Origin: Rhizobium etli CFN 42
GTDB taxonomy: Bacteria; Pseudomonadota; Alphaproteobacteria; Rhizobiales; Rhizobiaceae
Length of the DNA: 64,000 bases
NCBI RefSeq assembly: GCF_000092045.1
Contig: NC_007761.1
Location: 3,227,001-3,291,000, forward strand
Direction: 5' to 3'
Every line of letters starts with the position of its first letter. Positions within the stretch are counted from its first letter, which is position 1. Of this stretch, positions 1 through 64,000 are shown one piece after another. Made by a program: the position numbers and the translations under genes. The notes under the pieces are model-generated. The model did no database searches. It worked only from the letters and a program-made list of their open reading frames with translations, and was not told the origin of the DNA.

Positions 1-1107
1 CTCGACGAGGTTCGAGCGCACCCTCAAAATATAGAAGCCCATGGTGGCGAGGTGGCTCGGCATGATCCAGCCGTCCTCGCGGCCGTTTGAGATGATCGCC
101 GGCTGGATGCGCAGTGCCGCCTGGAACTGCCGCGTGGTGCCGCTCCAGATCGCGCCAAGATTTCGTTCTTGCACAACCTGCGAGAAATCCGCCTGCGCAG
201 CCGTGAGGATGGCGTAATAGGCATAAAGCTGGCCGTAGGCGAACCAGAACCGGTCGTCGGCACGCGTGTCGAACCAGCCGCGATTGTGGTGTTCCGAGCG
301 CTCGGCGAGCATATCGGAGGTGCTGCCGAGATCGTTGGCGATGCGGTCGATGAACTGCATCAGATTGTCGGCGCGGCCATCGAAAATAACGTTGCAGGCC
401 GACAGATCAGTATTGAACTTGCGTAGGCTGCCGATCGCCGAGCGGTAGTAGGAAGGTGTAGGCGTTTTAGGCCCGAAGGGATTGAGCCCGAAATACCAGC
501 TATATTCGTCGAACTGTAGATTGCCGCGCGCGCTCTGCAGATCATTGTTGATGCCAGACGTGCCGCGCACGCGCCCGAGTGTATCGACAAGCTCCGCCGA
601 AGTCCGCCGGACTGCCTGGTTGATGCCGCGCTGGAACGAGGCCTTGTTGTCGAGGAAGGGCGTGTGATCCCAGTCGATCCCGAAGAAGCCCATTTTGTAG
701 AGCAGCATGGAAGAAATCCATGCGTTCTGGTTGACGTTGAAATCGGTAAGGTCAGCCGTGACGTCGACAATCGCTGAGCGCTGGCAGGTCTTGGTGGCCG
801 CGCCGCTCGCGCCCGCGGCGGACGGCAGTTCCTGCCCGGCGGCAATCTTGCGTTCCGAAAGCCGGTATTGGTCGACGAAGGCGGTGTTGAAGTTCGACCA
901 GACCTGCGTCTGCCAGAAGAAATAGGCATAAAGCACGGCAAAGAGCGCCACCAATGCGATGATCGGCAGCCGGATCAGCCAGCTCCGGCGTTGGTACCAG
1001 CCATGCGCGGCAAGAAAGGGCCAGAAGGCCCAGGCGGAAAACAGCCGGGCCCAGCGGCCGATCGTCCGGCCGATCAGCCTGAAAAAACCGGCAATCCGGT
1101 CAAGCAT
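1..1107 (-). CDS. DUF2333 family membrane protein (C-terminus cut by window edge)
   Basis: The frame is open for 369 codons from an ATG at 1107 to the left edge, so the C-terminus is missing. The start has a strong AGGAG ribosome site about 7 bases upstream. Residues about 43-65 form one hydrophobic membrane segment after a basic N-terminal stretch; the rest is probably periplasmic, so this is a bitopic inner-membrane protein. Overall character and the genus suggest the uncharacterised DUF2333 family (usually about 350-380 residues, so little is missing). No enzymatic motif is visible. It lies just downstream of a coiled-coil gene on the same strand, 138 bases away, and the two may be cotranscribed. 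Function unknown. Confidence 0.75.
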   Translation of the reverse strand, partial: MLDRIAGFFRLIGRTIGRWARLFSAWAFWPFLAAHGWYQRRSWLIRLPIIALVALFAVLYAYFFWQTQVWSNFNTAFVDQYRLSERKIAAGQELPSAAGASGAATKTCQRSAIVDVTADLTDFNVNQNAWISSMLLYKMGFFGIDWDHTPFLDNKASFQRGINQAVRRTSAELVDTLGRVRGTSGINNDLQSARGNLQFDEYSWYFGLNPFGPKTPTPSYYRSAIGSLRKFNTDLSACNVIFDGRADNLMQFIDRIANDLGSTSDMLAERSEHHNRGWFDTRADDRFWFAYGQLYAYYAILTAAQADFSQVVQERNLGAIWSGTTRQFQAALRIQPAIISNGREDGWIMPSHLATMGFYILRVRSNLVE

Positions 1108-1245
1108 CGTCGTCTCCTGTCAGGCGAGGCGAACACCGGGACATCGCCGCCCCGCTGCATCCACATATGCGCTCGCCAGGCCGAGCACAACACGAGGCCC
1201 TCGTTTTTTACGAATGAAAGCAGCTCGAACCGCGCGCGTCACGGA

Positions 1246-2319
1246 TCAGGAGCGCGGAAATAGCGATCTGAAGCGGAAGGATCTGCGCGCCGTATCGATG
1301 AGCGGCGCTCCCGACGTTTCCGGTGCCGGCTCGGCATAGGCCGGAAACTTTTCGGCGACGTCGAGGTCGGCCCGGCTCTTGCGCCGCTCCAGATCCTGGG
1401 CGACCAGCATGCCCTTCTCGAACAGCCTGATCGGGGCTGCGATATCGGGGAAGAGTTCCGGCTTGATCCTGACCTTCATGCCCGGCCGGTCGGTATCGAC
1501 CTGCGCCTGATAGATGATCAGCCGCTCCTCGACATCGATCATCAACTTGCGCAGCAAGACGTTGCAGGCAGCGATCCGGCCATTCAGCGCATCGACGAGA
1601 CCCTGGTACAGGCCGATGAAGCGCTCGCGCCGCTGGCTATCGTCCCGCATCTCGTGCTCCTCCGCGGAAATGCGTTCGGCCTCTGCCTTCAACGCCCGTC
1701 GCTCTGCCTCCATCTGCTCCCAGTGCGCTCTGTTGCCATAGACACCGATTCGGCCCTGCGTCGTCAGTGCTTTGGCGTTGAGCTCCTTCATCTTCAGGCG
1801 GGCGATATCGATGGAATCGACCAGCCGGCGGCGTTGCTCGACAATGCCCACGAGACCGTGTTCGGCTATCTTATGGCGTTCGATGATCGAGGTGCGCTGG
1901 CTTACGATCAGCCCGGCGAGCGCATCCGATTTCGCCAGAAGGTCGAGCAGCCGCTCGATGACCGGCGCCTCGCGCACGCGTTCCGTATACATGCGCCACA
2001 TTCTCTGGCGCGACGTCCAGCCGACCATTTTCTCGCGCAGCGTCAATCCGCGGAAACTGTCGAGATCGGCCGAAACCGCCGCCGTCATTCGATCCAATGT
2101 AAAGACCAGTTCGGCAAGCAACGCATCAAGCGCCGCGCCATTGGCGATATGGGTCTGGAAGCGCACATTCTGTTCGAGAAAAACCTCATCGGCCGACCGT
2201 GTTTCGTCGCTGTCAAAGTCGCGAATGCAGGCTTCGCAACTGGCTCCCTCGGCCGCAATTTTTTCGGCGAGGCTGCCTGCGGCTTCGTACAGGCTGTCGA
2301 ATGGCGGAGGTTTGCGCAC
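1246..2319 (-). CDS. Hypothetical coiled-coil protein, 357 aa
   Basis: The start is a GTG at 2319: a GGGGAG ribosome site sits 6 bases upstream and an in-frame TAG directly precedes the GTG, so no longer start is possible. The product is soluble, charged and largely helical. Residues about 150-260 are rich in Glu, Lys, Arg and Ala with long Ala/Glu/Arg runs typical of coiled coil. No signal peptide, membrane segment or catalytic motif is seen. It lies between tdk and the DUF2333 gene on the same strand; pairing with the DUF2333 membrane protein hints at a shared envelope role, but that is inference. I do not recognise the family. Confidence 0.8.
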   Translation of the reverse strand: MRKPPPFDSLYEAAGSLAEKIAAEGASCEACIRDFDSDETRSADEVFLEQNVRFQTHIANGAALDALLAELVFTLDRMTAAVSADLDSFRGLTLREKMVGWTSRQRMWRMYTERVREAPVIERLLDLLAKSDALAGLIVSQRTSIIERHKIAEHGLVGIVEQRRRLVDSIDIARLKMKELNAKALTTQGRIGVYGNRAHWEQMEAERRALKAEAERISAEEHEMRDDSQRRERFIGLYQGLVDALNGRIAACNVLLRKLMIDVEERLIIYQAQVDTDRPGMKVRIKPELFPDIAAPIRLFEKGMLVAQDLERRKSRADLDVAEKFPAYAEPAPETSGAPLIDTARRSFRFRSLFPRS

Positions 2320-2391
2320 CTAATCTCCCCGGAGAATCTCCTACCCAAGCTAGACGCTCCAGACGCCGAAGAAAACCGGCCTTTCATCGCC

Positions 2392-2994
2392 TCACACAGG
2401 CTCGGCGATCCAGGCCCCGTTCATTTCGTCGTCCCAGTGCCTGCGGCAGAGAGAGACATATTTCTCATTGCCGCCGACATCGATCTGCGCCCCTTCATGC
2501 AGCACCTTTCCCTGCGCGTCCAGCCGCACCACCATCGTCGCCTTACGCCCGCAGTGGCAGATCGTCCGCACCTCGCGCATTTCGTCGGCGATCGCCAAAA
2601 GCTCCTGTGAGGCCGGAAACAGCTTGCCCTGAAAATCCGTCCTCAGCCCGTAGACCATGACGGGGATACCGAGCCGGTCGACGATGCGGGCAAGCTGCCA
2701 CACATGGAGAGGCGTCATGAAATGCGCCTCGTCGACGAAGACGCAGGAGATCGGCGCCCCTTCGCCGCTCAGCGTCATGACCAACCGGAACAGATCCTCG
2801 TCCGGTTCGAAGGGAATGGCGCTCGCCTCCAGCCCGATCCGCGAGCCGATGACGCCGCGGCCGGCGCGCTCGTCGAAGGCGGCGATCAGCTGCACCGTAC
2901 GCATGCCCCGCTCCTGATAATTATAGGAGGCCTGCAGCAGCATCGTCGACTTGCCGGCGTTCATCGTCGAGTAGTTGAAATAGAGCTTTGCCAT
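2392..2994 (-). CDS. tdk: Thymidine kinase (type II)
   Basis: Phosphorylates thymidine to dTMP with ATP in the pyrimidine salvage pathway. The 200-residue length fits cytosolic type II thymidine kinases. Visible motifs: a P-loop NAGKST at residues 12-17, the catalytic FVDEAHF with Glu89, and a zinc-ribbon set Cys146, Cys148, Cys183 and His186. The lasso/thymidine-binding region with GG and Tyr precedes the last Cys pair, as in the family. The ATG at 2994 has an AGGAG site 7 bases upstream; a longer in-frame ORF reaches 3165 but has no ribosome site and unlikely composition. It is divergent from choX, sharing a 236-base intergenic region. Confidence 0.95.
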   Translation of the reverse strand: MAKLYFNYSTMNAGKSTMLLQASYNYQERGMRTVQLIAAFDERAGRGVIGSRIGLEASAIPFEPDEDLFRLVMTLSGEGAPISCVFVDEAHFMTPLHVWQLARIVDRLGIPVMVYGLRTDFQGKLFPASQELLAIADEMREVRTICHCGRKATMVVRLDAQGKVLHEGAQIDVGGNEKYVSLCRRHWDDEMNGAWIAEPV

Positions 2995-3230
2995 CCGATT
3001 TCTCCTTGATCGGCTTATTGAAAGCTCGGATTGGCAAAGAAAAGCCCCGCAACGGCGATAATCACAGGAATTGACGCCCAAAACCGGCCGAAAGCCGCGA
3101 AAACCCGCGACTGCGAAAAATCTGCAGACGTCGCAATCGCACCCGTCGATACGACGCAAACACACTGAGGTCGCTTGTCAAACTGGGTTATTGGTGATTG
3201 GCTTGGGGACCTAAAGACTGGGAGTCTAAA

Positions 3231-4187
3231 ATGAAAACAACAAGCACATTCAAACTCGTCACTGCAACTGCCGTCGCCGCCCTCTCCGTTGCGACCGCCG
3301 CCTTCGCCGCCGATCCCGACAGCTGCTCCACCGTCCACTTCTCCGACGTCGGCTGGACTGACATCACCGCCACGACGGCGACCGCCTCCGTCGTCCTGAA
3401 AAGCATCGGCTATCAGACCGACGTCAAGGTCCTTTCGGTGCCGGTCACCTACACCTCGCTGAAGAACAAGGACATCGACATCTTCCTCGGCAACTGGATG
3501 CCGACACAGGAAAAGGACGTCCGCCCCTATATCGATGACAAGTCGGTCGAATCCTTCGGCCCCAATCTGGTCGGCGCCAAGTACACGCTCGCCACCAACG
3601 CCAAAGGTGCAGAGCTCGGCATCAAGGACTTCAAGGATATCGCCGCCCACAAGGACGATCTCGACGGCAAGATATACGGCATCGAGCCCGGCAATGACGG
3701 CAACCGCCTTGTCATGGATCTGATCGAAAAGAACACCTTCGGCATGAAGGATATGGAAGTCGTCGAATCCTCCGAACAGGGCATGCTCGCCCAGGTCGCT
3801 CGCGCCGAGAAAGCAGGCAAGCCCGTCGTCTTCCTCGGCTGGGAACCCCATCCGATGAACACCAACTTCAAGCTGACCTACCTCACAGGCGGCGACGACG
3901 TCTTCGGTCCCGACTTCGGCGGCGCCAAGGTCTACACGAATGTCCGCGCCGGCTACCTCGGCGAATGCCCGAATGTCGGCGCGATGCTGAAGAACCTGAC
4001 GTTCTCCCTCGACATGGAGAACCAGATCATGGGCAAGATCCTCGACGACGGCAAGGAGCCGGAAGCCGCGGCTACCGAATGGCTGAAGGCCAACCCGTCG
4101 GCACTCGAGCCCTGGCTCGCCGGCGTCAAGACCCGCGACGGCAAGGGCGACGCGCTGGCGGCCGCCAAGACCAGTCTCGGCCTTTGA
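3231..4187 (+). CDS. choX: Choline ABC transporter, periplasmic binding protein
   Basis: Periplasmic receptor of the high-affinity choline importer. Signal peptide is residues 1-27, cleaved after AFA-A. Positions match the known Sinorhizobium meliloti ChoX choline pocket shifted by one residue: Trp42, Trp89, Tyr118 and Trp204 for the aromatic box, and Asp44 and Asn155 for the hydroxyl end (known numbering, as I recall it, W43, W90, Y119, W205, D45, N156). The start at 3231 has GGGAG upstream; a TTG 33 bases earlier would extend ahead of the signal peptide and is rejected. First gene of choXWV. A hairpin with a T-run follows the stop and probably lets choX be made in excess of the membrane genes. 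Confidence 0.95.
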   Translation: MKTTSTFKLVTATAVAALSVATAAFAADPDSCSTVHFSDVGWTDITATTATASVVLKSIGYQTDVKVLSVPVTYTSLKNKDIDIFLGNWMPTQEKDVRPYIDDKSVESFGPNLVGAKYTLATNAKGAELGIKDFKDIAAHKDDLDGKIYGIEPGNDGNRLVMDLIEKNTFGMKDMEVVESSEQGMLAQVARAEKAGKPVVFLGWEPHPMNTNFKLTYLTGGDDVFGPDFGGAKVYTNVRAGYLGECPNVGAMLKNLTFSLDMENQIMGKILDDGKEPEAAATEWLKANPSALEPWLAGVKTRDGKGDALAAAKTSLGL

Positions 4188-4198
4188 TCACATGAACG

Positions 4199-4226
4199 GG
4201 GCGGCTCGCCGCCCTGCTTCATTTTT
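4199..4226 (+). terminator. Intra-operon hairpin after choX
   Basis: A 7-base perfect GC stem (4199-4205 with 4208-4214) is followed by a short T-rich stretch ending in ATTTTTG. It sits 12 bases after the choX stop and before choW. It looks like a leaky terminator or 3' stabiliser that raises binding-protein mRNA over permease mRNA, a common arrangement in ABC importer operons. The choW and choV frames downstream are intact, so it cannot be an absolute stop. Confidence 0.6.
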
Positions 4227-4261
4227 GTCCGATTGTTAGTTTTTTCTGGATAGGCGCGCTC

Positions 4262-5107
4262 TTGAATTGGATCACCGACTCTAAGATTCCCATCGGCCCA
4301 TTGGCCAAATCCTTCGTGGACTGGCTGACCTCGAATGGCGAATGGTTCTTCAACCAGCTTGCCTTTCTGTTGTCGCACGTCATCGACGGCCTGCTCCTCG
4401 TGCTGCAAAAGCCGCATCCGCTGATCGTCATCGCGGTCATTTCCGCACTCGCCTTCTGGCTGCGGCGGTCGATCGCAATCACGCTATTTACCTGCCTTGG
4501 GCTGCTGCTCATCATGAATCAAGGATACTGGAAGGAGACGACGGAGACGCTCGCGCTCGTGCTCGCCTCCACCTTCGTCAGCATGGTGATCGGTATTCCA
4601 CTCGGTATCGCGGCCGCCCGCCGCGCCTGGGTCTATGCCGCCATGCGCCCGGTACTTGATCTGATGCAGACCATTCCGACATTCGTCTACCTGATCCCGG
4701 CGCTGATCCTGTTCGGCCTCGGAATGGTTCCGGGCCTCATCGCGACCGTCATCTTCGCGATCCCCGCCCCCATCCGGCTGACGCGCCTCGGCATCATCTC
4801 GACGCCGCCCTCGCTCGTCGAAGCCGCCGTCGCCTTCGGCGCGCGGCCGATGCAGGTGCTGCGCAAGGTCGAGCTTCCCTTCGCCGCGCCGCAGATCATG
4901 GCGGGCCTCACCCAGACCATCATGCTGTCGCTGTCGATGGTGGTCATCGCCGCACTCGTCGGCGCCGATGGTCTCGGCGTGCCGGTCGTGCGTGCGCTGA
5001 ACACCGTCAATGTCGCAAAAGGCTTCGAAGCCGGTCTCTGTATCGTCATCCTGGCGATCATTCTCGACCGCATGTTCCGCACGGCGGGTGAAGGAGACGG
5101 CGCATGA
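4262..5107 (+). CDS. choW: Choline ABC transporter, permease
   Basis: Inner-membrane permease of the choline importer, 281 residues. About six to seven hydrophobic helices are visible, with the binding-protein-dependent permease region (residues about 95-270) and an EAA-like loop around EAAVAFGARPMQVL that contacts the ATPase. The likely start is a TTG at 4262, giving MNWITDSKIPIG, close to the N-terminus I recall for S. meliloti ChoW; no in-frame ATG lies nearby and GGA is about 11 bases upstream. Its stop overlaps the choV start in an ATGA, so the two are translationally coupled. Confidence 0.92.
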   Translation: MNWITDSKIPIGPLAKSFVDWLTSNGEWFFNQLAFLLSHVIDGLLLVLQKPHPLIVIAVISALAFWLRRSIAITLFTCLGLLLIMNQGYWKETTETLALVLASTFVSMVIGIPLGIAAARRAWVYAAMRPVLDLMQTIPTFVYLIPALILFGLGMVPGLIATVIFAIPAPIRLTRLGIISTPPSLVEAAVAFGARPMQVLRKVELPFAAPQIMAGLTQTIMLSLSMVVIAALVGADGLGVPVVRALNTVNVAKGFEAGLCIVILAIILDRMFRTAGEGDGA

Positions 5108-6156
5108 CCGCGGTAAGCTTCAAGGATGTCAGCATTATCTTCGGCGATCGGCCGGAAGCCGCCCTTGCCATGGCCGACCAGGGCAAAACGCGTGACGAGA
5201 TCGGCGCCGCGACCGGCCTAGTGCTGGGCGTCGCCAATGCCTCGCTGACGATCGAGGAAGGCGAGATCCTCGTGCTGATGGGCCTTTCCGGTTCGGGCAA
5301 GTCGACCTTGCTGCGCGCCGTCAATGGGCTCGCTCCCGTGGTGCGCGGCGACGTCGCGGTCTCCACGACCACCGGCCTCGTCAATCCTTACAAATGCAAT
5401 GCCAAGGCGCTGCGCGAACTGCGCACCCACACCGTCTCCATGGTGTTCCAGCAGTTCGCCCTCCTGCCCTGGCGCACCGTCGCCGAAAATGTCGGCTTCG
5501 GCCTCGAACTCGCCGGCATGCCGGAGGCGGAACGCAAGACTCGCGTCGGCGAGCAGCTCGAACTCGTCAACCTGACGAAATGGGCGAACCGCAAGGTCAA
5601 CGAACTGTCAGGCGGCATGCAGCAGCGTGTCGGCCTTGCCCGTGCCTTTGCCACCGGCGCCCCGATCCTGCTCATGGACGAGCCGTTCTCTGCGCTCGAC
5701 CCGCTGATCCGCACCCGTCTGCAGGACGAACTCCTGGAGTTCCAGCGGCGACTGAAGAAGACCATTCTCTTCGTCAGCCACGATCTCGACGAGGCCTTCC
5801 GCATCGGCAACCGCATCGCCATCATGGAGGGCGGCCGGATCATCCAGTGCGGAACGCCCCACGACATCGTCAAGAACCCCGCGGACCAGTATGTCGCCGA
5901 TTTCGTGCAGAACCTCAATCCGATCAACATGCTGACCGCCGCCGACGTCATGCAGCCCGGCCTCGGCCAGACGGCCGCCGGCATGAGCGTCAGCGCCACA
6001 GCCCGCGCCGCGACCCCGCTCGTCGATGTCCTCGACGTACTCGCCCGCCAGCCGGGCAGCATCGGCATCGTGGAAAACGGCACGGTCATCGGCACCATCA
6101 CCGCTCAGGATATCGTCGCCGGCCTCACGCGCCATCGCCGCAAGGAGGAAGCTTGA
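5104..6156 (+). CDS. choV: Choline ABC transporter, ATP-binding protein
   Basis: Cytoplasmic ATPase of the ChoXWV choline importer, 350 residues, OpuAA/ProV type. Walker A GLSGSGKST with Lys66, Q-loop FQQF near 115, signature LSGGMQQR near 168-175, Walker B LLMDEPFSALD with Glu193, and the H-loop SHD near 225 are all present. The C-terminal portion after about residue 270 is a short degenerate CBS-like region rather than a full CBS pair. It starts inside the choW stop (ATGA). The importer supplies choline for betaine synthesis and for phosphatidylcholine synthesis, which is important in rhizobia. Confidence 0.95.
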   Translation: MTAVSFKDVSIIFGDRPEAALAMADQGKTRDEIGAATGLVLGVANASLTIEEGEILVLMGLSGSGKSTLLRAVNGLAPVVRGDVAVSTTTGLVNPYKCNAKALRELRTHTVSMVFQQFALLPWRTVAENVGFGLELAGMPEAERKTRVGEQLELVNLTKWANRKVNELSGGMQQRVGLARAFATGAPILLMDEPFSALDPLIRTRLQDELLEFQRRLKKTILFVSHDLDEAFRIGNRIAIMEGGRIIQCGTPHDIVKNPADQYVADFVQNLNPINMLTAADVMQPGLGQTAAGMSVSATARAATPLVDVLDVLARQPGSIGIVENGTVIGTITAQDIVAGLTRHRRKEEA

Positions 6157-6187
6157 TGTTTTCGATCCGCTTTGCCACAAAGCGGAT

Positions 6188-6937
6188 ATGAAAGATCAGC
6201 CCTCGCCCTTACGCGAAACCGACGACGAGGCCCGCAGGCTCGCCCGCGTGCTGCTGCGCTCCGCACGGTACGCGGCGATTGCCGTTCTCGACCCGGACAC
6301 CGGTTTTCCCTTTGCCAGCCGGGTCCTCCTCGCCACCGATGTCGATGGCGCCCCCGTCATCCTCGTTTCGAAGCTTTCGGCTCACACGAAGGCGCTCATA
6401 CGAGACCCGCGCGCCTCGCTGCTGACCGGCGAGCCGGGCAAGGGCGATCCGCTTGCCCATGGCCGGCTGACGACCCAATGCACGGCGGAGCCGATTGAGC
6501 ATGGTCATCGGTTCCACGAGCGCATTCGCACGCGTTTCCTCAATCGCCATCCCAAGGCAAATCTCTATATCGATTTCCCCGATTTCCTTTTCTTCCGTCT
6601 CAAACCGGAGCAGGCGAGCCTCAACGCCGGCTTCGGCCGCGCCTACCGTCTCGACGGCGGTGATCTCATCATCCAATCGCCGGCAAACGAAGAGATTGCC
6701 GCCAAAGCGGCCGAAACAGTGCGAGATTTAGTAGAGCGCCATTCCGACGTGGCGGAAACCCTTGCAGCCCGCTTAAAAGCCCCGAAATCGGCTTCTTGGC
6801 GCATCTGCGGCATCGATCCGGCGGGTTTTGAGATCATTTCCGGCGACTTTTTAGTGCGATGCGAATTCGAAACGCTCGCTGTGGATTCCGATCACATTTG
6901 TTCAAACATATCTAAAATAGCATACTCGATACCTTAA
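6188..6937 (+). CDS. HugZ-like pyridoxamine-phosphate-oxidase-fold protein
   Basis: A 249-residue cytoplasmic protein. Residues about 15-150 form the split-barrel flavin/heme-binding fold (pattern with ASRVLLATD, LSKLSAHT-like, and DFLFFRLKPEQASLNAGFGRAY). Residues about 165-240 resemble the DUF2470 C-terminal domain of HugZ heme-utilisation proteins. Family knowledge suggests heme binding or degradation, but a general FMN-binding role is possible. The start is the ATG at 6188, 31 bases after choV; the upstream in-frame stretch overlaps choV and is a shadow. It may ride on the cho transcript. The stop codon lies inside an inverted repeat that overlaps a putative NolR site. Confidence 0.8.
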   Translation: MKDQPSPLRETDDEARRLARVLLRSARYAAIAVLDPDTGFPFASRVLLATDVDGAPVILVSKLSAHTKALIRDPRASLLTGEPGKGDPLAHGRLTTQCTAEPIEHGHRFHERIRTRFLNRHPKANLYIDFPDFLFFRLKPEQASLNAGFGRAYRLDGGDLIIQSPANEEIAAKAAETVRDLVERHSDVAETLAARLKAPKSASWRICGIDPAGFEIISGDFLVRCEFETLAVDSDHICSNISKIAYSIP

Positions 6938-6938
6938 A

Positions 6939-6954
6939 TTTAGGTATATACAAT
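6939..6954 (+). promoter_or_regulatory. Putative NolR binding site, distal
   Basis: Matches the NolR consensus I recall, (A/T)TTAG-N9-A(T/A), exactly: TTTAG, nine bases, AT. It lies about 90 bases upstream of the nolR start in an AT-rich region and overlaps an inverted repeat ATACCT-N7-AGGTAT at 6929-6947. With the proximal copy it suggests autoregulation. Identification is by motif only. Confidence 0.5.
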
Positions 6955-7028
6955 CTTCGAGCCCAGTTGCTAATTTTGCCGCGGGCTCCGGCAGACAGCC
7001 CTTACCAGATAGATGATGTACGTTTCGC

Positions 7029-7044
7029 ATTAGGAAGATAACAA
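7029..7044 (+). promoter_or_regulatory. Putative NolR binding site overlapping the nolR ribosome site
   Basis: ATTAG, nine bases, AA: a second exact match to (A/T)TTAG-N9-A(T/A), ending one base before the nolR ATG and covering its AGGAAG ribosome site. Its first base is exactly 90 bases from that of the distal copy. Binding here would block nolR expression directly, in keeping with reported NolR self-repression in S. meliloti. Confidence 0.5.
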
Positions 7045-7045
7045 T

Positions 7046-7363
7046 ATGGAAACCCCCAATTTGGCTGACCACACGAATGTGGCGGCAGCACTATTGTCAG
7101 CCATGGCCAATCCCAAAAGATTGCTGATCCTGTGCAGCCTGGTAAAAGGCGAAGTCGCCGTCGGAGTGCTCGCCACACAAGTCGGCCTTAGCCAGTCGGC
7201 GCTTTCACAGCACCTTTCGAAACTGCGCGCGCAGAAGCTGGTCAAGACCCGGCGCGACGCCCAGACCATCTACTATTCGAGTACATCCGAGTCGGTCATG
7301 AAGATCCTGGCGACGCTCGAAGACATCTACCTTGTTCCGAGCAGAAACAGATCCGCAGCCTGA
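7046..7363 (+). CDS. nolR: ArsR-family repressor of nodulation genes, NolR-type
   Basis: A 105-residue winged-helix regulator. Residues about 17-90 are nearly identical to the NolR protein I know from Sinorhizobium: AMANPKRLLIL, the recognition helix VGLSQSALSQHLSKLRAQ and RRDAQTIYYSS. No ArsR metal-binding cysteine pair is present; the single Cys34 is not a CxC motif. NolR represses core nod genes and other symbiotic or growth-phase genes. It is slightly shorter than S. meliloti NolR (about 120 residues) at both ends. Two exact matches to the NolR box lie in its own upstream region, which supports the identification. A perfect hairpin about 100 bases downstream may end the transcript. Confidence 0.85.
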   Translation: METPNLADHTNVAAALLSAMANPKRLLILCSLVKGEVAVGVLATQVGLSQSALSQHLSKLRAQKLVKTRRDAQTIYYSSTSESVMKILATLEDIYLVPSRNRSAA

Positions 7364-7462
7364 TGATAGCGCTGACATGACCGTCAGCCGTGCCGGTGCC
7401 GCACGGGAATCCTCCCGGAAGCCTCGGCAACGATATTTCAGCACGTGAACCTTAATGGCACG

Positions 7463-7488
7463 ACCGGCAAATCTGGCGATTTGCCGGT
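7463..7488 (+). terminator. Hairpin downstream of nolR
   Basis: A perfect 11-base inverted repeat (ACCGGCAAATC / GATTTGCCGGT) with a 4-base loop, followed by TGTGTCTTTT. It fits an intrinsic terminator for nolR, though the T-run is interrupted. The rest of the 271-base gap to the aminotransferase shows no gene. Confidence 0.55.
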
Positions 7489-7634
7489 TGTGTCTTTTGG
7501 CGAATTCTTCTGCGCGGAAGCAGGTCGGGACTTTTCTCGTTGACGCGTTAAGAGGCCCTGATAATTTGACCGGGCAGTAAAAATTCGGGCGACGAGCCCC
7601 TCGGGAACGGTCCATCGACGGCCAGGAGAACAGC

Positions 7635-8960
7635 ATGTCCAACCGCCTCAATGCACCGAACGATCTTCGTGCCTTCTGGATGCCATTTACGGCAAATCGC
7701 CAGTTCAAAAAGGAGCCGCGGTTATTCGTCGGCGCCAAGGACATGTATTATACCACCCATGACGGCCGTCAGGTGTTGGACGGTACCGCTGGCCTCTGGT
7801 GCGTCAACGCCGGCCACTGCCGCCCGAAGATCACCGAGGCGATCCGCGAACAGGCGGGCGAACTCGATTACGCGCCGGCGTTCCAGCTTGGTCATCCCAA
7901 GGCGTTCGAACTGGCGAACCGCCTGGTCGATATCGCTCCGGAAGGCATGGACCACGTCCTCTACACCAATTCCGGTTCCGAATCCGTCGAGACCGCCCTG
8001 AAGGTGGCGCTTGCCTATCACCGCGTGAAGGGCAACGGTTCGCGTTTCCGCCTGATCGGCCGCGAGCGCGGCTATCACGGCGTCAATTTCGGCGGCATCT
8101 CCGTTGGCGGCATCGTCGCCAACCGCAAGATGTTCGGCACGCTTCTGACCGGTGTCGATCACATGCCGCACACCCACCAGCCCGGCAAGAACAACTTCAC
8201 CCGCGGCGAGCCCGAGCATGGCGGCGACATCGCCACCGAACTCGAGCGCATCGTCACGCTGCATGACGCCTCCACCATCGCCGCCGTCATCGTGGAGCCG
8301 GTGGCGGGCTCCACGGGCGTCTTGATTCCGCCGAAAGGCTACCTGCAGAAGCTGCGCGAAATCTGTACCAAACATGGCATCCTTCTGATCTTCGACGAAG
8401 TCATCACCGGCTTCGGCCGTCTCGGCGCCCCCTTCGCCGCGCAATATTACGACGTCAAGCCCGACATGATCACCACCGCCAAGGGGCTGACCAACGGCGT
8501 CATTCCGATGGGCGCCGTCTTCGTCACCTCCGAGATCCATGACGCCTTCATGAACGGGCCGGAGCACATGATCGAGTTTTTCCACGGCTATACCTATTCC
8601 GGGAACCCGATCGCTTCCGCCGCAGCCCTCGCCACGCTCGACACCTACAAGGAAGAAGGTCTGCTCACCCGCGCCGCCGAGCTCTCCGACTATTGGGCCG
8701 ATGCGCTGCATTCGCTCAGGGACTGCCCCAACGTCATTGATATCAGGAACACCGGACTGATCGGCGCAATCGAACTCGACCCAATCGCCGGCGAGCCGAC
8801 GAAGCGCGCCTTCACCGCCTTCCTGAAGGCCTATGAGAGCGGGCTTCTGATCCGCACCACCGGCGACATCATCGCACTCTCCCCGCCGCTGATCATCGAG
8901 AAGCAGCATATCGACGAACTCTTCGGCAAGCTGAGGACCATCCTTCAGAACAACATCTGA
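7635..8960 (+). CDS. Class III omega-amino acid:pyruvate aminotransferase
   Basis: PLP-dependent transaminase of 441 residues, the usual length. Fold-type I class III motifs are clear: the phosphate-binding TNSGSESVETALK at 111-123, Asp254 in LIFDEVITGFGR, and the Schiff-base lysine Lys283 in TTAKGLTNG. The W-M-P-F-T start and GTAGLWCVNAGH region are typical of beta-alanine/omega-amino-acid:pyruvate transaminases (EC 2.6.1.18). Likely substrates are beta-alanine, taurine-like or polyamine-derived amines with pyruvate as acceptor; the exact substrate cannot be read from sequence. It stands alone, with an AGGAGAA ribosome site and a strong terminator just after it. Confidence 0.88.
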   Translation: MSNRLNAPNDLRAFWMPFTANRQFKKEPRLFVGAKDMYYTTHDGRQVLDGTAGLWCVNAGHCRPKITEAIREQAGELDYAPAFQLGHPKAFELANRLVDIAPEGMDHVLYTNSGSESVETALKVALAYHRVKGNGSRFRLIGRERGYHGVNFGGISVGGIVANRKMFGTLLTGVDHMPHTHQPGKNNFTRGEPEHGGDIATELERIVTLHDASTIAAVIVEPVAGSTGVLIPPKGYLQKLREICTKHGILLIFDEVITGFGRLGAPFAAQYYDVKPDMITTAKGLTNGVIPMGAVFVTSEIHDAFMNGPEHMIEFFHGYTYSGNPIASAAALATLDTYKEEGLLTRAAELSDYWADALHSLRDCPNVIDIRNTGLIGAIELDPIAGEPTKRAFTAFLKAYESGLLIRTTGDIIALSPPLIIEKQHIDELFGKLRTILQNNI

Positions 8961-8983
8961 AGACGCTCACGAGGCTCAGTACC

Positions 8984-9020
8984 AAAGACCCGCGATGGAC
9001 AATGTTCTCGCGGGTCTTTT
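8984..9020 (+). terminator. Terminator after the aminotransferase
   Basis: Perfect 12-base stem (AAAGACCCGCGA with its complement at 9008-9019), 12-base loop and a TTTT tail. The leading A-run makes it usable in both directions, so it probably also ends the convergent HD-GYP transcript whose stop is at 9039. Confidence 0.85.
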
Positions 9021-9038
9021 CGTCTGAAAATGCAAACC

Positions 9039-9953
9039 TCAGCTCACAGAGGCGACGGAAAGGCAGAGGGCGAACTTTTTCAGGAGCTGGCGATCGAAAT
9101 GCCCCTCGGCGCCGAACATCCATTTCAGTGCCTGGCTGGCACTCCACGGCGCCTTATATGGCCGCACAGAGGTAATGGCGTCATACACATCGCAGATCGT
9201 GGCCATCCGGGCGTGGAGGCTCACCTCGCTGGCGGGCAAGCTGCGCGGATAGCCTTTGCCGTCGATGCGTTCGTGATGATTGAGGCAAACGTCGAGAACG
9301 ATGTCCGACATGCCCTCCTGCCGCGACAGGATCGCGTGCCCCTTCTCCGGATGGCCCCGAAGTAAGCCGATCTCATCCTTTTCCAGGGGCCCCGTCTTGT
9401 TCAGCACCTCAAGCGGAACTTCAAGCTTGCCGACATCGTGCAGCAAACCCGCGGTGCCGAGCATCTGAATTGTATGCTCGTCGAGCGCGAGATGGCGGCT
9501 GAAAAGGATCATCAGCGCGCTCACCGAAATGGAATGCAAAAAAGTTACCTCGTCTTTTGATTTCAGGCGCGTGACGCTCAGGAACACCGCGGGGTTCTCA
9601 TCCATCGACTTGGAGACGGACGAAATCAGCGGCGCCACGTGATCTATGCTGACTCCATCGCCGTTCCGCAGCTTTGCGAAAGCCTCTTCCAACAACTGCA
9701 CTGATTTCTGGACGGTCTCTCGCGCGGCCTGAATGTCGATCTCGACGTCACGGCCCGGCAGGCGGTTGGTATCGAGCCCCTTGCTGGTATTGATGACGAC
9801 GCTGGCAGTGCCGCATTTACGAATTTTGGCAGCATCGACTTCGCGCCGCAGGGAAAATCTGCGCTTGCACAAAAACGGATCCTGCCACAGGCCCTCGATA
9901 ACCTCCACAAACATTCCGATACACACCTGACCGGCGTCGATACGCTTGAGCAT
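9039..9953 (-). CDS. HD-GYP cyclic-di-GMP phosphodiesterase, short C-terminus
   Basis: A 304-residue cytoplasmic protein. Residues 1-about 130 form the DUF3391 N-terminal domain; the HD-GYP domain follows with His172-Asp173 in LLHDVGKLEVP, HHERIDGKGYP at 226-236 (GYP at 234-236) and the later CDVYDA with Asp255. All catalytic residues I can check are present, so it should hydrolyse c-di-GMP. Relatives with this layout are usually about 370-420 residues and continue with a segment like YPVGSLVRL; here the frame stops right after FALCLSV. The missing tail lies outside the catalytic core. The protein ends against the shared terminator with the aminotransferase. Confidence 0.85.
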   Translation of the reverse strand: MLKRIDAGQVCIGMFVEVIEGLWQDPFLCKRRFSLRREVDAAKIRKCGTASVVINTSKGLDTNRLPGRDVEIDIQAARETVQKSVQLLEEAFAKLRNGDGVSIDHVAPLISSVSKSMDENPAVFLSVTRLKSKDEVTFLHSISVSALMILFSRHLALDEHTIQMLGTAGLLHDVGKLEVPLEVLNKTGPLEKDEIGLLRGHPEKGHAILSRQEGMSDIVLDVCLNHHERIDGKGYPRSLPASEVSLHARMATICDVYDAITSVRPYKAPWSASQALKWMFGAEGHFDRQLLKKFALCLSVASVS

Positions 9954-10412
9954 CAGATCTCTGTTTCCCGATAGGTCTATCTTTGTATAGTTCTCTGTTT
10001 CAATGCGGCGGTATTCGGGGTCTCCTGGATACTACTGCCATTGGCCAAACTATCGGTTAATAGGAAAGTTAAAGACAACCTTACGGATGTGATATCGTCC
10101 GGAGGCAGGTCGTGACCATTCGCCGCCTCGCCGCTGAAAACCATCCAAAAACCGAAGGAAATGATCCATTCCGGCTGAATTTTCGGCCGGATCAGCCGAA
10201 TTTCCTTCCATTTTGTTATGAACTTGCGCAAGCTCATCAAAATTTCTAGAAATCTTGCCATGAGCCCTGCCCGAGTCAAACATGGCCGGCGGGTTCGCTG
10301 ATCGCACCGTTACCGGTCGTCCTTGGCGCAGCCTCTGGAGGCTGTTGAATGATCGGGAAAGCCGGCGCGGCACATCATCACGGGTCGACGACCCCATCCA
10401 AGGAGACAGACC
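9954..10412 (+). other. 459-base intergenic region with a short dyad
   Basis: No gene is supported here; small frames on the minus strand have no ribosome site and no family character. The region holds the divergent promoters for the HD-GYP gene and the branched-chain amino-acid binding protein. A perfect 7-2-7 dyad (CAGCCTC, TG, GAGGCTG) at 10329-10344 lies about 70 bases before the binding-protein start and could be an operator or leader hairpin. Nothing else recognised. Confidence 0.5.
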
Positions 10413-11516
10413 ATGACCCTCAAGACATTGACGGCGACCCTCGTCGCGTCACTCGCCTTTGCGCCCCTTGCTCATGCCGATATCGCCATCGGCCTGATCG
10501 CGCCGCTGACCGGTCCCGTCGCCGCCTATGGCGACCAGGTGAAGAACGGCGCTCAGACTGCCGTCGATGAGATCAACAAGAAGGGCGGCATTCTCGGTGA
10601 GAAAGTCGTGCTGGAACTGGCCGACGATGCCGGCGAACCGAAGCAGGGCGTTTCAGCCGCCAACAAGGTTGTCGGCGACGGCATCCGCTTTGTCGTCGGC
10701 CCAGTGACATCGGGCGTTGCTATCCCCGTGTCGGACGTTTTGGCTGAAAACGGCGTGCTGATGGTCACCCCGACCGCAACAGCCCCCGACCTCACCAAGC
10801 GCGGCCTCGCCAACGTGCTGCGCACCTGCGGCCGCGACGATCAGCAGGCCGAAGTCGCCGCCAAATACGTGCTGAAGAATTTCAAGGACAAACGCATTGC
10901 CATCGTCAACGACAAGGGTGCCTATGGCAAGGGTCTTGCCGACGCCTTCAAGGCGACGCTGAATGCCGGCGGCATTACCGAAGTCGTCAATGATGCGATC
11001 ACCCCTGGCGACAAGGATTTCAGCGCCCTCACCACCCGTATCAAGTCCGAGAAGGTCGACATTGTCTATTTCGGCGGCTACCACCCGGAAGGCGGCCTGC
11101 TCGCCCGCCAGTTGCATGACCTCTCCGCCAACGCGATGATCATCGGCGGCGACGGCCTCTCGAACACCGAATTCTGGGCGATCGGCACCGATGCGGCAGC
11201 AGGCACGCTGTTCACCAATGCTTCCGATGCCACCAAGAACCCGGACTCCAAGGCTGCCGCCGAAGCGCTTACCGCCAAAAACATTCCAGCCGAAGCCTTT
11301 ACGCTCAACGCCTACGCCGCGGTCGAAGTTCTGAAAGCGGGCATCGAAAAGGCCGGCAGCGCCGAGGATGCGGAAGCCGTCGCGGCCGCTCTGAAGGGCG
11401 GCATGGAGGTTCCGACCGCTATCGGCAAGCTTACTTACGGCGAGACCGGCGACCTGACCTCGCAGAGCTTCTCGCTCTACAAGTGGGAAGGCGGGAAGAT
11501 CGTCGCTGCCGAGTAG
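10413..11516 (+). CDS. Branched-chain amino acid ABC transporter binding protein
   Basis: Periplasmic binding protein of the LivJ/LivK/BraC class, 367 residues, with a signal peptide cleaved after residue 22 (AHA-D). The mature start [19 protein letters not shown] and the [20 protein letters not shown] (conserved Cys) and GGYHPEGG regions are typical of type I periplasmic folds for Leu/Ile/Val. A start at 10413 has AGGAGA 9 bases upstream. No permease or ATPase genes are beside it, so it must work with a transporter encoded elsewhere; R. leguminosarum is known to have an orphan receptor, BraC3, that feeds BraDEFG. I cannot tell whether this is that protein. Confidence 0.88.
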
Positions 11517-11538
11517 TTCACGGATCTCGTGAAACAGG

Positions 11539-11570
11539 ATCGGGTGCCTTGCGGCGCCCGATTTGTATTT
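11539..11570 (+). terminator. Terminator after the branched-chain binding protein
   Basis: Ten-base stem with one G-T pair (11539-11548 with 11553-11562) and loop TTGC, followed by TTGTATTT. It lies 22 bases after the stop codon. Confidence 0.75.
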
Positions 11571-11589
11571 GGGCGTCAGTTTGTCTTCT

Positions 11590-11880
11590 TCAGATCACCG
11601 CGCATGTAATCCTCGAGCGTGGTTGGAGTAGTGAGAACCAATGGCTGGCTATAGGTTCTGTTGGGCAGAGGTCTTGGAACGATTGTATGGATTGGGCAAG
11701 GATACTACGCTTGAGGCTCGCATCCATAGCCTCGCTTCCAGACGGCTTTGCCAGCGTGACGCTAGCCACCTCTTCGTATTTGTCAGTCTTGAAGGCAACC
11801 GAATTTTGCGCGGTCTTCGTCGTTTCACAACCGCTCAACAAAAGAACAGCCGCACAGGCGGCCGAAATAATTGCTTTCAT
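11590..11880 (-). CDS. Small putative lipoprotein, 96 aa
   Basis: The N-terminus is a clear lipoprotein signal: MKAIIS, a hydrophobic run and the lipobox LLSGC, with lipidation expected on Cys18. The mature part has a Thr/Lys-rich start and no domain I recognise. The start at 11880 has AAGG about 9 bases upstream. The C-terminal third (after about residue 60) is less convincing as a conserved protein and may be a frame-altered tail. It is convergent with the branched-chain binding protein. Probably anchored in the outer or inner membrane leaflet; function unknown. Confidence 0.55.
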   Translation of the reverse strand: MKAIISAACAAVLLLSGCETTKTAQNSVAFKTDKYEEVASVTLAKPSGSEAMDASLKRSILAQSIQSFQDLCPTEPIASHWFSLLQPRSRITCAVI

Positions 11881-12025
11881 ATCATGGCCTTGAGTTGGGA
11901 ATTAGCATCTGTATTCTGGCTTCACTAGCATTGCCACGGTCAAGTCGGAAGCGGTCCGAAATATAACCAAAGAGTTTTTCCGCGCTTATCACAGAAGCAG
12001 CAGAAACCAGTCGAAGAGGTAGACC

Positions 12026-13723
12026 ATGACCACCAAGCTCGAACGTCTCATCGACCAGGGTGTAGGCCGTATCCCCGCCGATATCGTGCTGAAGGGCGGC
12101 AGCTTCTTTGATCTCGTCACCGGCGAAATCGTCCGCTCCGACATCGCCATCGGCGCCGACCGCATCGTCGGGACTTCAGGCGACTATAGGGGCGAGACCG
12201 AGATCGATATATCCGGCAGAACAGTCGTTCCCGGCTTCATCGACACGCATCTGCACATCGAATCCTCGCTGGTGACGCCGCATGAATTCGATCGCTGCGT
12301 CTTGCCCTATGGCGTCACCACCGCCATCTGCGATCCGCACGAGATCGCCAATGTGCTCGGTACCGAGGGCATCGAATTCTTCCTCGAATCCGCACTGGAG
12401 ACGATCATGGACATCCGCGTCCAGCTCTCTTCCTGCGTGCCGGCAACGCATCTTGAAACTGCGGGCGCCGACTTGCCGATCGAGCGCCTGCTGCCCTTCC
12501 GCGATCATCCCAAGGTGATCGGCCTTGCCGAGTTCATGAATTTCCCCGGCGTGATTCACAAGGATTCCGTCTGCATGGCCAAGCTCGACGCCTTCCAGGG
12601 CGGCCATATCGATGGCCACGCGCCGCTTCTTTCCGGCAACGACCTCAACGGCTATCTCTCGGCCGGCATCCGCACCGAGCATGAGTGCACGAGCGCCGCC
12701 GAGGCGCTCGAAAAGATTCGCAAGGGCATGCACATCCTGGTGCGCGAGGGCTCGGTCTCCAAGGACCTCGCCGCGCTGATTCCCATCATCACCGAGCGGC
12801 TTTCACCTTACCTCGCGCTCTGCACCGACGACCGCAATCCGCTCGATATCGCCGAGCAGGGCCATCTCGATCATATGATTCGCACGGCGATGGCGAGCGG
12901 CGTCGAGCCGCTCGCCATCTACCGCGCCGCCTCGATCTCTGCCGCCCGCGCCTTCGGCCTTAGAGACCGCGGCCTGGTGGCGCCGGGCTGGCGTGCCGAT
13001 CTCGTGGTTCTCGACAGCCTGCAAAGCTGCCGTGCAGAGATGGTTTTTTCCGCCGGCCGCCGTGTCAGCGACGCACTTTTTGCCACGCGCAAACCTGTCG
13101 CCCCGATCGGTCTCGACAGCGTCAAGGCCCGGCCGGTCAATGCCGCCCATTTTGGAGTGCCGGTCGCCGAGGGCGAAACATCGGTCATCGGCGTCATGCC
13201 GGGCAAGATCATCACCGAGCATCGCCGCTACCGCTTGCCGGCCAAGGGCAATGAGACAACGGTCGATCTAACCAACGACATCATCAAGGTCGCCGTCATC
13301 GAGCGTCACGGCAAGAATGGCAATCATGCCAATGGCTTCGTCCAGGGCTTCGGCCTGAAGAAGGGTGCGATCGCCTCCACCGTCGGCCATGACAGCCACA
13401 ATATCTGCGTCGTCGGGGTCAATGAGGATGACATGGCTTACGCCGCAAATCGCCTCGGAGAAATCAAGGGCGGCTTCGTGGTCGTTGAGGACGGCAAGAT
13501 CACCGGCGAAATCGCGCTGCCCGTCGCCGGCCTGATGAGCATCGAGCCTTACGAGACAGTGCGCGACACGCTGCACCATCTGCGCCAGGCCGCCTTGGCA
13601 CTCGGCGCCACGCTGCATGAGCCCTTCCTCCAACTGGCCTTCCTGCCGCTGCCCGTCATCCCGCATCTGAAGATTTCCGACCGCGGCATGGTCGACGTGG
13701 ACAAGTTCGCGCTGATCGGGTGA
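12026..13723 (+). CDS. ade: Adenine deaminase
   Basis: Converts adenine to hypoxanthine and ammonia for purine salvage or catabolism. The 565-residue length fits the Ade/YicP amidohydrolase family. The metal-binding DTHLHIES motif is near residue 74-81, followed by the [11 protein letters not shown] block, a GHAP histidine near 198, EHECTS near 220, and ALCTDDRNP near 275. The C-terminal domain with [14 protein letters not shown] is typical of the family. The start has AGAGG about 8 bases upstream. It stands alone, convergent with the alpha-glucosidase gene, which ends 21 bases later. Its hypoxanthine product could enter the xanthine dehydrogenase route encoded further along. Confidence 0.95.
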
Positions 13724-13744
13724 GTAGCGCCGGGTTGGGAGTGC

Positions 13745-15466
13745 TTACTGCCAGGCCTCCGGCAATTCACCCTCGACAGGTTTCGCAACGGGCACCTTCC
13801 CGAGCAGCTTCGAGAGGCCACCAACACGCGCACAAAACCCGTCCAGCGCCGCAAGCGTCACCGTTCCGGCATCGTCCACAGCCTCGTAGCCCGGCATGGC
13901 CAAGGGCTCTCCGAATGCCATGCCGTCAGGCAGGCGGAATTCCGCCGGTTTGCGCGTCAGGTTGAAAACGAACAGCAGTTTCTCTCTGTCCTTTTCGCGG
14001 GTGAAGGCGAGCAGGTCCTGATTGGTGCCGATGAAGGTCATCTCGCCGTCGATCAGCGCGGGGTGGCTCTTCCGGAAGGCGAGCGTCCGGCGGTAGTGGT
14101 GCAGCACCGAGCTGTCGCTATCCTCCTGCGTATCCACGGAAAGCGCAGCCTGCTCGTAGGGCACCGGCAGCCAGCTCTTTTCAGCCGAGGTGAAGCCCGC
14201 ATGCGCCTTGCCGGCCTCCCAGGGCATCGGCGTGCGGCATCCGTCGCGACCCTTGAAGGCCGGCCAGAAGCGGATGCCGTAGGGATCGCGCAGATCCTCG
14301 AAGGCAAGCTCCGCTTCCGGCAGTCCGAGCTCTTCGCCCTGATAAAGGCAGATCGAACCGCGCAGCGCCGCAAGTACCGAGATCGCGAGCTTGGCGATAA
14401 CCGGCCGCTCCTCCTCGGTCAGTGCAAACCGGCTGACATGGCGCATGACGTCATGATTGGAGAAAGCCCAGCAGACCCAACCGTCGGTCACCGATTTCTG
14501 GAAGGCTTCGACGCAGCCGCGGATATGCGCGGCGGTGAAATCAGGCCCCAGCAGATCGAAGGTGTAACACATGTGCAGCTTGTCGTTGCCGCTCGTATAG
14601 GCGGCCACCGTCTTCAGCGAGCGAGCCCCGTCACCGACTTCGCCGACGGTCGTGCGATCGTCATAGCGGTCGAGCAGCGCCCGAAAGCGCTTGAGGAAGC
14701 CGATATTTTCCGGCTGCGTCTTGTCGTAGAGGTGGTTCTGCATGCCGTAAGGATTGGTGTCGGGCGCATCGAGGCCCCCATCACTGGTATCGGGCTCGTG
14801 CGGCGGATTGCTTCTGAGCTGCTTATCGCAGAAATAATAGTTGACCGTGTCCAGCCGGAAGCCGTCGACACCGCGGTCGAGCCAGAACCTCACCGTCTCC
14901 AGCACCGCCTCCTGCACTTCTGCGCTGTGGAAATTGAGATCAGGCTGCGAAGTCAGGAAATTGTGCTGGTAATATTGCCGGCGCACACCGTCCCATTCCC
15001 AACCGGGGCCGCCGAAGATCGACAGCCAGTTGTTCGGCGCCGTCCCATCGGGCTTCGGATCGGCCCAGACATACCAGTCCGCCTTCGGATTGCTCCGGCT
15101 CGCCCGGCTCTCTGCGAACCATGGATGTCGGTCGGAAGTGTGCGAGATCACCTGGTCGATGATGACTTTGATGCCGAGCCTGTGCGCCTCGGCCAACATC
15201 TCGTCGAAATCGGCGAGCGTCCCGAAGATCGGGTCGACATCGCAATAATCGGAAACGTCGTAACCCATGTCGGCCATGGGAGACTTGAAGAAGGGCGAAA
15301 GCCAGATCGCATCGACGCCGAGGCTGGCGATATGCGGCAGCCGGCGGGTGATCCCTTTGAGATCGCCGAGCCCATCGCTGTTGGTGTCCTGAAACGAGCG
15401 CGGGTAGACCTGATAGATCACCGCTCCGCGCCACCAGTCCGCATTTCCGCCTGCCTGCAATGCCAT
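13745..15466 (-). CDS. GH13 alpha-glucosidase / oligo-1,6-glucosidase type
   Basis: A 573-residue cytoplasmic glycoside hydrolase without signal peptide. GH13 regions are visible: DQVISHTSDRH at 104-114, GFRLDTVN with nucleophile Asp206, TVGEVGD with acid/base Glu276, and FSNHDVMRH with Asp339. Family character is close to AglA of S. meliloti, which hydrolyses alpha-glucosides such as sucrose, trehalose or maltose after uptake. The aglEFGK transporter partners are not in this window, so it is either a paralogue or a separated gene. An AGGAGAGATAGCC stretch precedes the ATG. Exact linkage specificity cannot be read. Confidence 0.88.
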   Translation of the reverse strand: MALQAGGNADWWRGAVIYQVYPRSFQDTNSDGLGDLKGITRRLPHIASLGVDAIWLSPFFKSPMADMGYDVSDYCDVDPIFGTLADFDEMLAEAHRLGIKVIIDQVISHTSDRHPWFAESRASRSNPKADWYVWADPKPDGTAPNNWLSIFGGPGWEWDGVRRQYYQHNFLTSQPDLNFHSAEVQEAVLETVRFWLDRGVDGFRLDTVNYYFCDKQLRSNPPHEPDTSDGGLDAPDTNPYGMQNHLYDKTQPENIGFLKRFRALLDRYDDRTTVGEVGDGARSLKTVAAYTSGNDKLHMCYTFDLLGPDFTAAHIRGCVEAFQKSVTDGWVCWAFSNHDVMRHVSRFALTEEERPVIAKLAISVLAALRGSICLYQGEELGLPEAELAFEDLRDPYGIRFWPAFKGRDGCRTPMPWEAGKAHAGFTSAEKSWLPVPYEQAALSVDTQEDSDSSVLHHYRRTLAFRKSHPALIDGEMTFIGTNQDLLAFTREKDREKLLFVFNLTRKPAEFRLPDGMAFGEPLAMPGYEAVDDAGTVTLAALDGFCARVGGLSKLLGKVPVAKPVEGELPEAWQ

Positions 15467-15750
15467 CGGCTATCTCTCCTGCCTCGTTTGCGCGACACAC
15501 TAAAGCGGACGCAACAAAAGACAACCACGTGAAGCCGTTATGAATGGAGCCGAAACCGCCGCGACGCTTCGTCGCGATCCAACAAGAGGGAGACGTATAT
15601 AGGCTTGTCCACAACCGCAAACCAGCCTCCGGATTTGGGGTTGCAACGCAAAGCCTTTGCGATAAGGTGCGCACTGACCTGCACGTAAGAGGTCGAATAC
15701 CGGGAACAGATGTCTAATAAAGGCGCAAAGCCTAGAAAGGTGGACCCACG

Positions 15751-17331
15751 ATGAACCAGTTCACGAAAAAATTTCTCGCCTCCGCAGTGCTTGGCACATT
15801 GCTGGCGTTTTCGGCGCAAGCGGCGACGCTCAACATCCACAATGGTGGCGATCCGCAATCGCTCGATCCGCAGAAACTTTCCGGTGACTGGGAGAACCGG
15901 ATCGCCGGCGACATTTTCGAAGGCCTCGTCACCGAAGATGCCAAGGACAATCCAATTCCCGGCCAGGCCGAAAGCTGGACCATCTCGCCTGACGGCAAGG
16001 TCTACACGTTCAAGCTTCGCGACGGCATCAAGTGGTCCGATGGCCAGCCGGTCACGGCAGGAGACTTCGTCTTCGCCTTGCAGCGCCTCGTCGACCCGAA
16101 GAACGCCGCCGACTACGCCTATCTGCAGTTCACCATCAAGAACGCCGAAAAGATCAACAAGGGTGAGATTACCGACCTCAATCAGCTCGGCGTCAAAGCG
16201 ATCGACGACAAGACGCTCGAAATCACGCTTGAGAACCCGACCCCCTATTTCCTCAACGCCCTGATGCACTACACCGCCTATCCGCTGCCGAAACATGTCG
16301 TCGAGGCGAAGGGCCAGGATTGGGTCAAGATCGGCAACATCGTCACCAACGGCCCCTATAAGCCGGTCGAATGGGTCCCCGGCTCGCATGTCACCACGGT
16401 CAAGAACGACCAGTGGTACGGCACCAAGGACCTGAAGATCGACGGCGCCAAGTTCTTCGTGCTCGAAGATCAGGAAGCGGCGCTGAAGCGCTACCGCGCC
16501 GGCGAATTCGATATCCTCACCGACTTCCCGACCGACCAGTACGAATGGATGAAGAAGAACCTGCCGTCCCAGGCGCATGTCGCCCCATTCTCCGGCCTTT
16601 ATTATTACGTCGTCAACTCGCAGAAGCCTCCTTTCAGCGACAAGCGCGTCCGCCAGGCTCTCTCCATGGCGATCAACCGCGAAGTGATCGGCCCGCAGAT
16701 CCTCGGCACCGGCGAGCTGCCGGCCTATTCCTGGGTTCCGCCAGGCACTGCCAATTACGGCGAGCCGGCCTATGTCAGCTGGAAGGACCTGCCTTACAAG
16801 GACAAGGTCGCCGAGGCCAAGAAGCTGCTTGCCGACGCCGGATTCGGCCCAGATAAGCCGCTCCACGCGGTCCTCAGCTACAATACCAATGACAACCACA
16901 AGCGCATCGCCGTCGCGATCGCTTCCATGTGGAAGCCGCTCGGCGTCGATGTCGAGCTCGTCAATGCCGAAACCAAGGTGCATTACGACCAGATGCAGCG
17001 CGGCCAGGTGGAAATCGGCCGTGCCGGCTGGCTCGCCGATTACAATGACCCGGACAACTTCCTGAACCTGCTGGTGACAGGCGTCCAGATGAACTACGGC
17101 CGCTGGTCGAATCCCGATTACGACAAGATGATCAAGGACGGCAACGCCGAAACCGACCTGAAGAAGCGCGCCGAAATCTTCAAGAAGGCCGAGCAGCTGG
17201 CGCTGGATGAATCCGCCGCCTTGCCGATCTACTATTACGTCTCGAAGAATGTCGTCTCCCCGAAGGTCGAAGGCTTCGTCGACAACATCCAGGACATCCA
17301 CCGCACGCGCTGGCTGTCGATGAAAGAGTAA
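15751..17331 (+). CDS. oppA: Oligopeptide ABC transporter, periplasmic binding protein
   Basis: Periplasmic receptor of 526 residues with a signal peptide ending at SAQA-A (residue 24-25). The mature protein opens with the SBP family 5 pattern HNGGDPQSLDPQKLSG and carries the usual WSDGQPVTAGDFV and RVRQALSMAINRE motifs. AAGGTGG lies upstream of the ATG. First gene of a five-gene run in OppA-B-C-D-F order, so the complex should import peptides of about 2-5 residues, feeding carbon and nitrogen or cell-wall peptide recycling. A perfect hairpin separates it from oppB. Confidence 0.92.
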   Translation: MNQFTKKFLASAVLGTLLAFSAQAATLNIHNGGDPQSLDPQKLSGDWENRIAGDIFEGLVTEDAKDNPIPGQAESWTISPDGKVYTFKLRDGIKWSDGQPVTAGDFVFALQRLVDPKNAADYAYLQFTIKNAEKINKGEITDLNQLGVKAIDDKTLEITLENPTPYFLNALMHYTAYPLPKHVVEAKGQDWVKIGNIVTNGPYKPVEWVPGSHVTTVKNDQWYGTKDLKIDGAKFFVLEDQEAALKRYRAGEFDILTDFPTDQYEWMKKNLPSQAHVAPFSGLYYYVVNSQKPPFSDKRVRQALSMAINREVIGPQILGTGELPAYSWVPPGTANYGEPAYVSWKDLPYKDKVAEAKKLLADAGFGPDKPLHAVLSYNTNDNHKRIAVAIASMWKPLGVDVELVNAETKVHYDQMQRGQVEIGRAGWLADYNDPDNFLNLLVTGVQMNYGRWSNPDYDKMIKDGNAETDLKKRAEIFKKAEQLALDESAALPIYYYVSKNVVSPKVEGFVDNIQDIHRTRWLSMKE

Positions 17332-17339
17332 GGGAAAAC

Positions 17340-17368
17340 GGTCCTTCCCGCACACTGCGGGAAGGACC
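17340..17368 (+). terminator. Hairpin between oppA and oppB
   Basis: Perfect 13-base stem (17340-17352 with 17356-17368) with a 3-base loop, no T-run, 12 bases before the oppB ATG. It probably protects the upstream oppA mRNA from 3' decay or partly terminates, raising binding protein over permease. It lacks the U-tract of a full terminator. Confidence 0.6.
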
Positions 17369-17379
17369 GGCCCACGACC

Positions 17380-18303
17380 ATGATCAAATACGCTCTCCGT
17401 CGCCTGCTGTCGACGATCCCCGTCATGTGGATCGCCGTAACAGCCTCGTTTTTCGTCCTGCGCCTCGCTCCCGGCGGCCCCTTCGATGGCGAAAGGCCAT
17501 TGCCGCCGGTCATCCTCAAGAATCTCGCGGCCCACTACAACCTCGACAAGCCGCTGATCCAGCAATACCTCCTCTACGTCGGAGATCTGCTCAAGGGCGA
17601 TCTCGGCCCCTCCTTCTCCAGCGAGGATTTCAGCGTCGCTCAACAGATCATGATCGGTCTGCCCTATACCTTCACGATCGGCACGGCCGCTTTCCTGCTC
17701 GCCATCCTTGTCGGCGTGACCGTCGGCTGTTTCGGGGCGCTCTATCAGAACAAGGCGCCGGACTACATTCTCGGCAGCCTCGTCCTGATCGGCGTCGTGC
17801 TGCCGAACTTCCTGATCGCGCCGATCCTGCAATTGATCTTCGGCATCCATCTCGCCTGGTTTCCGGTCGGCGGCTGGGGTGACGGCTCGCTCAAATTCCT
17901 TGTCCTGCCGATCGTCGTCCTGGCCCTGCCCCATGCCGGGCGCATCTCGCGCATAACCCGCGGCTCGATGATCGAAGTGATGAACCAGAACTTCATCCGC
18001 ACCGCCAAGGCCAAGGGCATCGGCCCGCGGCTGACGGTGATGCGCCACGCGCTGAAGCCCGCCATGATGCCTGTCGTCTCCTATCTCGGACCGGCGGCAA
18101 GCTACCTTCTCACCGGCTCGCTGGTTGTCGAGAGCATCTTTGGATTGCCCGGCATCGGCCGCTACTTCGTCAATGCGGCATTGAACCGCGACTACGGCAT
18201 GGTTCTCGGTACGGTCATCTTCTACATGGTGCTGATCGTGTTCCTGAACCTTCTCGTCGACATCGCCTATGCCTGGCTCGATCCGAAAGTGAGAAACCGA
18301 TGA
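17380..18303 (+). CDS. oppB: Oligopeptide ABC transporter, permease OppB
   Basis: Inner-membrane permease, 307 residues, with an N-terminal helix, a periplasmic loop and about five further helices. The start MIKYALRRLLSTIPVMW, the PGGPFD segment and the ABC-contact loop RTAKAKGIGPRLTVMRHALK are diagnostic of the OppB/DppB family. It begins 48 bases after oppA and its stop overlaps the oppC start in ATGA, so translation is coupled. It pairs with OppC to form the peptide channel. Confidence 0.93.
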   Translation: MIKYALRRLLSTIPVMWIAVTASFFVLRLAPGGPFDGERPLPPVILKNLAAHYNLDKPLIQQYLLYVGDLLKGDLGPSFSSEDFSVAQQIMIGLPYTFTIGTAAFLLAILVGVTVGCFGALYQNKAPDYILGSLVLIGVVLPNFLIAPILQLIFGIHLAWFPVGGWGDGSLKFLVLPIVVLALPHAGRISRITRGSMIEVMNQNFIRTAKAKGIGPRLTVMRHALKPAMMPVVSYLGPAASYLLTGSLVVESIFGLPGIGRYFVNAALNRDYGMVLGTVIFYMVLIVFLNLLVDIAYAWLDPKVRNR

Positions 18304-19217
18304 TCCTCAACCCCGCAAAACGCGAGCTGCTCGCCCAGGAGCTTCTGCAGGCGGAGGGTCTGGCACCCGAAGGCCGTTCGCTCACCAAGGATGCGCTTCG
18401 CCGCCTCGGACGCAACAAGGCGGCCGTGCTGTCGATCGCCGTTCTCGGACTCCTGATCCTCGCCGCCTTCCTCGGCCCGTGGTTCATCCCCTTCAACTAC
18501 GAGGATCCGGATTGGGCCGCGTTCCGCATCCCGCCCTCGATCGAGACCGGCCATTATTTCGGCACCGACCCGAACGGCCGCGACCTTCTCGCCCGGGTGC
18601 TCTATGGCACCCGTGTCTCGCTGGCCGTGGCGCTGACGGCGACCGTCGTCTCGGTCGTCATCGGCGTGCTCTATGGCGCAATCTCCGGCTATATCGGCGG
18701 TAGGCTGGATGCAATCATGATGCGCTTCGTCGACATCATGTACGCGCTTCCCTACATCCTCTTCGTCATCCTGCTGATGGTGATCTTCGGCCGCAATGTC
18801 TACCTGCTCTTTGCCGCGATCGGCGCGCTGGAATGGCTGACCATGGCCCGCATCGTGCGCGGCCAAACGCTGTCGATCAAGCATCGCGAATTCATCGAGG
18901 CGGCCCGCGCATCCGGGCAGCGGCCGTTCAAGATCATCGTCAAGCATATTATCCCGAACCTCGTCGGCCCCGTCGTCATCTTCGCGGCGCTGACCGTGCC
19001 CGAGATCATCGCGACGGAGAGCTTCCTCTCCTATCTCGGCTTTGGCGTGCAGGAACCGCTGACCTCGCTCGGCACGCTGATCGCCGAGGGAACCGACGCA
19101 ATGGAAAGCATGCCCTGGCTGCTGATCTTCCCGGCAAGTTTCCTCGTCGCCCTGCTGCTCAGCCTGCTTTTCATCGGTGACGGCCTGCGCGACGCGTTCG
19201 ACCCGAAGGATCGATAG
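18300..19217 (+). CDS. oppC: Oligopeptide ABC transporter, permease OppC
   Basis: Second permease, 305 residues. An N-terminal cytoplasmic stretch with LTKDALRRLGRNKAA leads into the first helix, then the HYFGTDPNGRDLLARVLYGTR motif found in nearly all OppC/DppC proteins, and the EAA loop REFIEAARASGQRPFKIIVKH. About six membrane helices. It starts in the oppB stop and ends one base before the oppD ATG, a tight operon arrangement. Confidence 0.93.
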   Translation: MILNPAKRELLAQELLQAEGLAPEGRSLTKDALRRLGRNKAAVLSIAVLGLLILAAFLGPWFIPFNYEDPDWAAFRIPPSIETGHYFGTDPNGRDLLARVLYGTRVSLAVALTATVVSVVIGVLYGAISGYIGGRLDAIMMRFVDIMYALPYILFVILLMVIFGRNVYLLFAAIGALEWLTMARIVRGQTLSIKHREFIEAARASGQRPFKIIVKHIIPNLVGPVVIFAALTVPEIIATESFLSYLGFGVQEPLTSLGTLIAEGTDAMESMPWLLIFPASFLVALLLSLLFIGDGLRDAFDPKDR

Positions 19218-19218
19218 A

Positions 19219-20220
19219 ATGCTCCAAGAAAAAGACATCCTCCTCGAACTCAAGGATTACTCGATCACCTTCGCAACGCCCGACGGGGAGGTGAAAGCGG
19301 TCTCGAACATGAACCTCACCGTCCGGCGCGGCGAGCGTATCGCCATTGTCGGCGAGTCCGGCTCCGGCAAGAGCCAGACCTTCCTCGGCATCATGGGCCT
19401 GCTTGCCAAGAACGGCAGGACGACGGGACAGGCGCTGCTCGAAGGCAGGGACGTGCTGGCGTTGAAGCCGCGCGAACTCGACCAGATCCGCGGCAAGGAC
19501 ATGGCGATGGTCTTCCAGGATCCGATGACCGCGCTCAATCCATCGCTGAAAATTTCCCGGCAGTTGACGGAACAGCTGGAGGTCCACCGCGGCCTGACGG
19601 CGCGCGCCGCATCGGACGCTGCCCTCGACATGCTCAAACGCGTCGGCATTCCCGACCCGACGCGGCGCTTCCACCTTTATCCGCACGAACTGTCAGGCGG
19701 CATGCGTCAGCGCATCGTCATCGCCATGGCGCTGCTCACCAAGCCGAAGCTCCTGATTGCCGACGAGCCGACGACGGCGCTCGACGTCACTATCCAGGCG
19801 CAGATCCTCGATCTCTTCAACGATCTGACGGCGGAGATGAACACAGCGCTCATCATGATCACCCACGATCTCGGCGTCGTTGCCGGCCTCGCCGACCGCG
19901 TCGCCGTCATGTATGCCGGCCGCATTGTCGAGGAGGCGCCTGTCGACGAACTCTTCGATAGTCCCGCCCATCCCTATACGGCGGCGCTGCATGCCTCGAT
20001 CCCGCGGCCGGACCAGGATGTCGATGACCTCGTCGTCATCCCCGGCCGCCCGCCGAACCTGCAGCACCTGCCGAAGGGCTGCAATTTCTCGCCGCGCTGT
20101 TCGCAGGTCCAGGACGATTGCATCGACCGTCCGCCTCCCCTCGAACCGTTGGCGCCGCGCCACTGTGCGGCCTGCTACCATCCCTTTCCGCGCCGTGAGG
20201 AGTTGCTGAACCATGGCTGA
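19219..20220 (+). CDS. oppD: Oligopeptide ABC transporter, ATPase OppD
   Basis: Cytoplasmic ATPase of 333 residues. Walker A GESGSGKS with Lys51, Q-loop FQDPMTALNP, signature LSGGMRQR, Walker B LLIADEPTTALD and H-loop THD are all present. The C-terminus has the cysteine motif CNFSPRC followed by C in the oligopeptide-type ATPase extension, which in related proteins binds an iron-sulfur cluster. The ATG at 19219 follows the oppC stop directly; the longer in-frame start at 19177 lies inside oppC and is rejected. Its end overlaps oppF by 8 bases. Confidence 0.93.
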   Translation: MLQEKDILLELKDYSITFATPDGEVKAVSNMNLTVRRGERIAIVGESGSGKSQTFLGIMGLLAKNGRTTGQALLEGRDVLALKPRELDQIRGKDMAMVFQDPMTALNPSLKISRQLTEQLEVHRGLTARAASDAALDMLKRVGIPDPTRRFHLYPHELSGGMRQRIVIAMALLTKPKLLIADEPTTALDVTIQAQILDLFNDLTAEMNTALIMITHDLGVVAGLADRVAVMYAGRIVEEAPVDELFDSPAHPYTAALHASIPRPDQDVDDLVVIPGRPPNLQHLPKGCNFSPRCSQVQDDCIDRPPPLEPLAPRHCAACYHPFPRREELLNHG

Positions 20221-21199
20221 TCGATCACTGCTGAGGGTCGAAAACCTCACCACCCAGTTCGAACTGCCGGCGAAAGGCCTCTTTAAGCCGCCGGTCTTCC
20301 TTACCGCCGTCAACAATGTCAGCTTCGATCTCGCCGAAGGCCGCACGCTCGGAGTTGTCGGCGAATCCGGCTGCGGTAAATCCACGCTCGGCCGTTCGAT
20401 CCTGCGGCTCTTGAAATCGCAGAAGGGCCGCATCCTCTGGCAGGGCCGCAATCTTCTCGACCTCACGGAGGAGGAGATGCGTGCCGTTCGCCGCGACATG
20501 CAGATCATCTTCCAGGATCCGATCGCCTCGCTCGACCCGCGCATGACGGTCGGAGACATCATCGCCGAGCCGCTGACCGTCTTCGAAACGAAGCTTTCGA
20601 AGACCGAGCGTACTCAGCGCGTGCGCGAAATCATGAGCGCCGTCGGTCTGGTGCCTGAGATGATCAACCGCTATCCGCACGAATTCTCCGGAGGCCAGGC
20701 GCAACGCATCGGGATAGCGCGGGCGATCGTCACCAAACCGAAGCTCATCGTTTGCGACGAGCCAGTTTCGGCTCTCGACGTTTCGATCCAAGGTCAGGTC
20801 ATTACGCTCCTGCGCAGGCTGCGAAAGGAATTCGGCCTGACGCTGATCTTCATCAGCCACGACCTCTCCGTCGTGCGCCTCATCTCCGACGATGTGCTGG
20901 TGCTCTACCTCGGTCGCGTGGTGGAATCAGGCGACTGCACCACCGTCTTCGATCATCCCGCCCACCCCTATACCCAGGCGCTCTTTTCCGCGGCGCCGAT
21001 CCCGGCTCCGAAGCTTGCGCGCCTGCGCACCCGCATCCGCCTGCAGGGGGATCCGCCCTCGCCGCTCAACCCGCCGAAAGGCTGCGTCTTCTCTCCCCGC
21101 TGCTGGAAGGCGACCGACATCTGCCGCACCGAAATGCCGCCGACCGAGGAAGTCCGGCCCGGCCAGAAGGCCGCCTGCTATCATATGGACAGGCCGTGA
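20213..21199 (+). CDS. oppF: Oligopeptide ABC transporter, ATPase OppF
   Basis: Second ATPase, 328 residues. Walker A GESGCGKS, Q-loop FQDPIASLDP, signature FSGGQAQR (slightly varied from the common SGGQRQR), Walker B IVCDEPVSALD and SHD H-loop. The C-terminal extension carries the CVFSPRC motif plus later cysteines, like OppD. It overlaps oppD by 8 bases and is followed at once by a strong terminator, so it closes the operon. Confidence 0.93.
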   Translation: MADRSLLRVENLTTQFELPAKGLFKPPVFLTAVNNVSFDLAEGRTLGVVGESGCGKSTLGRSILRLLKSQKGRILWQGRNLLDLTEEEMRAVRRDMQIIFQDPIASLDPRMTVGDIIAEPLTVFETKLSKTERTQRVREIMSAVGLVPEMINRYPHEFSGGQAQRIGIARAIVTKPKLIVCDEPVSALDVSIQGQVITLLRRLRKEFGLTLIFISHDLSVVRLISDDVLVLYLGRVVESGDCTTVFDHPAHPYTQALFSAAPIPAPKLARLRTRIRLQGDPPSPLNPPKGCVFSPRCWKATDICRTEMPPTEEVRPGQKAACYHMDRP

Positions 21200-21206
21200 A
21201 TGGAAC

Positions 21207-21236
21207 GAGGGCCGCATGAAGCGGCCTTCGCTTTTT
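21207..21236 (+). terminator. Terminator of the opp operon
   Basis: Nine-base stem with one G-T pair (21207-21215 with 21221-21229), loop ATGAA and a GCTTTTT tail, starting 7 bases after the oppF stop codon. Confidence 0.85.
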
Positions 21237-21377
21237 CCAAACGCCTGTCACGTCCCTTCGCGGCGAAACGGCCAAAACACAGTTACTTCCGAATCTATAG
21301 TCTCATGCTAAGAAAGATTTAGATGCGGATATGCTATGCCTTTCTCCGCCTAATCATGGGCTTGGGGAACCGCATAT

Positions 21378-21719
21378 ATGAAATCGAAACTGTCCGGATT
21401 GATCGCGCTTGCAGCCGCGATTATCGCCACCTCCGCCGTATCGTCACATGCCGAAGATCTGAAATTCCAGCTCACCAACGGGACCAAGTCCGTTCTGACG
21501 CGCTTCTACAGCTCGCCGACAGGCGTCAACAGCTGGGAAGAAGACGTGTTCGGCGAGGATGTCCTCAATCCGGGCGAGACCGTGAACATCACCATCGCCG
21601 ACGGCCGCACTGTCTGCAAATACGACATGCGTTTCGAATTCGACGAAGACTCGGACCTCGACACCACCGAAGACACGCAGGATCTTTGCGCGCTCGGCAG
21701 CTACACCATCCACGAATAA
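21378..21719 (+). CDS. Small exported protein, 113 aa
   Basis: A signal peptide covers residues 1-25 (cleavage about SSHA-E). The mature 88-residue part is acidic and probably mostly beta strand, opening with DLKFQLTNGTKSVLTRFYSS. Two cysteines, in TVCKYD and DLCALG, could form a disulfide in the periplasm. Similar small periplasmic proteins are common in rhizobia, but I do not know a function. It is a single gene between the opp operon and kdgK, with its own terminator. Confidence 0.72.
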   Translation: MKSKLSGLIALAAAIIATSAVSSHAEDLKFQLTNGTKSVLTRFYSSPTGVNSWEEDVFGEDVLNPGETVNITIADGRTVCKYDMRFEFDEDSDLDTTEDTQDLCALGSYTIHE

Positions 21720-21734
21720 ACACCTTTCGCACTC

Positions 21735-21766
21735 GCCGCCTTCGCTTGACCGCGAAGGCGGCTTTC
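21735..21766 (+). terminator. Terminator after the small exported protein
   Basis: Perfect 11-base stem (GCCGCCTTCGC at 21735-21745 with its complement at 21752-21762) and a TTT tail, 15 bases after the stop. Confidence 0.75.
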
Positions 21767-21903
21767 CGTTCCTTGTCGCGATGGCGCTCGCAATATCGAC
21801 GCTTGTCACTCTGCCCGGCTCCGCGTATCAGCGGATGAAGCGTTAATTCAAAGCGATAGAGCGGCGTGTTGCATCAGCGGCGCTCCGATGCCGGGAGGAC
21901 AAG

Positions 21904-22827
21904 GTGAACGGAAGACGGTTTCTGTCGATCGGTGAATGCATGGTGGAGTTATCGCAGGCCGGCGACGGTCTGCTGCGCAAGGGCTTTGCCGGCGATACCT
22001 TCAATACCGCCTGGTATGCCCGCGCCTGCCTCGGCCCCGATTGGTCGGTCGATTATTTTACCGCGCTCGGTGACGACGCCATGTCGGACGAGTTGGCTGC
22101 CTTTATCGCCGGAGCGGGCATCGGCACGAACCTCATTCGCCGCATCAAGGGTAAGACGCCCGGCCTCTACATGATCAACCTGAAGAACGGCGAACGCTCC
22201 TTCAGCTACTGGCGTGACAGTTCGGCCGCCCGCAGCCTGGCAGCCGATCCAGATCATCTGCGTGAGGCGGTGGAAAGCGCCGATCTCGTTTATTTCTCCG
22301 GCATTACCCTTGCCATCCTGCCGCAGGAGGATGCCGCGACGCTGCTCGCGGAGGTCCGCCGCGCCAAGGCAGCCGGCAAGCTCGTGGTGTTCGACCCCAA
22401 CATCCGTCCTCGCCTGTGGTCGAGCTACGACGTCATGCACGCGACGATCAGCGAGGGCGCCCGCTCTTCCGTGCTTGTCATGCCGAGTTTCGACGACGAG
22501 GCGGCCCATTTCGGCGACGATTCCATCGAGGCAACGATCCAGCGCTATCTCGCACTCGGCGCCATCAATGTCGTCGTCAAGAACGGCGCCGACGGCGTCA
22601 ACTTGCATTTCGGCGGCGAGGATACCTTCGTTCCGGCTGAAAAGGTCGAGACCATCGTTGACACCACCAGCGCCGGCGACAGTTTCAATGGCGCCTTCCT
22701 CGCACGATATCTTGAGAGTCAGGACGCCCCAGCAGCCGCCCGCTTCGCCGCAGGCGTTGCGGCTCGCGTCGTCAGCGAGCATGGGGCGTTGGTAGCAAGA
22801 GAAAAACTCGGCTTGAGCGGCGGCTAA
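21904..22827 (+). CDS. kdgK: 2-keto-3-deoxygluconate kinase (PfkB family)
   Basis: Phosphorylates 2-keto-3-deoxygluconate to KDPG for cleavage in the Entner-Doudoroff route, used in uronate and hexonate catabolism. 307 residues. The PfkB N-terminal SIGECMVELS and FAGDTFNTAWYA motifs and the C-terminal catalytic TTSAGDSFNGAF with its Asp base are clear. The sugar-binding layout fits KdgK better than ribokinase or fructokinase. The start is a GTG at 21904 with GGGAGGA 5 bases upstream, the strongest site in the area. It stands alone; KDPG aldolase is not in the window. Confidence 0.85.
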   Translation: MNGRRFLSIGECMVELSQAGDGLLRKGFAGDTFNTAWYARACLGPDWSVDYFTALGDDAMSDELAAFIAGAGIGTNLIRRIKGKTPGLYMINLKNGERSFSYWRDSSAARSLAADPDHLREAVESADLVYFSGITLAILPQEDAATLLAEVRRAKAAGKLVVFDPNIRPRLWSSYDVMHATISEGARSSVLVMPSFDDEAAHFGDDSIEATIQRYLALGAINVVVKNGADGVNLHFGGEDTFVPAEKVETIVDTTSAGDSFNGAFLARYLESQDAPAAARFAAGVAARVVSEHGALVAREKLGLSGG

Positions 22828-22906
22828 GCCCGCGCATGACGAGCGCGCAGCTATGCCATGCGCGGGCGCTCCCCGCCTTATCGGCATGCTTGCCAGGCCA
22901 TAAAAA

Positions 22907-23098
22907 TCAGGATTTCGTCGGCCGATCTGTCTCGCGAACCGCCTCATCATGATACCAGCAGCTGTCAAGCGCGGCGTCGCACACATCGGCCGCCTCGCGC
23001 TCCATCAGCCTGGCGCGTTCGAACCGGCTTGCGGCCCGCGCCGGCTTGACGGGAAACTGGTAGATCGTCGCGGATTCACGATGGAAACCGGTGGGCAT
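22907..23098 (-). CDS. DUF2735 small protein
   Basis: A 63-residue protein with the family signature HRESATIYQFPVK near the N-terminus and a Trp-Tyr-His end motif (CWYHDEAV). DUF2735 genes are found beside glnII in many rhizobia, as here: divergent from glnII across 430 bases. The start at 23098 has AGGGAGG 7 bases upstream. The function is unknown; the location suggests a nitrogen-related role, and a putative NtrC site lies about 80 bases ahead of it. Confidence 0.82.
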   Translation of the reverse strand: MPTGFHRESATIYQFPVKPARAASRFERARLMEREAADVCDAALDSCWYHDEAVRETDRPTKS

Positions 23099-23174
23099 GA
23101 GATCGCCTCCCTTCAGTTCGGCGCATCAACTTCAAGACCACGACCATAGCATGGTGCTCATAGTTTATGCAAAT

Positions 23175-23191
23175 TGCACAAAATAAATGCA
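23175..23191 (+). promoter_or_regulatory. Putative NtrC binding site
   Basis: TGCAC-N7-ATGCA matches the enteric NtrC consensus TGCAC-N7-GTGCA at 12 of 17 positions including nearly all of both half-sites. It lies about 250 bases upstream of the glnII sigma-54 promoter and about 80 bases upstream of the DUF2735 gene, so it could serve as an enhancer for either. Confidence 0.5.
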
Positions 23192-23421
23192 CTCATCACA
23201 TCATGGCTGATCGATATGCTGTCTGCGCCGAGAGCGTTCGCCCATTTGTTCAACACTGCATCATTCCAGGCTAACGCCGAAATTTTCATCCGGTTCCAAG
23301 GCAGAAAATCCGTTTTCTTCCGGATCATACCGCCCACGGCTGTCAAAAACGGGCTTATTTCGCCTCAAGAAAAATGTCGGCCGACCGGCTGATTTACAAT
23401 TTTCTTTCGCCGGAGATCAAA

Positions 23422-23438
23422 CTGGCACGCTACGTGCT
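23422..23438 (+). promoter_or_regulatory. Sigma-54 promoter of glnII
   Basis: CTGGCACG-N4-GTGCT: the -24 GG at 23424-23425 and -12 GC at 23436-23437 have the required 10-base spacing. Predicted start of transcription is near 23449, leaving a leader of about 80 bases. glnII is known to be RpoN/NtrC dependent in rhizobia, which fits. Confidence 0.75.
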
Positions 23439-23528
23439 TCACTAGGTGCATCCCCTGGCGGTCGGATGCGTTTGCGCGCCTAGATCGTCTCCGGGTTTGC
23501 TCACCTTCATCGCATTGAGAGAGTCACG

Positions 23529-24569
23529 ATGACAAAATATAAGCTCGAGTATATTTGGCTCGATGGGTACACTCCGGTACCGAACCTGCGTGGCAAGACG
23601 CAGATCAAGGAATTCGATGCATTCCCGACGCTGGAACAGCTTCCGCTCTGGGGCTTCGACGGCTCGTCGACCATGCAGGCCGAAGGCCGCAGCTCCGATT
23701 GCGTGCTGAAGCCCGTCGCCATCTATCCTGACCCGGCCCGCACCAACGGCGTTCTCGTCATGTGCGAAGTTATGATGCCCGATGGCGTCACGCCCCACCC
23801 GAGCAACGCCCGCGCCACCATCCTGGACGACGAGGATGCCTGGTTCGGCTTCGAGCAGGAATATTTCTTCTACCAGAACGGCCGTCCGCTCGGGTTCCCC
23901 GAGCAGGGTTATCCGGCTCCGCAGGGCCCCTACTACACCGGCGTCGGCTATTCCAACGTCGGCGACGTCGCCCGCGAAATCGTCGAAGAGCATCTCGATC
24001 TTTGCCTCGCTGCCGGCATCAACCACGAAGGCATCAACGCCGAAGTGGCCAAGGGCCAGTGGGAATTCCAGATTTTCGGCAAGGGCTCCAAGAAGGCCGC
24101 CGACCAGATCTGGATGGCACGCTATCTGCTGCAGCGTCTGACCGAAAAATACGGCATCGACATCGAATATCACTGCAAGCCGCTCGGCGACACCGACTGG
24201 AACGGCTCGGGCATGCATTGCAACTTCTCGACCAAGTACATGCGCGAAGTCGGCGGCAAGGCCTACTTCGAAGCGCTGATGGCGCAGTTCGAAAAGAACC
24301 TCATGGACCACATCAACGTCTACGGCCCGGACAACGACAAGCGCCTGACCGGCAAACACGAAACTGCGCCGTGGAACAAGTTCTCCTACGGCGTTGCCGA
24401 CCGCGGCGCTTCGATCCGCGTGCCGCACTCCTTCATCAAGAACGACTACAAGGGCTATCTGGAAGATCGCCGCCCGAACTCGCAGGGCTGCCCCTATCAG
24501 ATCGCTTCGCAGGTTCTGAAGACGATTTCGGAAGTTCCGCTCGCCGGTTCGGCTTCCGCTGCCGCCTAA
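23529..24569 (+). CDS. glnII: Glutamine synthetase type II
   Basis: Makes glutamine from glutamate, ammonia and ATP. The 346-residue length and sequence (YIWLDGYTPVPNLRGKT, WGFDGSSTMQAEG, FGFEQEYFF, NGSGMHCNFSTK, KHETAPWNKFSYGVADRGASIRVP split across the active site) are those of the eukaryote-like GSII that rhizobia carry in addition to GSI. It is not adenylylated; control is by transcription under nitrogen limitation, consistent with the sigma-54 promoter upstream. GAGAG precedes the start. A strong terminator follows, so it is monocistronic. Confidence 0.97.
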   Translation: MTKYKLEYIWLDGYTPVPNLRGKTQIKEFDAFPTLEQLPLWGFDGSSTMQAEGRSSDCVLKPVAIYPDPARTNGVLVMCEVMMPDGVTPHPSNARATILDDEDAWFGFEQEYFFYQNGRPLGFPEQGYPAPQGPYYTGVGYSNVGDVAREIVEEHLDLCLAAGINHEGINAEVAKGQWEFQIFGKGSKKAADQIWMARYLLQRLTEKYGIDIEYHCKPLGDTDWNGSGMHCNFSTKYMREVGGKAYFEALMAQFEKNLMDHINVYGPDNDKRLTGKHETAPWNKFSYGVADRGASIRVPHSFIKNDYKGYLEDRRPNSQGCPYQIASQVLKTISEVPLAGSASAAA

Positions 24570-24581
24570 CAACCTCCCAAG

Positions 24582-24619
24582 CGGCGCCGGCCTCCCCGCC
24601 GGCGCCGTTCCTCTTTTTG
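24582..24619 (+). terminator. Terminator after glnII
   Basis: Perfect 10-base GC stem (24582-24591 with 24598-24607), 6-base loop CTCCCC, then TTCCTCTTTTTG. It lies 12 bases after the glnII stop. Confidence 0.88.
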
Positions 24620-24668
24620 CCCACGCCTTCATTGCCGACATAATTACCGGCTCTTACGGCCCTAACCT

Positions 24669-24688
24669 CCTGTAATTGCTCATACAGG
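24669..24688 (+). promoter_or_regulatory. Operator-like inverted repeat before the glycosyltransferase
   Basis: CCTGTA-N8-TACAGG, a perfect 6-base dyad. CTGTAAT occurs twice here, at 24670-24676 and 24690-24696, 20 bases apart. It lies about 120 bases before the glycosyltransferase start. It may bind an unknown regulator; the spacing does not fit a PhoB box. Confidence 0.3.
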
Positions 24689-24804
24689 GCTGTAATATTT
24701 CCATCATGCACTTCCGCCAAAATAAGAGAGCGGGAATCGCCAATCCGGAACCCCGCCAGGGGTCGCGCGTTGCCATGCCTAAGCGACGCTGATGGAAACG
24801 AGAT

Positions 24805-25986
24805 ATGCTGCAACGTCCGGCAAATACTTATAGCGGCGAGAGCTGGGCCAATGCCGCAGCCGCCGGAAATCTGCCGGAAAGGCTGGTGATCGTTACCGAC
24901 GCCTGGCATCCGCAGGTCAACGGGGTCGTCCGCTCCATCGAGAACACCAATCGCGAACTGGCGAAAATGGGTGTCGAGGTTGCGATGGTGACGCCGGAGC
25001 GTTTCCACAGCATCCCCTGCCCGACCTATCCGGAAATCCGGCTGTCGATTGCCAATTACCGACGTGTCGCGCGAGAGATCGAAAAGCACAATCCGACCTA
25101 TGTGCATATTGCCACCGAAGGTCCGCTAGGATTGACCGCCCGCCGCTGGTGCCTGCGCAAGCGCATGCCTTTCTCCACCAGCTATCACACACGCTTTCCG
25201 GAATATGTTTCCGCCCGCCTGCCGATCCCGGAGAGTTGGCTCTATGCCTTCGTGCGTTGGTTCCACAATGGCGGCGCCGGCTGCATGGTCGCGACGCCAA
25301 GTCTTGCCCGTGAATTGTCCGCAAGAGGCATCAAGAACCTCATGCCCTGGACCCGCGGCATCGACGCCACACAGTTCCATCCGATGCCGCTTGAGCCGGA
25401 GCCCCTTGGCCTGCCTCGCCCGATTTTCATGACCGTCGGCCGCGTGGCGCTGGAAAAGAACCTGCCTGCCTTTCTCGATCTCGAGCTGCCGGGCTCCAAG
25501 GTCGTCGTCGGCGATGGCCCGGCACGCGCCGAGCTGGAGCAGCGTTATCCGAACGTACATTTTACCGGCGTCAAATTCGGCGAGGATCTGGCGAAAATCT
25601 ATGCCCAGGCCGATGTCTTCGTCTTCCCCTCGCTCACCGACACTTTCGGCAACACCATTCTCGAAGCCTTGGCATCGGGCGTGCCGGTCGCCGCCTACCC
25701 CGTCACAGGCCCGCTCGACATCATCGGTGAGGACAGCGAGGTCGGAGCACTCGACGCCGAACTGCAAGCCGCCTGCCTGGCGGCCCTCTCCGCCTCGCGC
25801 GTCAAGGCGCGTGAGCTTGCCATGCAATATTCCTGGGAAGCGGCGACGCAGCAATTCATCAACAATATTCGCGCTGCCAATGGCGTCATTACGCCGAAAT
25901 GGAAGAAGGCCTGGCAATTTGCCAAGTCGCTTCCGAGAAGCAGAAAGCCCGGCGAAACCGCCGGGCCTCTCCCATCCGGAGATTGA
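24805..25986 (+). CDS. Glycosyltransferase family 4 protein
   Basis: A 393-residue GT-B enzyme without membrane segments. The N-terminal acceptor domain opens with VIVTDAWHPQVNGVVRSIENT, a pattern shared with SqdX-, MgtA- and lipid-glycosyltransferases; the C-terminal nucleotide-sugar domain has MTVGRVALEKNL and FPSLTDTFGNTILEAL, where the first Glu of the usual E-x7-E is Asp. Likely transfers a sugar to a lipid or polyisoprenoid; Agrobacterium has a related glycolipid enzyme (Agt). The exact donor and acceptor cannot be read. Its last 13 codons overlap a hairpin that probably terminates the convergent esterase transcript. Confidence 0.82.
   Translation: MLQRPANTYSGESWANAAAAGNLPERLVIVTDAWHPQVNGVVRSIENTNRELAKMGVEVAMVTPERFHSIPCPTYPEIRLSIANYRRVAREIEKHNPTYVHIATEGPLGLTARRWCLRKRMPFSTSYHTRFPEYVSARLPIPESWLYAFVRWFHNGGAGCMVATPSLARELSARGIKNLMPWTRGIDATQFHPMPLEPEPLGLPRPIFMTVGRVALEKNLPAFLDLELPGSKVVVGDGPARAELEQRYPNVHFTGVKFGEDLAKIYAQADVFVFPSLTDTFGNTILEALASGVPVAAYPVTGPLDIIGEDSEVGALDAELQAACLAALSASRVKARELAMQYSWEAATQQFINNIRAANGVITPKWKKAWQFAKSLPRSRKPGETAGPLPSGD
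25947..25966 (-). terminator. Terminator of the esterase gene, inside the glycosyltransferase 3' end
   Basis: Perfect 8-base stem GCCCGGCG / CGCCGGGC with a 4-base loop. Read on the minus strand it is followed by TTTCTGCTTCTC and lies 27 bases past the esterase stop. On the plus strand it is within the last codons of the glycosyltransferase. Confidence 0.6.
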
Positions 25987-25992
25987 TTGGCC

Positions 25993-27006
25993 TTACTTGT
26001 GCAGGGCGCTGCGAAGCGTGTCGTTCGCAACCGCAATGGCGCTGCGGACGGCTGGCGTTTCGGCAATCGCATTCAACAGCACGAAATCGTGAATCGTACC
26101 GTTGTAGCGAATCGAAGTGACCTTGACGCCGGCCTGGCTGAGCTTACGGCCATAGGCCTCACCCTCATCGCGCAACACATCGTTTTCATCGGTGATGATA
26201 AGGGCGGGCGGCAGGCCGTTGAGCTGTTCGAGCGATGCCTGCAGGGGCGAAGCCGTCGGCTCCTTGCGCTTGGCCTCGTCAGGCAGGTAAGCGTTCCAGA
26301 ACCATTTCATCGCTTCCTTGGTCAGCCAGGGGCCATTGGCGAACTCATTATAGGAACCATTGTCGAAATTGGCGTCGGTGACGGGGTAGAACAGCACCTG
26401 CTGGTCGATGGCGGGGCCGCCGCGCTCCTTGGCAAGTAGCGTCACCACCGCCGCCATGTTGCCGCCGACGCTGTCGCCTGCGACCGCGAGCCTGCTGGCG
26501 TCGACGCTGAATTCCTTGGCATGCTCGGCGACATATTTGGTCGCGGCATAGGCTTGCTCGATGGCCACGGGGTAACGGGCCTCCGGCGAGCGTTCGTAGT
26601 CGACGAAGACGACGGCGGCATCGGCGCCATTGGCGATTTCACGCACCAGGCGGTCATGCGTATCCGCATCGCCGAGCACCCAGCCGCCGCCGTGGAAGTA
26701 CAGAACGACCGGCAGCGTGCCCTTGACATGTTCCGGGCGGACAATGCGCAGCTTGATGCTGCCGGTCGGGCCTGTTTTGATGACCTTGTCTTCTTCCTTT
26801 GCGGCGAGCTTTTTGACGTCGCCCTTCTGCGCGCCGGCCAGAACGTTACGTGCATCGGCCGGCGACAGCGTGTAGATCGGTTTGCCGCCGACAAGACCGT
26901 CGATGAACGTCTGCGTTGTCGGCTCGAGTACCGGATCGGCAAACGCGCCGACGGCGGATCCTGCTAGGAGTACTGCTGCGGAAACTGCGGTCTTGATGGT
27001 CGACAT
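25993..27006 (-). CDS. Secreted alpha/beta-hydrolase (HSL-type esterase/lipase)
   Basis: A 337-residue protein with a signal peptide (residues 1-23, GAFA-D). The hormone-sensitive-lipase family oxyanion motif HGGGW is near residue 106, the nucleophile is in GDSVGG near 176, and acid and His follow in the C-terminal third (DENDVLRDEG, HDFV). It probably hydrolyses short acyl esters in the periplasm. The start at 27006 has GAGGAC upstream; a longer frame to 27060 overlaps the operator region and is rejected. Divergent from an OhrR-like MarR regulator with two identical operator-like dyads between them, so it is probably the regulator's target. Confidence 0.85.
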   Translation of the reverse strand: MSTIKTAVSAAVLLAGSAVGAFADPVLEPTTQTFIDGLVGGKPIYTLSPADARNVLAGAQKGDVKKLAAKEEDKVIKTGPTGSIKLRIVRPEHVKGTLPVVLYFHGGGWVLGDADTHDRLVREIANGADAAVVFVDYERSPEARYPVAIEQAYAATKYVAEHAKEFSVDASRLAVAGDSVGGNMAAVVTLLAKERGGPAIDQQVLFYPVTDANFDNGSYNEFANGPWLTKEAMKWFWNAYLPDEAKRKEPTASPLQASLEQLNGLPPALIITDENDVLRDEGEAYGRKLSQAGVKVTSIRYNGTIHDFVLLNAIAETPAVRSAIAVANDTLRSALHK

Positions 27007-27061
27007 TGTCTTGTCCTCTCTGTTTCGGTGTCGGTTCTGAACACGACATCTATATCGCACA

Positions 27062-27075
27062 CGATTATTTATCGC
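27062..27075 (+). promoter_or_regulatory. Operator-like dyad, copy 1, in esterase/MarR intergenic region
   Basis: CGAT-N5-ATCG dyad within a 14-base sequence CGATTATTTATCGC that recurs exactly 58 bases downstream. Located 56 bases upstream of the esterase start. Suits a MarR-type dimer. Confidence 0.5.
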
Positions 27076-27119
27076 ACATTTTAAATCTCGGCACGGCAGC
27101 CATGCATAAAGGTGGCTTG

Positions 27120-27133
27120 CGATTATTTATCGC
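27120..27133 (+). promoter_or_regulatory. Operator-like dyad, copy 2, next to the MarR gene start
   Basis: Second exact copy of CGATTATTTATCGC, here extended by one base to GCGAT-N5-ATCGC and followed by a further ATCGCGCGAT palindrome. It ends 9 bases before the regulator's ATG, so binding should repress the regulator itself. Confidence 0.5.
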
Positions 27134-27142
27134 GCGATATAA

Positions 27143-27610
27143 ATGCATTCAGTTCCGGAGATGACCAATGCAGGATCAGTTGAATTCGACGATTTCATCT
27201 GCTTCGCCGTCTATGCGGCAGGCCACGCGCTGAACCGCGTCTACAAGCCGCTTCTCGACACGCTCGGCCTCACCTATCCGCAATATCTCGCCATGGTCGC
27301 GCTCTGGGAACAGGACGCCCAGACCGTCGGCGGCCTCGGCGAAAAGCTCTTCCTGGAATCGAGCACGCTGACCCCTCTGCTCAAGCGCCTGGAAAGCGCC
27401 GGCTATATCAGGCGCGAACGCAGCACCGAGGACGAACGCGTCGTTGTCATTCGTCTGAGTGCAGCGGGCATTCGCCTGAAGGAAAAAGCGGTCGGCATTC
27501 CCGGCTGCATCGTGGAAGCCAGCGGCCGCGATGCGGCGGATCTCACTCGGCTGCGGGCTGAGATCGTGGCGCTGCGCGAGGCGTTGAATAAGAGCGGGAC
27601 TCACGGCTAA
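27143..27610 (+). CDS. MarR-family regulator, OhrR-like
   Basis: A 155-residue winged-helix repressor. The N-terminal DFICFAVYAAGHALNRVYKPLLDTLGLTYPQYL block (here split by my limits: ICFAVY then LGLTYPQYLAMVALWEQD) is the OhrR signature, and the cysteine in FICF corresponds to the peroxide-sensing Cys of OhrR. The DNA-binding wing contains STEDERVVVIRLSAAG. OhrR senses organic hydroperoxides and usually controls ohr; here the divergent gene is an esterase instead, so the ligand may differ. Start: 27143 has no clear ribosome site; an in-frame ATG at 27161 is possible. Confidence 0.85.
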   Translation: MHSVPEMTNAGSVEFDDFICFAVYAAGHALNRVYKPLLDTLGLTYPQYLAMVALWEQDAQTVGGLGEKLFLESSTLTPLLKRLESAGYIRRERSTEDERVVVIRLSAAGIRLKEKAVGIPGCIVEASGRDAADLTRLRAEIVALREALNKSGTHG

Positions 27611-27629
27611 CCGCACCACCTCGTTCCGG

Positions 27630-27812
27630 CCCCCTCTGCCTGCCGGGCATCTCCCCCACAAGGGAGGAGATCGGCAAGACGAATCCGCTTGCCAAGACAT
27701 CAAACCGCGCTAAGCGGCTTCAGCCATCCGCGATGGTTGACGAGGGCGAGCGGCCGCTCCAATCCAATCTCCCCCCTTGTAGGGGAGATGCCCGGCAGGG
27801 GCAGAGGGGGGT
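27630..27812. repeat. RIME-like repeat, family A, copy 1
   Basis: About 183 bases bounded by long inverted arms: 27630-27680 and 27763-27812 are near-perfect reverse complements built on CCCCCTCTGCC, TGCCGGGCATCTCC and the CTCCCC-CTTGT-GGGGAG core. It fills the space between the convergent MarR gene and der. The same arm sequence recurs at 48736-48929. Resembles the Rhizobium intergenic mosaic elements (RIME) known from rhizobia; probably transcribed as a large hairpin that ends both genes. Confidence 0.75.
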
Positions 27813-27865
27813 ACCCGAAGCACGACACAAGCGAATATAAAGGCGCCAACCCAGCGCCCCGCCCC

Positions 27866-29287
27866 TTACGTCCGCTTCTTCTTCGACTCGAACGGATTGT
27901 CGGGCGAGCGGAAATGGATGCGGATCGGAACGCTTGGCATGTCGAAATCGGCGCGCAATCCGTTGATCAAATAGCGCGTATAGGATTCCGGCAGCGCGTC
28001 GGAGCGGGTGCAGGAGATCATGAAGGCCGGTGGACGGGCCTTGACCTGTGTCATGTACTTCAGCTTGATGCGGCGGCCGGAAACGGCCGGTGGCGGATGC
28101 TGAATCTGCTGCGTCTCCAGCCAGCGATTGAGCCGCGCCGTCGAAATGCGCTTGTTCCAGACCCTGTCCGTGTCGATAATCGACTGCATCAGCTTGTCGA
28201 GGCCCCAGCCGGTCTGGCCGGAGATCGGAACGGCGCGGATGCCGCGCGCCTGCGGCAGCAGCCGATCGGTCTTTTCGCGCAGGTCCGCAAGCACCGCCTG
28301 CCGGTCCTCGATCATGTCCCACTTGTTGAAGGCAAGCACGGCCGCCCGGCCCTCGCGCAGCACGAGGTCGACGATCTGCAGGTCCTGCTTCTCGAACGGA
28401 ATCGTCGCATCGAAGACGATGACCACGGTTTCGGCGAAGCGGATGGCGCGCAGCGCGTCGGCGACGGAGAGCTTCTCCAGCTTCTCGGTTACCCGCGCCT
28501 TGCGGCGCATGCCGGCGGTATCGAACATCTTGATGGTGCGGCCGCGCCAGTCCCATTCCACCGAAATGGAATCGCGGGTGATGCCTGCCTCAGGGCCGGT
28601 CAAAAGCCTGTCTTCGCCGAGGAAGCGGTTGATCAGCGTCGATTTGCCCGCATTCGGCCGGCCAACGATTGCCACCCGGAGCGGCTTGGTCTCGTCATAG
28701 GCCGGCTCTTCGTCCTCGCCGTCGGCCTCGTTTTCGCTCGGCGGAATGTCGACATCGGTGACCGCGACATCCTCCTTGGCATAGGCCCGGTCCTTGCCGA
28801 TCGCCTCGACGATCGCGTCGCGCAGATCGAGCATGCCTTGCCCGTGTTCGGCCGAAATCGGCGTCGGCTCGCCCAGCCCCAGCGTATAAGCGTCATAGAA
28901 GCCGCTGTCGGAGCCGCGCGCTTCGGATTTGTTGGCGACGAGCACGACCGGCTTACCGCGCCGGCGCAACATCTCGGCCAGAGCGGTATCGACGGGCGTT
29001 AGCCCGTTCTTGGCGTCGACGACGAAAAGCGAAAGATCAGCCTCATCGATTGCCGCTTCCGTCTGAGCGCGCATCCGGCCCTGCAGGCTTTCCTCGTCGG
29101 CTTCTTCCAGACCGGCCGTGTCGATAATCGTAAAGGTCAGCCCCATCAGCCGCGCATCACCCGGCCGGCGGTCGCGCGTCACGCCGGGCGTATCGTCGAC
29201 GAGCGCAAGCTTCTTGCCCACCAGGCGGTTGAAAAGCGTCGACTTGCCGACATTCGGACGACCGACGATGGCGACCGTGAAACTCAT
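27866..29287 (-). CDS. der: Ribosome-assembly GTPase Der (EngA)
   Basis: A 473-residue double-GTPase essential for 50S ribosome assembly. Two tandem G domains: GRPNVGKST near 9-17 with DTAGLEEA, and GRPNAGKST near 210-218 with DTAGMRRK; each has NKSE or NKWD for guanine recognition. A KH-like C-terminal domain ends in a basic tail ESKKKRT. An acidic linker (about residues 180-200) between the G domains is typical of alphaproteobacteria. It starts 16 bases after the upstream TPR gene, the same neighbour as in E. coli (yfgM near der). Confidence 0.97.
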
Positions 29288-29303
29288 TCTTTTTCCTTAA
29301 AAC

Positions 29304-29987
29304 TCAGCCCTGCGCGGCGGGCGCCTTGCCGGATGCGGTAATGAGATCAAGCATCATCTGCGCACGATTGGCAACAGGACGCGGGCTGCCGGCATCGTCG
29401 ACAATCGACTGGAACCATTGCCGCGCCTGCGCCATGTTGCCGGCCTTGTAGGCGGCCAGACCGAGTGCTTCACGCGCCGAATGGCGGAAGGCGTTACTCG
29501 GCACGGCCATTTCTTCGATCACGGCCGAAACCTGCTCATAAGAACCGTTCTCGATCAGCAACCAGCCCGCGCGCATTTTGGCGACATCGCGCACGGCAGC
29601 CGGAACGCTGTTGTCTTTGCCGATCTCGTTGAAGGCGGCGATCGCCGCGCCGGCATCGCCCTTCTGAGCCTGGACGGTCGCTGCCCGCATGCGCGCCAGC
29701 ACCGGATAGGCGCCATGGCCTTCCTTCTCCAGCTTTTCAAGCGCGGCCAGCGCCTCGTCGTTCTTGTTCTCGTCGGCAAGCTTCATCGCCGCCAGAAACT
29801 GGTCCCCGGCGCCGGAGGAGCGGGTATCGTCCCAATATTCGTAGAGAACCTTGCCGGCGGTGCCAAGAACGATCAGAATGGCGACGACGATGATATAGCG
29901 TCCGAACCGGCGCCATACGCCCTTCATCTGGTCGGATCGCAATTCCTCATTGACTTCACGGATGAAGCTGTCGTCGTTGAATGCCAT
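29304..29987 (-). CDS. YfgM-like membrane-anchored TPR protein
   Basis: A 227-residue protein: cytoplasmic N-terminus with FIREVNEELRSDQMKGVWRRFG, one membrane helix at about 31-49, then a periplasmic all-helical region with TPR-like repeats. The layout matches YfgM/ancillary SecYEG subunits, and the position directly upstream of der supports it (in E. coli yfgM lies two genes from der). Likely role: chaperone contact at the Sec translocon or envelope stress; this is from family knowledge. GGAGA precedes the ATG. Confidence 0.82.
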   Translation of the reverse strand: MAFNDDSFIREVNEELRSDQMKGVWRRFGRYIIVVAILIVLGTAGKVLYEYWDDTRSSGAGDQFLAAMKLADENKNDEALAALEKLEKEGHGAYPVLARMRAATVQAQKGDAGAAIAAFNEIGKDNSVPAAVRDVAKMRAGWLLIENGSYEQVSAVIEEMAVPSNAFRHSAREALGLAAYKAGNMAQARQWFQSIVDDAGSPRPVANRAQMMLDLITASGKAPAAQG

Positions 29988-30087
29988 TCTCGTCTCCGGC
30001 CGCGGAAATACCTAGCTGTGCAAAACGCACATTGCCGGGCCTTCTACTCCATTTTGCCGCCGTTGTAAGGGGGATGCGAAAGATTCA

Positions 30088-30672
30088 TCACGTCACGAGC
30101 GGCGAAACCCCGATCAACCATTCGTGCAGCTTCCAGATGATCAGCGCCCAGACGACGATGCCGATGACAAGGGCATAGAGGTCGTACTTGGCCGAAACGA
30201 AGGGCCGGAGCGTGATTTCGCCCGCCCGCTCGCGGCGCTTGAGCGAAATGCGCACGATCACGCCCCAGGCAAGGAAGGCCGCAAACAGCAGGACCGACGA
30301 TGTCTCACCATTGGCGAGCAGGTGCGCCAGCGCCCAGATCTTTACCGACAGCACCATCGGATGTTTGGTCCTGGTCGCTATATGCCCCGCCGGCAGCAGC
30401 GAGGCGACGAGACAGATCATCGCGATCAGCATCAACGTGATCGCGATATGCGCCGTCCAGACCGGCGGATTGTAAAGCATGCCGGTCACCTGCCGGGCCT
30501 GGCCGAAACCGTAGATCAGAAGGATCAGCGTGAGGATACTCGCGATCGAATAGCCGGCCCGCCAGCCCTTCTCGCCGAGACTTGCGATCATCGAGCGGCG
30601 CAGGTCCGGAGCCACCACCCGCACCAGATGCACCCCGAGAAAAAGTATGATGCCGACGATAAGCAGTGCCAT
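30088..30672 (-). CDS. NnrU family membrane protein
   Basis: A 194-residue integral membrane protein with about six helices. The pattern GVHLVRVVAPDLRR, RTKHPMVLSVKIWALAHLLANGE and the C-terminal helix is that of the NnrU family, first noted near denitrification genes and related to isoprenylcysteine methyltransferase-like membrane proteins. Its biochemical role is not settled. The ATG at 30672 gives a normal start; a longer frame to 30750 is out of family. It is divergent from the polysaccharide deacetylase, 119 bases away. Confidence 0.85.
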   Translation of the reverse strand: MALLIVGIILFLGVHLVRVVAPDLRRSMIASLGEKGWRAGYSIASILTLILLIYGFGQARQVTGMLYNPPVWTAHIAITLMLIAMICLVASLLPAGHIATRTKHPMVLSVKIWALAHLLANGETSSVLLFAAFLAWGVIVRISLKRRERAGEITLRPFVSAKYDLYALVIGIVVWALIIWKLHEWLIGVSPLVT

Positions 30673-30791
30673 TGCGGTCCCTCCGTGTAATTTCTCATGG
30701 CTTAGCGAGTCGCGCGAAAAAATGCCAGCAACACCGCAGCTTCGCCGCAATTCTGTCGGAGGGAAACCGCGAACAAATTGTCGCGGTGTCC

Positions 30792-31781
30792 ATGTCTCGT
30801 CCTCTCTTCGCCACCTGTCTGCTTGCCTCCCTCGTTCTTCCCGCGGCGGCAGAGGCAGCCGACCGGCCGAAGCAGCTTGTCATTATCTCCTTCGACGGCG
30901 CCCACGATAATGCGCTCTGGCTGAAAAGCCGCGAGATGGCCGCCAGGAACGGCGCCCACTTCACCTATTTCCTCTCCTGCACCTTCCTGATGAACGAGGC
31001 GGCGAAGAAGGCATACCAGGCGCCGCACCAGAAACGCGGGAAATCCAATGTCGGTTTTGCCCAGAGCGACGACGAGATCCGCGAGCGCCTCGGCAATATC
31101 TGGCATGCCCATCTCGAAGGCCATGACATAGCAAGCCATGCCTGTGGCCATTTCGACGGTCGTCTGTGGAGCGAGGCCGACTGGTCGGCCGAATACGCGA
31201 CCTTCCATGCGACGTTGAAAAATGCCTGGAAGAGCGTCGGCCTCGAAGAGCCCGCCGGCTGGCAAGATCTCGTCGATCACGGCATCAAGGGCTTTCGCGC
31301 CCCCTATCTCTCGGCGACCGCGGGCGCCGATATGATCGCCGCAGAAAAGAAGGCGGGTTTCACCTATGACGCAAGCCTCGTCACCAAGGGTCCGGCCATG
31401 CCTGTCGAAGAAGACGGCATCCTCCGCTTCGGCCTGCCGCTGATCCCCGAGGGTCCCAGCGAAAAGCCGATCATCGGCATGGACTACAATCTCTTCGTCC
31501 GCCATTCCAGGGGTGAGGAGGACAGCGCGGATTCGAAGGCATTCGAAGACCGCGCCTACGCCGCCTTCTCCCAGGCTTTCGATCGCCAATATAACGGCGA
31601 CCGCATCCCTCTCCAGCTCGGCTTCCATTTCGTCGAAATGAACGGGGGCGCCTACTGGCGCGCGCTCGACCGCCTGGTCAGCGACGTCTGCCATCGCTCA
31701 GATGTGGCCTGCGTGAGTTATTCGGAATCGATCCCGATGATCGAGGCACGCGGCAAGCTGCAGCAGACGTCGGGGCTCTGA
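30792..31781 (+). CDS. Exported polysaccharide deacetylase-like protein
   Basis: A 329-residue protein with a signal peptide (residues 1-22, AEAA-D). The catalytic-domain start QLVIISFDGAHDN supplies the first Asp, and HDIASHACGHFDG supplies the H-x3-5-H metal ligands of carbohydrate esterase 4 deacetylases; FRAPYLS gives the conserved Arg-Pro motif. Expected to remove N-acetyl groups from an envelope polysaccharide in the periplasm. The start chosen (30792) is the one that gives the signal peptide; no strong ribosome site is seen. It is convergent with bacA, with a repeat between. Confidence 0.82.
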   Translation: MSRPLFATCLLASLVLPAAAEAADRPKQLVIISFDGAHDNALWLKSREMAARNGAHFTYFLSCTFLMNEAAKKAYQAPHQKRGKSNVGFAQSDDEIRERLGNIWHAHLEGHDIASHACGHFDGRLWSEADWSAEYATFHATLKNAWKSVGLEEPAGWQDLVDHGIKGFRAPYLSATAGADMIAAEKKAGFTYDASLVTKGPAMPVEEDGILRFGLPLIPEGPSEKPIIGMDYNLFVRHSRGEEDSADSKAFEDRAYAAFSQAFDRQYNGDRIPLQLGFHFVEMNGGAYWRALDRLVSDVCHRSDVACVSYSESIPMIEARGKLQQTSGL

Positions 31782-31813
31782 CAGAAAGCTTCTTGAACGA
31801 GGGGTGGTGCCGC

Positions 31814-31937
31814 GCAGCCCCCTCATCCGACCCTTCGGGGCACCTCTCCGCGCCGGGGAGAAGAGGGAACGAAACCTCGCCGCAAGTCTCTTCTCCCCAG
31901 CGGGGAGAAGGTGCCGGCAGGCGGATGAGGGGGCTGC
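31814..31937. repeat. RIME-like repeat, family B, copy 1
   Basis: 124 bases with perfect 16-base terminal inverted repeats (31814-31829 and 31922-31937, CCCCTCATCCG core) and internal CTTCTCCCC-GGGGAGAAG stems. It fills the gap between the convergent deacetylase and bacA genes and probably acts as a bidirectional terminator. A second copy lies at 46187-46300 between xdhA and xdhB. Confidence 0.78.
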
Positions 31938-31993
31938 ACGGCACACCGAAGCTTTTTCCATGAAGCCACCGCGACCGCGACAAACATCATCCA

Positions 31994-33259
31994 TCAACCA
32001 TCAGCGTGCAGGATACCCGCTTCCCGATCCAGATAACGCTGGTCGATCTCCGGCAGCGGCTCATTGTCGATGGTAGCCTCAAATGCCTTTAGGCGTTTGT
32101 GGATGGAGAGCAGTTCGATGATCGTCGTCCAGGAATTGACGAGATACTGGAACGAGCTGCTGACCTGGCCGAAAGCGGTGGCGATCTGCTGGAAGATACC
32201 GTAAGTGATCGCGCCGGCGACAAGGGTCGGCGCCATAAAGAAATAGACGAAAAGATTGTCCGCCTGCAGATAAAATGAGCGGGCAACATTGAAGTACATA
32301 TAATGGAAGTACAGCGTAAAGTAATTTTTCCGTACTGCTGAGAACAGCTCCTGGACCGTCGGCGGCTGCGCGCGGTCAGCATGGTCCTCGCCATAGACCA
32401 ACTCTTTGCGATAGGCCGCCTCCACACGCTGGTTCTTGAAATTCAGCCCAGGCAATTTGACACCCGCAACAGCGAGCAGGACCGTGCCGAATGCCGACCA
32501 GAAGATAGCCAGCCAGAAGAGAGAGTTCGGCACCTCGCCAAGGATTGGCAGGCTGGTCACGTAGTGCGATAGCCCCATCATGATCGGCAGGAAGACGACC
32601 AGCGTCATCACGGAGTTGATCAAGTTGATGCCAAGGCCTTCTAAGGTGCTGGAAAAGCGCATCGTGTCTTCCTGAACACGCTGGGAGGCACCTTCGATAT
32701 GGCGAAGCTTTTCCCAATTCGCCATGTAGAAATCGTTCATCGCCGTTCGCCAGCGGAAAATATAATGGCTGGTGAAGAAATCGGTCATGATCGATACGAA
32801 CATGGCGAGGAAGGCGATCTGCGCGAAAATCAGAAACAGGTCGTCGAAATTCTCGACGGTAATACCCGGCTTCTTAGCGAGGGCATTCTGCAGCAGGTCG
32901 CCGAACGGCCGACGCCAATTGTTGATCACGACTGAGATCTGCACGCTGAAATAGGTGACGAAGATGATCAGCGCCGATCCCCAAATCGACCATATCTTCC
33001 AAGGATGGCTCATCGCCTTCAAATGCCAAAAGCCGCAAAAGATCAAAGCGCTTGCCAGAAAGTATCCATAAAACCAGAGGTTCTCCGGCAACAGGAAAAA
33101 TGAAAGGTCGATCGGCTGTTGCTCTTCCGGAACCGGCACAAAGCCGAGCGACGCGCCGAGACCGGCAGCGAAAAAATACCACCCAAATATTGAAATCAGC
33201 GTCCACACGACAAGAGAAATGAAAAAAGGTTTCGGCTGGGGAAAAAAAGAATGAAACAC
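31994..33259 (-). CDS. bacA: BacA/SbmA family peptide transporter
   Basis: A 421-residue inner-membrane protein, the usual BacA/SbmA length, with seven to eight helices and no ATPase domain. The start FHSFFPQPKPFFIS and the regions WRTAMNDFYMANW, QRVQEDTMRFS and FNFKNQRVEAAYRKELVYGED-like block are family hallmarks. BacA imports nodule cysteine-rich peptides and other proline-rich peptides by proton motive force and is needed for bacteroid survival in several legumes. The start is a GTG at 33259; the frame stays open far upstream to 34021 but that part is antisense to the MFS gene and is rejected. Paralogue versus ortholog cannot be decided here. Confidence 0.87.
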   Translation of the reverse strand: MFHSFFPQPKPFFISLVVWTLISIFGWYFFAAGLGASLGFVPVPEEQQPIDLSFFLLPENLWFYGYFLASALIFCGFWHLKAMSHPWKIWSIWGSALIIFVTYFSVQISVVINNWRRPFGDLLQNALAKKPGITVENFDDLFLIFAQIAFLAMFVSIMTDFFTSHYIFRWRTAMNDFYMANWEKLRHIEGASQRVQEDTMRFSSTLEGLGINLINSVMTLVVFLPIMMGLSHYVTSLPILGEVPNSLFWLAIFWSAFGTVLLAVAGVKLPGLNFKNQRVEAAYRKELVYGEDHADRAQPPTVQELFSAVRKNYFTLYFHYMYFNVARSFYLQADNLFVYFFMAPTLVAGAITYGIFQQIATAFGQVSSSFQYLVNSWTTIIELLSIHKRLKAFEATIDNEPLPEIDQRYLDREAGILHADG

Positions 33260-33384
33260 GGGGAGCTTTGCTTTCCTGAACTGTGAGTCTCGGGAGTGTC
33301 GTGGAACACTGATTTTGCCGGAAACTAAGGCAGTTCGAAGGAAGCAGCAATGGGTTCGGCCCATTGTTACATAGATGTAACGGG

Positions 33385-34599
33385 TTAAGCGACTTTCCTG
33401 ATGACCGGCATCACCAGCCCCGCGCAGACCAGGAGTGCAACGGCGGCAATCACCGTCGGGACGGTGAAACTGCCCAAGCGCTCGGCGATCCAGCCGGCAA
33501 CGATCGGCCCGACGATCTGGCCGACGCCGAAGGCAGCCGTCATCATCGCCAGGATCCGCCGCGGGCTCTCGGGCGCAAGCTTGCGCCCGATCTGCAGCCC
33601 GTAAGCGGTGATCGCCAGGAAGGTCGCCCCGAACAGCGCGCCGCCGATCAGCGGTGCGGTCGATGGCGGCAGCATCACGGTGGCAAGCACGCCGGCGGCT
33701 TCGATCAGAAGCGCCGCAACATAGACGCCGCCATGCCCGAGCGGCCGGACCAGCGGCTTCCAGGCAAACAGCGCCACTGCCGCCGTCAGCCCGGCGATGA
33801 ACCAGCAGAGGAATTCGACGAAGGCACCCGTGGCGGACAGGCGGGCGATGGTGACGAGGAAGGTCGCCGTGATCACGTAGCCGAAGCCGAACAGGCCGTA
33901 GGACAGGGTAACGAGCACCATCGGCCGGTTCCAGACGAGCGCCGGCTCCTTGCCTGCCCGCGCCGACTGCGCCGGCGCCGTGGGCAAAAGCCACCAGACG
34001 ATAGCGAGGCTCGCCGCGCAATAGATCGCTCCGCCGATCCAGTCGGCGCGCCAGCCGTCCGGCCCGTCGTGAAAGCTGAGGCCGATCAGGAGCACCATGA
34101 CCGAGGACAGCGCAATGCCCACCCCCGGCCCGCCGAAATGCGCCGCCTGCACATGGTCGTTGCCGGCCGCAGCCCCGTGGCTGAGCACAATCGACGAGGT
34201 GAAGACCATCGCAAAGGCGCTGGCGAGGCCGGCGAGGAAGCGGATGACGGCGAAGACCGCGACGGAATCGGTGGCGGCCATGGCCGCAAGCAGGATTGCG
34301 GTGGCAAGCAGCGCCCAGAGCGCCACCAGCCGCTCGCGCCCCGCCGCCCAGCCATAGGCCGCAAGCACGGCGCCGACGAGATAACCGACGAAATTCGCTG
34401 AGGCGATCAAACCCGCATCCGCTGCCGAAAGCGGTACGCCGCTCATCATCCCGGGTAGGATCGGCGTGTAGGAGAAGCGGCCGAAACCCATGGCCGCCGC
34501 CATAGCAACGGCGCCGGCAGCAGCAGTGGCAACGAGGTTTGGCTGGGAGTGAGGCGGGCGGGAAAGCATGTTGCGCTTATCACGCCGCAGCACCGGCAT
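33385..34599 (-). CDS. MFS transporter, YbfB/YjiJ type
   Basis: A 404-residue transporter with 12 hydrophobic helices. The AMGFGRFSYTPILPGM motif in the first helix region and GYLVGAVLAAY are typical of the YbfB/YjiJ MFS group, whose substrates are mostly unknown. The GLASAFAMVFTSSIV segment fits MFS helix 4. An alternative start at internal Met11 (34569) is possible; neither has a strong ribosome site. Divergent from a PadR regulator across 138 bases holding three repeats of an ACGAtAcAT-like motif, so it is a likely PadR target. Confidence 0.85.
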   Translation of the reverse strand: MPVLRRDKRNMLSRPPHSQPNLVATAAAGAVAMAAAMGFGRFSYTPILPGMMSGVPLSAADAGLIASANFVGYLVGAVLAAYGWAAGRERLVALWALLATAILLAAMAATDSVAVFAVIRFLAGLASAFAMVFTSSIVLSHGAAAGNDHVQAAHFGGPGVGIALSSVMVLLIGLSFHDGPDGWRADWIGGAIYCAASLAIVWWLLPTAPAQSARAGKEPALVWNRPMVLVTLSYGLFGFGYVITATFLVTIARLSATGAFVEFLCWFIAGLTAAVALFAWKPLVRPLGHGGVYVAALLIEAAGVLATVMLPPSTAPLIGGALFGATFLAITAYGLQIGRKLAPESPRRILAMMTAAFGVGQIVGPIVAGWIAERLGSFTVPTVIAAVALLVCAGLVMPVIRKVA

Positions 34600-34680
34600 C
34601 GCAAACGACTATTTCTGATCGATCGATCAATTTCCCGAAAGCTCAATAAATCTGCGGCTTCCCTTGAAAGGAGCTGTCTT

Positions 34681-34715
34681 ACGATATATGTTTTACGACA
34701 TAGCCAACGATACAT
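34681..34715 (+). promoter_or_regulatory. Triple ACGAYAYAT-like repeat between MFS and PadR genes
   Basis: ACGATATAT (34681), ACGACATAG (34695) and ACGATACAT (34707) occur in a row, spaced 14 and 12 bases, just 20-55 bases before the PadR start. They resemble degenerate halves of ACGATATATCGT-type PadR operators. Likely the regulator's own binding area. Confidence 0.4.
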
Positions 34716-34737
34716 CTAGAGATGGAAGGAAGAAGCC

Positions 34738-35313
34738 ATGAGAGGTTTTAAAGGCGGCATGTTCGGGGAAGCTTTTCGCATGGGCCGCAAATTCGCGGCA
34801 GGCGATCTGCAACTCGTGATCCTAGCCCTGCTCGCCGAGCAACCGCGCCACGGTTACGAGTTGATAAAGCTGCTGGAGGAACGCTCAGGCGGCTTCTATG
34901 TGCCGAGCCCCGGCGTCATCTATCCCGCCCTCACCTATCTCGAAGAAACCGGCCTTGCCGAGGTGGAGAACGAGGGCACCAAAAAGCTCTACCGCATCAC
35001 CGAGGCCGGCCGCCGCCGCGTCGAGGAAAACCGCGAGATGATCCTGCACACGCTCGCCAAGCTCGAACGCATCGGCGAGAAGATGGCCTATGTGAAGCGT
35101 GTTTTTGAAACCGACCGTCACGGCGCCGACGAGGGTGACGACGGCGACTTCATGCAGGACGGCGGCGATATCCGCGCTGCTCGCATGCTGCTGCGCTCGG
35201 CCCTTAGGATGCGTTATCCCTGGTCAAAACCCGAAGCCGCCCGCATCGCCGGGATATTGGAACGTGCCGCCACGGAAATTCTGCAGGGCGGCAGGCCGGA
35301 TACGCGGGGGTGA
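34738..35313 (+). CDS. PadR-family transcriptional regulator
   Basis: A 191-residue regulator. Residues about 22-100 are the PadR winged helix: LQLVILALLAEQPRHGYELIKLLEE, then PSPGVIYPALTYLEETGLAE and the wing KKLYRITEAGRRR. The C-terminal part is a helical dimerisation region of the Vir/PadR-2 length class. It likely represses the divergent MFS gene and itself. AGGAAGAAG is 6 bases ahead of the ATG. Confidence 0.9.
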   Translation: MRGFKGGMFGEAFRMGRKFAAGDLQLVILALLAEQPRHGYELIKLLEERSGGFYVPSPGVIYPALTYLEETGLAEVENEGTKKLYRITEAGRRRVEENREMILHTLAKLERIGEKMAYVKRVFETDRHGADEGDDGDFMQDGGDIRAARMLLRSALRMRYPWSKPEAARIAGILERAATEILQGGRPDTRG

Positions 35314-35499
35314 AGAGGGGGTGGTTTCCGACTTCGGCGCATTCGAGGTGCGCCCGACGGGTTTGGCGCCTCAGCATGAGGAGCGTCGGACGATCCCGCA
35401 GGAAGGGAAGAAGGCCCGGGGAGCCAACGAAGTCTTGCGGCTGAGCCATACGCCGCCCGTGCAGTTCGGTCTGTCCGTGTTAGCTCACCGGAGCAATAC

Positions 35500-37020
35500 T
35501 CAATCGATCTCGGTCAGAGGCGAGACTGCTGGTGCGTTCAGGACCGTTCCATCCACCGCGAAGTGCGATCCGTGGCATGGGCAGTCCCAGCACCGCTCCA
35601 GGGAGTTCCAGTGCACGTGGCAGCCGACATGCGTGCATGTGGCAGATCGCCTGTACAGCGTGCCATCGTCGCCGCGGAACGCTGCGATCTTGGTCATTCC
35701 TTCGCGGACGATAGCACCTTCTCCCGGTCGCAGCCGATCGACGGACTCGATTTCGCCGGGCGCGACATACTCGGCGAAATTTTTGATCATTGTCGCGTTC
35801 TCGGCAAGGTAATTGCCGACCGCGCTCACCGTCTTCCGGGACGGCTCGTAAAGTTCCCGCCAGGCACTATTGCCGCCGAGAATGACCTCGGAGATCAGGA
35901 GTGAGGCCACCACGCCATGGGTCATGCCCTCGCCGGAATCTCCGGTAACCACGAATAGCCGTTCGTTGCCGGGATTGCGGCCGATGAAGCCGGCATAGTC
36001 GATAGTCTCCATCACCTGCCCGGACCATCGATGGGTTTCGGCCCCGAGATCGGGCACCAGTCTTCTGCTCCAGGATGTCAAAGCGGCGAAGCGATCGTCG
36101 GCGTCGTCGGCGGTGCCAGTCTTGTGGTCCTCCCCACCGACGATGAGGAAATCGCTCTCGTCATCGCCGGGATGAAGGCGGACATAGTGGTAGGGGTCCT
36201 CGGTATCCCAGTAGAGACCATCCGGTACGATGCCGCGTGCAATCTCGAACGCCATTGCGTAGGTTCGATAGGGTGCCTGTTTCGTATGGAGTGCAACCCT
36301 ATCGTTGATGGGCGAGTTGGTCGCCACGATGGCCCACCTGGCGGTAACGGTGAGGCCGGAGTTCGTTCCCACGCGCACCCCGCCGTCGGTTTCCTCGACC
36401 TTATCGACGATCGTGTCGCTGTAGAGGGTGCCGCCGCGCGCCCGAATTCCGGTGGCCAGACCGCGAAGATATTTGAGCGGATGAAATGTCGCCTGATCCG
36501 GATACCGCAGGGCGGGCGTGTCCGCATGCCGGGCAAGCGGCAACCCCGAGACTTCCTCGACGGCAATGCCGATTTTGCGGCCCGCCTCGAGCTCACGCCG
36601 GAGATCGGCCGCCGCCTTTTCAGAGGCGAGAAAGAGAAAACCGTCGAGCCGACGAAAGTCGCACGAGATGCGTTCCGCGGTCTGGATGGCCTCGATGCGG
36701 TCGATCGCCGCAGAGTGGCTCTGGAAATAGAGCCGTGCCAGTTCCTCGCCGCGCAACCCGATGAGTTCCGAAAAGTAGTCGTCGCATACCGACGCAAGGT
36801 GTGCAGTTGTGCGGGCCGTCATGCCGCCGCCGATCCGGCCTCGGTCGAGGACTGCAACCTTTTGCCCCGCGGCAGCCAGCTCGTACGCGATCGACATGCC
36901 TGCAATTCCAGATCCGACCACCACGGCGTCGAAGTCTTCGTTGCGGCCGAGGGGCACTGCGTCGGGCACGACGTCGACGTCTGACCACAGAGACACGGTC
37001 CGTTCGTCGCTCGCATTCAT
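35500..37020 (-). CDS. FAD-dependent oxidoreductase with C-terminal Rieske domain
   Basis: A 506-residue fusion. Residues about 30-380 are a DAO-type FAD protein, starting with VVVGSGIAGMSIAYELA (GxGxxG) and ending with GDSGEGMTHG. Residues about 420-506 are a Rieske [2Fe-2S] domain with CTHVGCHVHW and CPCHGSHF, i.e. Cys-x-His and Cys-x2-His ligands. The pairing suggests electron flow from FAD to the iron-sulfur cluster; such genes are widespread but the substrate is unknown. No signal peptide is seen. It stands alone between the PadR gene and map. Confidence 0.9.
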   Translation of the reverse strand: MNASDERTVSLWSDVDVVPDAVPLGRNEDFDAVVVGSGIAGMSIAYELAAAGQKVAVLDRGRIGGGMTARTTAHLASVCDDYFSELIGLRGEELARLYFQSHSAAIDRIEAIQTAERISCDFRRLDGFLFLASEKAAADLRRELEAGRKIGIAVEEVSGLPLARHADTPALRYPDQATFHPLKYLRGLATGIRARGGTLYSDTIVDKVEETDGGVRVGTNSGLTVTARWAIVATNSPINDRVALHTKQAPYRTYAMAFEIARGIVPDGLYWDTEDPYHYVRLHPGDDESDFLIVGGEDHKTGTADDADDRFAALTSWSRRLVPDLGAETHRWSGQVMETIDYAGFIGRNPGNERLFVVTGDSGEGMTHGVVASLLISEVILGGNSAWRELYEPSRKTVSAVGNYLAENATMIKNFAEYVAPGEIESVDRLRPGEGAIVREGMTKIAAFRGDDGTLYRRSATCTHVGCHVHWNSLERCWDCPCHGSHFAVDGTVLNAPAVSPLTEID

Positions 37021-37319
37021 GGCGGAGTTTCTCCTAGTCCTATCCGCGGTAAATGGGCGGATGAACCGAATGTTCCGGGCGGACCTCAGACCCGTCAGGA
37101 GCCAAGCACTCCATTGCTATTTTAGAATGCCATAATATACAGTTGAGAGTTGTTGTCATTGACGTAATCTAGGTGCGCGAGCCGAATAGGTCGGCGGCGT
37201 GGAGGGAATTCTATAGCTCTGCGCTCCCAGGGCACCCCAGTTCATTTCCGAAAAAGGCAAGCTTACCGAGTCCTTGAAGTCGCTTTAACCGGGTCCATCC
37301 ATGACGACAGGGTGGTCTG
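37021..37319. other. 299-base intergenic region upstream of the FAD/Rieske gene
   Basis: Lies upstream of the FAD/Rieske gene and downstream of map. It includes an AT-rich stretch near 37120-37160 that could hold the FAD/Rieske promoter. No gene, repeat or hairpin with a T-run was recognised. Confidence 0.4.
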
Positions 37320-38078
37320 CTACGCCCGACCGTCCGGCAAGGTCAAAATCACCGGTCCGTTGCGCGTCGCGACCACCGTGTGCTCATACTGCACGGTCGG
37401 CGCCTTCGGATCGGCATAGAGCGTCCAGGCATCGTCGCCGCCTTCGGCCCAGGTGGCGCCAAGCGACAGGAAGGGCTCGACCGTGAAGACGAGGCCATCC
37501 GCCATGATGCGTTTTTCCGAAGGATCCGGCCAGGTCGAGAGTTCGGCGGGTTCCTCGTGGAGCGAACGGCCGACGCCGTGGCTCGCCAGATTGGCGACCA
37601 GCGTATAACGGTTCTTCTGGGCAAAGGCGCCGACGGCGCTGCCAATCTTCGAGAGCGGCTCGCCCGCTTTCACCTGATTGAGCCCCACCCAGAGTGCGCG
37701 CTTGCCATCGCGGCAGAGCCGGTCGATCTTCGGCTTGACCGGCGGCACTGCGAAGGAGGCGCCGGTATCGGCGAAGAAACCGTCTTTCTCGGCCGAGACG
37801 TCGATATTGATGAGATCGCCGCCGCAGATGACGCGCGCACTGGGAATGCCATGGGCGATTTCCTCGTTGACGCTGATGCAGGTCGCACCTGGAAACTGGT
37901 AGCAAAACTCCGGCGCCGAGCGCGCGCCCGAATCCTCGAGCACTTTGCGGCCGATCTGATCGAGCTCGAGTGTCGTCATGCCCGGCTCCATCGCCGCTGC
38001 CATCACCTGGATGGCGTTGGCGCAGATGCGGCCGATCTCCTTGAGCTTTGTCAGTTCGTCGTCGTTTACGATAACCAT
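37320..38078 (-). CDS. map: Methionine aminopeptidase, type I
   Basis: Removes the initiator Met from nascent proteins. 252 residues, type Ia length. Metal ligands are in place: NIDVSAEKDGFFADTG gives the two Asp, SHGVGRSLHEEP the His, FTVEPFLS the first Glu and QYEHTVV the last Glu. The usual GHGIG is SHGVG here, a mild change before the His. Such variation and the lack of a clear housekeeping neighbour suggest it may be a second map gene of the genome. The start is the ATG at 38078; an upstream frame to 38120 overlaps the next gene region. Confidence 0.92.
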   Translation of the reverse strand: MVIVNDDELTKLKEIGRICANAIQVMAAAMEPGMTTLELDQIGRKVLEDSGARSAPEFCYQFPGATCISVNEEIAHGIPSARVICGGDLINIDVSAEKDGFFADTGASFAVPPVKPKIDRLCRDGKRALWVGLNQVKAGEPLSKIGSAVGAFAQKNRYTLVANLASHGVGRSLHEEPAELSTWPDPSEKRIMADGLVFTVEPFLSLGATWAEGGDDAWTLYADPKAPTVQYEHTVVATRNGPVILTLPDGRA

Positions 38079-38116
38079 TCGTCCGTTCCGGCCTGCGCAG
38101 GGCGGCCGCGGCCACC

Positions 38117-39178
38117 TCAAGCTGAGGCTTTCGCCCCTTCGCTCTTTTCAGTCAATGCCTTTCTGACGATCGGCGCCACTTTCGTCCCGTAGAGCTCGAT
38201 GCCGCGCATGATCTGATCATGCGGCATCAGGCCGATTGCCATTTGCAGCAGGAAGCGGTCGTTCTTGAACAATGCCTGTTGGGCGATGATCTTTTCGGCG
38301 ACCGCCTCCGGATCACCGACGAAGAGCGCGCCGTTCGGTCCGCGCGACAGGTCGAATTGTGCCCGGCTCGTCGGCCCCCAGCCGCGCTCGCGGCCGATGC
38401 GGTTCATCACCTCGGCCTGAGGCCCGTAGAACTGGTCGGCGGCCATTTCGGTCGTATCGGCGATGAAGCCATGGACATTGATGCTGGTCTTCAGTTTCGA
38501 CTGGTCCTGCCCAGCCCGGCGTGCCGCTTCGCGATAGAGCTCGAACAGCGGCGCGAAACGGCGCGGCTCGCCACCGATGATCGCCAGCGCCACCGGCAGA
38601 CCCAGCGCGCCGGCGCGGGCCAGCGATTGCGGTGTGCCGCCGACGGCGACCCAGAGCGGCAGCGGATCCTGCAGCGGGCGGGGATAAACGCCTCGGCCGC
38701 GGATCGGCGCTCGAAGCTCGCCGCTCCAGTCGACCGTCTCGCCATCGCGCAGCGCCAGCAGAAGATCGAGCTTCTCCTCAAATAGCTGGTCGTAGTCTTC
38801 GAGCTTGTAGCCGAACAGCGGAAAGGACTCGATGAAGGAGCCGCGCCCGGCCATGATTTCGGCCCGGCCATTGGAAATCAGGTCGAGCGTCGCAAACTGC
38901 TGGAAGACACGCACCGGATCGTCGGAAGACAGCACCGTGACGGCGCTCGTCAGCCGAATATTGCTGGTCTTGACGGCCGCCGCCGCCAACGCTACGGCGG
39001 GAGCCGACGCCGCATAGTCCGGCCGGTGGTGCTCGCCCAGTCCGAAGACATCGAGCCCCACCTGATCGGCGAGCTCGATCTCCTCGATCAGATGCTTCAG
39101 CCGCTCGGCCCCCTCCGCTCCCTTGCTGCGGGAAGGGTTAGGATTGACGTCCGCAAAGGTGTAAAGGCCAAGTTCCAT
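38117..39178 (-). CDS. LLM-class flavin-dependent oxidoreductase
   Basis: A 353-residue bacterial-luciferase-like monooxygenase with a TIM-barrel. It starts [15 protein letters not shown], has [22 protein letters not shown] (active-site His region), and a later [14 protein letters not shown] segment that is common in the uncharacterised LLM subgroup. Likely uses FMNH2 from a separate reductase to oxidise an unknown substrate. It ends 38 bases before map on the same strand, so map may be cotranscribed. GGGG lies ahead of the ATG. Confidence 0.85.
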
Positions 39179-39346
39179 TGTCGCACCCCATTGAATTCAA
39201 CTGGAGATAAGGACCGGCGGCAGGGAACGCAAATACAAACTCTGGAAGGGAATGTTCGAGAATTTCGATAGCAGTTGGATGGTTCGACGATGTCGCTCAA
39301 CCTTGGCCGGCAGCCCGAGAGGAGTCTTCGCGCCGTAGACACGGCG

Positions 39347-39383
39347 CTGCTGGATTCCTGTGCCTGTGACAGGAATCCAGCAG
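39347..39383. repeat. 15-base perfect palindrome next to the GIY-YIG remnant
   Basis: CTGCTGGATTCCTGT at 39347-39361 and its exact complement at 39369-39383 flank a 7-base loop. It lies about 30 bases beyond the 3' end of the recognisable GIY-YIG sequence. I recall similar GGATTCCTGT palindromes beside small GIY-YIG genes in other rhizobial genomes. Confidence 0.65.
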
Positions 39384-39409
39384 TGGGTCCGCGCGACGAG
39401 AGACTCTTC

Positions 39410-39692
39410 ACAGGCCCAGTGAAACGAAATATCCTCCCACTCAGGATTTTCCCGATCGATCAGATTGAGCTTCCACCGTCGCGCCATTTCTTGATCGTCT
39501 TCTTCCGTGTGATCGCCGTCGTCAGCAAATCTGCTCCTCGAACCAGACCAGCGTCTTGACGCCATACTTCGACGTAAAGCCTGGCGTCAGTTCATTCTGG
39601 CGCTCGTATAGACACCCGGCAAGATCTCGCGTCACACCGGTATAGAGCGTGCCGTTGCGTGCAGATGCGAGAATGTAGACGTACCCTTTCAT
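39410..39692 (-). pseudogene. Decayed GIY-YIG endonuclease gene
   Basis: The first 55 or so codons from ATG 39692 read as a standard small GIY-YIG (UPF0213-like) protein: MKGYVYILASARNGTLYTGV and then TPGFTSKYGVKTLVWFEE. That frame stops at a TGA. The next family segment (TTAITRKKTIKKW) is in a second frame, and the following one (RRWKLNLIDRENPEWED) in a third. At least two indels therefore break the gene. GIY-YIG proteins of this type cut DNA and are often associated with mobile or repeated DNA. The remaining part of the 700-base gap shows no other gene. Confidence 0.78.
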
Positions 39693-39882
39693 GTCAGCAG
39701 ATTGGCACAGCGCAGCATGAGAAGCATAGGGCAAAATCTCCCAATACCGACGCGCCTAATCACCAATTCGAATCTGAATTCAACAACTTCCAAGCCTCAG
39801 CGGAATCATCCTCCAAACCACCTCATACCGCACTCGAAGTATCAGGACGGCGCGCCGTATCGCACCGTCCCTGCCGACCAAT

Positions 39883-40350
39883 TCACATCTTCGCCAGCAG
39901 TTCCGCGAGCTGGTCGGCGGCCTTGCCCCATCCTTCATGGAAACCCATCTTCTCATGCGCTTCCTTGTCCTCGGCACGCCAGTGCAGCGCCTTGGCCGTA
40001 TATTTCGTCCGGCCGTTGCCGAGCTCCTCAAGCAGGATGACGCCGGTGAAGAACGGTTTTTCGGAAGGCACCCAGGCCTCGCTATAAGCATCGGTGAAGA
40101 CGAGCTTCTCGTTCTCGACGACTTGGAGATAGACACCGCGGTTTGGATAGCGATTGCCTTCGGGATCCTGCATCACGACGACGCTGGAGCCGCCGGGGCG
40201 GACGTCGAGCGTCGCTTCGGCCACGCCCCAGGGGCGCGGTACGAACCACTGCTTCAGAAGCTCGGGATCGGTCCACGCCTTGTAGATCTTCTCGCGCGGG
40301 GCGTCGAATTCGCGGACGAGGACGAGTTCATGCGGCGTGCTGGCAATCAT
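39883..40350 (-). CDS. AHSA1/SRPBCC-domain protein
   Basis: A 155-residue START-like fold protein. The opening LVLVREFDAPREKIYKAWTDPELLKQWF and the closing GFHEGWGKAADQLAELL are standard for AHSA1-domain proteins. Such genes are often found with ECF42-type sigma factors and DGPF proteins, as here. A promoter of the same form as that before the DGPF-sigma operon (TGTCGG-N17-CGTC) lies 54-80 bases upstream, so it is probably a direct target of the sigma factor. GAGAGG precedes the ATG. Ligand unknown. Confidence 0.85.
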   Translation of the reverse strand: MIASTPHELVLVREFDAPREKIYKAWTDPELLKQWFVPRPWGVAEATLDVRPGGSSVVVMQDPEGNRYPNRGVYLQVVENEKLVFTDAYSEAWVPSEKPFFTGVILLEELGNGRTKYTAKALHWRAEDKEAHEKMGFHEGWGKAADQLAELLAKM

Positions 40351-40403
40351 TTCAACACCTCTCCATTTGAGTGAAAGCCTGTTTCGTATCAGGTTGTTGC
40401 TAG

Positions 40404-40430
40404 GACGTACCGGACTTCGCCGCTCCGACA
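40404..40430 (-). promoter_or_regulatory. Putative ECF42 promoter of the AHSA1 gene
   Basis: Read on the minus strand: TGTCGG, 17 bases, CGTC. The same two blocks with the same 17-base spacing precede the DGPF gene. ECF42-group promoters are reported, as I recall, to have TGTCGA-like -35 and CGTC-like -10 elements. Confidence 0.6.
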
Positions 40431-40440
40431 GCGCGCCGAA

Positions 40441-41700
40441 TTATTTTACGGCCGCCTGCCCGGCCTCTTGCTGCATCTTGTCGATCTGTCGGCGGATATG
40501 AGCCGCCTCCGCCGCCGAATGGGCAAGCGCAATGGCGCGATCAAAGGCTTCGCGAGCCTGACCGTGGCGGCCGAGTTGCTTCAAGAGATTGCCACGCAGC
40601 CCATGATAATAGAAATAACCGTCGAGTTTCTCGCCGAGCGGATCGACGAGATCGAGCGCGGCCTCAGGCCCATGCAATTTGGAAATAACCACCGCCCTGT
40701 TGAGCGTGATGACAGGGGATGGCTGAATGCGTTCCAGCGCGCGATAGAGCAGATCGATCTCGACCCAGTCGGTATCTTCAGCCCGCTTTGCCCGGGAATG
40801 AACGGCGGCGATCGCCGCCTGCAGCTGATAAGGTCCGGGTTGCCGATGGCGCAGAGCCTTGTCGAGCAGCGCTAAGGCCTCGTTGATGAACAGCTGGTTC
40901 CACAGCGATCGGTCCTGATCCTCGAGCAGCACGATCTCGTCTTCGGCGCTGAACCGCGCCGGCCGGCGAGAGATTTGCAGAAGCATCAGCGCGAGCAGTC
41001 CCATCAGTTCGGGCTCGGCGGGAAAGATCCGCAGCATCAGCCGCGCGAGCCGGATCGCCTCGTCGCTGAAGGCTGCCGCCTCATGTCTGGGGTCGGCCTG
41101 ACTGTAGCCCTCGTTGAAGATCAGATAGATCATGGTACTGACGATCGAAAGCCGCTCCGCCCGCTCCTCGGAGCTCGGTGTCTCGAAAGGCACGCCCGCC
41201 TTGGCGACGCGCGCCTTGGCCCGGGTGATGCGCTGCTCCATGGCGCTTTCGGATACCAGGAAAGCGCGGGCGATCTGCGGTACCGAAAGCCCGGAAACGA
41301 TGCGCAATGCCAGCGCGATCTGTTGGGTCGCTGGCAGGTCGGGATGGCAGCAGATGAAGAGAAGCCGCAGGATATCGTCGCGATAGTGGGAATCGTCCAG
41401 CCGCTCGGCAATATCGCTTTCGGCATCCTCGGTATCGGAAATCGTGTCCTCATCCGGGAGCGCCTGGAGCTTTGAGCGCTTGCGCACCGCATCGATGCCG
41501 CTGTTCCGGCCGACGAAGATCAGCCAGGCGGTCGGATCGCGCGGCGGCCCTTTCTCCGGCCATGTCCGGATCGCCCTCAGGCATGCCTCCTGGAACGCCT
41601 CCTCCGCGGTGTCGAGATCGCGAAAATAGCGAAGCAGCGCACCGAGCGCCTTTGGGCGGGCAGAGGCAAGCGCGAGGTCGATCCAGGCAATGTCGGTCAT
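40441..41700 (-). CDS. ECF42-type RNA polymerase sigma factor
   Basis: A 419-residue sigma factor, much longer than a basic ECF. Region 2 covers residues about 8-80 (DTAEEAFQEACLRAIRTWPEKGPPRDPTAWL split here as AEEAFQEACL and PTAWLI), region 4 about 110-170 (RIVSGLSVPQIARAFLV), and a C-terminal helical DUF6596/TPR-like extension of about 230 residues follows. This layout and the overlapping DGPF gene define group ECF42, where the extension rather than an anti-sigma factor controls activity. It overlaps the DGPF gene in ATGA. The group is linked to stress or secondary metabolism. Confidence 0.92.
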   Translation of the reverse strand: MTDIAWIDLALASARPKALGALLRYFRDLDTAEEAFQEACLRAIRTWPEKGPPRDPTAWLIFVGRNSGIDAVRKRSKLQALPDEDTISDTEDAESDIAERLDDSHYRDDILRLLFICCHPDLPATQQIALALRIVSGLSVPQIARAFLVSESAMEQRITRAKARVAKAGVPFETPSSEERAERLSIVSTMIYLIFNEGYSQADPRHEAAAFSDEAIRLARLMLRIFPAEPELMGLLALMLLQISRRPARFSAEDEIVLLEDQDRSLWNQLFINEALALLDKALRHRQPGPYQLQAAIAAVHSRAKRAEDTDWVEIDLLYRALERIQPSPVITLNRAVVISKLHGPEAALDLVDPLGEKLDGYFYYHGLRGNLLKQLGRHGQAREAFDRAIALAHSAAEAAHIRRQIDKMQQEAGQAAVK

Positions 41701-42071
41701 GATGCAGCATCTCCCGGCCTGAACACGTAGAACGGCCGAATTTCGTAAGAGGTGGAACCCGGATTGACGGACGAGAGCTGCTTCGAAAAGGCGACCGCCT
41801 CGTCGAGCGTATCGAAATCAACCACGTAGAAGCCGAGAAGCGCCTCTTTCGTTTCCGCGAAAGGACCGTCGATGACGAGGGCCTCGTCCCTGCCCTTGCG
41901 CACGGTCGTCGCCGCGGTCGTCGGCATCAGCCGGCCGACCGGGCCGAGCTTGCCGGCTTTGGCAAGCGGCTCCTGCACGGCGTAGAGCTTCTCCATGACG
42001 GCAGCCTCCTCCTCCTTGGTCCAGGCGAAGACGGTTTCCTCATGGGCATAACAAAGGATCGCGTAAAGCAT
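41697..42071 (-). CDS. DGPF / YCII-domain protein
   Basis: A 124-residue ferredoxin-like-fold protein with the hallmark VIDGPFAETKE near residues 71-81 and YVVDFDTLDEAV later. DGPF proteins accompany ECF42 sigma factors and are usually under their control; their biochemical role is unknown. Its stop overlaps the sigma start (ATGA). GAGGAGTG precedes the ATG, and a TGTCGG-N17-CGTC promoter begins just upstream, giving a very short leader. Confidence 0.9.
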   Translation of the reverse strand: MLYAILCYAHEETVFAWTKEEEAAVMEKLYAVQEPLAKAGKLGPVGRLMPTTAATTVRKGRDEALVIDGPFAETKEALLGFYVVDFDTLDEAVAFSKQLSSVNPGSTSYEIRPFYVFRPGDAAS

Positions 42072-42093
42072 CGGTCACTCCTCTATTCCGAAT

Positions 42094-42120
42094 GACGAAG
42101 GAGTAACCGCTTAGCCGACA
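42094..42120 (-). promoter_or_regulatory. Putative ECF42 promoter of the DGPF-sigma operon
   Basis: Read on the minus strand: TGTCGG, 17 bases, CGTC, ending 23 bases before the DGPF start codon. Same architecture as the promoter before the AHSA1 gene, which suggests positive autoregulation. Confidence 0.6.
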
Positions 42121-42234
42121 GGTCGCATCAAAAAATTGTTGGTGCGGTATCGGTGATCTTCCGGAGCACAGCAGCCTCGCGGCTGAAGGAGCTGCCGGAC
42201 GCGGCGCGGCAGTCCGTTTTCACCTTTGACTTCT

Positions 42235-43728
42235 TCACCCCTCGCTCAGGGTCCGCCGGACCGCACTCCGCCAGCCTTTGAGTTTTGCCGCCCGCACCTT
42301 CTCATCCATATCGGGCTCAAACCGCCGGTCCCGTTTCCACGTCGTGGAAAAATCTTCCTTGTCCGGCCAGACCCCTGCCCGACTCCCGGCGAGCCAGGCC
42401 GCACCCAGCGCCGTCGTCTCCAGGATCATGGGGCGGTCGACCGGGGCGTCGAGCAGGTCGGCGAGCCGCTGCATCGTCCAGTCGGAAGCGACCATGCCGC
42501 CATCGACACGCAGGACAGTGTCGTCGCCGCTATTCTTCCAATCCTTCTGCATCGCGTCGAGCAGATCGCGGGTCTGAAAACAGACGGCCTCGAGCGCGGC
42601 CCGCGAGAGCTCTGCCGGGCCGGTGTTGCGCGTCAGCCCGAAGATGGCGCCACGCGCCTTGGCATCCCAATGCGGTGCACCGAGGCCGGTGAAGGCGGGC
42701 ACGAGGTAGACCTCCTGTGTCGGATCTGCCCGCTCGGCAAGTGCATTGGTCTCGGCGGCGCTGCCGATGATCCCTACTCCATCCCGCAGCCATTGCACCG
42801 CAGCACCTGCGATGAAGATCGATCCCTCGAGCGCATACGTCGTCTCACCGTCCAAGCGATAGGCGATGGTTGTCAGCAGTCGGTTTTTTGAACGCACCAT
42901 GTCGGCGCCGGTGTTGAGCAGCGCGAAGCAGCCGGTGCCGTAAGTCGATTTCAGCATGCCCGGGGCAAAACATGCTTGACCGATGGTTGCCGCCTGCTGG
43001 TCGCCGGCAACCCCGAGGATCGGGATCGCAGCGCCGAAAATCTCAGGATCGACCGTGCCGAAATCGGCGGCGCAATCCCTGACCTCCGGCAGCATGGCGG
43101 CCGGCACTCTCAGAATGTCGAGCAAATCCTCGTCCCAGGCGTTTTCGGCAATGTTGTACATCAGCGTGCGCGACGCATTTGTGGCGTCGGTGACGAAGCT
43201 CTTGCCGCCGGTCAGCCGCCAGATGAGAAAGGTGTCGATCGTACCGAAGCAGAGGTCACCCCTGGCGGCACGCGTCCGGGCGCCCTTGACGTTGGCGAGC
43301 ATCCAAGAAAGCTTCGTACCGGAAAAATAGGGATCGAGGATCAGGCCGGTCTTCTTGGTGAACAGCCGTTCGAGATCCTGCCGTTTCAGATTGTCGCAAT
43401 AGCTTGCGGTGCGTCGGTCCTGCCAGACGATGGCATTCTGGATCGGCCGACCCGTCTCCCGCTCCCAGACGACCACCGTCTCGCGCTGGTTGGTGATGCC
43501 GAGCGCGGCAATATCCTTGGCCGCAACTTCCGCATCGCGCGGCGCCATCTGGACCGTGGAGACGACCGAATCCCAGATTTCCTCTGGATCGTGTTCGACC
43601 CAGCCCGAGCGAGGATAGATCTGCGTGAATTCCTTCTGGCCCTTGCCGGCGACGTGCATGTCGCCATCGAAAACGATCGCCCGCGTCGACGTCGTTCCCT
43701 GATCGATCGCCAGAACATATCCGCTCAT
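42235..43728 (-). CDS. glpK: Glycerol kinase
   Basis: Phosphorylates glycerol to glycerol-3-phosphate. 497 residues, the typical length. FGGY-family motifs: [17 protein letters not shown] at the N-terminus, [26 protein letters not shown] in the ATP domain, and [14 protein letters not shown]. The ATG at 43728 has GGGAGGA 6 bases upstream; a frame to 43746 is rejected. It stands alone, with no glycerol transporter or dehydrogenase nearby in the window. It is divergent from bdhA across 157 bases. Confidence 0.95.
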
Positions 43729-43885
43729 AAAATCCTCCCGAAGCATGTCGATTATCGTGACAAATCAATAGGACACGGACGCGGGCGAGAAAAGCGAATA
43801 AAGCGGAATTGCCAGCCTGCCGGCTTGGGCATAACCTCGCCCGATAACGTTGCAACGCAGCATCGCGATCTCAGGAGAGAACAGC

Positions 43886-44662
43886 ATGAGCAGATCAGTC
43901 GTCGTCACCGGTTCCACCAGCGGCATCGGCCTCGCGATCGCCACCGCCTTCGCCGAAACCGGCGACAACATCGTCATCAATGGTTTCGGAAACGCCGATG
44001 AAATCAAGGCGATCGTCGCGCGGCTTGAATCAGTGTCGAAGGCCCGGGCGATCTACCACCCGGCCGATATGACGAAGCCGGCGGAGATTGCCGATCTGAT
44101 CGAAACGGCGGCAAAGACTTTCGGCAGCGTCGATGTGCTGGTCAACAATGCCGGCATTCAGCATGTCGAGAAGATTGAGGATTTCCCGATCGAGAAATGG
44201 GACCAGATCATCGCCATCAATCTGTCGAGCTCCTTTCACACCATGCGCGCCGCCATTCCGCTGATGAAGGCGAAGAAGCGCGGCCGCATCATCAACATCG
44301 CCTCCGCCCATGGCCTCGTCGCCTCGCCCTTCAAATCCGCCTATGTTGCGGCAAAACATGGTATATTGGGCCTGACGAAGACGGCAGCCCTGGAACTTGC
44401 CGAATTCGGCGTGACGGTCAACGCCATCTGCCCCGGCTACGTGCTGACGCCGCTCGTCGAGAAGCAGATACCGGATACCGCCAGGGCCCGCGGCATGACC
44501 GAGGAACAGGTGAAGAGCGAGGTCATCCTCAAGGCGCAGCCCACGCGTGAATTCGTCAAGGCCGGGGAAATCGGCGCGCTGTCGCTCTACCTCGCCAGCG
44601 AAGCCGCCCGGCAGGTGACCGGAACGCACATCTCGATTGACGGTGGCTGGACGGCAGCCTAA
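43886..44662 (+). CDS. bdhA: D-3-hydroxybutyrate dehydrogenase
   Basis: Oxidises D-3-hydroxybutyrate to acetoacetate with NAD, the step after PHB depolymerisation. The 258 residues match S. meliloti BdhA in length. SDR motifs: TGSTSGIG at 8-15, NNAG at 87-90, catalytic Ser140, Tyr153 and Lys157 (YVAAK). Start at 43886 with AGGAGAG 6-7 bases upstream. xdhA begins 28 bases later; bdhA-xdhA-xdhB is a known operon arrangement in sinorhizobia, so it should be cotranscribed with the xanthine dehydrogenase genes. Confidence 0.94.
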   Translation: MSRSVVVTGSTSGIGLAIATAFAETGDNIVINGFGNADEIKAIVARLESVSKARAIYHPADMTKPAEIADLIETAAKTFGSVDVLVNNAGIQHVEKIEDFPIEKWDQIIAINLSSSFHTMRAAIPLMKAKKRGRIINIASAHGLVASPFKSAYVAAKHGILGLTKTAALELAEFGVTVNAICPGYVLTPLVEKQIPDTARARGMTEEQVKSEVILKAQPTREFVKAGEIGALSLYLASEAARQVTGTHISIDGGWTAA

Positions 44663-44690
44663 CCATTTGGAAAAAACAACCGGGAATATC

Positions 44691-46157
44691 ATGAACGACA
44701 GCATCCGCTTCATCCTGAATGGCGAGGACATTGCGCTTACCGATGTCGGGCCAACCGAGACGCTTCTTGATTTTCTCAGGTTGAAGCGGCGCCTGACCGG
44801 CACCAAGGAAGGATGCGCGGAAGGCGATTGCGGTGCCTGCACCGTGCTCGTCGGGCGGCTCGCCGACGGCAAGCTCGCTTATGAATCCGTCAATGCCTGC
44901 ATTCGTTTCCTGGGCTCACTGCACGCGACCCATGTGGTGACGGTCGAGCATCTGGCCGGCCGGGACGGCGCCCTGCATCCGGTGCAGCAGGCGCTTGTCG
45001 ACTGTCACGGTTCGCAATGCGGTTTCTGCACCCCGGGCTTCGTCATGTCGCTCTATGGTCTGTGGCTGACGAAAGAAAAACCCGGCCGCCGCGAGATCGA
45101 AAAGGCACTACAGGGCAATCTCTGTCGCTGCACCGGTTACGAGCCGATCGTCAAGGCCGCCGAGCAGGTGAGCCTGATGCGGCCGAGCGCGCTATTCGAC
45201 CCGCTGGAGCGGACGCGCTCGGAAATCATCGCGCGGCTCTGGGCTATGCAGGCAAGCGGCACCATCCGCATTGCCAAGGGCGAAGACCGGTTGATTGTGC
45301 CTGCTTCGGTCCAGGCACTTGCCGAGGTTCTCTCACAGGAGCCGGACGCGATCGTCATTGCCGGCTCGACCGATGTCGGCCTCTGGGTGACGAAGCAGAT
45401 GAGGCGGCTGAGCCCTGTCGTCTTCATCAATCACTTGAGCGAGTTGCAGTCGGTCACGGAGAGCGAGGACGGCATCACCATCGGCGCCGGCGTCAGCTAT
45501 ACCGGCGCCTTCGCGGCGATTTCCAAAAAGATTCCGGCGCTCGGGCGGCTGATCGACCGCATCGCCGGCGAGCAGGTACGCAACATGGGCACGATCGGCG
45601 GCAATATCGCCAACGGCTCGCCGATCGGCGACAGTCCGCCACCCTTGATCGCGCTCGGGGCGACGTTGACGCTGCGCTCCCTTGAAGGCCAGCGCAAAAT
45701 GCCGCTCGAGGATTTCTTTATCGCCTATGGCAAGCAGGACCGCAGGCCAGGCGAGTTCGTCGAAAGCGTCTTCGTGCCCTACCCCAAGGCAACCAGCCGC
45801 TTTGCCGCCTACAAGATCACAAAGCGCCGCGACGAGGACATCACCGCCGTGCTCGGCGCCTTCCTGCTGACCCTCGACGACGCGGAGATCGTCACCGACA
45901 TCCGCATCGCCTACGGCGGCATGGCGGCAACGCCGAAACGCGCCCGGACGGTGGAGGCCGAACTGATCGGCAGGCCGTGGACGGAAGCAACGATCCAAGC
46001 GGCCCGCCCAGCCTTCGACGCCGATTTCCAGCCGCTCACCGACTGGCGCGCCACGGCGGAATATCGCCAGCTGACGGCGAAGAATTTGTTGACGCGATTC
46101 TATCTGGAAACGGTGGGCGCGCCGGCTGAGCTGAAGCGGTTCGAGGAGGTGGCGTGA
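44691..46157 (+). CDS. xdhA: Xanthine dehydrogenase, Fe-S/FAD subunit
   Basis: Small subunit of the hydroxylase that converts hypoxanthine and xanthine to urate. 488 residues. The N-terminal plant-type [2Fe-2S] has Cys42, Cys47, Cys50 and Cys70; the second cluster has Cys110, Cys113, Cys145 and Cys147 (CGFCTPG and CRCTGY). The FAD domain follows from about 200, with AGSTDVGLWVTK and GTIGGNIANGSPIGD. Start ATG at 44691; the frame to 44637 overlaps bdhA and is rejected. A family B repeat separates it from xdhB. Confidence 0.95.
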   Translation: MNDSIRFILNGEDIALTDVGPTETLLDFLRLKRRLTGTKEGCAEGDCGACTVLVGRLADGKLAYESVNACIRFLGSLHATHVVTVEHLAGRDGALHPVQQALVDCHGSQCGFCTPGFVMSLYGLWLTKEKPGRREIEKALQGNLCRCTGYEPIVKAAEQVSLMRPSALFDPLERTRSEIIARLWAMQASGTIRIAKGEDRLIVPASVQALAEVLSQEPDAIVIAGSTDVGLWVTKQMRRLSPVVFINHLSELQSVTESEDGITIGAGVSYTGAFAAISKKIPALGRLIDRIAGEQVRNMGTIGGNIANGSPIGDSPPPLIALGATLTLRSLEGQRKMPLEDFFIAYGKQDRRPGEFVESVFVPYPKATSRFAAYKITKRRDEDITAVLGAFLLTLDDAEIVTDIRIAYGGMAATPKRARTVEAELIGRPWTEATIQAARPAFDADFQPLTDWRATAEYRQLTAKNLLTRFYLETVGAPAELKRFEEVA

Positions 46158-46186
46158 TGAAGACGGTTCATGTTTGCGCAAACCAC

Positions 46187-46300
46187 CCCCCTCATCCGGC
46201 TGCCGCCACCTTCTCCCCGCTGGGGAGAAGGGAGTGCCGTGCCGTCGCCTTTCCCCCTTCTCCCCTCGGGGAGAAGGTGCCCGAAAGGCGGATGAGGGGG
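46187..46300. repeat. RIME-like repeat, family B, copy 2, within the xdh operon
   Basis: 114 bases bounded by CCCCCTCATCCG at 46187-46198 and its exact complement at 46289-46300, with internal CTTCTCCCC-GGGGAGAAG stems. It occupies most of the 181 bases between xdhA and xdhB. The frame of xdhB is open through the repeat for 55 codons upstream of its start, but the AAGGAG before 46339 shows the true start. Confidence 0.75.
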
Positions 46301-46338
46301 CCGCACGCCGCAACATCTCCTCTCGAAGGAGCCATCTA

Positions 46339-48678
46339 ATGGACAAATCCACCTTCGAAGACCCCAAAGTCGTCATTTCAGGCCCCATGCACGGCTCGCT
46401 GCGGCATGATTCAGCGCATAAGCATGTCACCGGAACCGCCGATTACATCGACGATATTCCCGAGCCCTCAGGCCTGCTGCACGGCGCGCTCGGCCTTTCC
46501 GATCGGGCGCATGCCGAAATCCTCAGCATCGATCTTTCCGCGGTCGCCGCCTATCCCGGCGTCGTCTGGGCCTTCACCGGCAAGGACGTGCCCGGCGTCA
46601 ACGACACCAGTTCCAACGGCAGCCATGACGAGCCGCTGCTCGCCGAAACTTTGGTTCAGTTTCATGGTCAGCCGATCTTTGCCGTCATCGCCGAAACGCG
46701 CGACGTCGCCCGCCGCGCCGCGCGGCTGGCGAAGATCGACTATCGCGACCTGCCGCACTGGCACGATATCGACGGCGCGCTCGTCAATGGCAGCTCGCTG
46801 GTCACTACGCCGATGACGCTTCAGCGCGGCGAGCCGGAAACGGAAATGCCGAACGCCGCCATGCGTCTCAAGGGCCGGATGCGCATCGGCGGCCAGGAGC
46901 ATTTCTATCTCGAAGGCCATATCGCCGTGGCAATACCTGGCGAGGATGACGAGGTCACCGTCTGGTCCTCTACCCAGCATCCGAGCGAGATCCAGCATAT
47001 CGTCGGCCATGTGCTCGATATCCCCTCCAACGCGGTGACCGTCAACGTGCGCCGCATGGGTGGCGGCTTCGGCGGCAAGGAAACGCAGGGCAACCAGTTC
47101 GCAGCCCTTGCGGCGATCGCCGCCAAGAAGCTCGGCCGCGCCGTAAAGTTCCGTCCCGACCGCGACGAGGATATGATCGCCACCGGCAAGCGCCACGATT
47201 TCCTCGTCGATTACGAGGTCGGCTTCGATGCCGAGGGCCGCATCCACGCGGTCGACGCAACTTACGCGGCGCGCTGCGGCTTCTCCTCGGATCTCTCGGG
47301 CCCGGTCACCGACCGCGCCCTCTTCCATGCCGATTCCAGCTATTTCTATCCGCATGTGCATCTGCAGTCGAAACCGCTGAAAACACACACCGTCTCCAAC
47401 ACCGCCTTCCGCGGTTTCGGCGGGCCGCAGGGCATGCTGGGTGCCGAGCGCATCATCGAGGAGATCGCCTATGCCCTCGGCAAGGATCCGCTCGATATCC
47501 GTAAGCTGAATTTCTACGGCCAACCGGGCTCCGGACGGACGCTGACGCCCTACCATCAGGAGGTCGAGGACAACATCATCGCCCGTATCGTCGAGGACCT
47601 GGAGGAAACGGCCGACTACCGGGCGCGGCGCAACGCCATCATCGCCTTCAATCGCGACAGCCGCTATATCAGAAAAGGCATCGCCCTGACGCCGGTCAAA
47701 TTCGGCATCTCCTTCACCATGACCGCCTTCAATCAGGCCGGCGCCCTCGTCCATATCTATCAGGACGGTTCGATCCACCTCAACCACGGCGGCACCGAAA
47801 TGGGCCAGGGTCTCTATACCAAGGTGGCGCAGGTGCTGGCAGACAGTTTCCAGGTCGATATCGACCGGGTGAAGATCACCGCGACGACGACTGCCAAGGT
47901 GCCGAACACCTCGGCTACCGCCGCCTCTTCCGGCTCGGATCTGAACGGCATGGCCGCCTTTGATGCCGCCCGCCAGATCAAGGAACGCATGGTCGCCTTC
48001 GCCGCCGAGAAGTGGGAGGTGGCGCCCCCCGACGTCGTCTTCCTGCCGAACCGCGTGCGCGTCGGCGATATGGAGATCCCCTTCCCCGACTTCATCAAGC
48101 AGGCCTATCTCGCCCGCGTCCAGCTTTCCGCCGCCGGCTTCTACAAGACGCCGAAGATACACTGGGACCGCAAGGCCGGCCGCGGCACCCCCTTCTATTA
48201 TTTCGCCTATGGCGCCGCCTGCAGCGAAGTCTCGATCGACACGCTCACCGGCGAATATCTGATCGACCGCACCGACATCCTCCACGATGTCGGCCGCTCG
48301 CTGAACCCCGCGATTGACCTCGGCCAGATCGAAGGGGCCTTCGTGCAAGGCTTGGGCTGGCTGACGACGGAAGAGCTTTGGTGGGACGACAAGGGCCGGC
48401 TGCGCACCCATGCGCCGTCAACCTACAAGATCCCGCTCGCCTCCGACCGGCCGAAAATCTTCAACGTGCGGCTGGCCGAATGGTCGGAGAATTCCGAAGC
48501 CACGATCGGCCGCTCCAAGGCGGTTGGCGAACCGCCCTTCATGCTGGCGATCTCGGTGCTGGAAGCCCTGTCGATGGCGGTCGCCAGCGTCAAGGATTAC
48601 AAGGTTTGCCCCAGATTGGACGCGCCGGCGACGCCGGAACGGGTGTTGATGGCGGTGGAGCGGATGAAGCGGGTGTAG
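46339..48678 (+). CDS. xdhB: Xanthine dehydrogenase, molybdopterin subunit
   Basis: Large catalytic subunit, 779 residues, binding the Mo cofactor. Motifs: GSLRHDSAHKHVTGTADYIDD near the N-terminus, GQEHFYLEGHIA (Gln-Glu-His region), MGGGFGGKE, NTAFRGFGGPQGM with the substrate Arg, and GEPPFMLAISVLEAL with the catalytic Glu near the C-terminus (the GEPP motif). The ATG at 46339 has AAGGAG 7 bases upstream. A family B repeat lies directly before it and a family A repeat directly after it, so both operon gaps carry elements. Confidence 0.95.
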   Translation: MDKSTFEDPKVVISGPMHGSLRHDSAHKHVTGTADYIDDIPEPSGLLHGALGLSDRAHAEILSIDLSAVAAYPGVVWAFTGKDVPGVNDTSSNGSHDEPLLAETLVQFHGQPIFAVIAETRDVARRAARLAKIDYRDLPHWHDIDGALVNGSSLVTTPMTLQRGEPETEMPNAAMRLKGRMRIGGQEHFYLEGHIAVAIPGEDDEVTVWSSTQHPSEIQHIVGHVLDIPSNAVTVNVRRMGGGFGGKETQGNQFAALAAIAAKKLGRAVKFRPDRDEDMIATGKRHDFLVDYEVGFDAEGRIHAVDATYAARCGFSSDLSGPVTDRALFHADSSYFYPHVHLQSKPLKTHTVSNTAFRGFGGPQGMLGAERIIEEIAYALGKDPLDIRKLNFYGQPGSGRTLTPYHQEVEDNIIARIVEDLEETADYRARRNAIIAFNRDSRYIRKGIALTPVKFGISFTMTAFNQAGALVHIYQDGSIHLNHGGTEMGQGLYTKVAQVLADSFQVDIDRVKITATTTAKVPNTSATAASSGSDLNGMAAFDAARQIKERMVAFAAEKWEVAPPDVVFLPNRVRVGDMEIPFPDFIKQAYLARVQLSAAGFYKTPKIHWDRKAGRGTPFYYFAYGAACSEVSIDTLTGEYLIDRTDILHDVGRSLNPAIDLGQIEGAFVQGLGWLTTEELWWDDKGRLRTHAPSTYKIPLASDRPKIFNVRLAEWSENSEATIGRSKAVGEPPFMLAISVLEALSMAVASVKDYKVCPRLDAPATPERVLMAVERMKRV

Positions 48679-48735
48679 GATGGGAAGGCGTCCGGCTGGC
48701 TTGTTGCTCGAGCGGAACCGGCAGAGCGGGCGGCG

Positions 48736-48929
48736 CCCCCCTTTGTCCTGCCGGACATCTCCCCCACAAGGGGGGAGATCAGCAAGGCGACGGCCCTGTG
48801 CCCATATTGCCCTGGCATCGGATTATCAAAACCCGGTTTTAGGCCGTCGTTTCCCCGTCTTGGGAAGCCCGCGCCTCATGCCGATCTCCCCCCTTGTGGG
48901 GGAGATGTCCGGCAGGACAGAGGGGGGTG
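48736..48929. repeat. RIME-like repeat, family A, copy 2, within the xdh operon
   Basis: About 194 bases bounded by inverted arms 48736-48780 and 48881-48929 with the same core as the copy at 27630-27812 (TGTCCTGCCGGACATCTCC and CTCCCC-CTTGTGG-GGGAG). The interior (about 100 bases) is unrelated to that of copy 1. It fills the 282-base gap between xdhB and xdhC; its right end is 31 bases from the xdhC start. Confidence 0.75.
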
Positions 48930-48960
48930 AGACACGCGCGAGCGCGTCTGCCATTCTCCC

Positions 48961-49773
48961 ATGACCGACCTCCCCACCTTCCTCACCGCCCACCCCTACA
49001 ACATCCTCGTCGACATCACCGGCACGCAAGGCTCCACCCCGCGCGAGGCCGGGGCCTTCATGCTCGTCTCTCAAACCGCGCTCTGGGGCACGATCGGCGG
49101 CGGGCAGTTTGAATTCATGGCAATCGCGAATGCGCGGCAGATGCTCGCAGGAACCGGCGGCGCACCCACTATGGACATCCCGCTCGGCCCTGAGATCGGC
49201 CAGTGCTGCGGTGGGCGTACACAGTTACGGTTCCGCCAACTGACGCCGACGTTGAAAGACGAGCTCGAAGCGAGACTTGCCGGCGAGATCGAGCGCCTCC
49301 CCGAGGTGCTTCTCTTCGGCGCCGGCCATGTCGGCCGCGCGCTGGCGGCCGCTCTTGCGCCGCTGCCGCTGTCGGTCACCGTCGTTGAAACCAGGCAGGA
49401 AGAGCTCGCCAATCTGCCGGCTCCGACGAAAACCCGGCTGGTGCCGATGCCGGAGGCGCTGGTAAAGGATATACAGGCCGGCGGCGCAGCCGTCATCTTG
49501 ACGCACGACCACGCGCTGGACTTTCTCATCGCCCGTGAAGCGCTGGCAAGAGAGGATCTCGCCTATATCGGCATGATCGGTTCAGCGACCAAATGCGCCA
49601 CCTTGGCAAGCTGGCTTTCCCGCGAAGGCGGCGAACGGCGCTGGATGGAGCGATTGACGCTGCCAATCGGCGGCTCGGCGGTCAAGGACAAACGCCCCGA
49701 AGTGATCGCCGCAATGACCGCCGCCGAAATCCTGACAGCGCTGGCGGCCTATCGCTTACAGGCGTCCTCGTAA
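48961..49773 (+). CDS. xdhC: Xanthine dehydrogenase accessory protein
   Basis: Binds and sulfurates the molybdenum cofactor and inserts it into XdhB. 270 residues. N-terminal XdhC region with GSTPREAGAFMLV and GTIGGGQFEFMAI, GQCCGGR with paired Cys, and a C-terminal Rossmann-like domain with LLFGAGHVGRALAAAL and THDHALDFLI. The ATG at 48961 has no recognisable ribosome site: the family A repeat ends 31 bases before it, so expression may depend on an unusual initiation or be low. Confidence 0.92.
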   Translation: MTDLPTFLTAHPYNILVDITGTQGSTPREAGAFMLVSQTALWGTIGGGQFEFMAIANARQMLAGTGGAPTMDIPLGPEIGQCCGGRTQLRFRQLTPTLKDELEARLAGEIERLPEVLLFGAGHVGRALAAALAPLPLSVTVVETRQEELANLPAPTKTRLVPMPEALVKDIQAGGAAVILTHDHALDFLIAREALAREDLAYIGMIGSATKCATLASWLSREGGERRWMERLTLPIGGSAVKDKRPEVIAAMTAAEILTALAAYRLQASS

Positions 49774-50044
49774 AACGGATCGCGTCCATCGAGAAAACCA
49801 AGATCGCGTTTGACCCGATCAGGCTCAGCATCGAGATCGAGGCGGGGCAGCCGGCCGAAGCGGCCGACCAGCAGCCCGGCAAGACGTTTGAATACACCAA
49901 TGTTCGGCTGCGAGCGCTTCTCGTCGATAGCAAAGCAATCCATGACATCACCTCGTCAGATTGATGGTATGAGTTGCAGTCTGCCGCTAAAAATGCTGCA
50001 ATTCCAATCGAACGATTGTCTGCGTGCATCAAGAGAAGTTATCC

Positions 50045-50941
50045 ATGAAACTCTCGAAACAATTTCCGCTGAATGCGCTGCGCGTCTTCGAAGCCGCCGC
50101 CCGGCTCGGCAGCTTCACCAAGGCAGGTGACGAGCTCGGCATGACGCAGACGGCCGTCAGCTATCAGATCAAGCTCTTGGAGGAGAATGTCGGCGAGCCG
50201 CTCTTCCTGCGCCGCCCGCGGCAGATTGCGCTGACCGAGACCGGGGTACGGCTGGCGCCGAAGGTGACCGAAGCCTTCGCCATGCTGCATGATGCGATGT
50301 CGACGGCGCGCGACAGCGTCGAAGGCACGCTCGCCATCAGCTCGACCCATACTTTCGCGTCGAAATGGCTAGCGCCGCGCCTAGGCTCCTTCCATTTGAA
50401 GCATCCGGCGATTGCGGTTCGGTTTCAGGCGACGTCCGACATCATCGACTTTGCCCGCGAGCAGATCGACGTCGGCATCCGCTGGGGCGACGGCAACTGG
50501 CCGGGGCTGACGCTGCACCGATTGATGGGCCTGGAATTCACGCCGATGCTGAGCCCGAAACTGGCGGAATCGGTGGGCGGCATCAAGGAGCCGCGCGATC
50601 TGCTGAAATTCGATCTCTTCGACGCCGGCGACATCTGGTGGAAACAATGGTTCGAGGCTGCCGGCGTCACCGATCCGGACCTCGATCGGCGCCCGCGCAA
50701 CCAGCTGGGCTCGCAGGCGATGGAAGCCGATGCGGCGATGGCTGGCCATGGCGTCGCTATCCTCCACCCCGCCTTCTATGAGGCGGAGATCGCCCTCGGC
50801 CGGCTCTATCAGCCTTTCGAACTGACCCGCAGCGACGGCAAGGCCTACTGGCTCGCCTACCCCGAAAATCGCCGCAACGTGCCGAAGATCAAGGCGTTCC
50901 GCAATTGGATCCTGGAGGAGATGAAAGCCGCCGGAAACTAA
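50045..50941 (+). CDS. LysR-family transcriptional regulator
   Basis: A 298-residue LTTR of the GcvA-like branch. The N-terminal helix-turn-helix reads FPLNALRVFEAAARLGSFTKAGDELGMTQTAVSYQIKLLE (split here as ARLGSFTKAGDELG and TQTAVSYQIK). The C-terminal effector domain spans about 93-295. The start at ATG 50045 has AGAGAAG upstream; a GTG at 50024 is also possible. It lies between xdhC and puuD on the same strand and so probably regulates the purine-degradation genes; that is inference from position only. Confidence 0.9.
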   Translation: MKLSKQFPLNALRVFEAAARLGSFTKAGDELGMTQTAVSYQIKLLEENVGEPLFLRRPRQIALTETGVRLAPKVTEAFAMLHDAMSTARDSVEGTLAISSTHTFASKWLAPRLGSFHLKHPAIAVRFQATSDIIDFAREQIDVGIRWGDGNWPGLTLHRLMGLEFTPMLSPKLAESVGGIKEPRDLLKFDLFDAGDIWWKQWFEAAGVTDPDLDRRPRNQLGSQAMEADAAMAGHGVAILHPAFYEAEIALGRLYQPFELTRSDGKAYWLAYPENRRNVPKIKAFRNWILEEMKAAGN

Positions 50942-50995
50942 TCCGGCAACACATCAGGGCCAGTCACGCCGAACCGCACTTTGCTACGGTCGACT

Positions 50996-51328
50996 TCAAA
51001 ATCCCATTTCCGGCGCGTAGAAGCAGCGCGGCGTGTTCTCGTTGGGGAACAGACAGAGGTGATAATCACCGTCGCCGGACTGCATCGCCTTCGTCATCGG
51101 CAGCAGAAAGACGTGAGCATGCGTCACCAGCCGGTGGTCGCCGGGCATCAGCGTCACACGATATCCGTTGGGCGTCACCGCCACGCTTTTCGACGGAATC
51201 ATCTGGCAATCGCCATTATGACTGTCGCCATTGCAACAATAGGGGTCATAACTCCACCCCGAAGGTGCGTCGTGAGCCATCGCCAACGATGCGTATGCCA
51301 TCATCACACACGTCAGAATGCTGCGCAT
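50996..51328 (-). CDS. Small exported cysteine-containing protein, 110 aa
   Basis: The ATG at 51328 has GGAGAG 6 bases upstream and gives a signal peptide MRSILTCVMMAYASLAMA cleaved before HDAPSGW. The mature part has five cysteines (CC, DC, LC, RC) and the pattern AHDAPSGW-x-Y-DPYCC, DC-x-MIP, PNGYRV and GDHRLV that I recall from a family of small periplasmic rhizobial proteins of unknown function. The cysteines suggest disulfides or metal binding. The longer frame to 51430 would put the signal peptide inside and is rejected. Confidence 0.72.
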   Translation of the reverse strand: MRSILTCVMMAYASLAMAHDAPSGWSYDPYCCNGDSHNGDCQMIPSKSVAVTPNGYRVTLMPGDHRLVTHAHVFLLPMTKAMQSGDGDYHLCLFPNENTPRCFYAPEMGF

Positions 51329-51663
51329 GGGCATCTCTCCGTCGATGAATGCGCCGCCGATTCCAACGGTTCTTATTATTTCATTCCGGCGGCCTGCAAA
51401 TCTAACTGTATCCGCGCATCCTAGTTTCAAGATCCGCTAATTTTTGCAAATCCAATATGAGACAGTAATAATGCACGGCCTTCTCGGCAGCTTTTAGGCA
51501 CGGAACGACAGATCGGCGATGTGCGTTCCGTTGATCATTCCGTTGCTCTCTTGGGCTGCCGGCTTTACGAAAACCGACAGGCATGTGCGGTTCTTCAATC
51601 TTCTCTTCCCTCCCCGCCAAAATTTTCGCAATGTCACGAGTCGGAGGAAGATAGGGGAACTCG
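51329..51663. other. 335-base intergenic region before puuD
   Basis: Between the divergent small exported protein and puuD. A minus-strand frame reaching into puuD (51402-51728) has no ribosome site or family character and is treated as a shadow. The stretch should hold the promoters for both genes; no repeat or strong hairpin seen. Confidence 0.4.
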
Positions 51664-52902
51664 ATGTATGAATATGCCATAGCATGGGAATGGCTGGCCT
51701 TCGCGGCACGCTGGTTCCATGTCATCACCGCGATCGCCTGGATCGGATCGTCCTTCTATTTCATCGCGCTTGATCTCGGACTGGTGAAACGCCCGCATCT
51801 GCCGCCCGGCGCCTATGGCGAGGAATGGCAGGTCCATGGCGGCGGCTTCTATCACATCCAGAAATATCTGGTGGCGCCCGCGCAAATGCCGGAGCACCTG
51901 ACCTGGTTCAAATACGAAAGCTATTTCACCTGGATCTCCGGCTTTCTCATGCTCTGCATCGTCTATTACGGCGGTGCCGACCTCTTCCTCATCGACCGGC
52001 ATGTGCTCGACATCAGCCCGCCCGTCGCCATCGCGATCTCGCTGGCATCCCTAGCTATTGGCTGGCTCATCTATGACCTGCTCTGCAAGTCGCCGCTTGG
52101 CCGAAACACCTGGGGTCTGACGGCGGTGCTCTATGTCGTGCTCGTCTTCATGGCTTGGGGCTATACACAGCTTTTCACTGGCCGCGCCGCCTTCCTGCAT
52201 CTCGGCGCCTTTACCGCGACGATCATGTCGGCGAACGTCTTCATGATCATCATCCCGAACCAGAAGATCGTCGTCGCCGATCTGATCGCCGGGCGCACGC
52301 CCGATCCGAAATACGGCCAGGTCGCCAAGCAGCGCTCGCTGCACAACAACTACCTGACGCTGCCCGTAATCTTCTTCATGCTGTCGAACCATTATCCGCT
52401 GGCCTTCGGCACGGCGTTCAACTGGGTGATTGCTGCGCTGGTCTTCCTGATGGGCGTCACCATCCGCCACTGGTTCAACACCACCCATGCGAGGAAAGGC
52501 CGCCCGACCTGGACATGGATCGTTACTGCCATCCTCTTCATCCTGATCATGTGGCTTTCAACCGCGCCGAAGCTGTTGACCGGCGAAGGGGAAACGGCGG
52601 CTGTCGCGCCCGCCTTCCAGCAATTCGCCGGCGATCCGCATTTTCCCGCGGTCAAGCAACTGGTCTCGACGCGCTGTTCCATGTGCCATGCCGCCGAGCC
52701 CGTCTATGAAGGCATCGTGCGGCCGCCGAAGGGCGTGACACTCGAAAACGACGCGGAAATTGCCGCCCATGCGCAAGAAATCTATATACAGGCGGGGCGC
52801 AGCCATGCCATGCCGCCCGGCAACGTGACCGATATCACGCCGGATGAACGCAAGCTGCTCGTCGCTTGGTTCGAAAGCGCCGTCGAAGGCAAGAAACGAT
52901 GA
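51664..52902 (+). CDS. puuD: Urate hydroxylase PuuD (membrane urate oxidase)
   Basis: Oxidises urate to 5-hydroxyisourate and passes electrons to the respiratory chain. 412 residues: an N-terminal membrane domain of about eight helices (start EWLAFAARWFHVITAIAWIGSSFYF) and a C-terminal c-type cytochrome domain with the heme motif CSMCH at 338-342. PuuD was first described from Agrobacterium. The stop overlaps the guaD start by ATGA. With xdhABC and guaD it gives a guanine-to-5-hydroxyisourate route; the next enzymes (HIU hydrolase and OHCU decarboxylase) are not in the window. Confidence 0.95.
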   Translation: MYEYAIAWEWLAFAARWFHVITAIAWIGSSFYFIALDLGLVKRPHLPPGAYGEEWQVHGGGFYHIQKYLVAPAQMPEHLTWFKYESYFTWISGFLMLCIVYYGGADLFLIDRHVLDISPPVAIAISLASLAIGWLIYDLLCKSPLGRNTWGLTAVLYVVLVFMAWGYTQLFTGRAAFLHLGAFTATIMSANVFMIIIPNQKIVVADLIAGRTPDPKYGQVAKQRSLHNNYLTLPVIFFMLSNHYPLAFGTAFNWVIAALVFLMGVTIRHWFNTTHARKGRPTWTWIVTAILFILIMWLSTAPKLLTGEGETAAVAPAFQQFAGDPHFPAVKQLVSTRCSMCHAAEPVYEGIVRPPKGVTLENDAEIAAHAQEIYIQAGRSHAMPPGNVTDITPDERKLLVAWFESAVEGKKR

Positions 52903-54209
52903 AAACAACACTTCTGCGCGGCCGCCTGCTCTCCTTTCATCGCGCGCCGCTAAGCCTGGCCGACAGCCAGAGCTATCTCTACGAGGAGGATGGCGGCCTG
53001 CTGATCGAGGGCGGGCGGATCGCCGCTGTCGGCGCCTATGCCGACGTCAAGGCGAAGGCAGCCGCCGAGGTGGCCGAGGTCGACCACCGCCCGCATCTCA
53101 TCCTGCCGGGCTTCATCGACATGCACCTGCATTTTCCGCAGATGCAGGTGATCGCCTCCTATGCCGCCAACCTGCTCGAATGGCTGAATACCTACACCTT
53201 TCCGGAGGAATGCCGCTTCGTTGAAAGCGCCCATGCTGAGAGGATCGCCACGCATTTCTACGACGAGCTGATCCGCCACGGCACGACGACGGCGGTCGCC
53301 TATTGCTCCGTGCACAAGACCTCCGCCGACGCCTTCTTCGCTGAGGCGATGAAACGCAACATGCGCATGGTCGGCGGCAAGGTGATGATGGACCGCAACG
53401 CGCCGCAGGGCCTGCTCGACACGCCCGAAATGGGCTACGACGAGACCCGCCAGGTCATAGCGGACTGGCACGGCAAAGGCCGCAACCACGTCGCCATCAC
53501 CCCGCGCTTCGCCATCACCTCGACGCCGGCGCAGATGGAGGCGACATCAGCGCTCGCCCGCGAATTTCCCGACCTGCACATCCAGACGCATCTTTCGGAA
53601 AACCACGACGAGATCAAATTCACCTGTGAGCTCTATCCCGAGGCGATCGATTATACCGACATCTACGTCCGCTATGGCCTGCTCGGGCCGAAAAGCCTGT
53701 TCGGCCACGCCATCCACCTCTCGGAGCGTGAAGCCGATGTCATGAGCGAGACGGGCGCGGTCGCCGTCCATTGCCCGACTTCGAACCTCTTTCTCGGCTC
53801 CGGCCTGTTCCCGCTGAAGGCTCTGGCGCGACGCGAAAAGCCGGTCCGCATCGGCGTGGCAACCGATATCGGCGGCGGCTCCAGCTATTCGATGCTGCGG
53901 ACCATGGACGAGGCCTATAAGATCCAGCAGTTGCTCGGAGAACGGCTGAACCCGCTGGAAAGCTACTACCTGATGACGCGCGGCAATGCCGAGGCGCTGT
54001 CGTTGGCCGACCGGATCGGCACACTGGACCCCGGCACCGAAGCCGATCTCGTCGTCCTCGATGCGGCCGCGACCCCGGCCATGGCGCTGAAGCTGGAAGC
54101 GGTGAAGACCCTGCCTGAGGAGCTCTTCCTCCTGCAGACGATGGGCGACGATCGGGCGATCGCCGAAACCTATGTGGCGGGTCTGCCTATGAAAGCGGGG
54201 CTTCGATGA
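52899..54209 (+). CDS. guaD: Guanine deaminase
   Basis: Converts guanine to xanthine. 436 residues. The amidohydrolase pattern is clear: PGFIDMHLHFPQM with the HxH zinc ligands, LEWLNTYTFPEE, the HLSENHDEI His, FGHAIHL His, and GVATDIGGGSSYSM with the last Asp. The block NTYTFPEE distinguishes guanine deaminases from chlorohydrolases. The start overlaps the puuD stop (ATGA), so translation is coupled. It feeds xanthine to XdhAB. Confidence 0.95.
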   Translation: MKTTLLRGRLLSFHRAPLSLADSQSYLYEEDGGLLIEGGRIAAVGAYADVKAKAAAEVAEVDHRPHLILPGFIDMHLHFPQMQVIASYAANLLEWLNTYTFPEECRFVESAHAERIATHFYDELIRHGTTTAVAYCSVHKTSADAFFAEAMKRNMRMVGGKVMMDRNAPQGLLDTPEMGYDETRQVIADWHGKGRNHVAITPRFAITSTPAQMEATSALAREFPDLHIQTHLSENHDEIKFTCELYPEAIDYTDIYVRYGLLGPKSLFGHAIHLSEREADVMSETGAVAVHCPTSNLFLGSGLFPLKALARREKPVRIGVATDIGGGSSYSMLRTMDEAYKIQQLLGERLNPLESYYLMTRGNAEALSLADRIGTLDPGTEADLVVLDAAATPAMALKLEAVKTLPEELFLLQTMGDDRAIAETYVAGLPMKAGLR

Positions 54210-54368
54210 CACCCGCTTGCTCCCAAATAGAAGGCTCCCGACGACTGTATGAACCTCTTTCATTCCGTCCGCGGCCGAAAGCAGCCTAAAACGCCCGGAT
54301 TTCCACTAACGCTTCTCCAAATGTCGTGTTAGGTCCGCTGATCGCATTCAGATGTGAAGGTTCAATTC

Positions 54369-55511
54369 ATGGCCACTCCGCTCACGATCGCCGATCTCAA
54401 AGAACTCGCACGACGTCGTGTGCCGAAGATGTTTTTCGACTATGCGGATTCGGGCGCCTGGACGGAATCCACCTATCAAGCGAACGAGAGCGATTTCAGC
54501 CGGATCAAGCTGCGGCAGCGGGTTTTGGTCGACATGAGCGACCGCACGCTGGAAACGACGATGATCGGTCAGAAAGTGTCGATGCCGGTGGCCTTGGCGC
54601 CGACCGGCCTGACCGGTATGCAGCATGCCGACGGTGAGATGCTGGCAGCGCGCGCGGCGGAAGAATTCGGCGTTCCCTTCACCCTGTCGACCATGAGCAT
54701 CTGCTCGATCGAGGACGTCGCATCGGTGACGACGCGCCGCTTCTGGTTCCAGCTCTACGTGATGCGAGACAAGGATTTCGTCCTCGGGCTGATCAACCGC
54801 GCCAAGGCCGCCAAATGCTCGGCATTGGTGCTGACCGCCGACCTGCAGGTTCTCGGCCAGCGCCACAAGGATCTGCGCAACGGCCTGTCGGCGCCGCCGA
54901 GATTCACCCCCAAACATGTCTGGCAGATGGCGATCCGGCCGTTCTGGTGCCTGGACATGCTGAAGACCAAGCGCCGCACCTTCGGCAATATCATCGGTCA
55001 CGCGAAGAACGTCTCGAACATCACCTCGCTCGCAGCATGGACGCACGAGCAGTTCGATCCGCGGCTCTCCTGGGCCGATGTCGCCTGGATCAAGGAACAA
55101 TGGGGCGGCCCTCTGATCATCAAGGGCGTGCTCGACCCGGAGGACGCCCGTGCGGCCGCCGACACCGGCGCCGACGCGATCGTCGTCTCCAATCACGGCG
55201 GCCGCCAGCTTGACGGCGCCCCCTCCTCGATCAGCATGTTGCCCGCGATCATCGATGCCGTCGGCGATCGCATCGAAGTCCATCTCGACGGCGGCATCCG
55301 CTCCGGCCAGGACGTGCTGAAGGCAGTAGCACTCGGCGCCAAAGGCACCTATATCGGCCGCCCCTTCCTCTACGGCCTCGGCGCCATGGGCAAGGAGGGC
55401 GTCACGCTGGCGCTCAGCATCATCCGCAAGGAGATGGACATCACCATGGCGCTCTGCGGCAAGCGTGATATCAATGACGTGAACGCGTCGATCATATCGA
55501 GGCAAGGCTGA
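54369..55511 (+). CDS. lldD: FMN-dependent alpha-hydroxy-acid (L-lactate) dehydrogenase
   Basis: Respiratory L-lactate dehydrogenase or a related 2-hydroxy-acid oxidase, 380 residues, TIM barrel with FMN. Motifs: RRRVPKMFFDYADSGAW at the N-terminus, LAPTGLTGMQHADGE, and VSNHGGRQLDG with the catalytic His, followed by HLDGGIRSGQDVLKA. Length and FDYADSGA fit LldD. The ATG at 54369 has GAAGG upstream; a GTG at 54354 is less likely. It stands alone. Confidence 0.9.
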   Translation: MATPLTIADLKELARRRVPKMFFDYADSGAWTESTYQANESDFSRIKLRQRVLVDMSDRTLETTMIGQKVSMPVALAPTGLTGMQHADGEMLAARAAEEFGVPFTLSTMSICSIEDVASVTTRRFWFQLYVMRDKDFVLGLINRAKAAKCSALVLTADLQVLGQRHKDLRNGLSAPPRFTPKHVWQMAIRPFWCLDMLKTKRRTFGNIIGHAKNVSNITSLAAWTHEQFDPRLSWADVAWIKEQWGGPLIIKGVLDPEDARAAADTGADAIVVSNHGGRQLDGAPSSISMLPAIIDAVGDRIEVHLDGGIRSGQDVLKAVALGAKGTYIGRPFLYGLGAMGKEGVTLALSIIRKEMDITMALCGKRDINDVNASIISRQG

Positions 55512-55559
55512 ACGCGCCGATGATGGCAGGGATAACCCGCCACACACCCAACATGCAAT

Positions 55560-56000
55560 TCAGGCTGGCGGCGGGGCATGGCTCGCATCGAGCTGCAGGA
55601 TTGCGAAAATCACGAGATAGAGGACGAGCGCCAAACGCTGCTGCCAGACGATGCGGCGGGATCCGGCGATCCGGCTCTCGAGGTCACGCGGCGTCCTGTC
55701 GGGCTTGCGAAGCTGCATCCGGGACAGCAGGTCGTCGACGGCGGCAAGACCGGCGGCCTCTGTCTCGTGGCTCGACGCGAGGCGAAATAGCAGCGCATCG
55801 AAGAGGAGATGGATCGCCAGCGCAAGAACAATTCCGCATAAGACAAGCATTAGTAGCCAGCCGAGCATTGGAGCAAAACCCCGATATCCCGCGGTGACGG
55901 GGCCGGCAATCAGTGGCAACAGCGCTGCCAGCCCGCAGAAGATTGAATTGCGACCGAGATCTCGCGCAGCCGCCGAGGCCGCGGTTTTCCACTGCGTCAT
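55560..56000 (-). CDS. Small membrane protein of the Ynb-like cluster, 146 aa
   Basis: Two strong helices at about residues 20-38 and 45-67 and a third at about 125-142; between them is a charged cytoplasmic or periplasmic segment with ESRIAGSRRIVWQQRLA. It starts within the stop of the PAP2-phosphatase gene (ATGA), so the two are translationally coupled. I do not recognise the family, and no equivalent is known to me in the E. coli ynb operon. Its coupling suggests it assists the phosphatase or the lipid pathway. Confidence 0.7.
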   Translation of the reverse strand: MTQWKTAASAAARDLGRNSIFCGLAALLPLIAGPVTAGYRGFAPMLGWLLMLVLCGIVLALAIHLLFDALLFRLASSHETEAAGLAAVDDLLSRMQLRKPDRTPRDLESRIAGSRRIVWQQRLALVLYLVIFAILQLDASHAPPPA

Positions 56001-57325
56001 TGCAAGCTCTCCGTCACGGCATGGATGCTTTCCGCGGGCAGATGAACACGCCGGCCCGCGCGTTCGATCAGTTGCAAGGCTTCGGCTGAATTCTCGCAAC
56101 GTCGGCTGATGACCAGCCAGCTTGCGATGACGCTGGCGCTTCGCTGGAAACCGAGCGCACAGCAGACGAGGACTGGCCCCTCGTGACGCACAGCTTCGAT
56201 GAGGGTCGCCGCGGCTCGCGCCTGGCTGGTGGCGAGGCCTGTAAGATCAAGGGCGGGAAAACTGCACCAGCGCGCAAGCGTCCCGCTCGGGCGCTGAAAC
56301 TCGCCGGTGATGTCGATGACCGTGGCAAAACGGTCGGCCTCGTGGCGACGCGGAAAACGACCGAGATGGACGCCATCGGCGATCACCACCGATGCCGGCA
56401 TTTTGCGTGTCCAGAGCCAAACATTGATGGTCGCGGCGAGCCGGTAGGGTGCCAGCAACCAGCGGCTGGCAAGCGCCGCCCGGCCAACGGCACGTTTCAG
56501 GAATATCTTCGGACCGGCGCCGCAGTATCCGACGGCGACGATCGCCAGCGCAACGGCCGGCCAGAGCAACAGAAGTGCCGCGGGTGACAGAGGGGTGCAG
56601 AGCGCCGCAAGGCCGAGAAATGCGACGGCACCGCACAAATAGCAGATGCCGAGACGGCGCGACTTCGGATCACCGCTCCAAGCAAAATTAGCGAGAGGGG
56701 AAGCGGCATCGCGCGGAAAAAGCCAGGCTGCGAAAAGACCGAGCAGCATGCCGGTCGGCAGGTCCATGACGTGATGCTGCCATGTCGTCAGCACGGAAAC
56801 TCCGATCAGGAAGCACCAGAAGTGCCAGAGAAACCGCGCCCGGCGCGGCAACCGGCCGCGCAGATGATCCCAGATCACCACCAGCAGCGCGACATGCAGC
56901 GACGGCGCCTGGTTGAACGGCTTATCGAAGCCACCGAGGACGGCGAACATGAAACCGGGGAGACCGCTGGTGGCCGGCCGCACGAAGGTTGCTTCGAGCG
57001 GAAACGCGAGAAAGCAGCCGATCGCTATTATCTGGATCGTCAGATAGCGCCTCGCGAGCATATCCACCTCGCGCGGCGTCGTGTTGATGAACAGGCAGAG
57101 TGCATAGAACAGGTTGATCGACCAGTATGGAATGATCGTCCATGCCAGGAACGGAATGGCGCTTTCCCATCCAAAGGCGATGTTCGGCACATGAGCGCGT
57201 TGCGATGCCAGCCAGTTGGCGCCGCCATAAGTCAGATAGAAGAACGGCGCCAGGAAGACGAGCCAGAGCGCCGCCCGTTTCAGGACCGGCGCTGCCTGGG
57301 AAAGAGGAGAACCTGCTTGCCCCAA
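55997..57325 (-). CDS. PAP2 phosphatase fused to dual-specificity phosphatase, YnbD-like
   Basis: A 442-residue fusion. Residues about 15-270 are membrane helices with a PAP2-like core: PSLHVA at 141-146 (Gly replaced by Leu in the usual PSGH) and HHVMD with His184 and Asp188. Residues about 310-442 are a tyrosine/dual-specificity phosphatase with C-x5-R (Cys389 and Arg395). The probable start is a TTG at 57325 with GAGGG 8 bases upstream. It lies 10 bases after the hydrolase-methyltransferase gene. Both domains could dephosphorylate lipid phosphates; DSP enzymes like PTPMT1 act on phosphatidylglycerol phosphate. Same architecture as E. coli YnbD. Confidence 0.87.
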   Translation of the reverse strand: MGQAGSPLSQAAPVLKRAALWLVFLAPFFYLTYGGANWLASQRAHVPNIAFGWESAIPFLAWTIIPYWSINLFYALCLFINTTPREVDMLARRYLTIQIIAIGCFLAFPLEATFVRPATSGLPGFMFAVLGGFDKPFNQAPSLHVALLVVIWDHLRGRLPRRARFLWHFWCFLIGVSVLTTWQHHVMDLPTGMLLGLFAAWLFPRDAASPLANFAWSGDPKSRRLGICYLCGAVAFLGLAALCTPLSPAALLLLWPAVALAIVAVGYCGAGPKIFLKRAVGRAALASRWLLAPYRLAATINVWLWTRKMPASVVIADGVHLGRFPRRHEADRFATVIDITGEFQRPSGTLARWCSFPALDLTGLATSQARAAATLIEAVRHEGPVLVCCALGFQRSASVIASWLVISRRCENSAEALQLIERAGRRVHLPAESIHAVTESLQ

Positions 57326-57335
57326 CGGCTTGCCC

Positions 57336-59120
57336 TCAAATTCTTTCCGCCAACGAGACGGTGAAAATGCCCCACTGGTCGATGCGCTGTTCGAGCTTGC
57401 GGAAACCGGCTGCGGCGACCAGTTGGTCCATTTCTTCCTGCGTCCGCCGCCGCATCACCCAGGCCTGGCCGCCGCGGTGGGAGGTCAGCGCGCGGGCGAT
57501 CATCTCCAGTTGTGGATGCCATGGCTGGTTGGTGTAGATGAGCAGGCCACCGGGCTGCATCGCGCGGGCAATCCCGCTCAACGAAGCGGCAATCATCGCA
57601 TTGTCGGAAAACAGCTCGTAAAGGCCGGAGACGATTGCCAGATCCGGAGCCGGGGTGATTGCCGCCAGCCCCTCGCCGTCAAAGGCATCCTGCTGGTGAA
57701 AGCTGACAAAATCATTGAGGCCGCGCCTGGCAATGCTGTTGCGGCCGGCGTCGACGTTGATCGGGGAATAATCCTGCAGTCGCGCACTATCGGGGCGCAC
57801 GCCAGCCGCCTCAATCGCGTCAAGGACATAACGGCCGTGGCCGGCCGCTATGTCGAGCAGATGGGTGCTGCGGCCGGCTGCTTTTAGGCGCTTGAGCCCG
57901 TATTCGATCAGCTCCTGCAAGTGCAGCTTGCGCTGCCTGATGCCGCGCCAGCCGATTGCCTCCAGAAACACCTTGTCGATCAACCGCCCGCCGGGACCGA
58001 GCCCCCGCGGCTTGTTCTCATAGACATAATCGAGCGTCGAGCCGGAATCGAAACCCGTCTTGACCCCGGTCTTTATGCCTTCCGACGCCAGCGCGCCGAG
58101 CCTGATGTTGAGACGGCTGAGCGCCCAGTAAATGCCGCGGGGAGACGTGGCGTCCAGAGGGCTCGCGAGCCGGTCGGCCTCGTCCTTGGTATAACCCTGG
58201 ACATGGGCGGTGCGAAGATCGGCGGGCGCCCGGGGCTCGGCGAAACGCGCATCGATAAAACGGCGGACCTCGGCGAGCGCAATCGCGCGGTCCTTCTCGC
58301 CCAGTGTGTCATGATAGAAGCCGGGAAGCACATGCCGCTCCTTGATGCGGCTGCCGAGGTTTTCGTAGAACCGGTGCTGCGGCGCGTGTCGCACCACCCA
58401 GTCGCTGCCGGAGATCAGCAATTGGGTCGGAACGGTGATGGCACGGGCGTCGTCGACGACGCGGGCTGCAGCCTCATAAAGCTGCAGCAGAATGTTGGAG
58501 GCAATCGGACGGGTGATCAATGGGTCGGCTTCAAAGGAGGCGATGCGCTCGGGGTCGTGCGTCAAAAATCTCGCCTTGACATAGGAATTGACGAAGAATG
58601 TCCCCTTGAGCTTTTCCCACAGCGCAATGCCTTCCCTGGCAAAGGGCACATAGAGCTTGACACTGAAGGCCGGTGAAGCCAGCACGAGCGCACGGATCGG
58701 CGGCGCATAATCGTGCACCCAGGTGGTGGCGAGGACCGCGCCGACGCTCTGCGCAATCACGGCAATGTCTGTAACGGCAGTCCCGCTTGTCTCGCTGACA
58801 TGACGGACAAAGCAATCCAGGTCACGCACCGATGCTGCGAAGGATGGCGAATAGCCGCGCTCCCCCGGTGAACGCCCGTGGCCGCGTGCGTCCCAAGCGT
58901 AAAAGGCAAAATCATCGAGACCGAGCTCGGTGGCGAGATGGGCGACGCGGCCGCTGTGCTCGTGGCCGCGATGGAGAAGAATGATTGCACCCTTCGGTGC
59001 AGCGCCGGTCGCAGGCCACGTCCGATAAAACAGTCGCGCGCCATCGTGCGACACGAATTCGGATTCACGCATCGGCCTGGCCGTCAAGGACGGTTGGCAA
59101 CTGTCGGCAGCTTGCAGCAC
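57336..59120 (-). CDS. Alpha/beta-hydrolase fused to SAM methyltransferase, YnbC-like
   Basis: A 594-residue fusion. Residues about 18-290 are a monoacylglycerol-lipase-like hydrolase: LLHRGHEHS, nucleophile Ser125 in AQSVG (the first Gly of GxSxG is Ala), Asp240 in SGSDWVV and His270. Residues about 385-594 are a class I methyltransferase with motif I DIAAGHGRY at 423-431. The start is a GTG at 59120 with GGAG 7 bases upstream. Same domain order and length as E. coli YnbC (585 residues). Likely acts on a lipid; actual substrate unknown. Divergent from the phosphatidyltransferase gene. Confidence 0.88.
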   Translation of the reverse strand: MLQAADSCQPSLTARPMRESEFVSHDGARLFYRTWPATGAAPKGAIILLHRGHEHSGRVAHLATELGLDDFAFYAWDARGHGRSPGERGYSPSFAASVRDLDCFVRHVSETSGTAVTDIAVIAQSVGAVLATTWVHDYAPPIRALVLASPAFSVKLYVPFAREGIALWEKLKGTFFVNSYVKARFLTHDPERIASFEADPLITRPIASNILLQLYEAAARVVDDARAITVPTQLLISGSDWVVRHAPQHRFYENLGSRIKERHVLPGFYHDTLGEKDRAIALAEVRRFIDARFAEPRAPADLRTAHVQGYTKDEADRLASPLDATSPRGIYWALSRLNIRLGALASEGIKTGVKTGFDSGSTLDYVYENKPRGLGPGGRLIDKVFLEAIGWRGIRQRKLHLQELIEYGLKRLKAAGRSTHLLDIAAGHGRYVLDAIEAAGVRPDSARLQDYSPINVDAGRNSIARRGLNDFVSFHQQDAFDGEGLAAITPAPDLAIVSGLYELFSDNAMIAASLSGIARAMQPGGLLIYTNQPWHPQLEMIARALTSHRGGQAWVMRRRTQEEMDQLVAAAGFRKLEQRIDQWGIFTVSLAERI

Positions 59121-59318
59121 GGTCTACTCCAATTCTGATCGCTTGATGGTTTGCAACCATTGGCGGAACAATGATTTGCATTCATTGCAAAAGTCTAGTC
59201 GCAAATGTAAGCCCTATACGAGAACCGATATGAAGTATCGGCTCCCCACAAGGCCGACGTTCTGCACCGCCGGGGCTTGGATAGATTTTCTGATGCCACG
59301 AAACTCCATTGAGGTAGC

Positions 59319-59930
59319 ATGTCTGTTTATCAATTGAAGTCCCGTTTTCAGAATATCCTTCGTCCTCTGGTGCGCGCGCTCGCAACGCGAGGCGTCACCG
59401 CCAATCAGGTGACTTCAGTTGCCGCCGCCGTTTCTGTGGCACTTGGCCTTCTTCTCAGTGTCGTCCCACGTCCGCAGTTGTTCCTGTTCGTGCCTGTCTG
59501 GTTTCTCTTGCGCATGGGCCTCAATGCCATAGACGGCATGCTCGCGCGCGAACATGGGCAAAAGAGCATTTTGGGCGCCTATCTCAATGAGATCGGTGAT
59601 GTCGTGTCGGATATCGCCCTGTATCTGCCGTTTGCACTGATCGATCCGAACGGCCTGATGCCGGCAATGGCTGTCATACTGCTGTCTGTGCTGACGGAAT
59701 TTGCCGGAATATTGGGTCAAACCGTCGGCGCTAGCCGGCGCTACGACGGGCCAATGGGCAAAAGCGATCGCGCGGTGCTTTTCGGGGCGCTCGGCGTCTT
59801 TGTCGCCGTTGGCGGTACCTTTGCAGCATGGTCCTTGTGGCTTTGGGCAGTGATGGCTCTCCTTCTCATGTGGACTGTCATCAACCGTGTCAGCGCCGGC
59901 ATTGGCGAGGCCCGCACGGCGGCTCGATAG
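59319..59930 (+). CDS. CDP-alcohol phosphatidyltransferase, YnbA-like, altered motif
   Basis: A 203-residue protein with about six helices. The CDP-alcohol phosphotransferase motif D-x2-DG-x2-AR-x8-G-x3-D-x3-D is present as N-x2-DG-x2-AR-x8-G-x3-N-x3-D: Asn69 and Asn90 replace the first and third Asp, while Asp72, Asp94, Gly73, Arg77 and Gly86 are kept. The start SVYQLKSRFQNILRP and the TEFAGILGQTVGASRRYDGP region match E. coli YnbA as I remember it, which seems to share the Asn changes. It should join a CDP-diacylglycerol and an alcohol in the membrane, unless the change has altered the reaction. Confidence 0.85.
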   Translation: MSVYQLKSRFQNILRPLVRALATRGVTANQVTSVAAAVSVALGLLLSVVPRPQLFLFVPVWFLLRMGLNAIDGMLAREHGQKSILGAYLNEIGDVVSDIALYLPFALIDPNGLMPAMAVILLSVLTEFAGILGQTVGASRRYDGPMGKSDRAVLFGALGVFVAVGGTFAAWSLWLWAVMALLLMWTVINRVSAGIGEARTAAR

Positions 59931-60060
59931 GAAGCGGAGCCGATCTGCTGCCTTTCTCCCCGGGAGCGTCATCCCGGGCAAGCACATCTTCTGATCCCTC
60001 CCTCCTGCTAACGATACCATAAACAAAGGTTGTATTTTTTTATATTCCGTCTTGAAATCT

Positions 60061-61200
60061 ATGGCACCGACGAGCAAGACACCGCATCCATCGCTATTGC
60101 GCTATCGGCTAGCGCCTGACGATCGGGCGCGACAGGCGCTGGACGACACCATCGCCGCCTATCGGAGGATGCTCGACATCCTGACCAAGCTCATCGACGA
60201 CAAAGCCGGCGCCAATCTCGTCGTCCTGCATGACCTTGCTTATGAGACCGTCCGCGAGCACACAGGCCTGCCGGCGCGGCTGGTGACGCTTGGCCTTCGC
60301 GATTTCGCTGCCAATCGGGGCGTCATCCCCGATCCGCTGCAGCTGCCGCTCGATGAGAAGCTCTTCGCCATAAAAGGCCCCTCGGACCTGACCATAGCTA
60401 CGGTGCACGGGCGCGTTGCAGTGCCCTTCGATGTCGCCGGCTACTCCAGGGGATGGGAGAGTATCTTTCCCGCATTCCTTGCAGCCAACCAGGATCGCTA
60501 CGAGATTAACATCGGCGTCACGCCGAATTCGGCTCGGATGGAGGAAAACATGACGAATGAAGGCATTCTTTCACGCATGGGCCGCCTGATCGCGGGCATC
60601 GCCAATGCAGCGATCGACAAAGCGGAAGGCGTCAACAAGATCGCCGTCATCGAACAGGCGATCCGCGAAATCGACGCGGCTGCCGAGGAAGCTCGCACCG
60701 ACCTCGGCAAGGCGCGCGCCGAGGAATACCGCATTCAGAGCCGCAAGGACGAAATCATCGAAGACATGAACGCGCTCGATGAGAAGATCCGCCTGGCGGT
60801 CTCCTCCGGGCGCGACGATCTCGCCAAGGCCGGCGTTGCCCGTCAGATCGATCTGGAGTCCCAGATCGCCGCGCTTGACAAGGCGCTGGCCGATGCCAAA
60901 GAGCAGGTGGATGAGGGCCAGAAAGCCCTGCAGGCGGTGCTGGCCACGCGCCGGGAAGCCGACGCCCGCCTGGCCGATTTCAAGCGCAGCATCGCCAAGC
61001 ATCCCGAAGAGGCTCTGGCCGGCCACAGCAAACCGACGCCGGGCGCAGGTGCTGCCCGCGCCGCCGCGGCAGTCTCGCGGCTGACCGGCGTTCCATCGGC
61101 CGAAAACGTCCAAAGTTCCGAACTGGACGAACTCGACCGATTGCACCGCGAGCAGGCGATCGAGGCTCGTCTTGCGCGTTTCAAGGCGGATAACCGGTGA
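60061..61200 (+). CDS. PspA/IM30 protein with TnpB-like N-terminal domain
   Basis: A 379-residue fusion. Residues 164-379 are a PspA/IM30 coiled-coil protein (start GILSRMGRLIAGIANAAIDK, long Ala/Glu/Arg helices). Residues about 8-150 read like the N-terminal recognition and wedge part of a TnpB subgroup: LLRYRLAPDDRARQALDDTI, LHDLAYETVREHTGLPARLV, and LDEKLFAIKGPSDLTIATV followed by HGRVAVPF; no RuvC catalytic domain follows. The ATG at 60061 lacks a ribosome site, while an in-frame ATG at 60550 has a perfect GGAGGA, so a PspA-only product of 216 residues is likely too. It overlaps the YqiJ-like gene by 4 bases. Confidence 0.78.
   Translation: MAPTSKTPHPSLLRYRLAPDDRARQALDDTIAAYRRMLDILTKLIDDKAGANLVVLHDLAYETVREHTGLPARLVTLGLRDFAANRGVIPDPLQLPLDEKLFAIKGPSDLTIATVHGRVAVPFDVAGYSRGWESIFPAFLAANQDRYEINIGVTPNSARMEENMTNEGILSRMGRLIAGIANAAIDKAEGVNKIAVIEQAIREIDAAAEEARTDLGKARAEEYRIQSRKDEIIEDMNALDEKIRLAVSSGRDDLAKAGVARQIDLESQIAALDKALADAKEQVDEGQKALQAVLATRREADARLADFKRSIAKHPEEALAGHSKPTPGAGAARAAAAVSRLTGVPSAENVQSSELDELDRLHREQAIEARLARFKADNR
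60540..60552 (+). promoter_or_regulatory. Strong internal ribosome site and start for PspA-only product
   Basis: GGAGGA at 60540-60545 is 4 bases before an in-frame ATG at 60550, exactly where the PspA homology begins. It is one of the best ribosome sites in the window, whereas the upstream start of the fusion has none. Confidence 0.6.
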
Positions 61201-61853
61201 CGCCGATGGGACTTTTCCTCGCTCCTGAATGCCTTCCCTTTGCGATCGCCGCCGCCGTGCTTGCCGGCCTGACCGTGATCGAGATGCTGGCAACCGTCAT
61301 GGGTTTTTCAATAACCGAGCTTCTCGGGAAACCGGATCTCCACGGCCATGACGGCGTTGCGGGCTACCTGTCGTGGCTCAATGTCGGCGGCGTTCCCCTG
61401 CTCATCCTCCTGATGATGGCGCTTGGCTTCTTCGCCATTGCGGGCTTTGCCATGCAGGCGGTCGCCGGCGCTTTCTGGGCGCCGTTGCCGGCCGCCGTCG
61501 CCGCCATTCCCGCCTTGGTGCTCACCTTCCCGATGGTCCGGGCCTCGAGCCGGACGGTGGCAAGGATCGTCCCGCACGACGAGACCTATGCCGTCGATCT
61601 CGACACCCTCGTCGGCCGGACGGCGGAAGTGTCGCTTGGCCTGCTCGACCAGGGGCTTCCGGGGCGCGTCCGCGTCAAGGACCAGCACGGAAACTGGCAT
61701 GTTCTGAGAGCCAGGGCCGCCAAGGGCCAGGACCCGCTGAAGGTCGGCAGGCAGGTTCTCCTCGTCGATCGCAAGGCTGATGTGTTTATCGCCATTCCCG
61801 CTCTCGCCGACCCGGCCGGAGCGGACAATCAATCTTTCAGGGAGCAGCCATGA
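61197..61853 (+). CDS. YqiJ-like membrane protein with OB-fold domain
   Basis: A 218-residue inner-membrane protein. Three helices in the first 120 residues (LPFAIAAAVLAGLTVIEML, then VPLLILLMMALGFFAIAGFAM split by helix ends, then PAAVAAIPALVLTF) precede a soluble OB/NfeD-like domain (VGRTAEVSLGLLDQGLPGRVRV). YqiJ-family proteins pair with YqiK flotillins, as here. The GTG at 61197 overlaps the pspA stop; an ATG at 61206 is also possible. Its stop overlaps the flotillin start. Likely a membrane partner for flotillin assembly. Confidence 0.85.
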   Translation: MTPMGLFLAPECLPFAIAAAVLAGLTVIEMLATVMGFSITELLGKPDLHGHDGVAGYLSWLNVGGVPLLILLMMALGFFAIAGFAMQAVAGAFWAPLPAAVAAIPALVLTFPMVRASSRTVARIVPHDETYAVDLDTLVGRTAEVSLGLLDQGLPGRVRVKDQHGNWHVLRARAAKGQDPLKVGRQVLLVDRKADVFIAIPALADPAGADNQSFREQP

Positions 61854-64000
61854 TGTATGATATTATTCTACCGGCCGGTATCGGCATCGTTTTGATCTTC
61901 GGCATCGGCTTTGTCCTTGCCTCTCTCTACACGCGCTCCAGCCGCGACGAGGCTTATGTGCGCACCGGCCTCGGCGGCCAGAAGGTCGTGCTCGATGGCG
62001 GCTCCGTCGTTCTGCCGATCTTCCACTCGATCGCCAGGGTCAACCTGAAGACGCTGCGGCTGGAAGTCCGCCGCGGCGAAGGCGATGCACTGATCACCAA
62101 AGACCGCATGCGCGTCGATATCGGCGCCGAATTCTATGTGCGCGTGAAGCCCGACGCCTCCTCGATCGCGCTTGCCGCCCAGACGCTCGGCAGCCGCACC
62201 AATGACGCCGAGGCGCTGCGCATCCTGATCGAAGCCAAATTCGTCGACGGCCTTCGCTCGGTGGCCGCGACCATGAACCTCGACGCGCTGCAGGAACAGC
62301 GCATGGATTTCGTCAAGGCAGTGCAGGAAGCCGTCGGCGCCGACCTCCAATCGAATGGTCTCGAGCTCGAATCCGTGTCGCTCACGCGCCTCGACCAGAC
62401 CGACATCAAACATTTCAACGCCAATAACTTCTTCGACGCGCAGGGTCTTGCGGCGCTGACCCGCATCACCGAGGGTCGCAAGAAGGAGCGCAACGAGATC
62501 GTCCGCGATACCGAAGTCGCCATCGCCCAGAAGGATCTGGAGGCCCGCCAGCAATCACTGGCCATCGAGCGGACGAAGCGCGAAGCAGAGCTTAATCAGG
62601 AACGCGACATCGCCAACAAATCCGCCGCGACCCGCGCCGAAACCGCCCAGCAGGAGCAGGCGGCAAAACGTGCCAAGGAGGAAGCCCGCATCGCCTCCGA
62701 ACAGGCGATCGCCGAGCGCGAGGCAGCCGCCAAGCAGGCCCGCGAAAGTGCAAACATCGATGCCGCCCGCGCCGTCCAGCAGCGCGACACCGAGGCGAAA
62801 CGCGACCTTCAGATCGTGGCCCAGGAAAGCGCCATCGCCGTCGCCAACAAGAGCCGCGAAGAATCCGAGGCAAAGGCGACTGCCGAAATGGCCCGCGCCC
62901 GGGCGATCGCGGCAGAGGAAAAGGTCGGCACCGCCAAGGCGATCGAGATTGCCGAGCGCGAAAAGCAGATCGCCGTGATCGATGCGCGTAAAACCGCCGA
63001 AACCGAAGCCACCGCCGTCACCGTCGGCGCGGAGGCCGAGAAACAGGCCGCGATCGACCAGGCGGAAGCCATCAAGACGCTTGCGACCGCCGAAGCGGAT
63101 GCGGCGATCATCAAGGCCAAGGGCATCCTCGAAACCGGCCGGGCCCAGGCTGAAAGCGAGGCGCTTCTTAACGAGGCCCGCAACAAGCTCAGCCAGACCA
63201 TCATCGAGTTCGAAATCACCCGCGAGCGGATACGCATCATTCCCGAGGCGCTCGCCGAGGCGGTCAAGCCGATCGAGAAGATCTCCGATATCCGCATCTT
63301 CGACACCGGCGGCATGCTCGGCCGCGGAAACGGCGTGAACGGTGAAAACGGCATCGGACTCGGCGATGGGCTGGCCGGCCAATTGCTCTCCTATCAGGCC
63401 AACAAGCCGATCCTCGACAAATTGTTGAAGGAGGCCGGCTTTGACGGCGACAACGCAATCTCATCCCTCCTTGGAAATCTTGACGGCGCAAAACCGGCAA
63501 TTTCAGCCGCGGCTCCGGCAAAGCAGGCAATCCAGCCTGCCACTCCGGTAAAGCCGGTGGCACCGGCCGCGGCTCCTGCAAAGACGATCACCCCTAGGCA
63601 CCTGAAAAGGATTGACCGCAGCGGAGGCAGGTCCGGCCTACCTCACCCAGCCCGTCGCCAGCGCACTCGCCCAGTCGGCACGGCCCCTTTCGGCGGCCAG
63701 TGCCGACATCGCCACGTGGTCGTAGGCGACATTCCTAAACTGCCATGTCCATCCCGCCGCCGTCTTTTCCAGAATGGCATAGCCGGCCAGCGGATGGCCG
63801 GCTTCGACCTTATGATAATAGGGCAGCACATCGTCATAGGCAGGGCAGCCGACACTGCCGGGATTGACGATCAGCCGGCCGTCCGAGAGTCGGACGGCAC
63901 GGGGAATGTGACTATGGCCGCAGAGGATCAGCGGCAGCTCGATGCCTTCGGCGAGCGCCTCGATCGCGTCGATAGGCTTCGGAAAGACATGCCCCTGCGG
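61850..64000 (+). CDS. Flotillin / SPFH protein, YqiK-like; no stop before window end
   Basis: Starts in the YqiJ-like stop (ATGA). An N-terminal membrane helix (residues about 6-27) is followed by a PHB/SPFH domain (about 30-200), then a very long Ala/Glu/Arg coiled coil (about 205-500) and a Pro/Ala-rich tail. Homology ends at about 63600 (AKTITPR). The frame then stays open to the window edge, running antisense through the metallophosphoesterase gene without a stop. TAG at 63595 and TGA at 63603 and 63613 exist in the other frames, so a single-base indel could restore a normal end. Forms membrane microdomain scaffolds. Confidence 0.82.
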   Translation, partial: MMYDIILPAGIGIVLIFGIGFVLASLYTRSSRDEAYVRTGLGGQKVVLDGGSVVLPIFHSIARVNLKTLRLEVRRGEGDALITKDRMRVDIGAEFYVRVKPDASSIALAAQTLGSRTNDAEALRILIEAKFVDGLRSVAATMNLDALQEQRMDFVKAVQEAVGADLQSNGLELESVSLTRLDQTDIKHFNANNFFDAQGLAALTRITEGRKKERNEIVRDTEVAIAQKDLEARQQSLAIERTKREAELNQERDIANKSAATRAETAQQEQAAKRAKEEARIASEQAIAEREAAAKQARESANIDAARAVQQRDTEAKRDLQIVAQESAIAVANKSREESEAKATAEMARARAIAAEEKVGTAKAIEIAEREKQIAVIDARKTAETEATAVTVGAEAEKQAAIDQAEAIKTLATAEADAAIIKAKGILETGRAQAESEALLNEARNKLSQTIIEFEITRERIRIIPEALAEAVKPIEKISDIRIFDTGGMLGRGNGVNGENGIGLGDGLAGQLLSYQANKPILDKLLKEAGFDGDNAISSLLGNLDGAKPAISAAAPAKQAIQPATPVKPVAPAAAPAKTITPRHLKRIDRSGGRSGLPHPARRQRTRPVGTAPFGGQCRHRHVVVGDIPKLPCPSRRRLFQNGIAGQRMAGFDLMIIGQHIVIGRAADTAGIDDQPAVRESDGTGNVTMAAEDQRQLDAFGERLDRVDRLRKDMPLR
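63638..64000 (-). CDS. Metallophosphoesterase (N-terminus cut by window edge)
   Basis: Open from the right edge to a TAG at 63638-63640, giving the last 120 codons. The calcineurin-like motifs ILCGHSHIPRAV (GHSH metal ligands) and IVNPGSVG are clear, as in YfcE/MJ0936-type phosphodiesterases. The C-terminal part is a family-variable extension. It is convergent with the flotillin gene, and the open flotillin frame overlaps it entirely in the window. The metal-binding N-terminal Asp and His lie outside. Confidence 0.85.
   Translation of the reverse strand, partial: PQGHVFPKPIDAIEALAEGIELPLILCGHSHIPRAVRLSDGRLIVNPGSVGCPAYDDVLPYYHKVEAGHPLAGYAILEKTAAGWTWQFRNVAYDHVAMSALAAERGRADWASALATGWVR

Follow-up and report, generated by a model that had tools for sequence, protein, structure and literature searches.

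A TnpB-derived lobe fused to PspA in Rhizobiales and a candidate operator in the promoter of its operon

Why should a phage shock protein begin with what looks like the front end of a transposon nuclease? This question is raised by a gene in a stretch of 64,000 nucleotides from Rhizobium etli CFN 42 (contig NC_007761.1), referred to here as the window. On its forward strand, a frame at 60061-61200 is open over 379 codons, and Pfam family PF04012 (PspA_IM30) matches residues 168-293 of the encoded protein (Table 1). The full-length model places helices at residues 169-187, 192-248 and 252-313 and has pLDDT values below 50 at residues 156-171, between the front lobe and PspA. With PF04012, the first helix and the coiled-coil hairpin all present, the PspA part is an ordinary one as modeled. 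The first 163 residues matched no Pfam family above the cut-off, the only listed match being Abhydrolase_3 (E 0.017). Among the matches listed, the named protein records are mostly called “PspA/IM30 family protein” or “phage shock protein A”; since these names mention PspA only, the extra domain is easily overlooked. A 343-residue form (P0018) begins at Met37 of the fusion protein, so that this gene call cuts the lobe.

The pspA fusion is followed by a yqiJ-like gene, which begins with a GTG at 61197 that overlaps the stop of pspA, and by a flotillin gene. The flotillin frame of the window runs open for 717 codons to the end of the window, and the gene is annotated with 560-581 codons in six plasmid-borne relatives; a lost stop or a late frameshift in the window is possible.

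Table 1. Features of the pspA fusion operon in the window.
Feature	Position	Strand	Basis
Promoter remains, TTGAAA (60052-60057) kept	60051..60060	+	Comparison with L026-L105
TnpB-derived REC+WED lobe, residues 1-163, folded core about 11-153, without RuvC	60061..60549	+	
Three helices matching TnpB REC domain, residues 21-84	60121..60312	+	DSSP of model; conserved columns
Strands matching TnpB WED barrel, residues 94-153	60340..60519	+	DSSP of model; VIA alignment to TnpB
Internal Shine-Dalgarno GGAGGA	60540..60545	+	Sequence
PspA/IM30 protein, residues 164-379, own start codon	60550..61200	+	PF04012 E 1.9e-14
YqiJ-like membrane protein, OB fold	61197..61853	+	PF21001 E 6.6e-17, PF07290 E 5.5e-13
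Flotillin (YqiK-like), open up to the end of the window	61850..64000	+	PF15975 E 2.9e-21, PF01145 E 3.1e-16

The initial annotation had likened the front part to the N-terminal region of TnpB and had noted that no RuvC domain follows. Both observations are borne out. Profile comparisons in both directions, run with reversed and shuffled controls, together with the fold, identify the first 163 residues as homologous to the REC+WED region of TnpB. Model TIGR01765 (transposase N-terminal domain) matches four of 23 lobe members, with a best E-value of 2.6e-4. An hhalign comparison of the lobe with the TnpB protein P0122 gave a probability of 97.6 and an E-value of 3.4e-12 over 142 columns; the match ends at residue 157 of P0122, and the GIDLG motif at its residue 171 is what we take to be the start of RuvC. 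When 398 genomes were scanned with the family alignment, a full TnpB was picked up at E 3.9e-9. A TIGR01765 scan of 100 genomes of the phylum returned no match; this model is too narrow, as it missed G355, the genome holding the TnpB later found.

On the structural side, the nine best Foldseek matches of the lobe are all TnpB, Cas12, Fanzor or TranC proteins, the best of them at only E 1.1e-3 and TM 0.46 and none at E 0.001 or below. The same class accounts for 50 of 50 among the matches listed by VIA. Pfam gave no TnpB match for the lobe in the window protein or in 23 lobes, a profile search of PDB sequences with the lobe returned one unrelated match (E 1.9) and no TnpB, the PHROGs search gave nothing useful for the lobe, and phage records contained three weak matches only (E 3 or more). 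An alpha/beta-hydrolase identity was considered and rejected: the Pfam match at E 0.017 and two genome matches (L022, E 2.4e-4; L023, E 7.5e-4) are taken as chance, the likeness being a short YRLAPD..DDTLAAY stretch in real hydrolases. A dehydrogenase-like protein (L182) matched the lobe profile at E 9.5e-5, again by chance, which shows that single matches near 1e-4 carry little weight here.

Within the lobe, the first WED strand falls at residues 11-17 (DSSP of the model), and the REC-like helices contain the strongly conserved segment LPARLVTLGLRD (residues 70-81). From the WED strands the frame goes straight into PspA. Neither a RuvC domain with its catalytic acids nor the TNB zinc finger was found in the fusion protein by Pfam, frame or model, and PF07282 and PF01385 are unmatched in the whole fusion protein and in 23 lobes. 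In the portion of the ISDra2 TnpB study used here, the TAM-reading residues sit in REC and WED (PMC10097598). The REC helices of the lobe are the region that matches the TAM-reading REC residues of ISDra2 TnpB. Residues Y52, F77 and N124 of ISDra2 presumably correspond to lobe residues 52, 73 and 105, a by-eye mapping that serves as a lead only. The lobe has a median net charge of –3 (n = 114); for 125 TnpBs, taken over their first 165 residues, it is +6. Because at least 95% of 114 rows have a basic residue at each of R65, R80, K100, K105 and R118, we read this slight acidity as fitting a loss of guide RNA/heteroduplex binding better than a complete loss of DNA binding.

A search with residues 1-165 returned 485 proteins at E ≤ 1e-3, and PF04012 is present in all 120 among the matches listed. 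Of 61 genomes searched, 19, its own included, contain the complete fusion free of stops, at 64-100% identity. Eighty loci from named records, the best 80 of 195 confirmed stretches, were fetched; the frame continues from the lobe into PspA in all 80 (368-385 codons), and the genera include Rhizobium, Ensifer, Neorhizobium, Martelella, Enterovirga and Bradyrhizobium. The initial annotation had left conservation across Rhizobiales to be checked: 25 of 397 genomes of the order have a match, own genome included, and the frame is open in 24 of them. The remaining copy (L140, in G769) has decayed; there, the end of the lobe runs into the last PspA residues within a frame of 75 codons. Neither outcome named in the initial annotation as refuting, a lack of TnpB similarity or stops and frameshifts within the first 163 codons of close relatives, came up. 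Outside the order the fusion is rare, with three of 289 genomes of the class when searched with a first alignment and four of 385 with a broader one, namely the same three and one more. Among 27 Rhizobium genes, including that of the window, pairwise dN/dS has a median of 0.163 in the lobe and 0.093 in PspA. Two origins had been offered for the fusion, a TnpB fragment captured as a nucleic-acid-binding arm or a transposon remnant running in frame into pspA. The remnant does not fit this wide, open and purifying-selected conservation and was rejected; a captured arm fits, with a putative binding of nucleic acid.

The counts below refer to 113 carrier loci, made up of the 80 named loci, 27 from other genomes and six on plasmids; some species occur twice, and the window is excluded. 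Repeats and products of other queries (L001-L025, L106, L141-L164, L171-L174, L176-L180) were left out, as were the decayed copy L140, the TnpB L181, the chance match L182, and L110-L116 (TnpB and stand-alone proteins). A subset below 90% identity comprises 52 of the 113 loci.

Does the gene make one protein or two? The internal start is as first described, with GGAGGA, the spacer AAAC and ATG at 60550-60552, and no Shine-Dalgarno sequence is visible ahead of the fusion start ATG at 60061. In the 27 Rhizobium genes, codons 160-165 (ATG GAG GAA AAC ATG ACG) form the sole run of at least five invariant codons among 379, and this run is the internal Shine-Dalgarno sequence plus the PspA start. 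An in-frame Met lies shortly ahead of the PspA core in all 113 loci. Ribosome-site scores cover 101 loci, 12 of the 113 being left unparsed by the Shine-Dalgarno pattern; a match of at least 5 nt occurs in 84 of these 101 related, not independent, loci versus 38.8% after synonymous recoding. This constraint on the internal start turns the two products, suggested earlier as a possibility, into a likely outcome.

For the long form, the promoter region is informative. TTGAAA is the top-scoring –35-like hexamer in 98 of 113 loci, and the –10 boxes are variable, with TATGTT accounting for 42 of 113. From the –10-like box it is 6-8 nt to the next ATG in 93 of 113 loci. Such spacing predicts a leaderless mRNA, and the long form is probably translated from one whose 5′ end lies at or beside the start codon, which would explain its missing ribosome site.

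Between the –35-like and –10-like boxes of the relatives' promoters lies a palindrome, AAAGNAC-N7-GTNCTTT, whose arms overlap this pair of boxes, spaced 16-18 nt. Against a 12-point template, 94 of the 113 loci score 12, 12 score 11, six score 10 and one scores 9; shuffled upstream regions reached 11 or more in none of 2260 cases and 10 in 11. The right arm ends 10-13 nt ahead of the first in-frame ATG in 110 of 113. Measured as information content across the 52 loci below 90% identity, conservation reaches up to 2 bits within the arms but only about 0.1 bit per base just upstream. Loci found via PspA or YqiJ that lack the lobe (n = 8, two of them overlapping in one genome) gave a maximum score of 10 over 2-3.7 kb. 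A scan of 37 genomes, 14 carriers and 23 non-carriers, found the exact palindrome once per genome, at its own operon, in 11 of the carriers; G002 and G009 have it with one mismatch at the operon, and the third remaining carrier is the window's genome. By chance, it occurs in two non-carriers (G017, G043; one site each). Off the operon, the 14 carriers hold five sites with one mismatch versus nine for a control pattern.

Where the arms change, they tend to do so together. L121 has AAAGGAC in both; L107 and L108 (AAAGGAT/AAAGGAC) as well as L109 (AAAGTAT/AAAGTAC) are symmetric in all but the innermost base; and in L139 (AATGAC) and L138 (AAAACAC) both arms have changed. The two arms differ in L175, and a sizeable share of the loci have one imperfect arm, including L078, L128, L131 and L137; in the R. 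tropici group, for instance, AAAGCAC is paired with AAAGTAC. Such one-arm imperfections may set the binding strength of the candidate operator. An R at residue 73 goes with C at the variable base: it is found in the 107 loci that have this C in one or both arms (both in 91; a T stands in one arm of 16), and the six loci lacking this C have Q. On the tree, with due caution over long branches, the R73/Q73 and operator changes need a single event; the correspondence is suggestive only, and on this ground we rejected the idea that residue 73 and the operator coevolved repeatedly. By these comparisons, a conserved symmetric site overlaps the operon's own promoter, that of the window's genome excepted.

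In that genome, 26 bp between TTGAAA and ATG have been lost, and with them the palindrome and the –10 box, which are intact in the 80 loci compared. The best template score upstream of the window's gene is 8 of 12, the same as in shuffled sequence, and no sigma-70-like promoter was found at 59900-60100. With its operator deleted, the operon should there escape the proposed control; it has probably been rewired. CFN 42 is the wrong strain for testing the proposed switch.

Six plasmid-borne copies keep the three genes and the palindrome. Their surroundings differ among Agrobacterium, Shinella, Bosea and R. daejeonense, two Shinella plasmid copies have common neighbors, and the R. leguminosarum plasmid copy has a metallophosphoesterase gene behind the operon, in which the window seems alike. 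Operon frames and presumed antisense shadows aside, no neighboring gene family, regulators included, recurs in more than four of 22 loci; this analysis used the longest open frames in GC-rich DNA, and the fusion itself came up in just 17 of the 22, so shadow frames may have displaced real genes.

How might such a protein work? We lean slightly towards a switch in which the long protein represses its own operon through the palindrome, the short PspA comes from the internal start, and stress releases the repression. One gene would give two proteins, a long REC+WED-PspA and a short, ordinary PspA. Two or more long subunits, joined by the PspA coiled coil, would bind the palindrome and hold the operon down. 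Upon membrane damage, the PspA part would move to the membrane, the lobe would leave the operator, and pspA-yqiJ-flotillin would be induced, while the short PspA would carry out repair without contacting DNA. Binding of the palindrome by the lobe is the simplest account, the lobe being the only plausible DNA-binding part of the operon. Points against this switch are the slight acidity of the lobe, the variability of the –10 boxes, the imperfect arm in part of the loci and the lack of the palindrome in the window's own genome. For the broader idea that a TAM-reading, Cas12-type lobe serves as a guide-free, sequence-specific transcription factor on an ESCRT-III-like sensor, with the internal start adding an operator-blind PspA, we see about even chances.

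The palindrome could instead be the operator of a separate, unlinked transcription factor, with the lobe binding a protein partner or loosely tethering DNA to the membrane. Palindromes in promoters are typically bound by dimeric helix-turn-helix regulators, and both the slight acidity of the lobe and the single event behind the R73/Q73 correspondence would sit well with such a factor. We nevertheless consider it unlikely: the exact site occurs once per genome, at the operon, in 11 of 14 carriers, operon and site move together on plasmids with mostly different surroundings, and the part of TnpB that was retained is its DNA-reading one. Nor was a regulator gene seen to recur near the 22 loci, with the reservation on displaced genes given above; a trans-acting regulator with a single target is possible. 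Somewhat less probable still, in our view, is that the lobe binds RNA, namely a hairpin of the transcribed palindrome by the start codon, so that the long protein controls its own translation. The low net charge of the lobe and the lack of sequence conservation upstream argue against this, as does the 6-8 nt between –10 box and ATG in 93 of 113 loci, with which the arms would stay untranscribed. If transcription started further upstream, the symmetric arm changes would fit a hairpin too; arms stay paired in several lineages where they have changed, and the right arm keeps its 10-13 nt distance to the in-frame ATG in 110 of 113. As far as the part of the TnpB study used here goes, WED contacts the omegaRNA, much of which is held by RuvC (PMC10097598), the domain absent from the fusion.

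A guide-RNA-dependent regulator with a guide from elsewhere would have a precedent in TldRs, described in the section consulted as TnpB-derived, RNA-guided repressors (PMC13418256). We think this very improbable for the fusion, which lacks both RuvC and TNB, the domains that could hold a guide; moreover, Rfam gave no match at gathering score across 59300-64000, and the palindrome is a fixed site beside the gene itself. Finally, the TnpB fragment might have been joined to pspA by chance and be neutral. TnpB genes are common transposon cargo and one copy (L140) has decayed, yet this reading is already contradicted by frames that stay open in all 80 named loci and in 24 of 25 matching genomes of the order, by the lobe's dN/dS of 0.163, and by R65, R80, K100, K105 and R118, kept basic in at least 95% of 114 rows; we give it next to no credence.

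We found no description of a fusion of PspA with a TnpB lobe in titles and abstract openings of the open-licence literature, and one may exist elsewhere. In the parts of Ravi et al. (2024, PMC11237479) used here, PspA/YqiJ/band-7-flotillin operons are described, which likewise combine PspA with YqiJ-like and flotillin genes, and the PspA fusions named are those with NlpC/P60, PspAA and tandem repeats; neither “transposa” nor “rhizob” appears in the main text. Lobes that stop before RuvC also occur in two Paenibacillaceae proteins, WP_157373766 and WP_162645586, which score 49.9 and 27.0 bits against the rhizobial profile; unlike the fusion, they are stand-alone proteins of 176-180 amino acids, plasmid-borne and without PspA. 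Lobe-only proteins lie among plasmid genes in Thermobacillus composti (L110:2004-2534) and Paenibacillus rhizovicinus (L116:1992-2534), and a search with the L110 protein returned nine proteins at E ≤ 1e-3, those with a named organism from Thermobacillus or Paenibacillus.

With TnpB, the RNA-guided nuclease of IS605/IS607 elements, the fusion shares the order of REC and WED helices and strands and a match ending shortly before RuvC; it differs in lacking RuvC and the TNB zinc finger, in being joined to PspA, and in showing no omegaRNA by Rfam at gathering score within 59300-64000. TldRs, with an inactivated nuclease domain and a guide RNA in use according to the section consulted (PMC13418256), are comparable in being TnpB-derived and tied to a host gene, and the fusion too is a proposed transcription repressor. 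The fusion, however, has lost RuvC altogether, and its likely target is a palindrome at the promoter of its own gene. If the proposed switch is true, a TAM/PAM-reading part can become a stand-alone DNA-binding domain, turning a transposon nuclease into an ordinary transcription factor. To our knowledge, the known re-uses of TnpB (Cas12, TldR) all keep the RuvC domain and the guide RNA. In E. coli, PspA holds PspF, whose DNA-binding part belongs to a separate protein. Control of psp genes by PspA itself would run parallel to this, whereas in the fusion the DNA-binding part would share PspA's chain; the Psp response would then have gained a new wiring, with sensor and regulator in a single chain.
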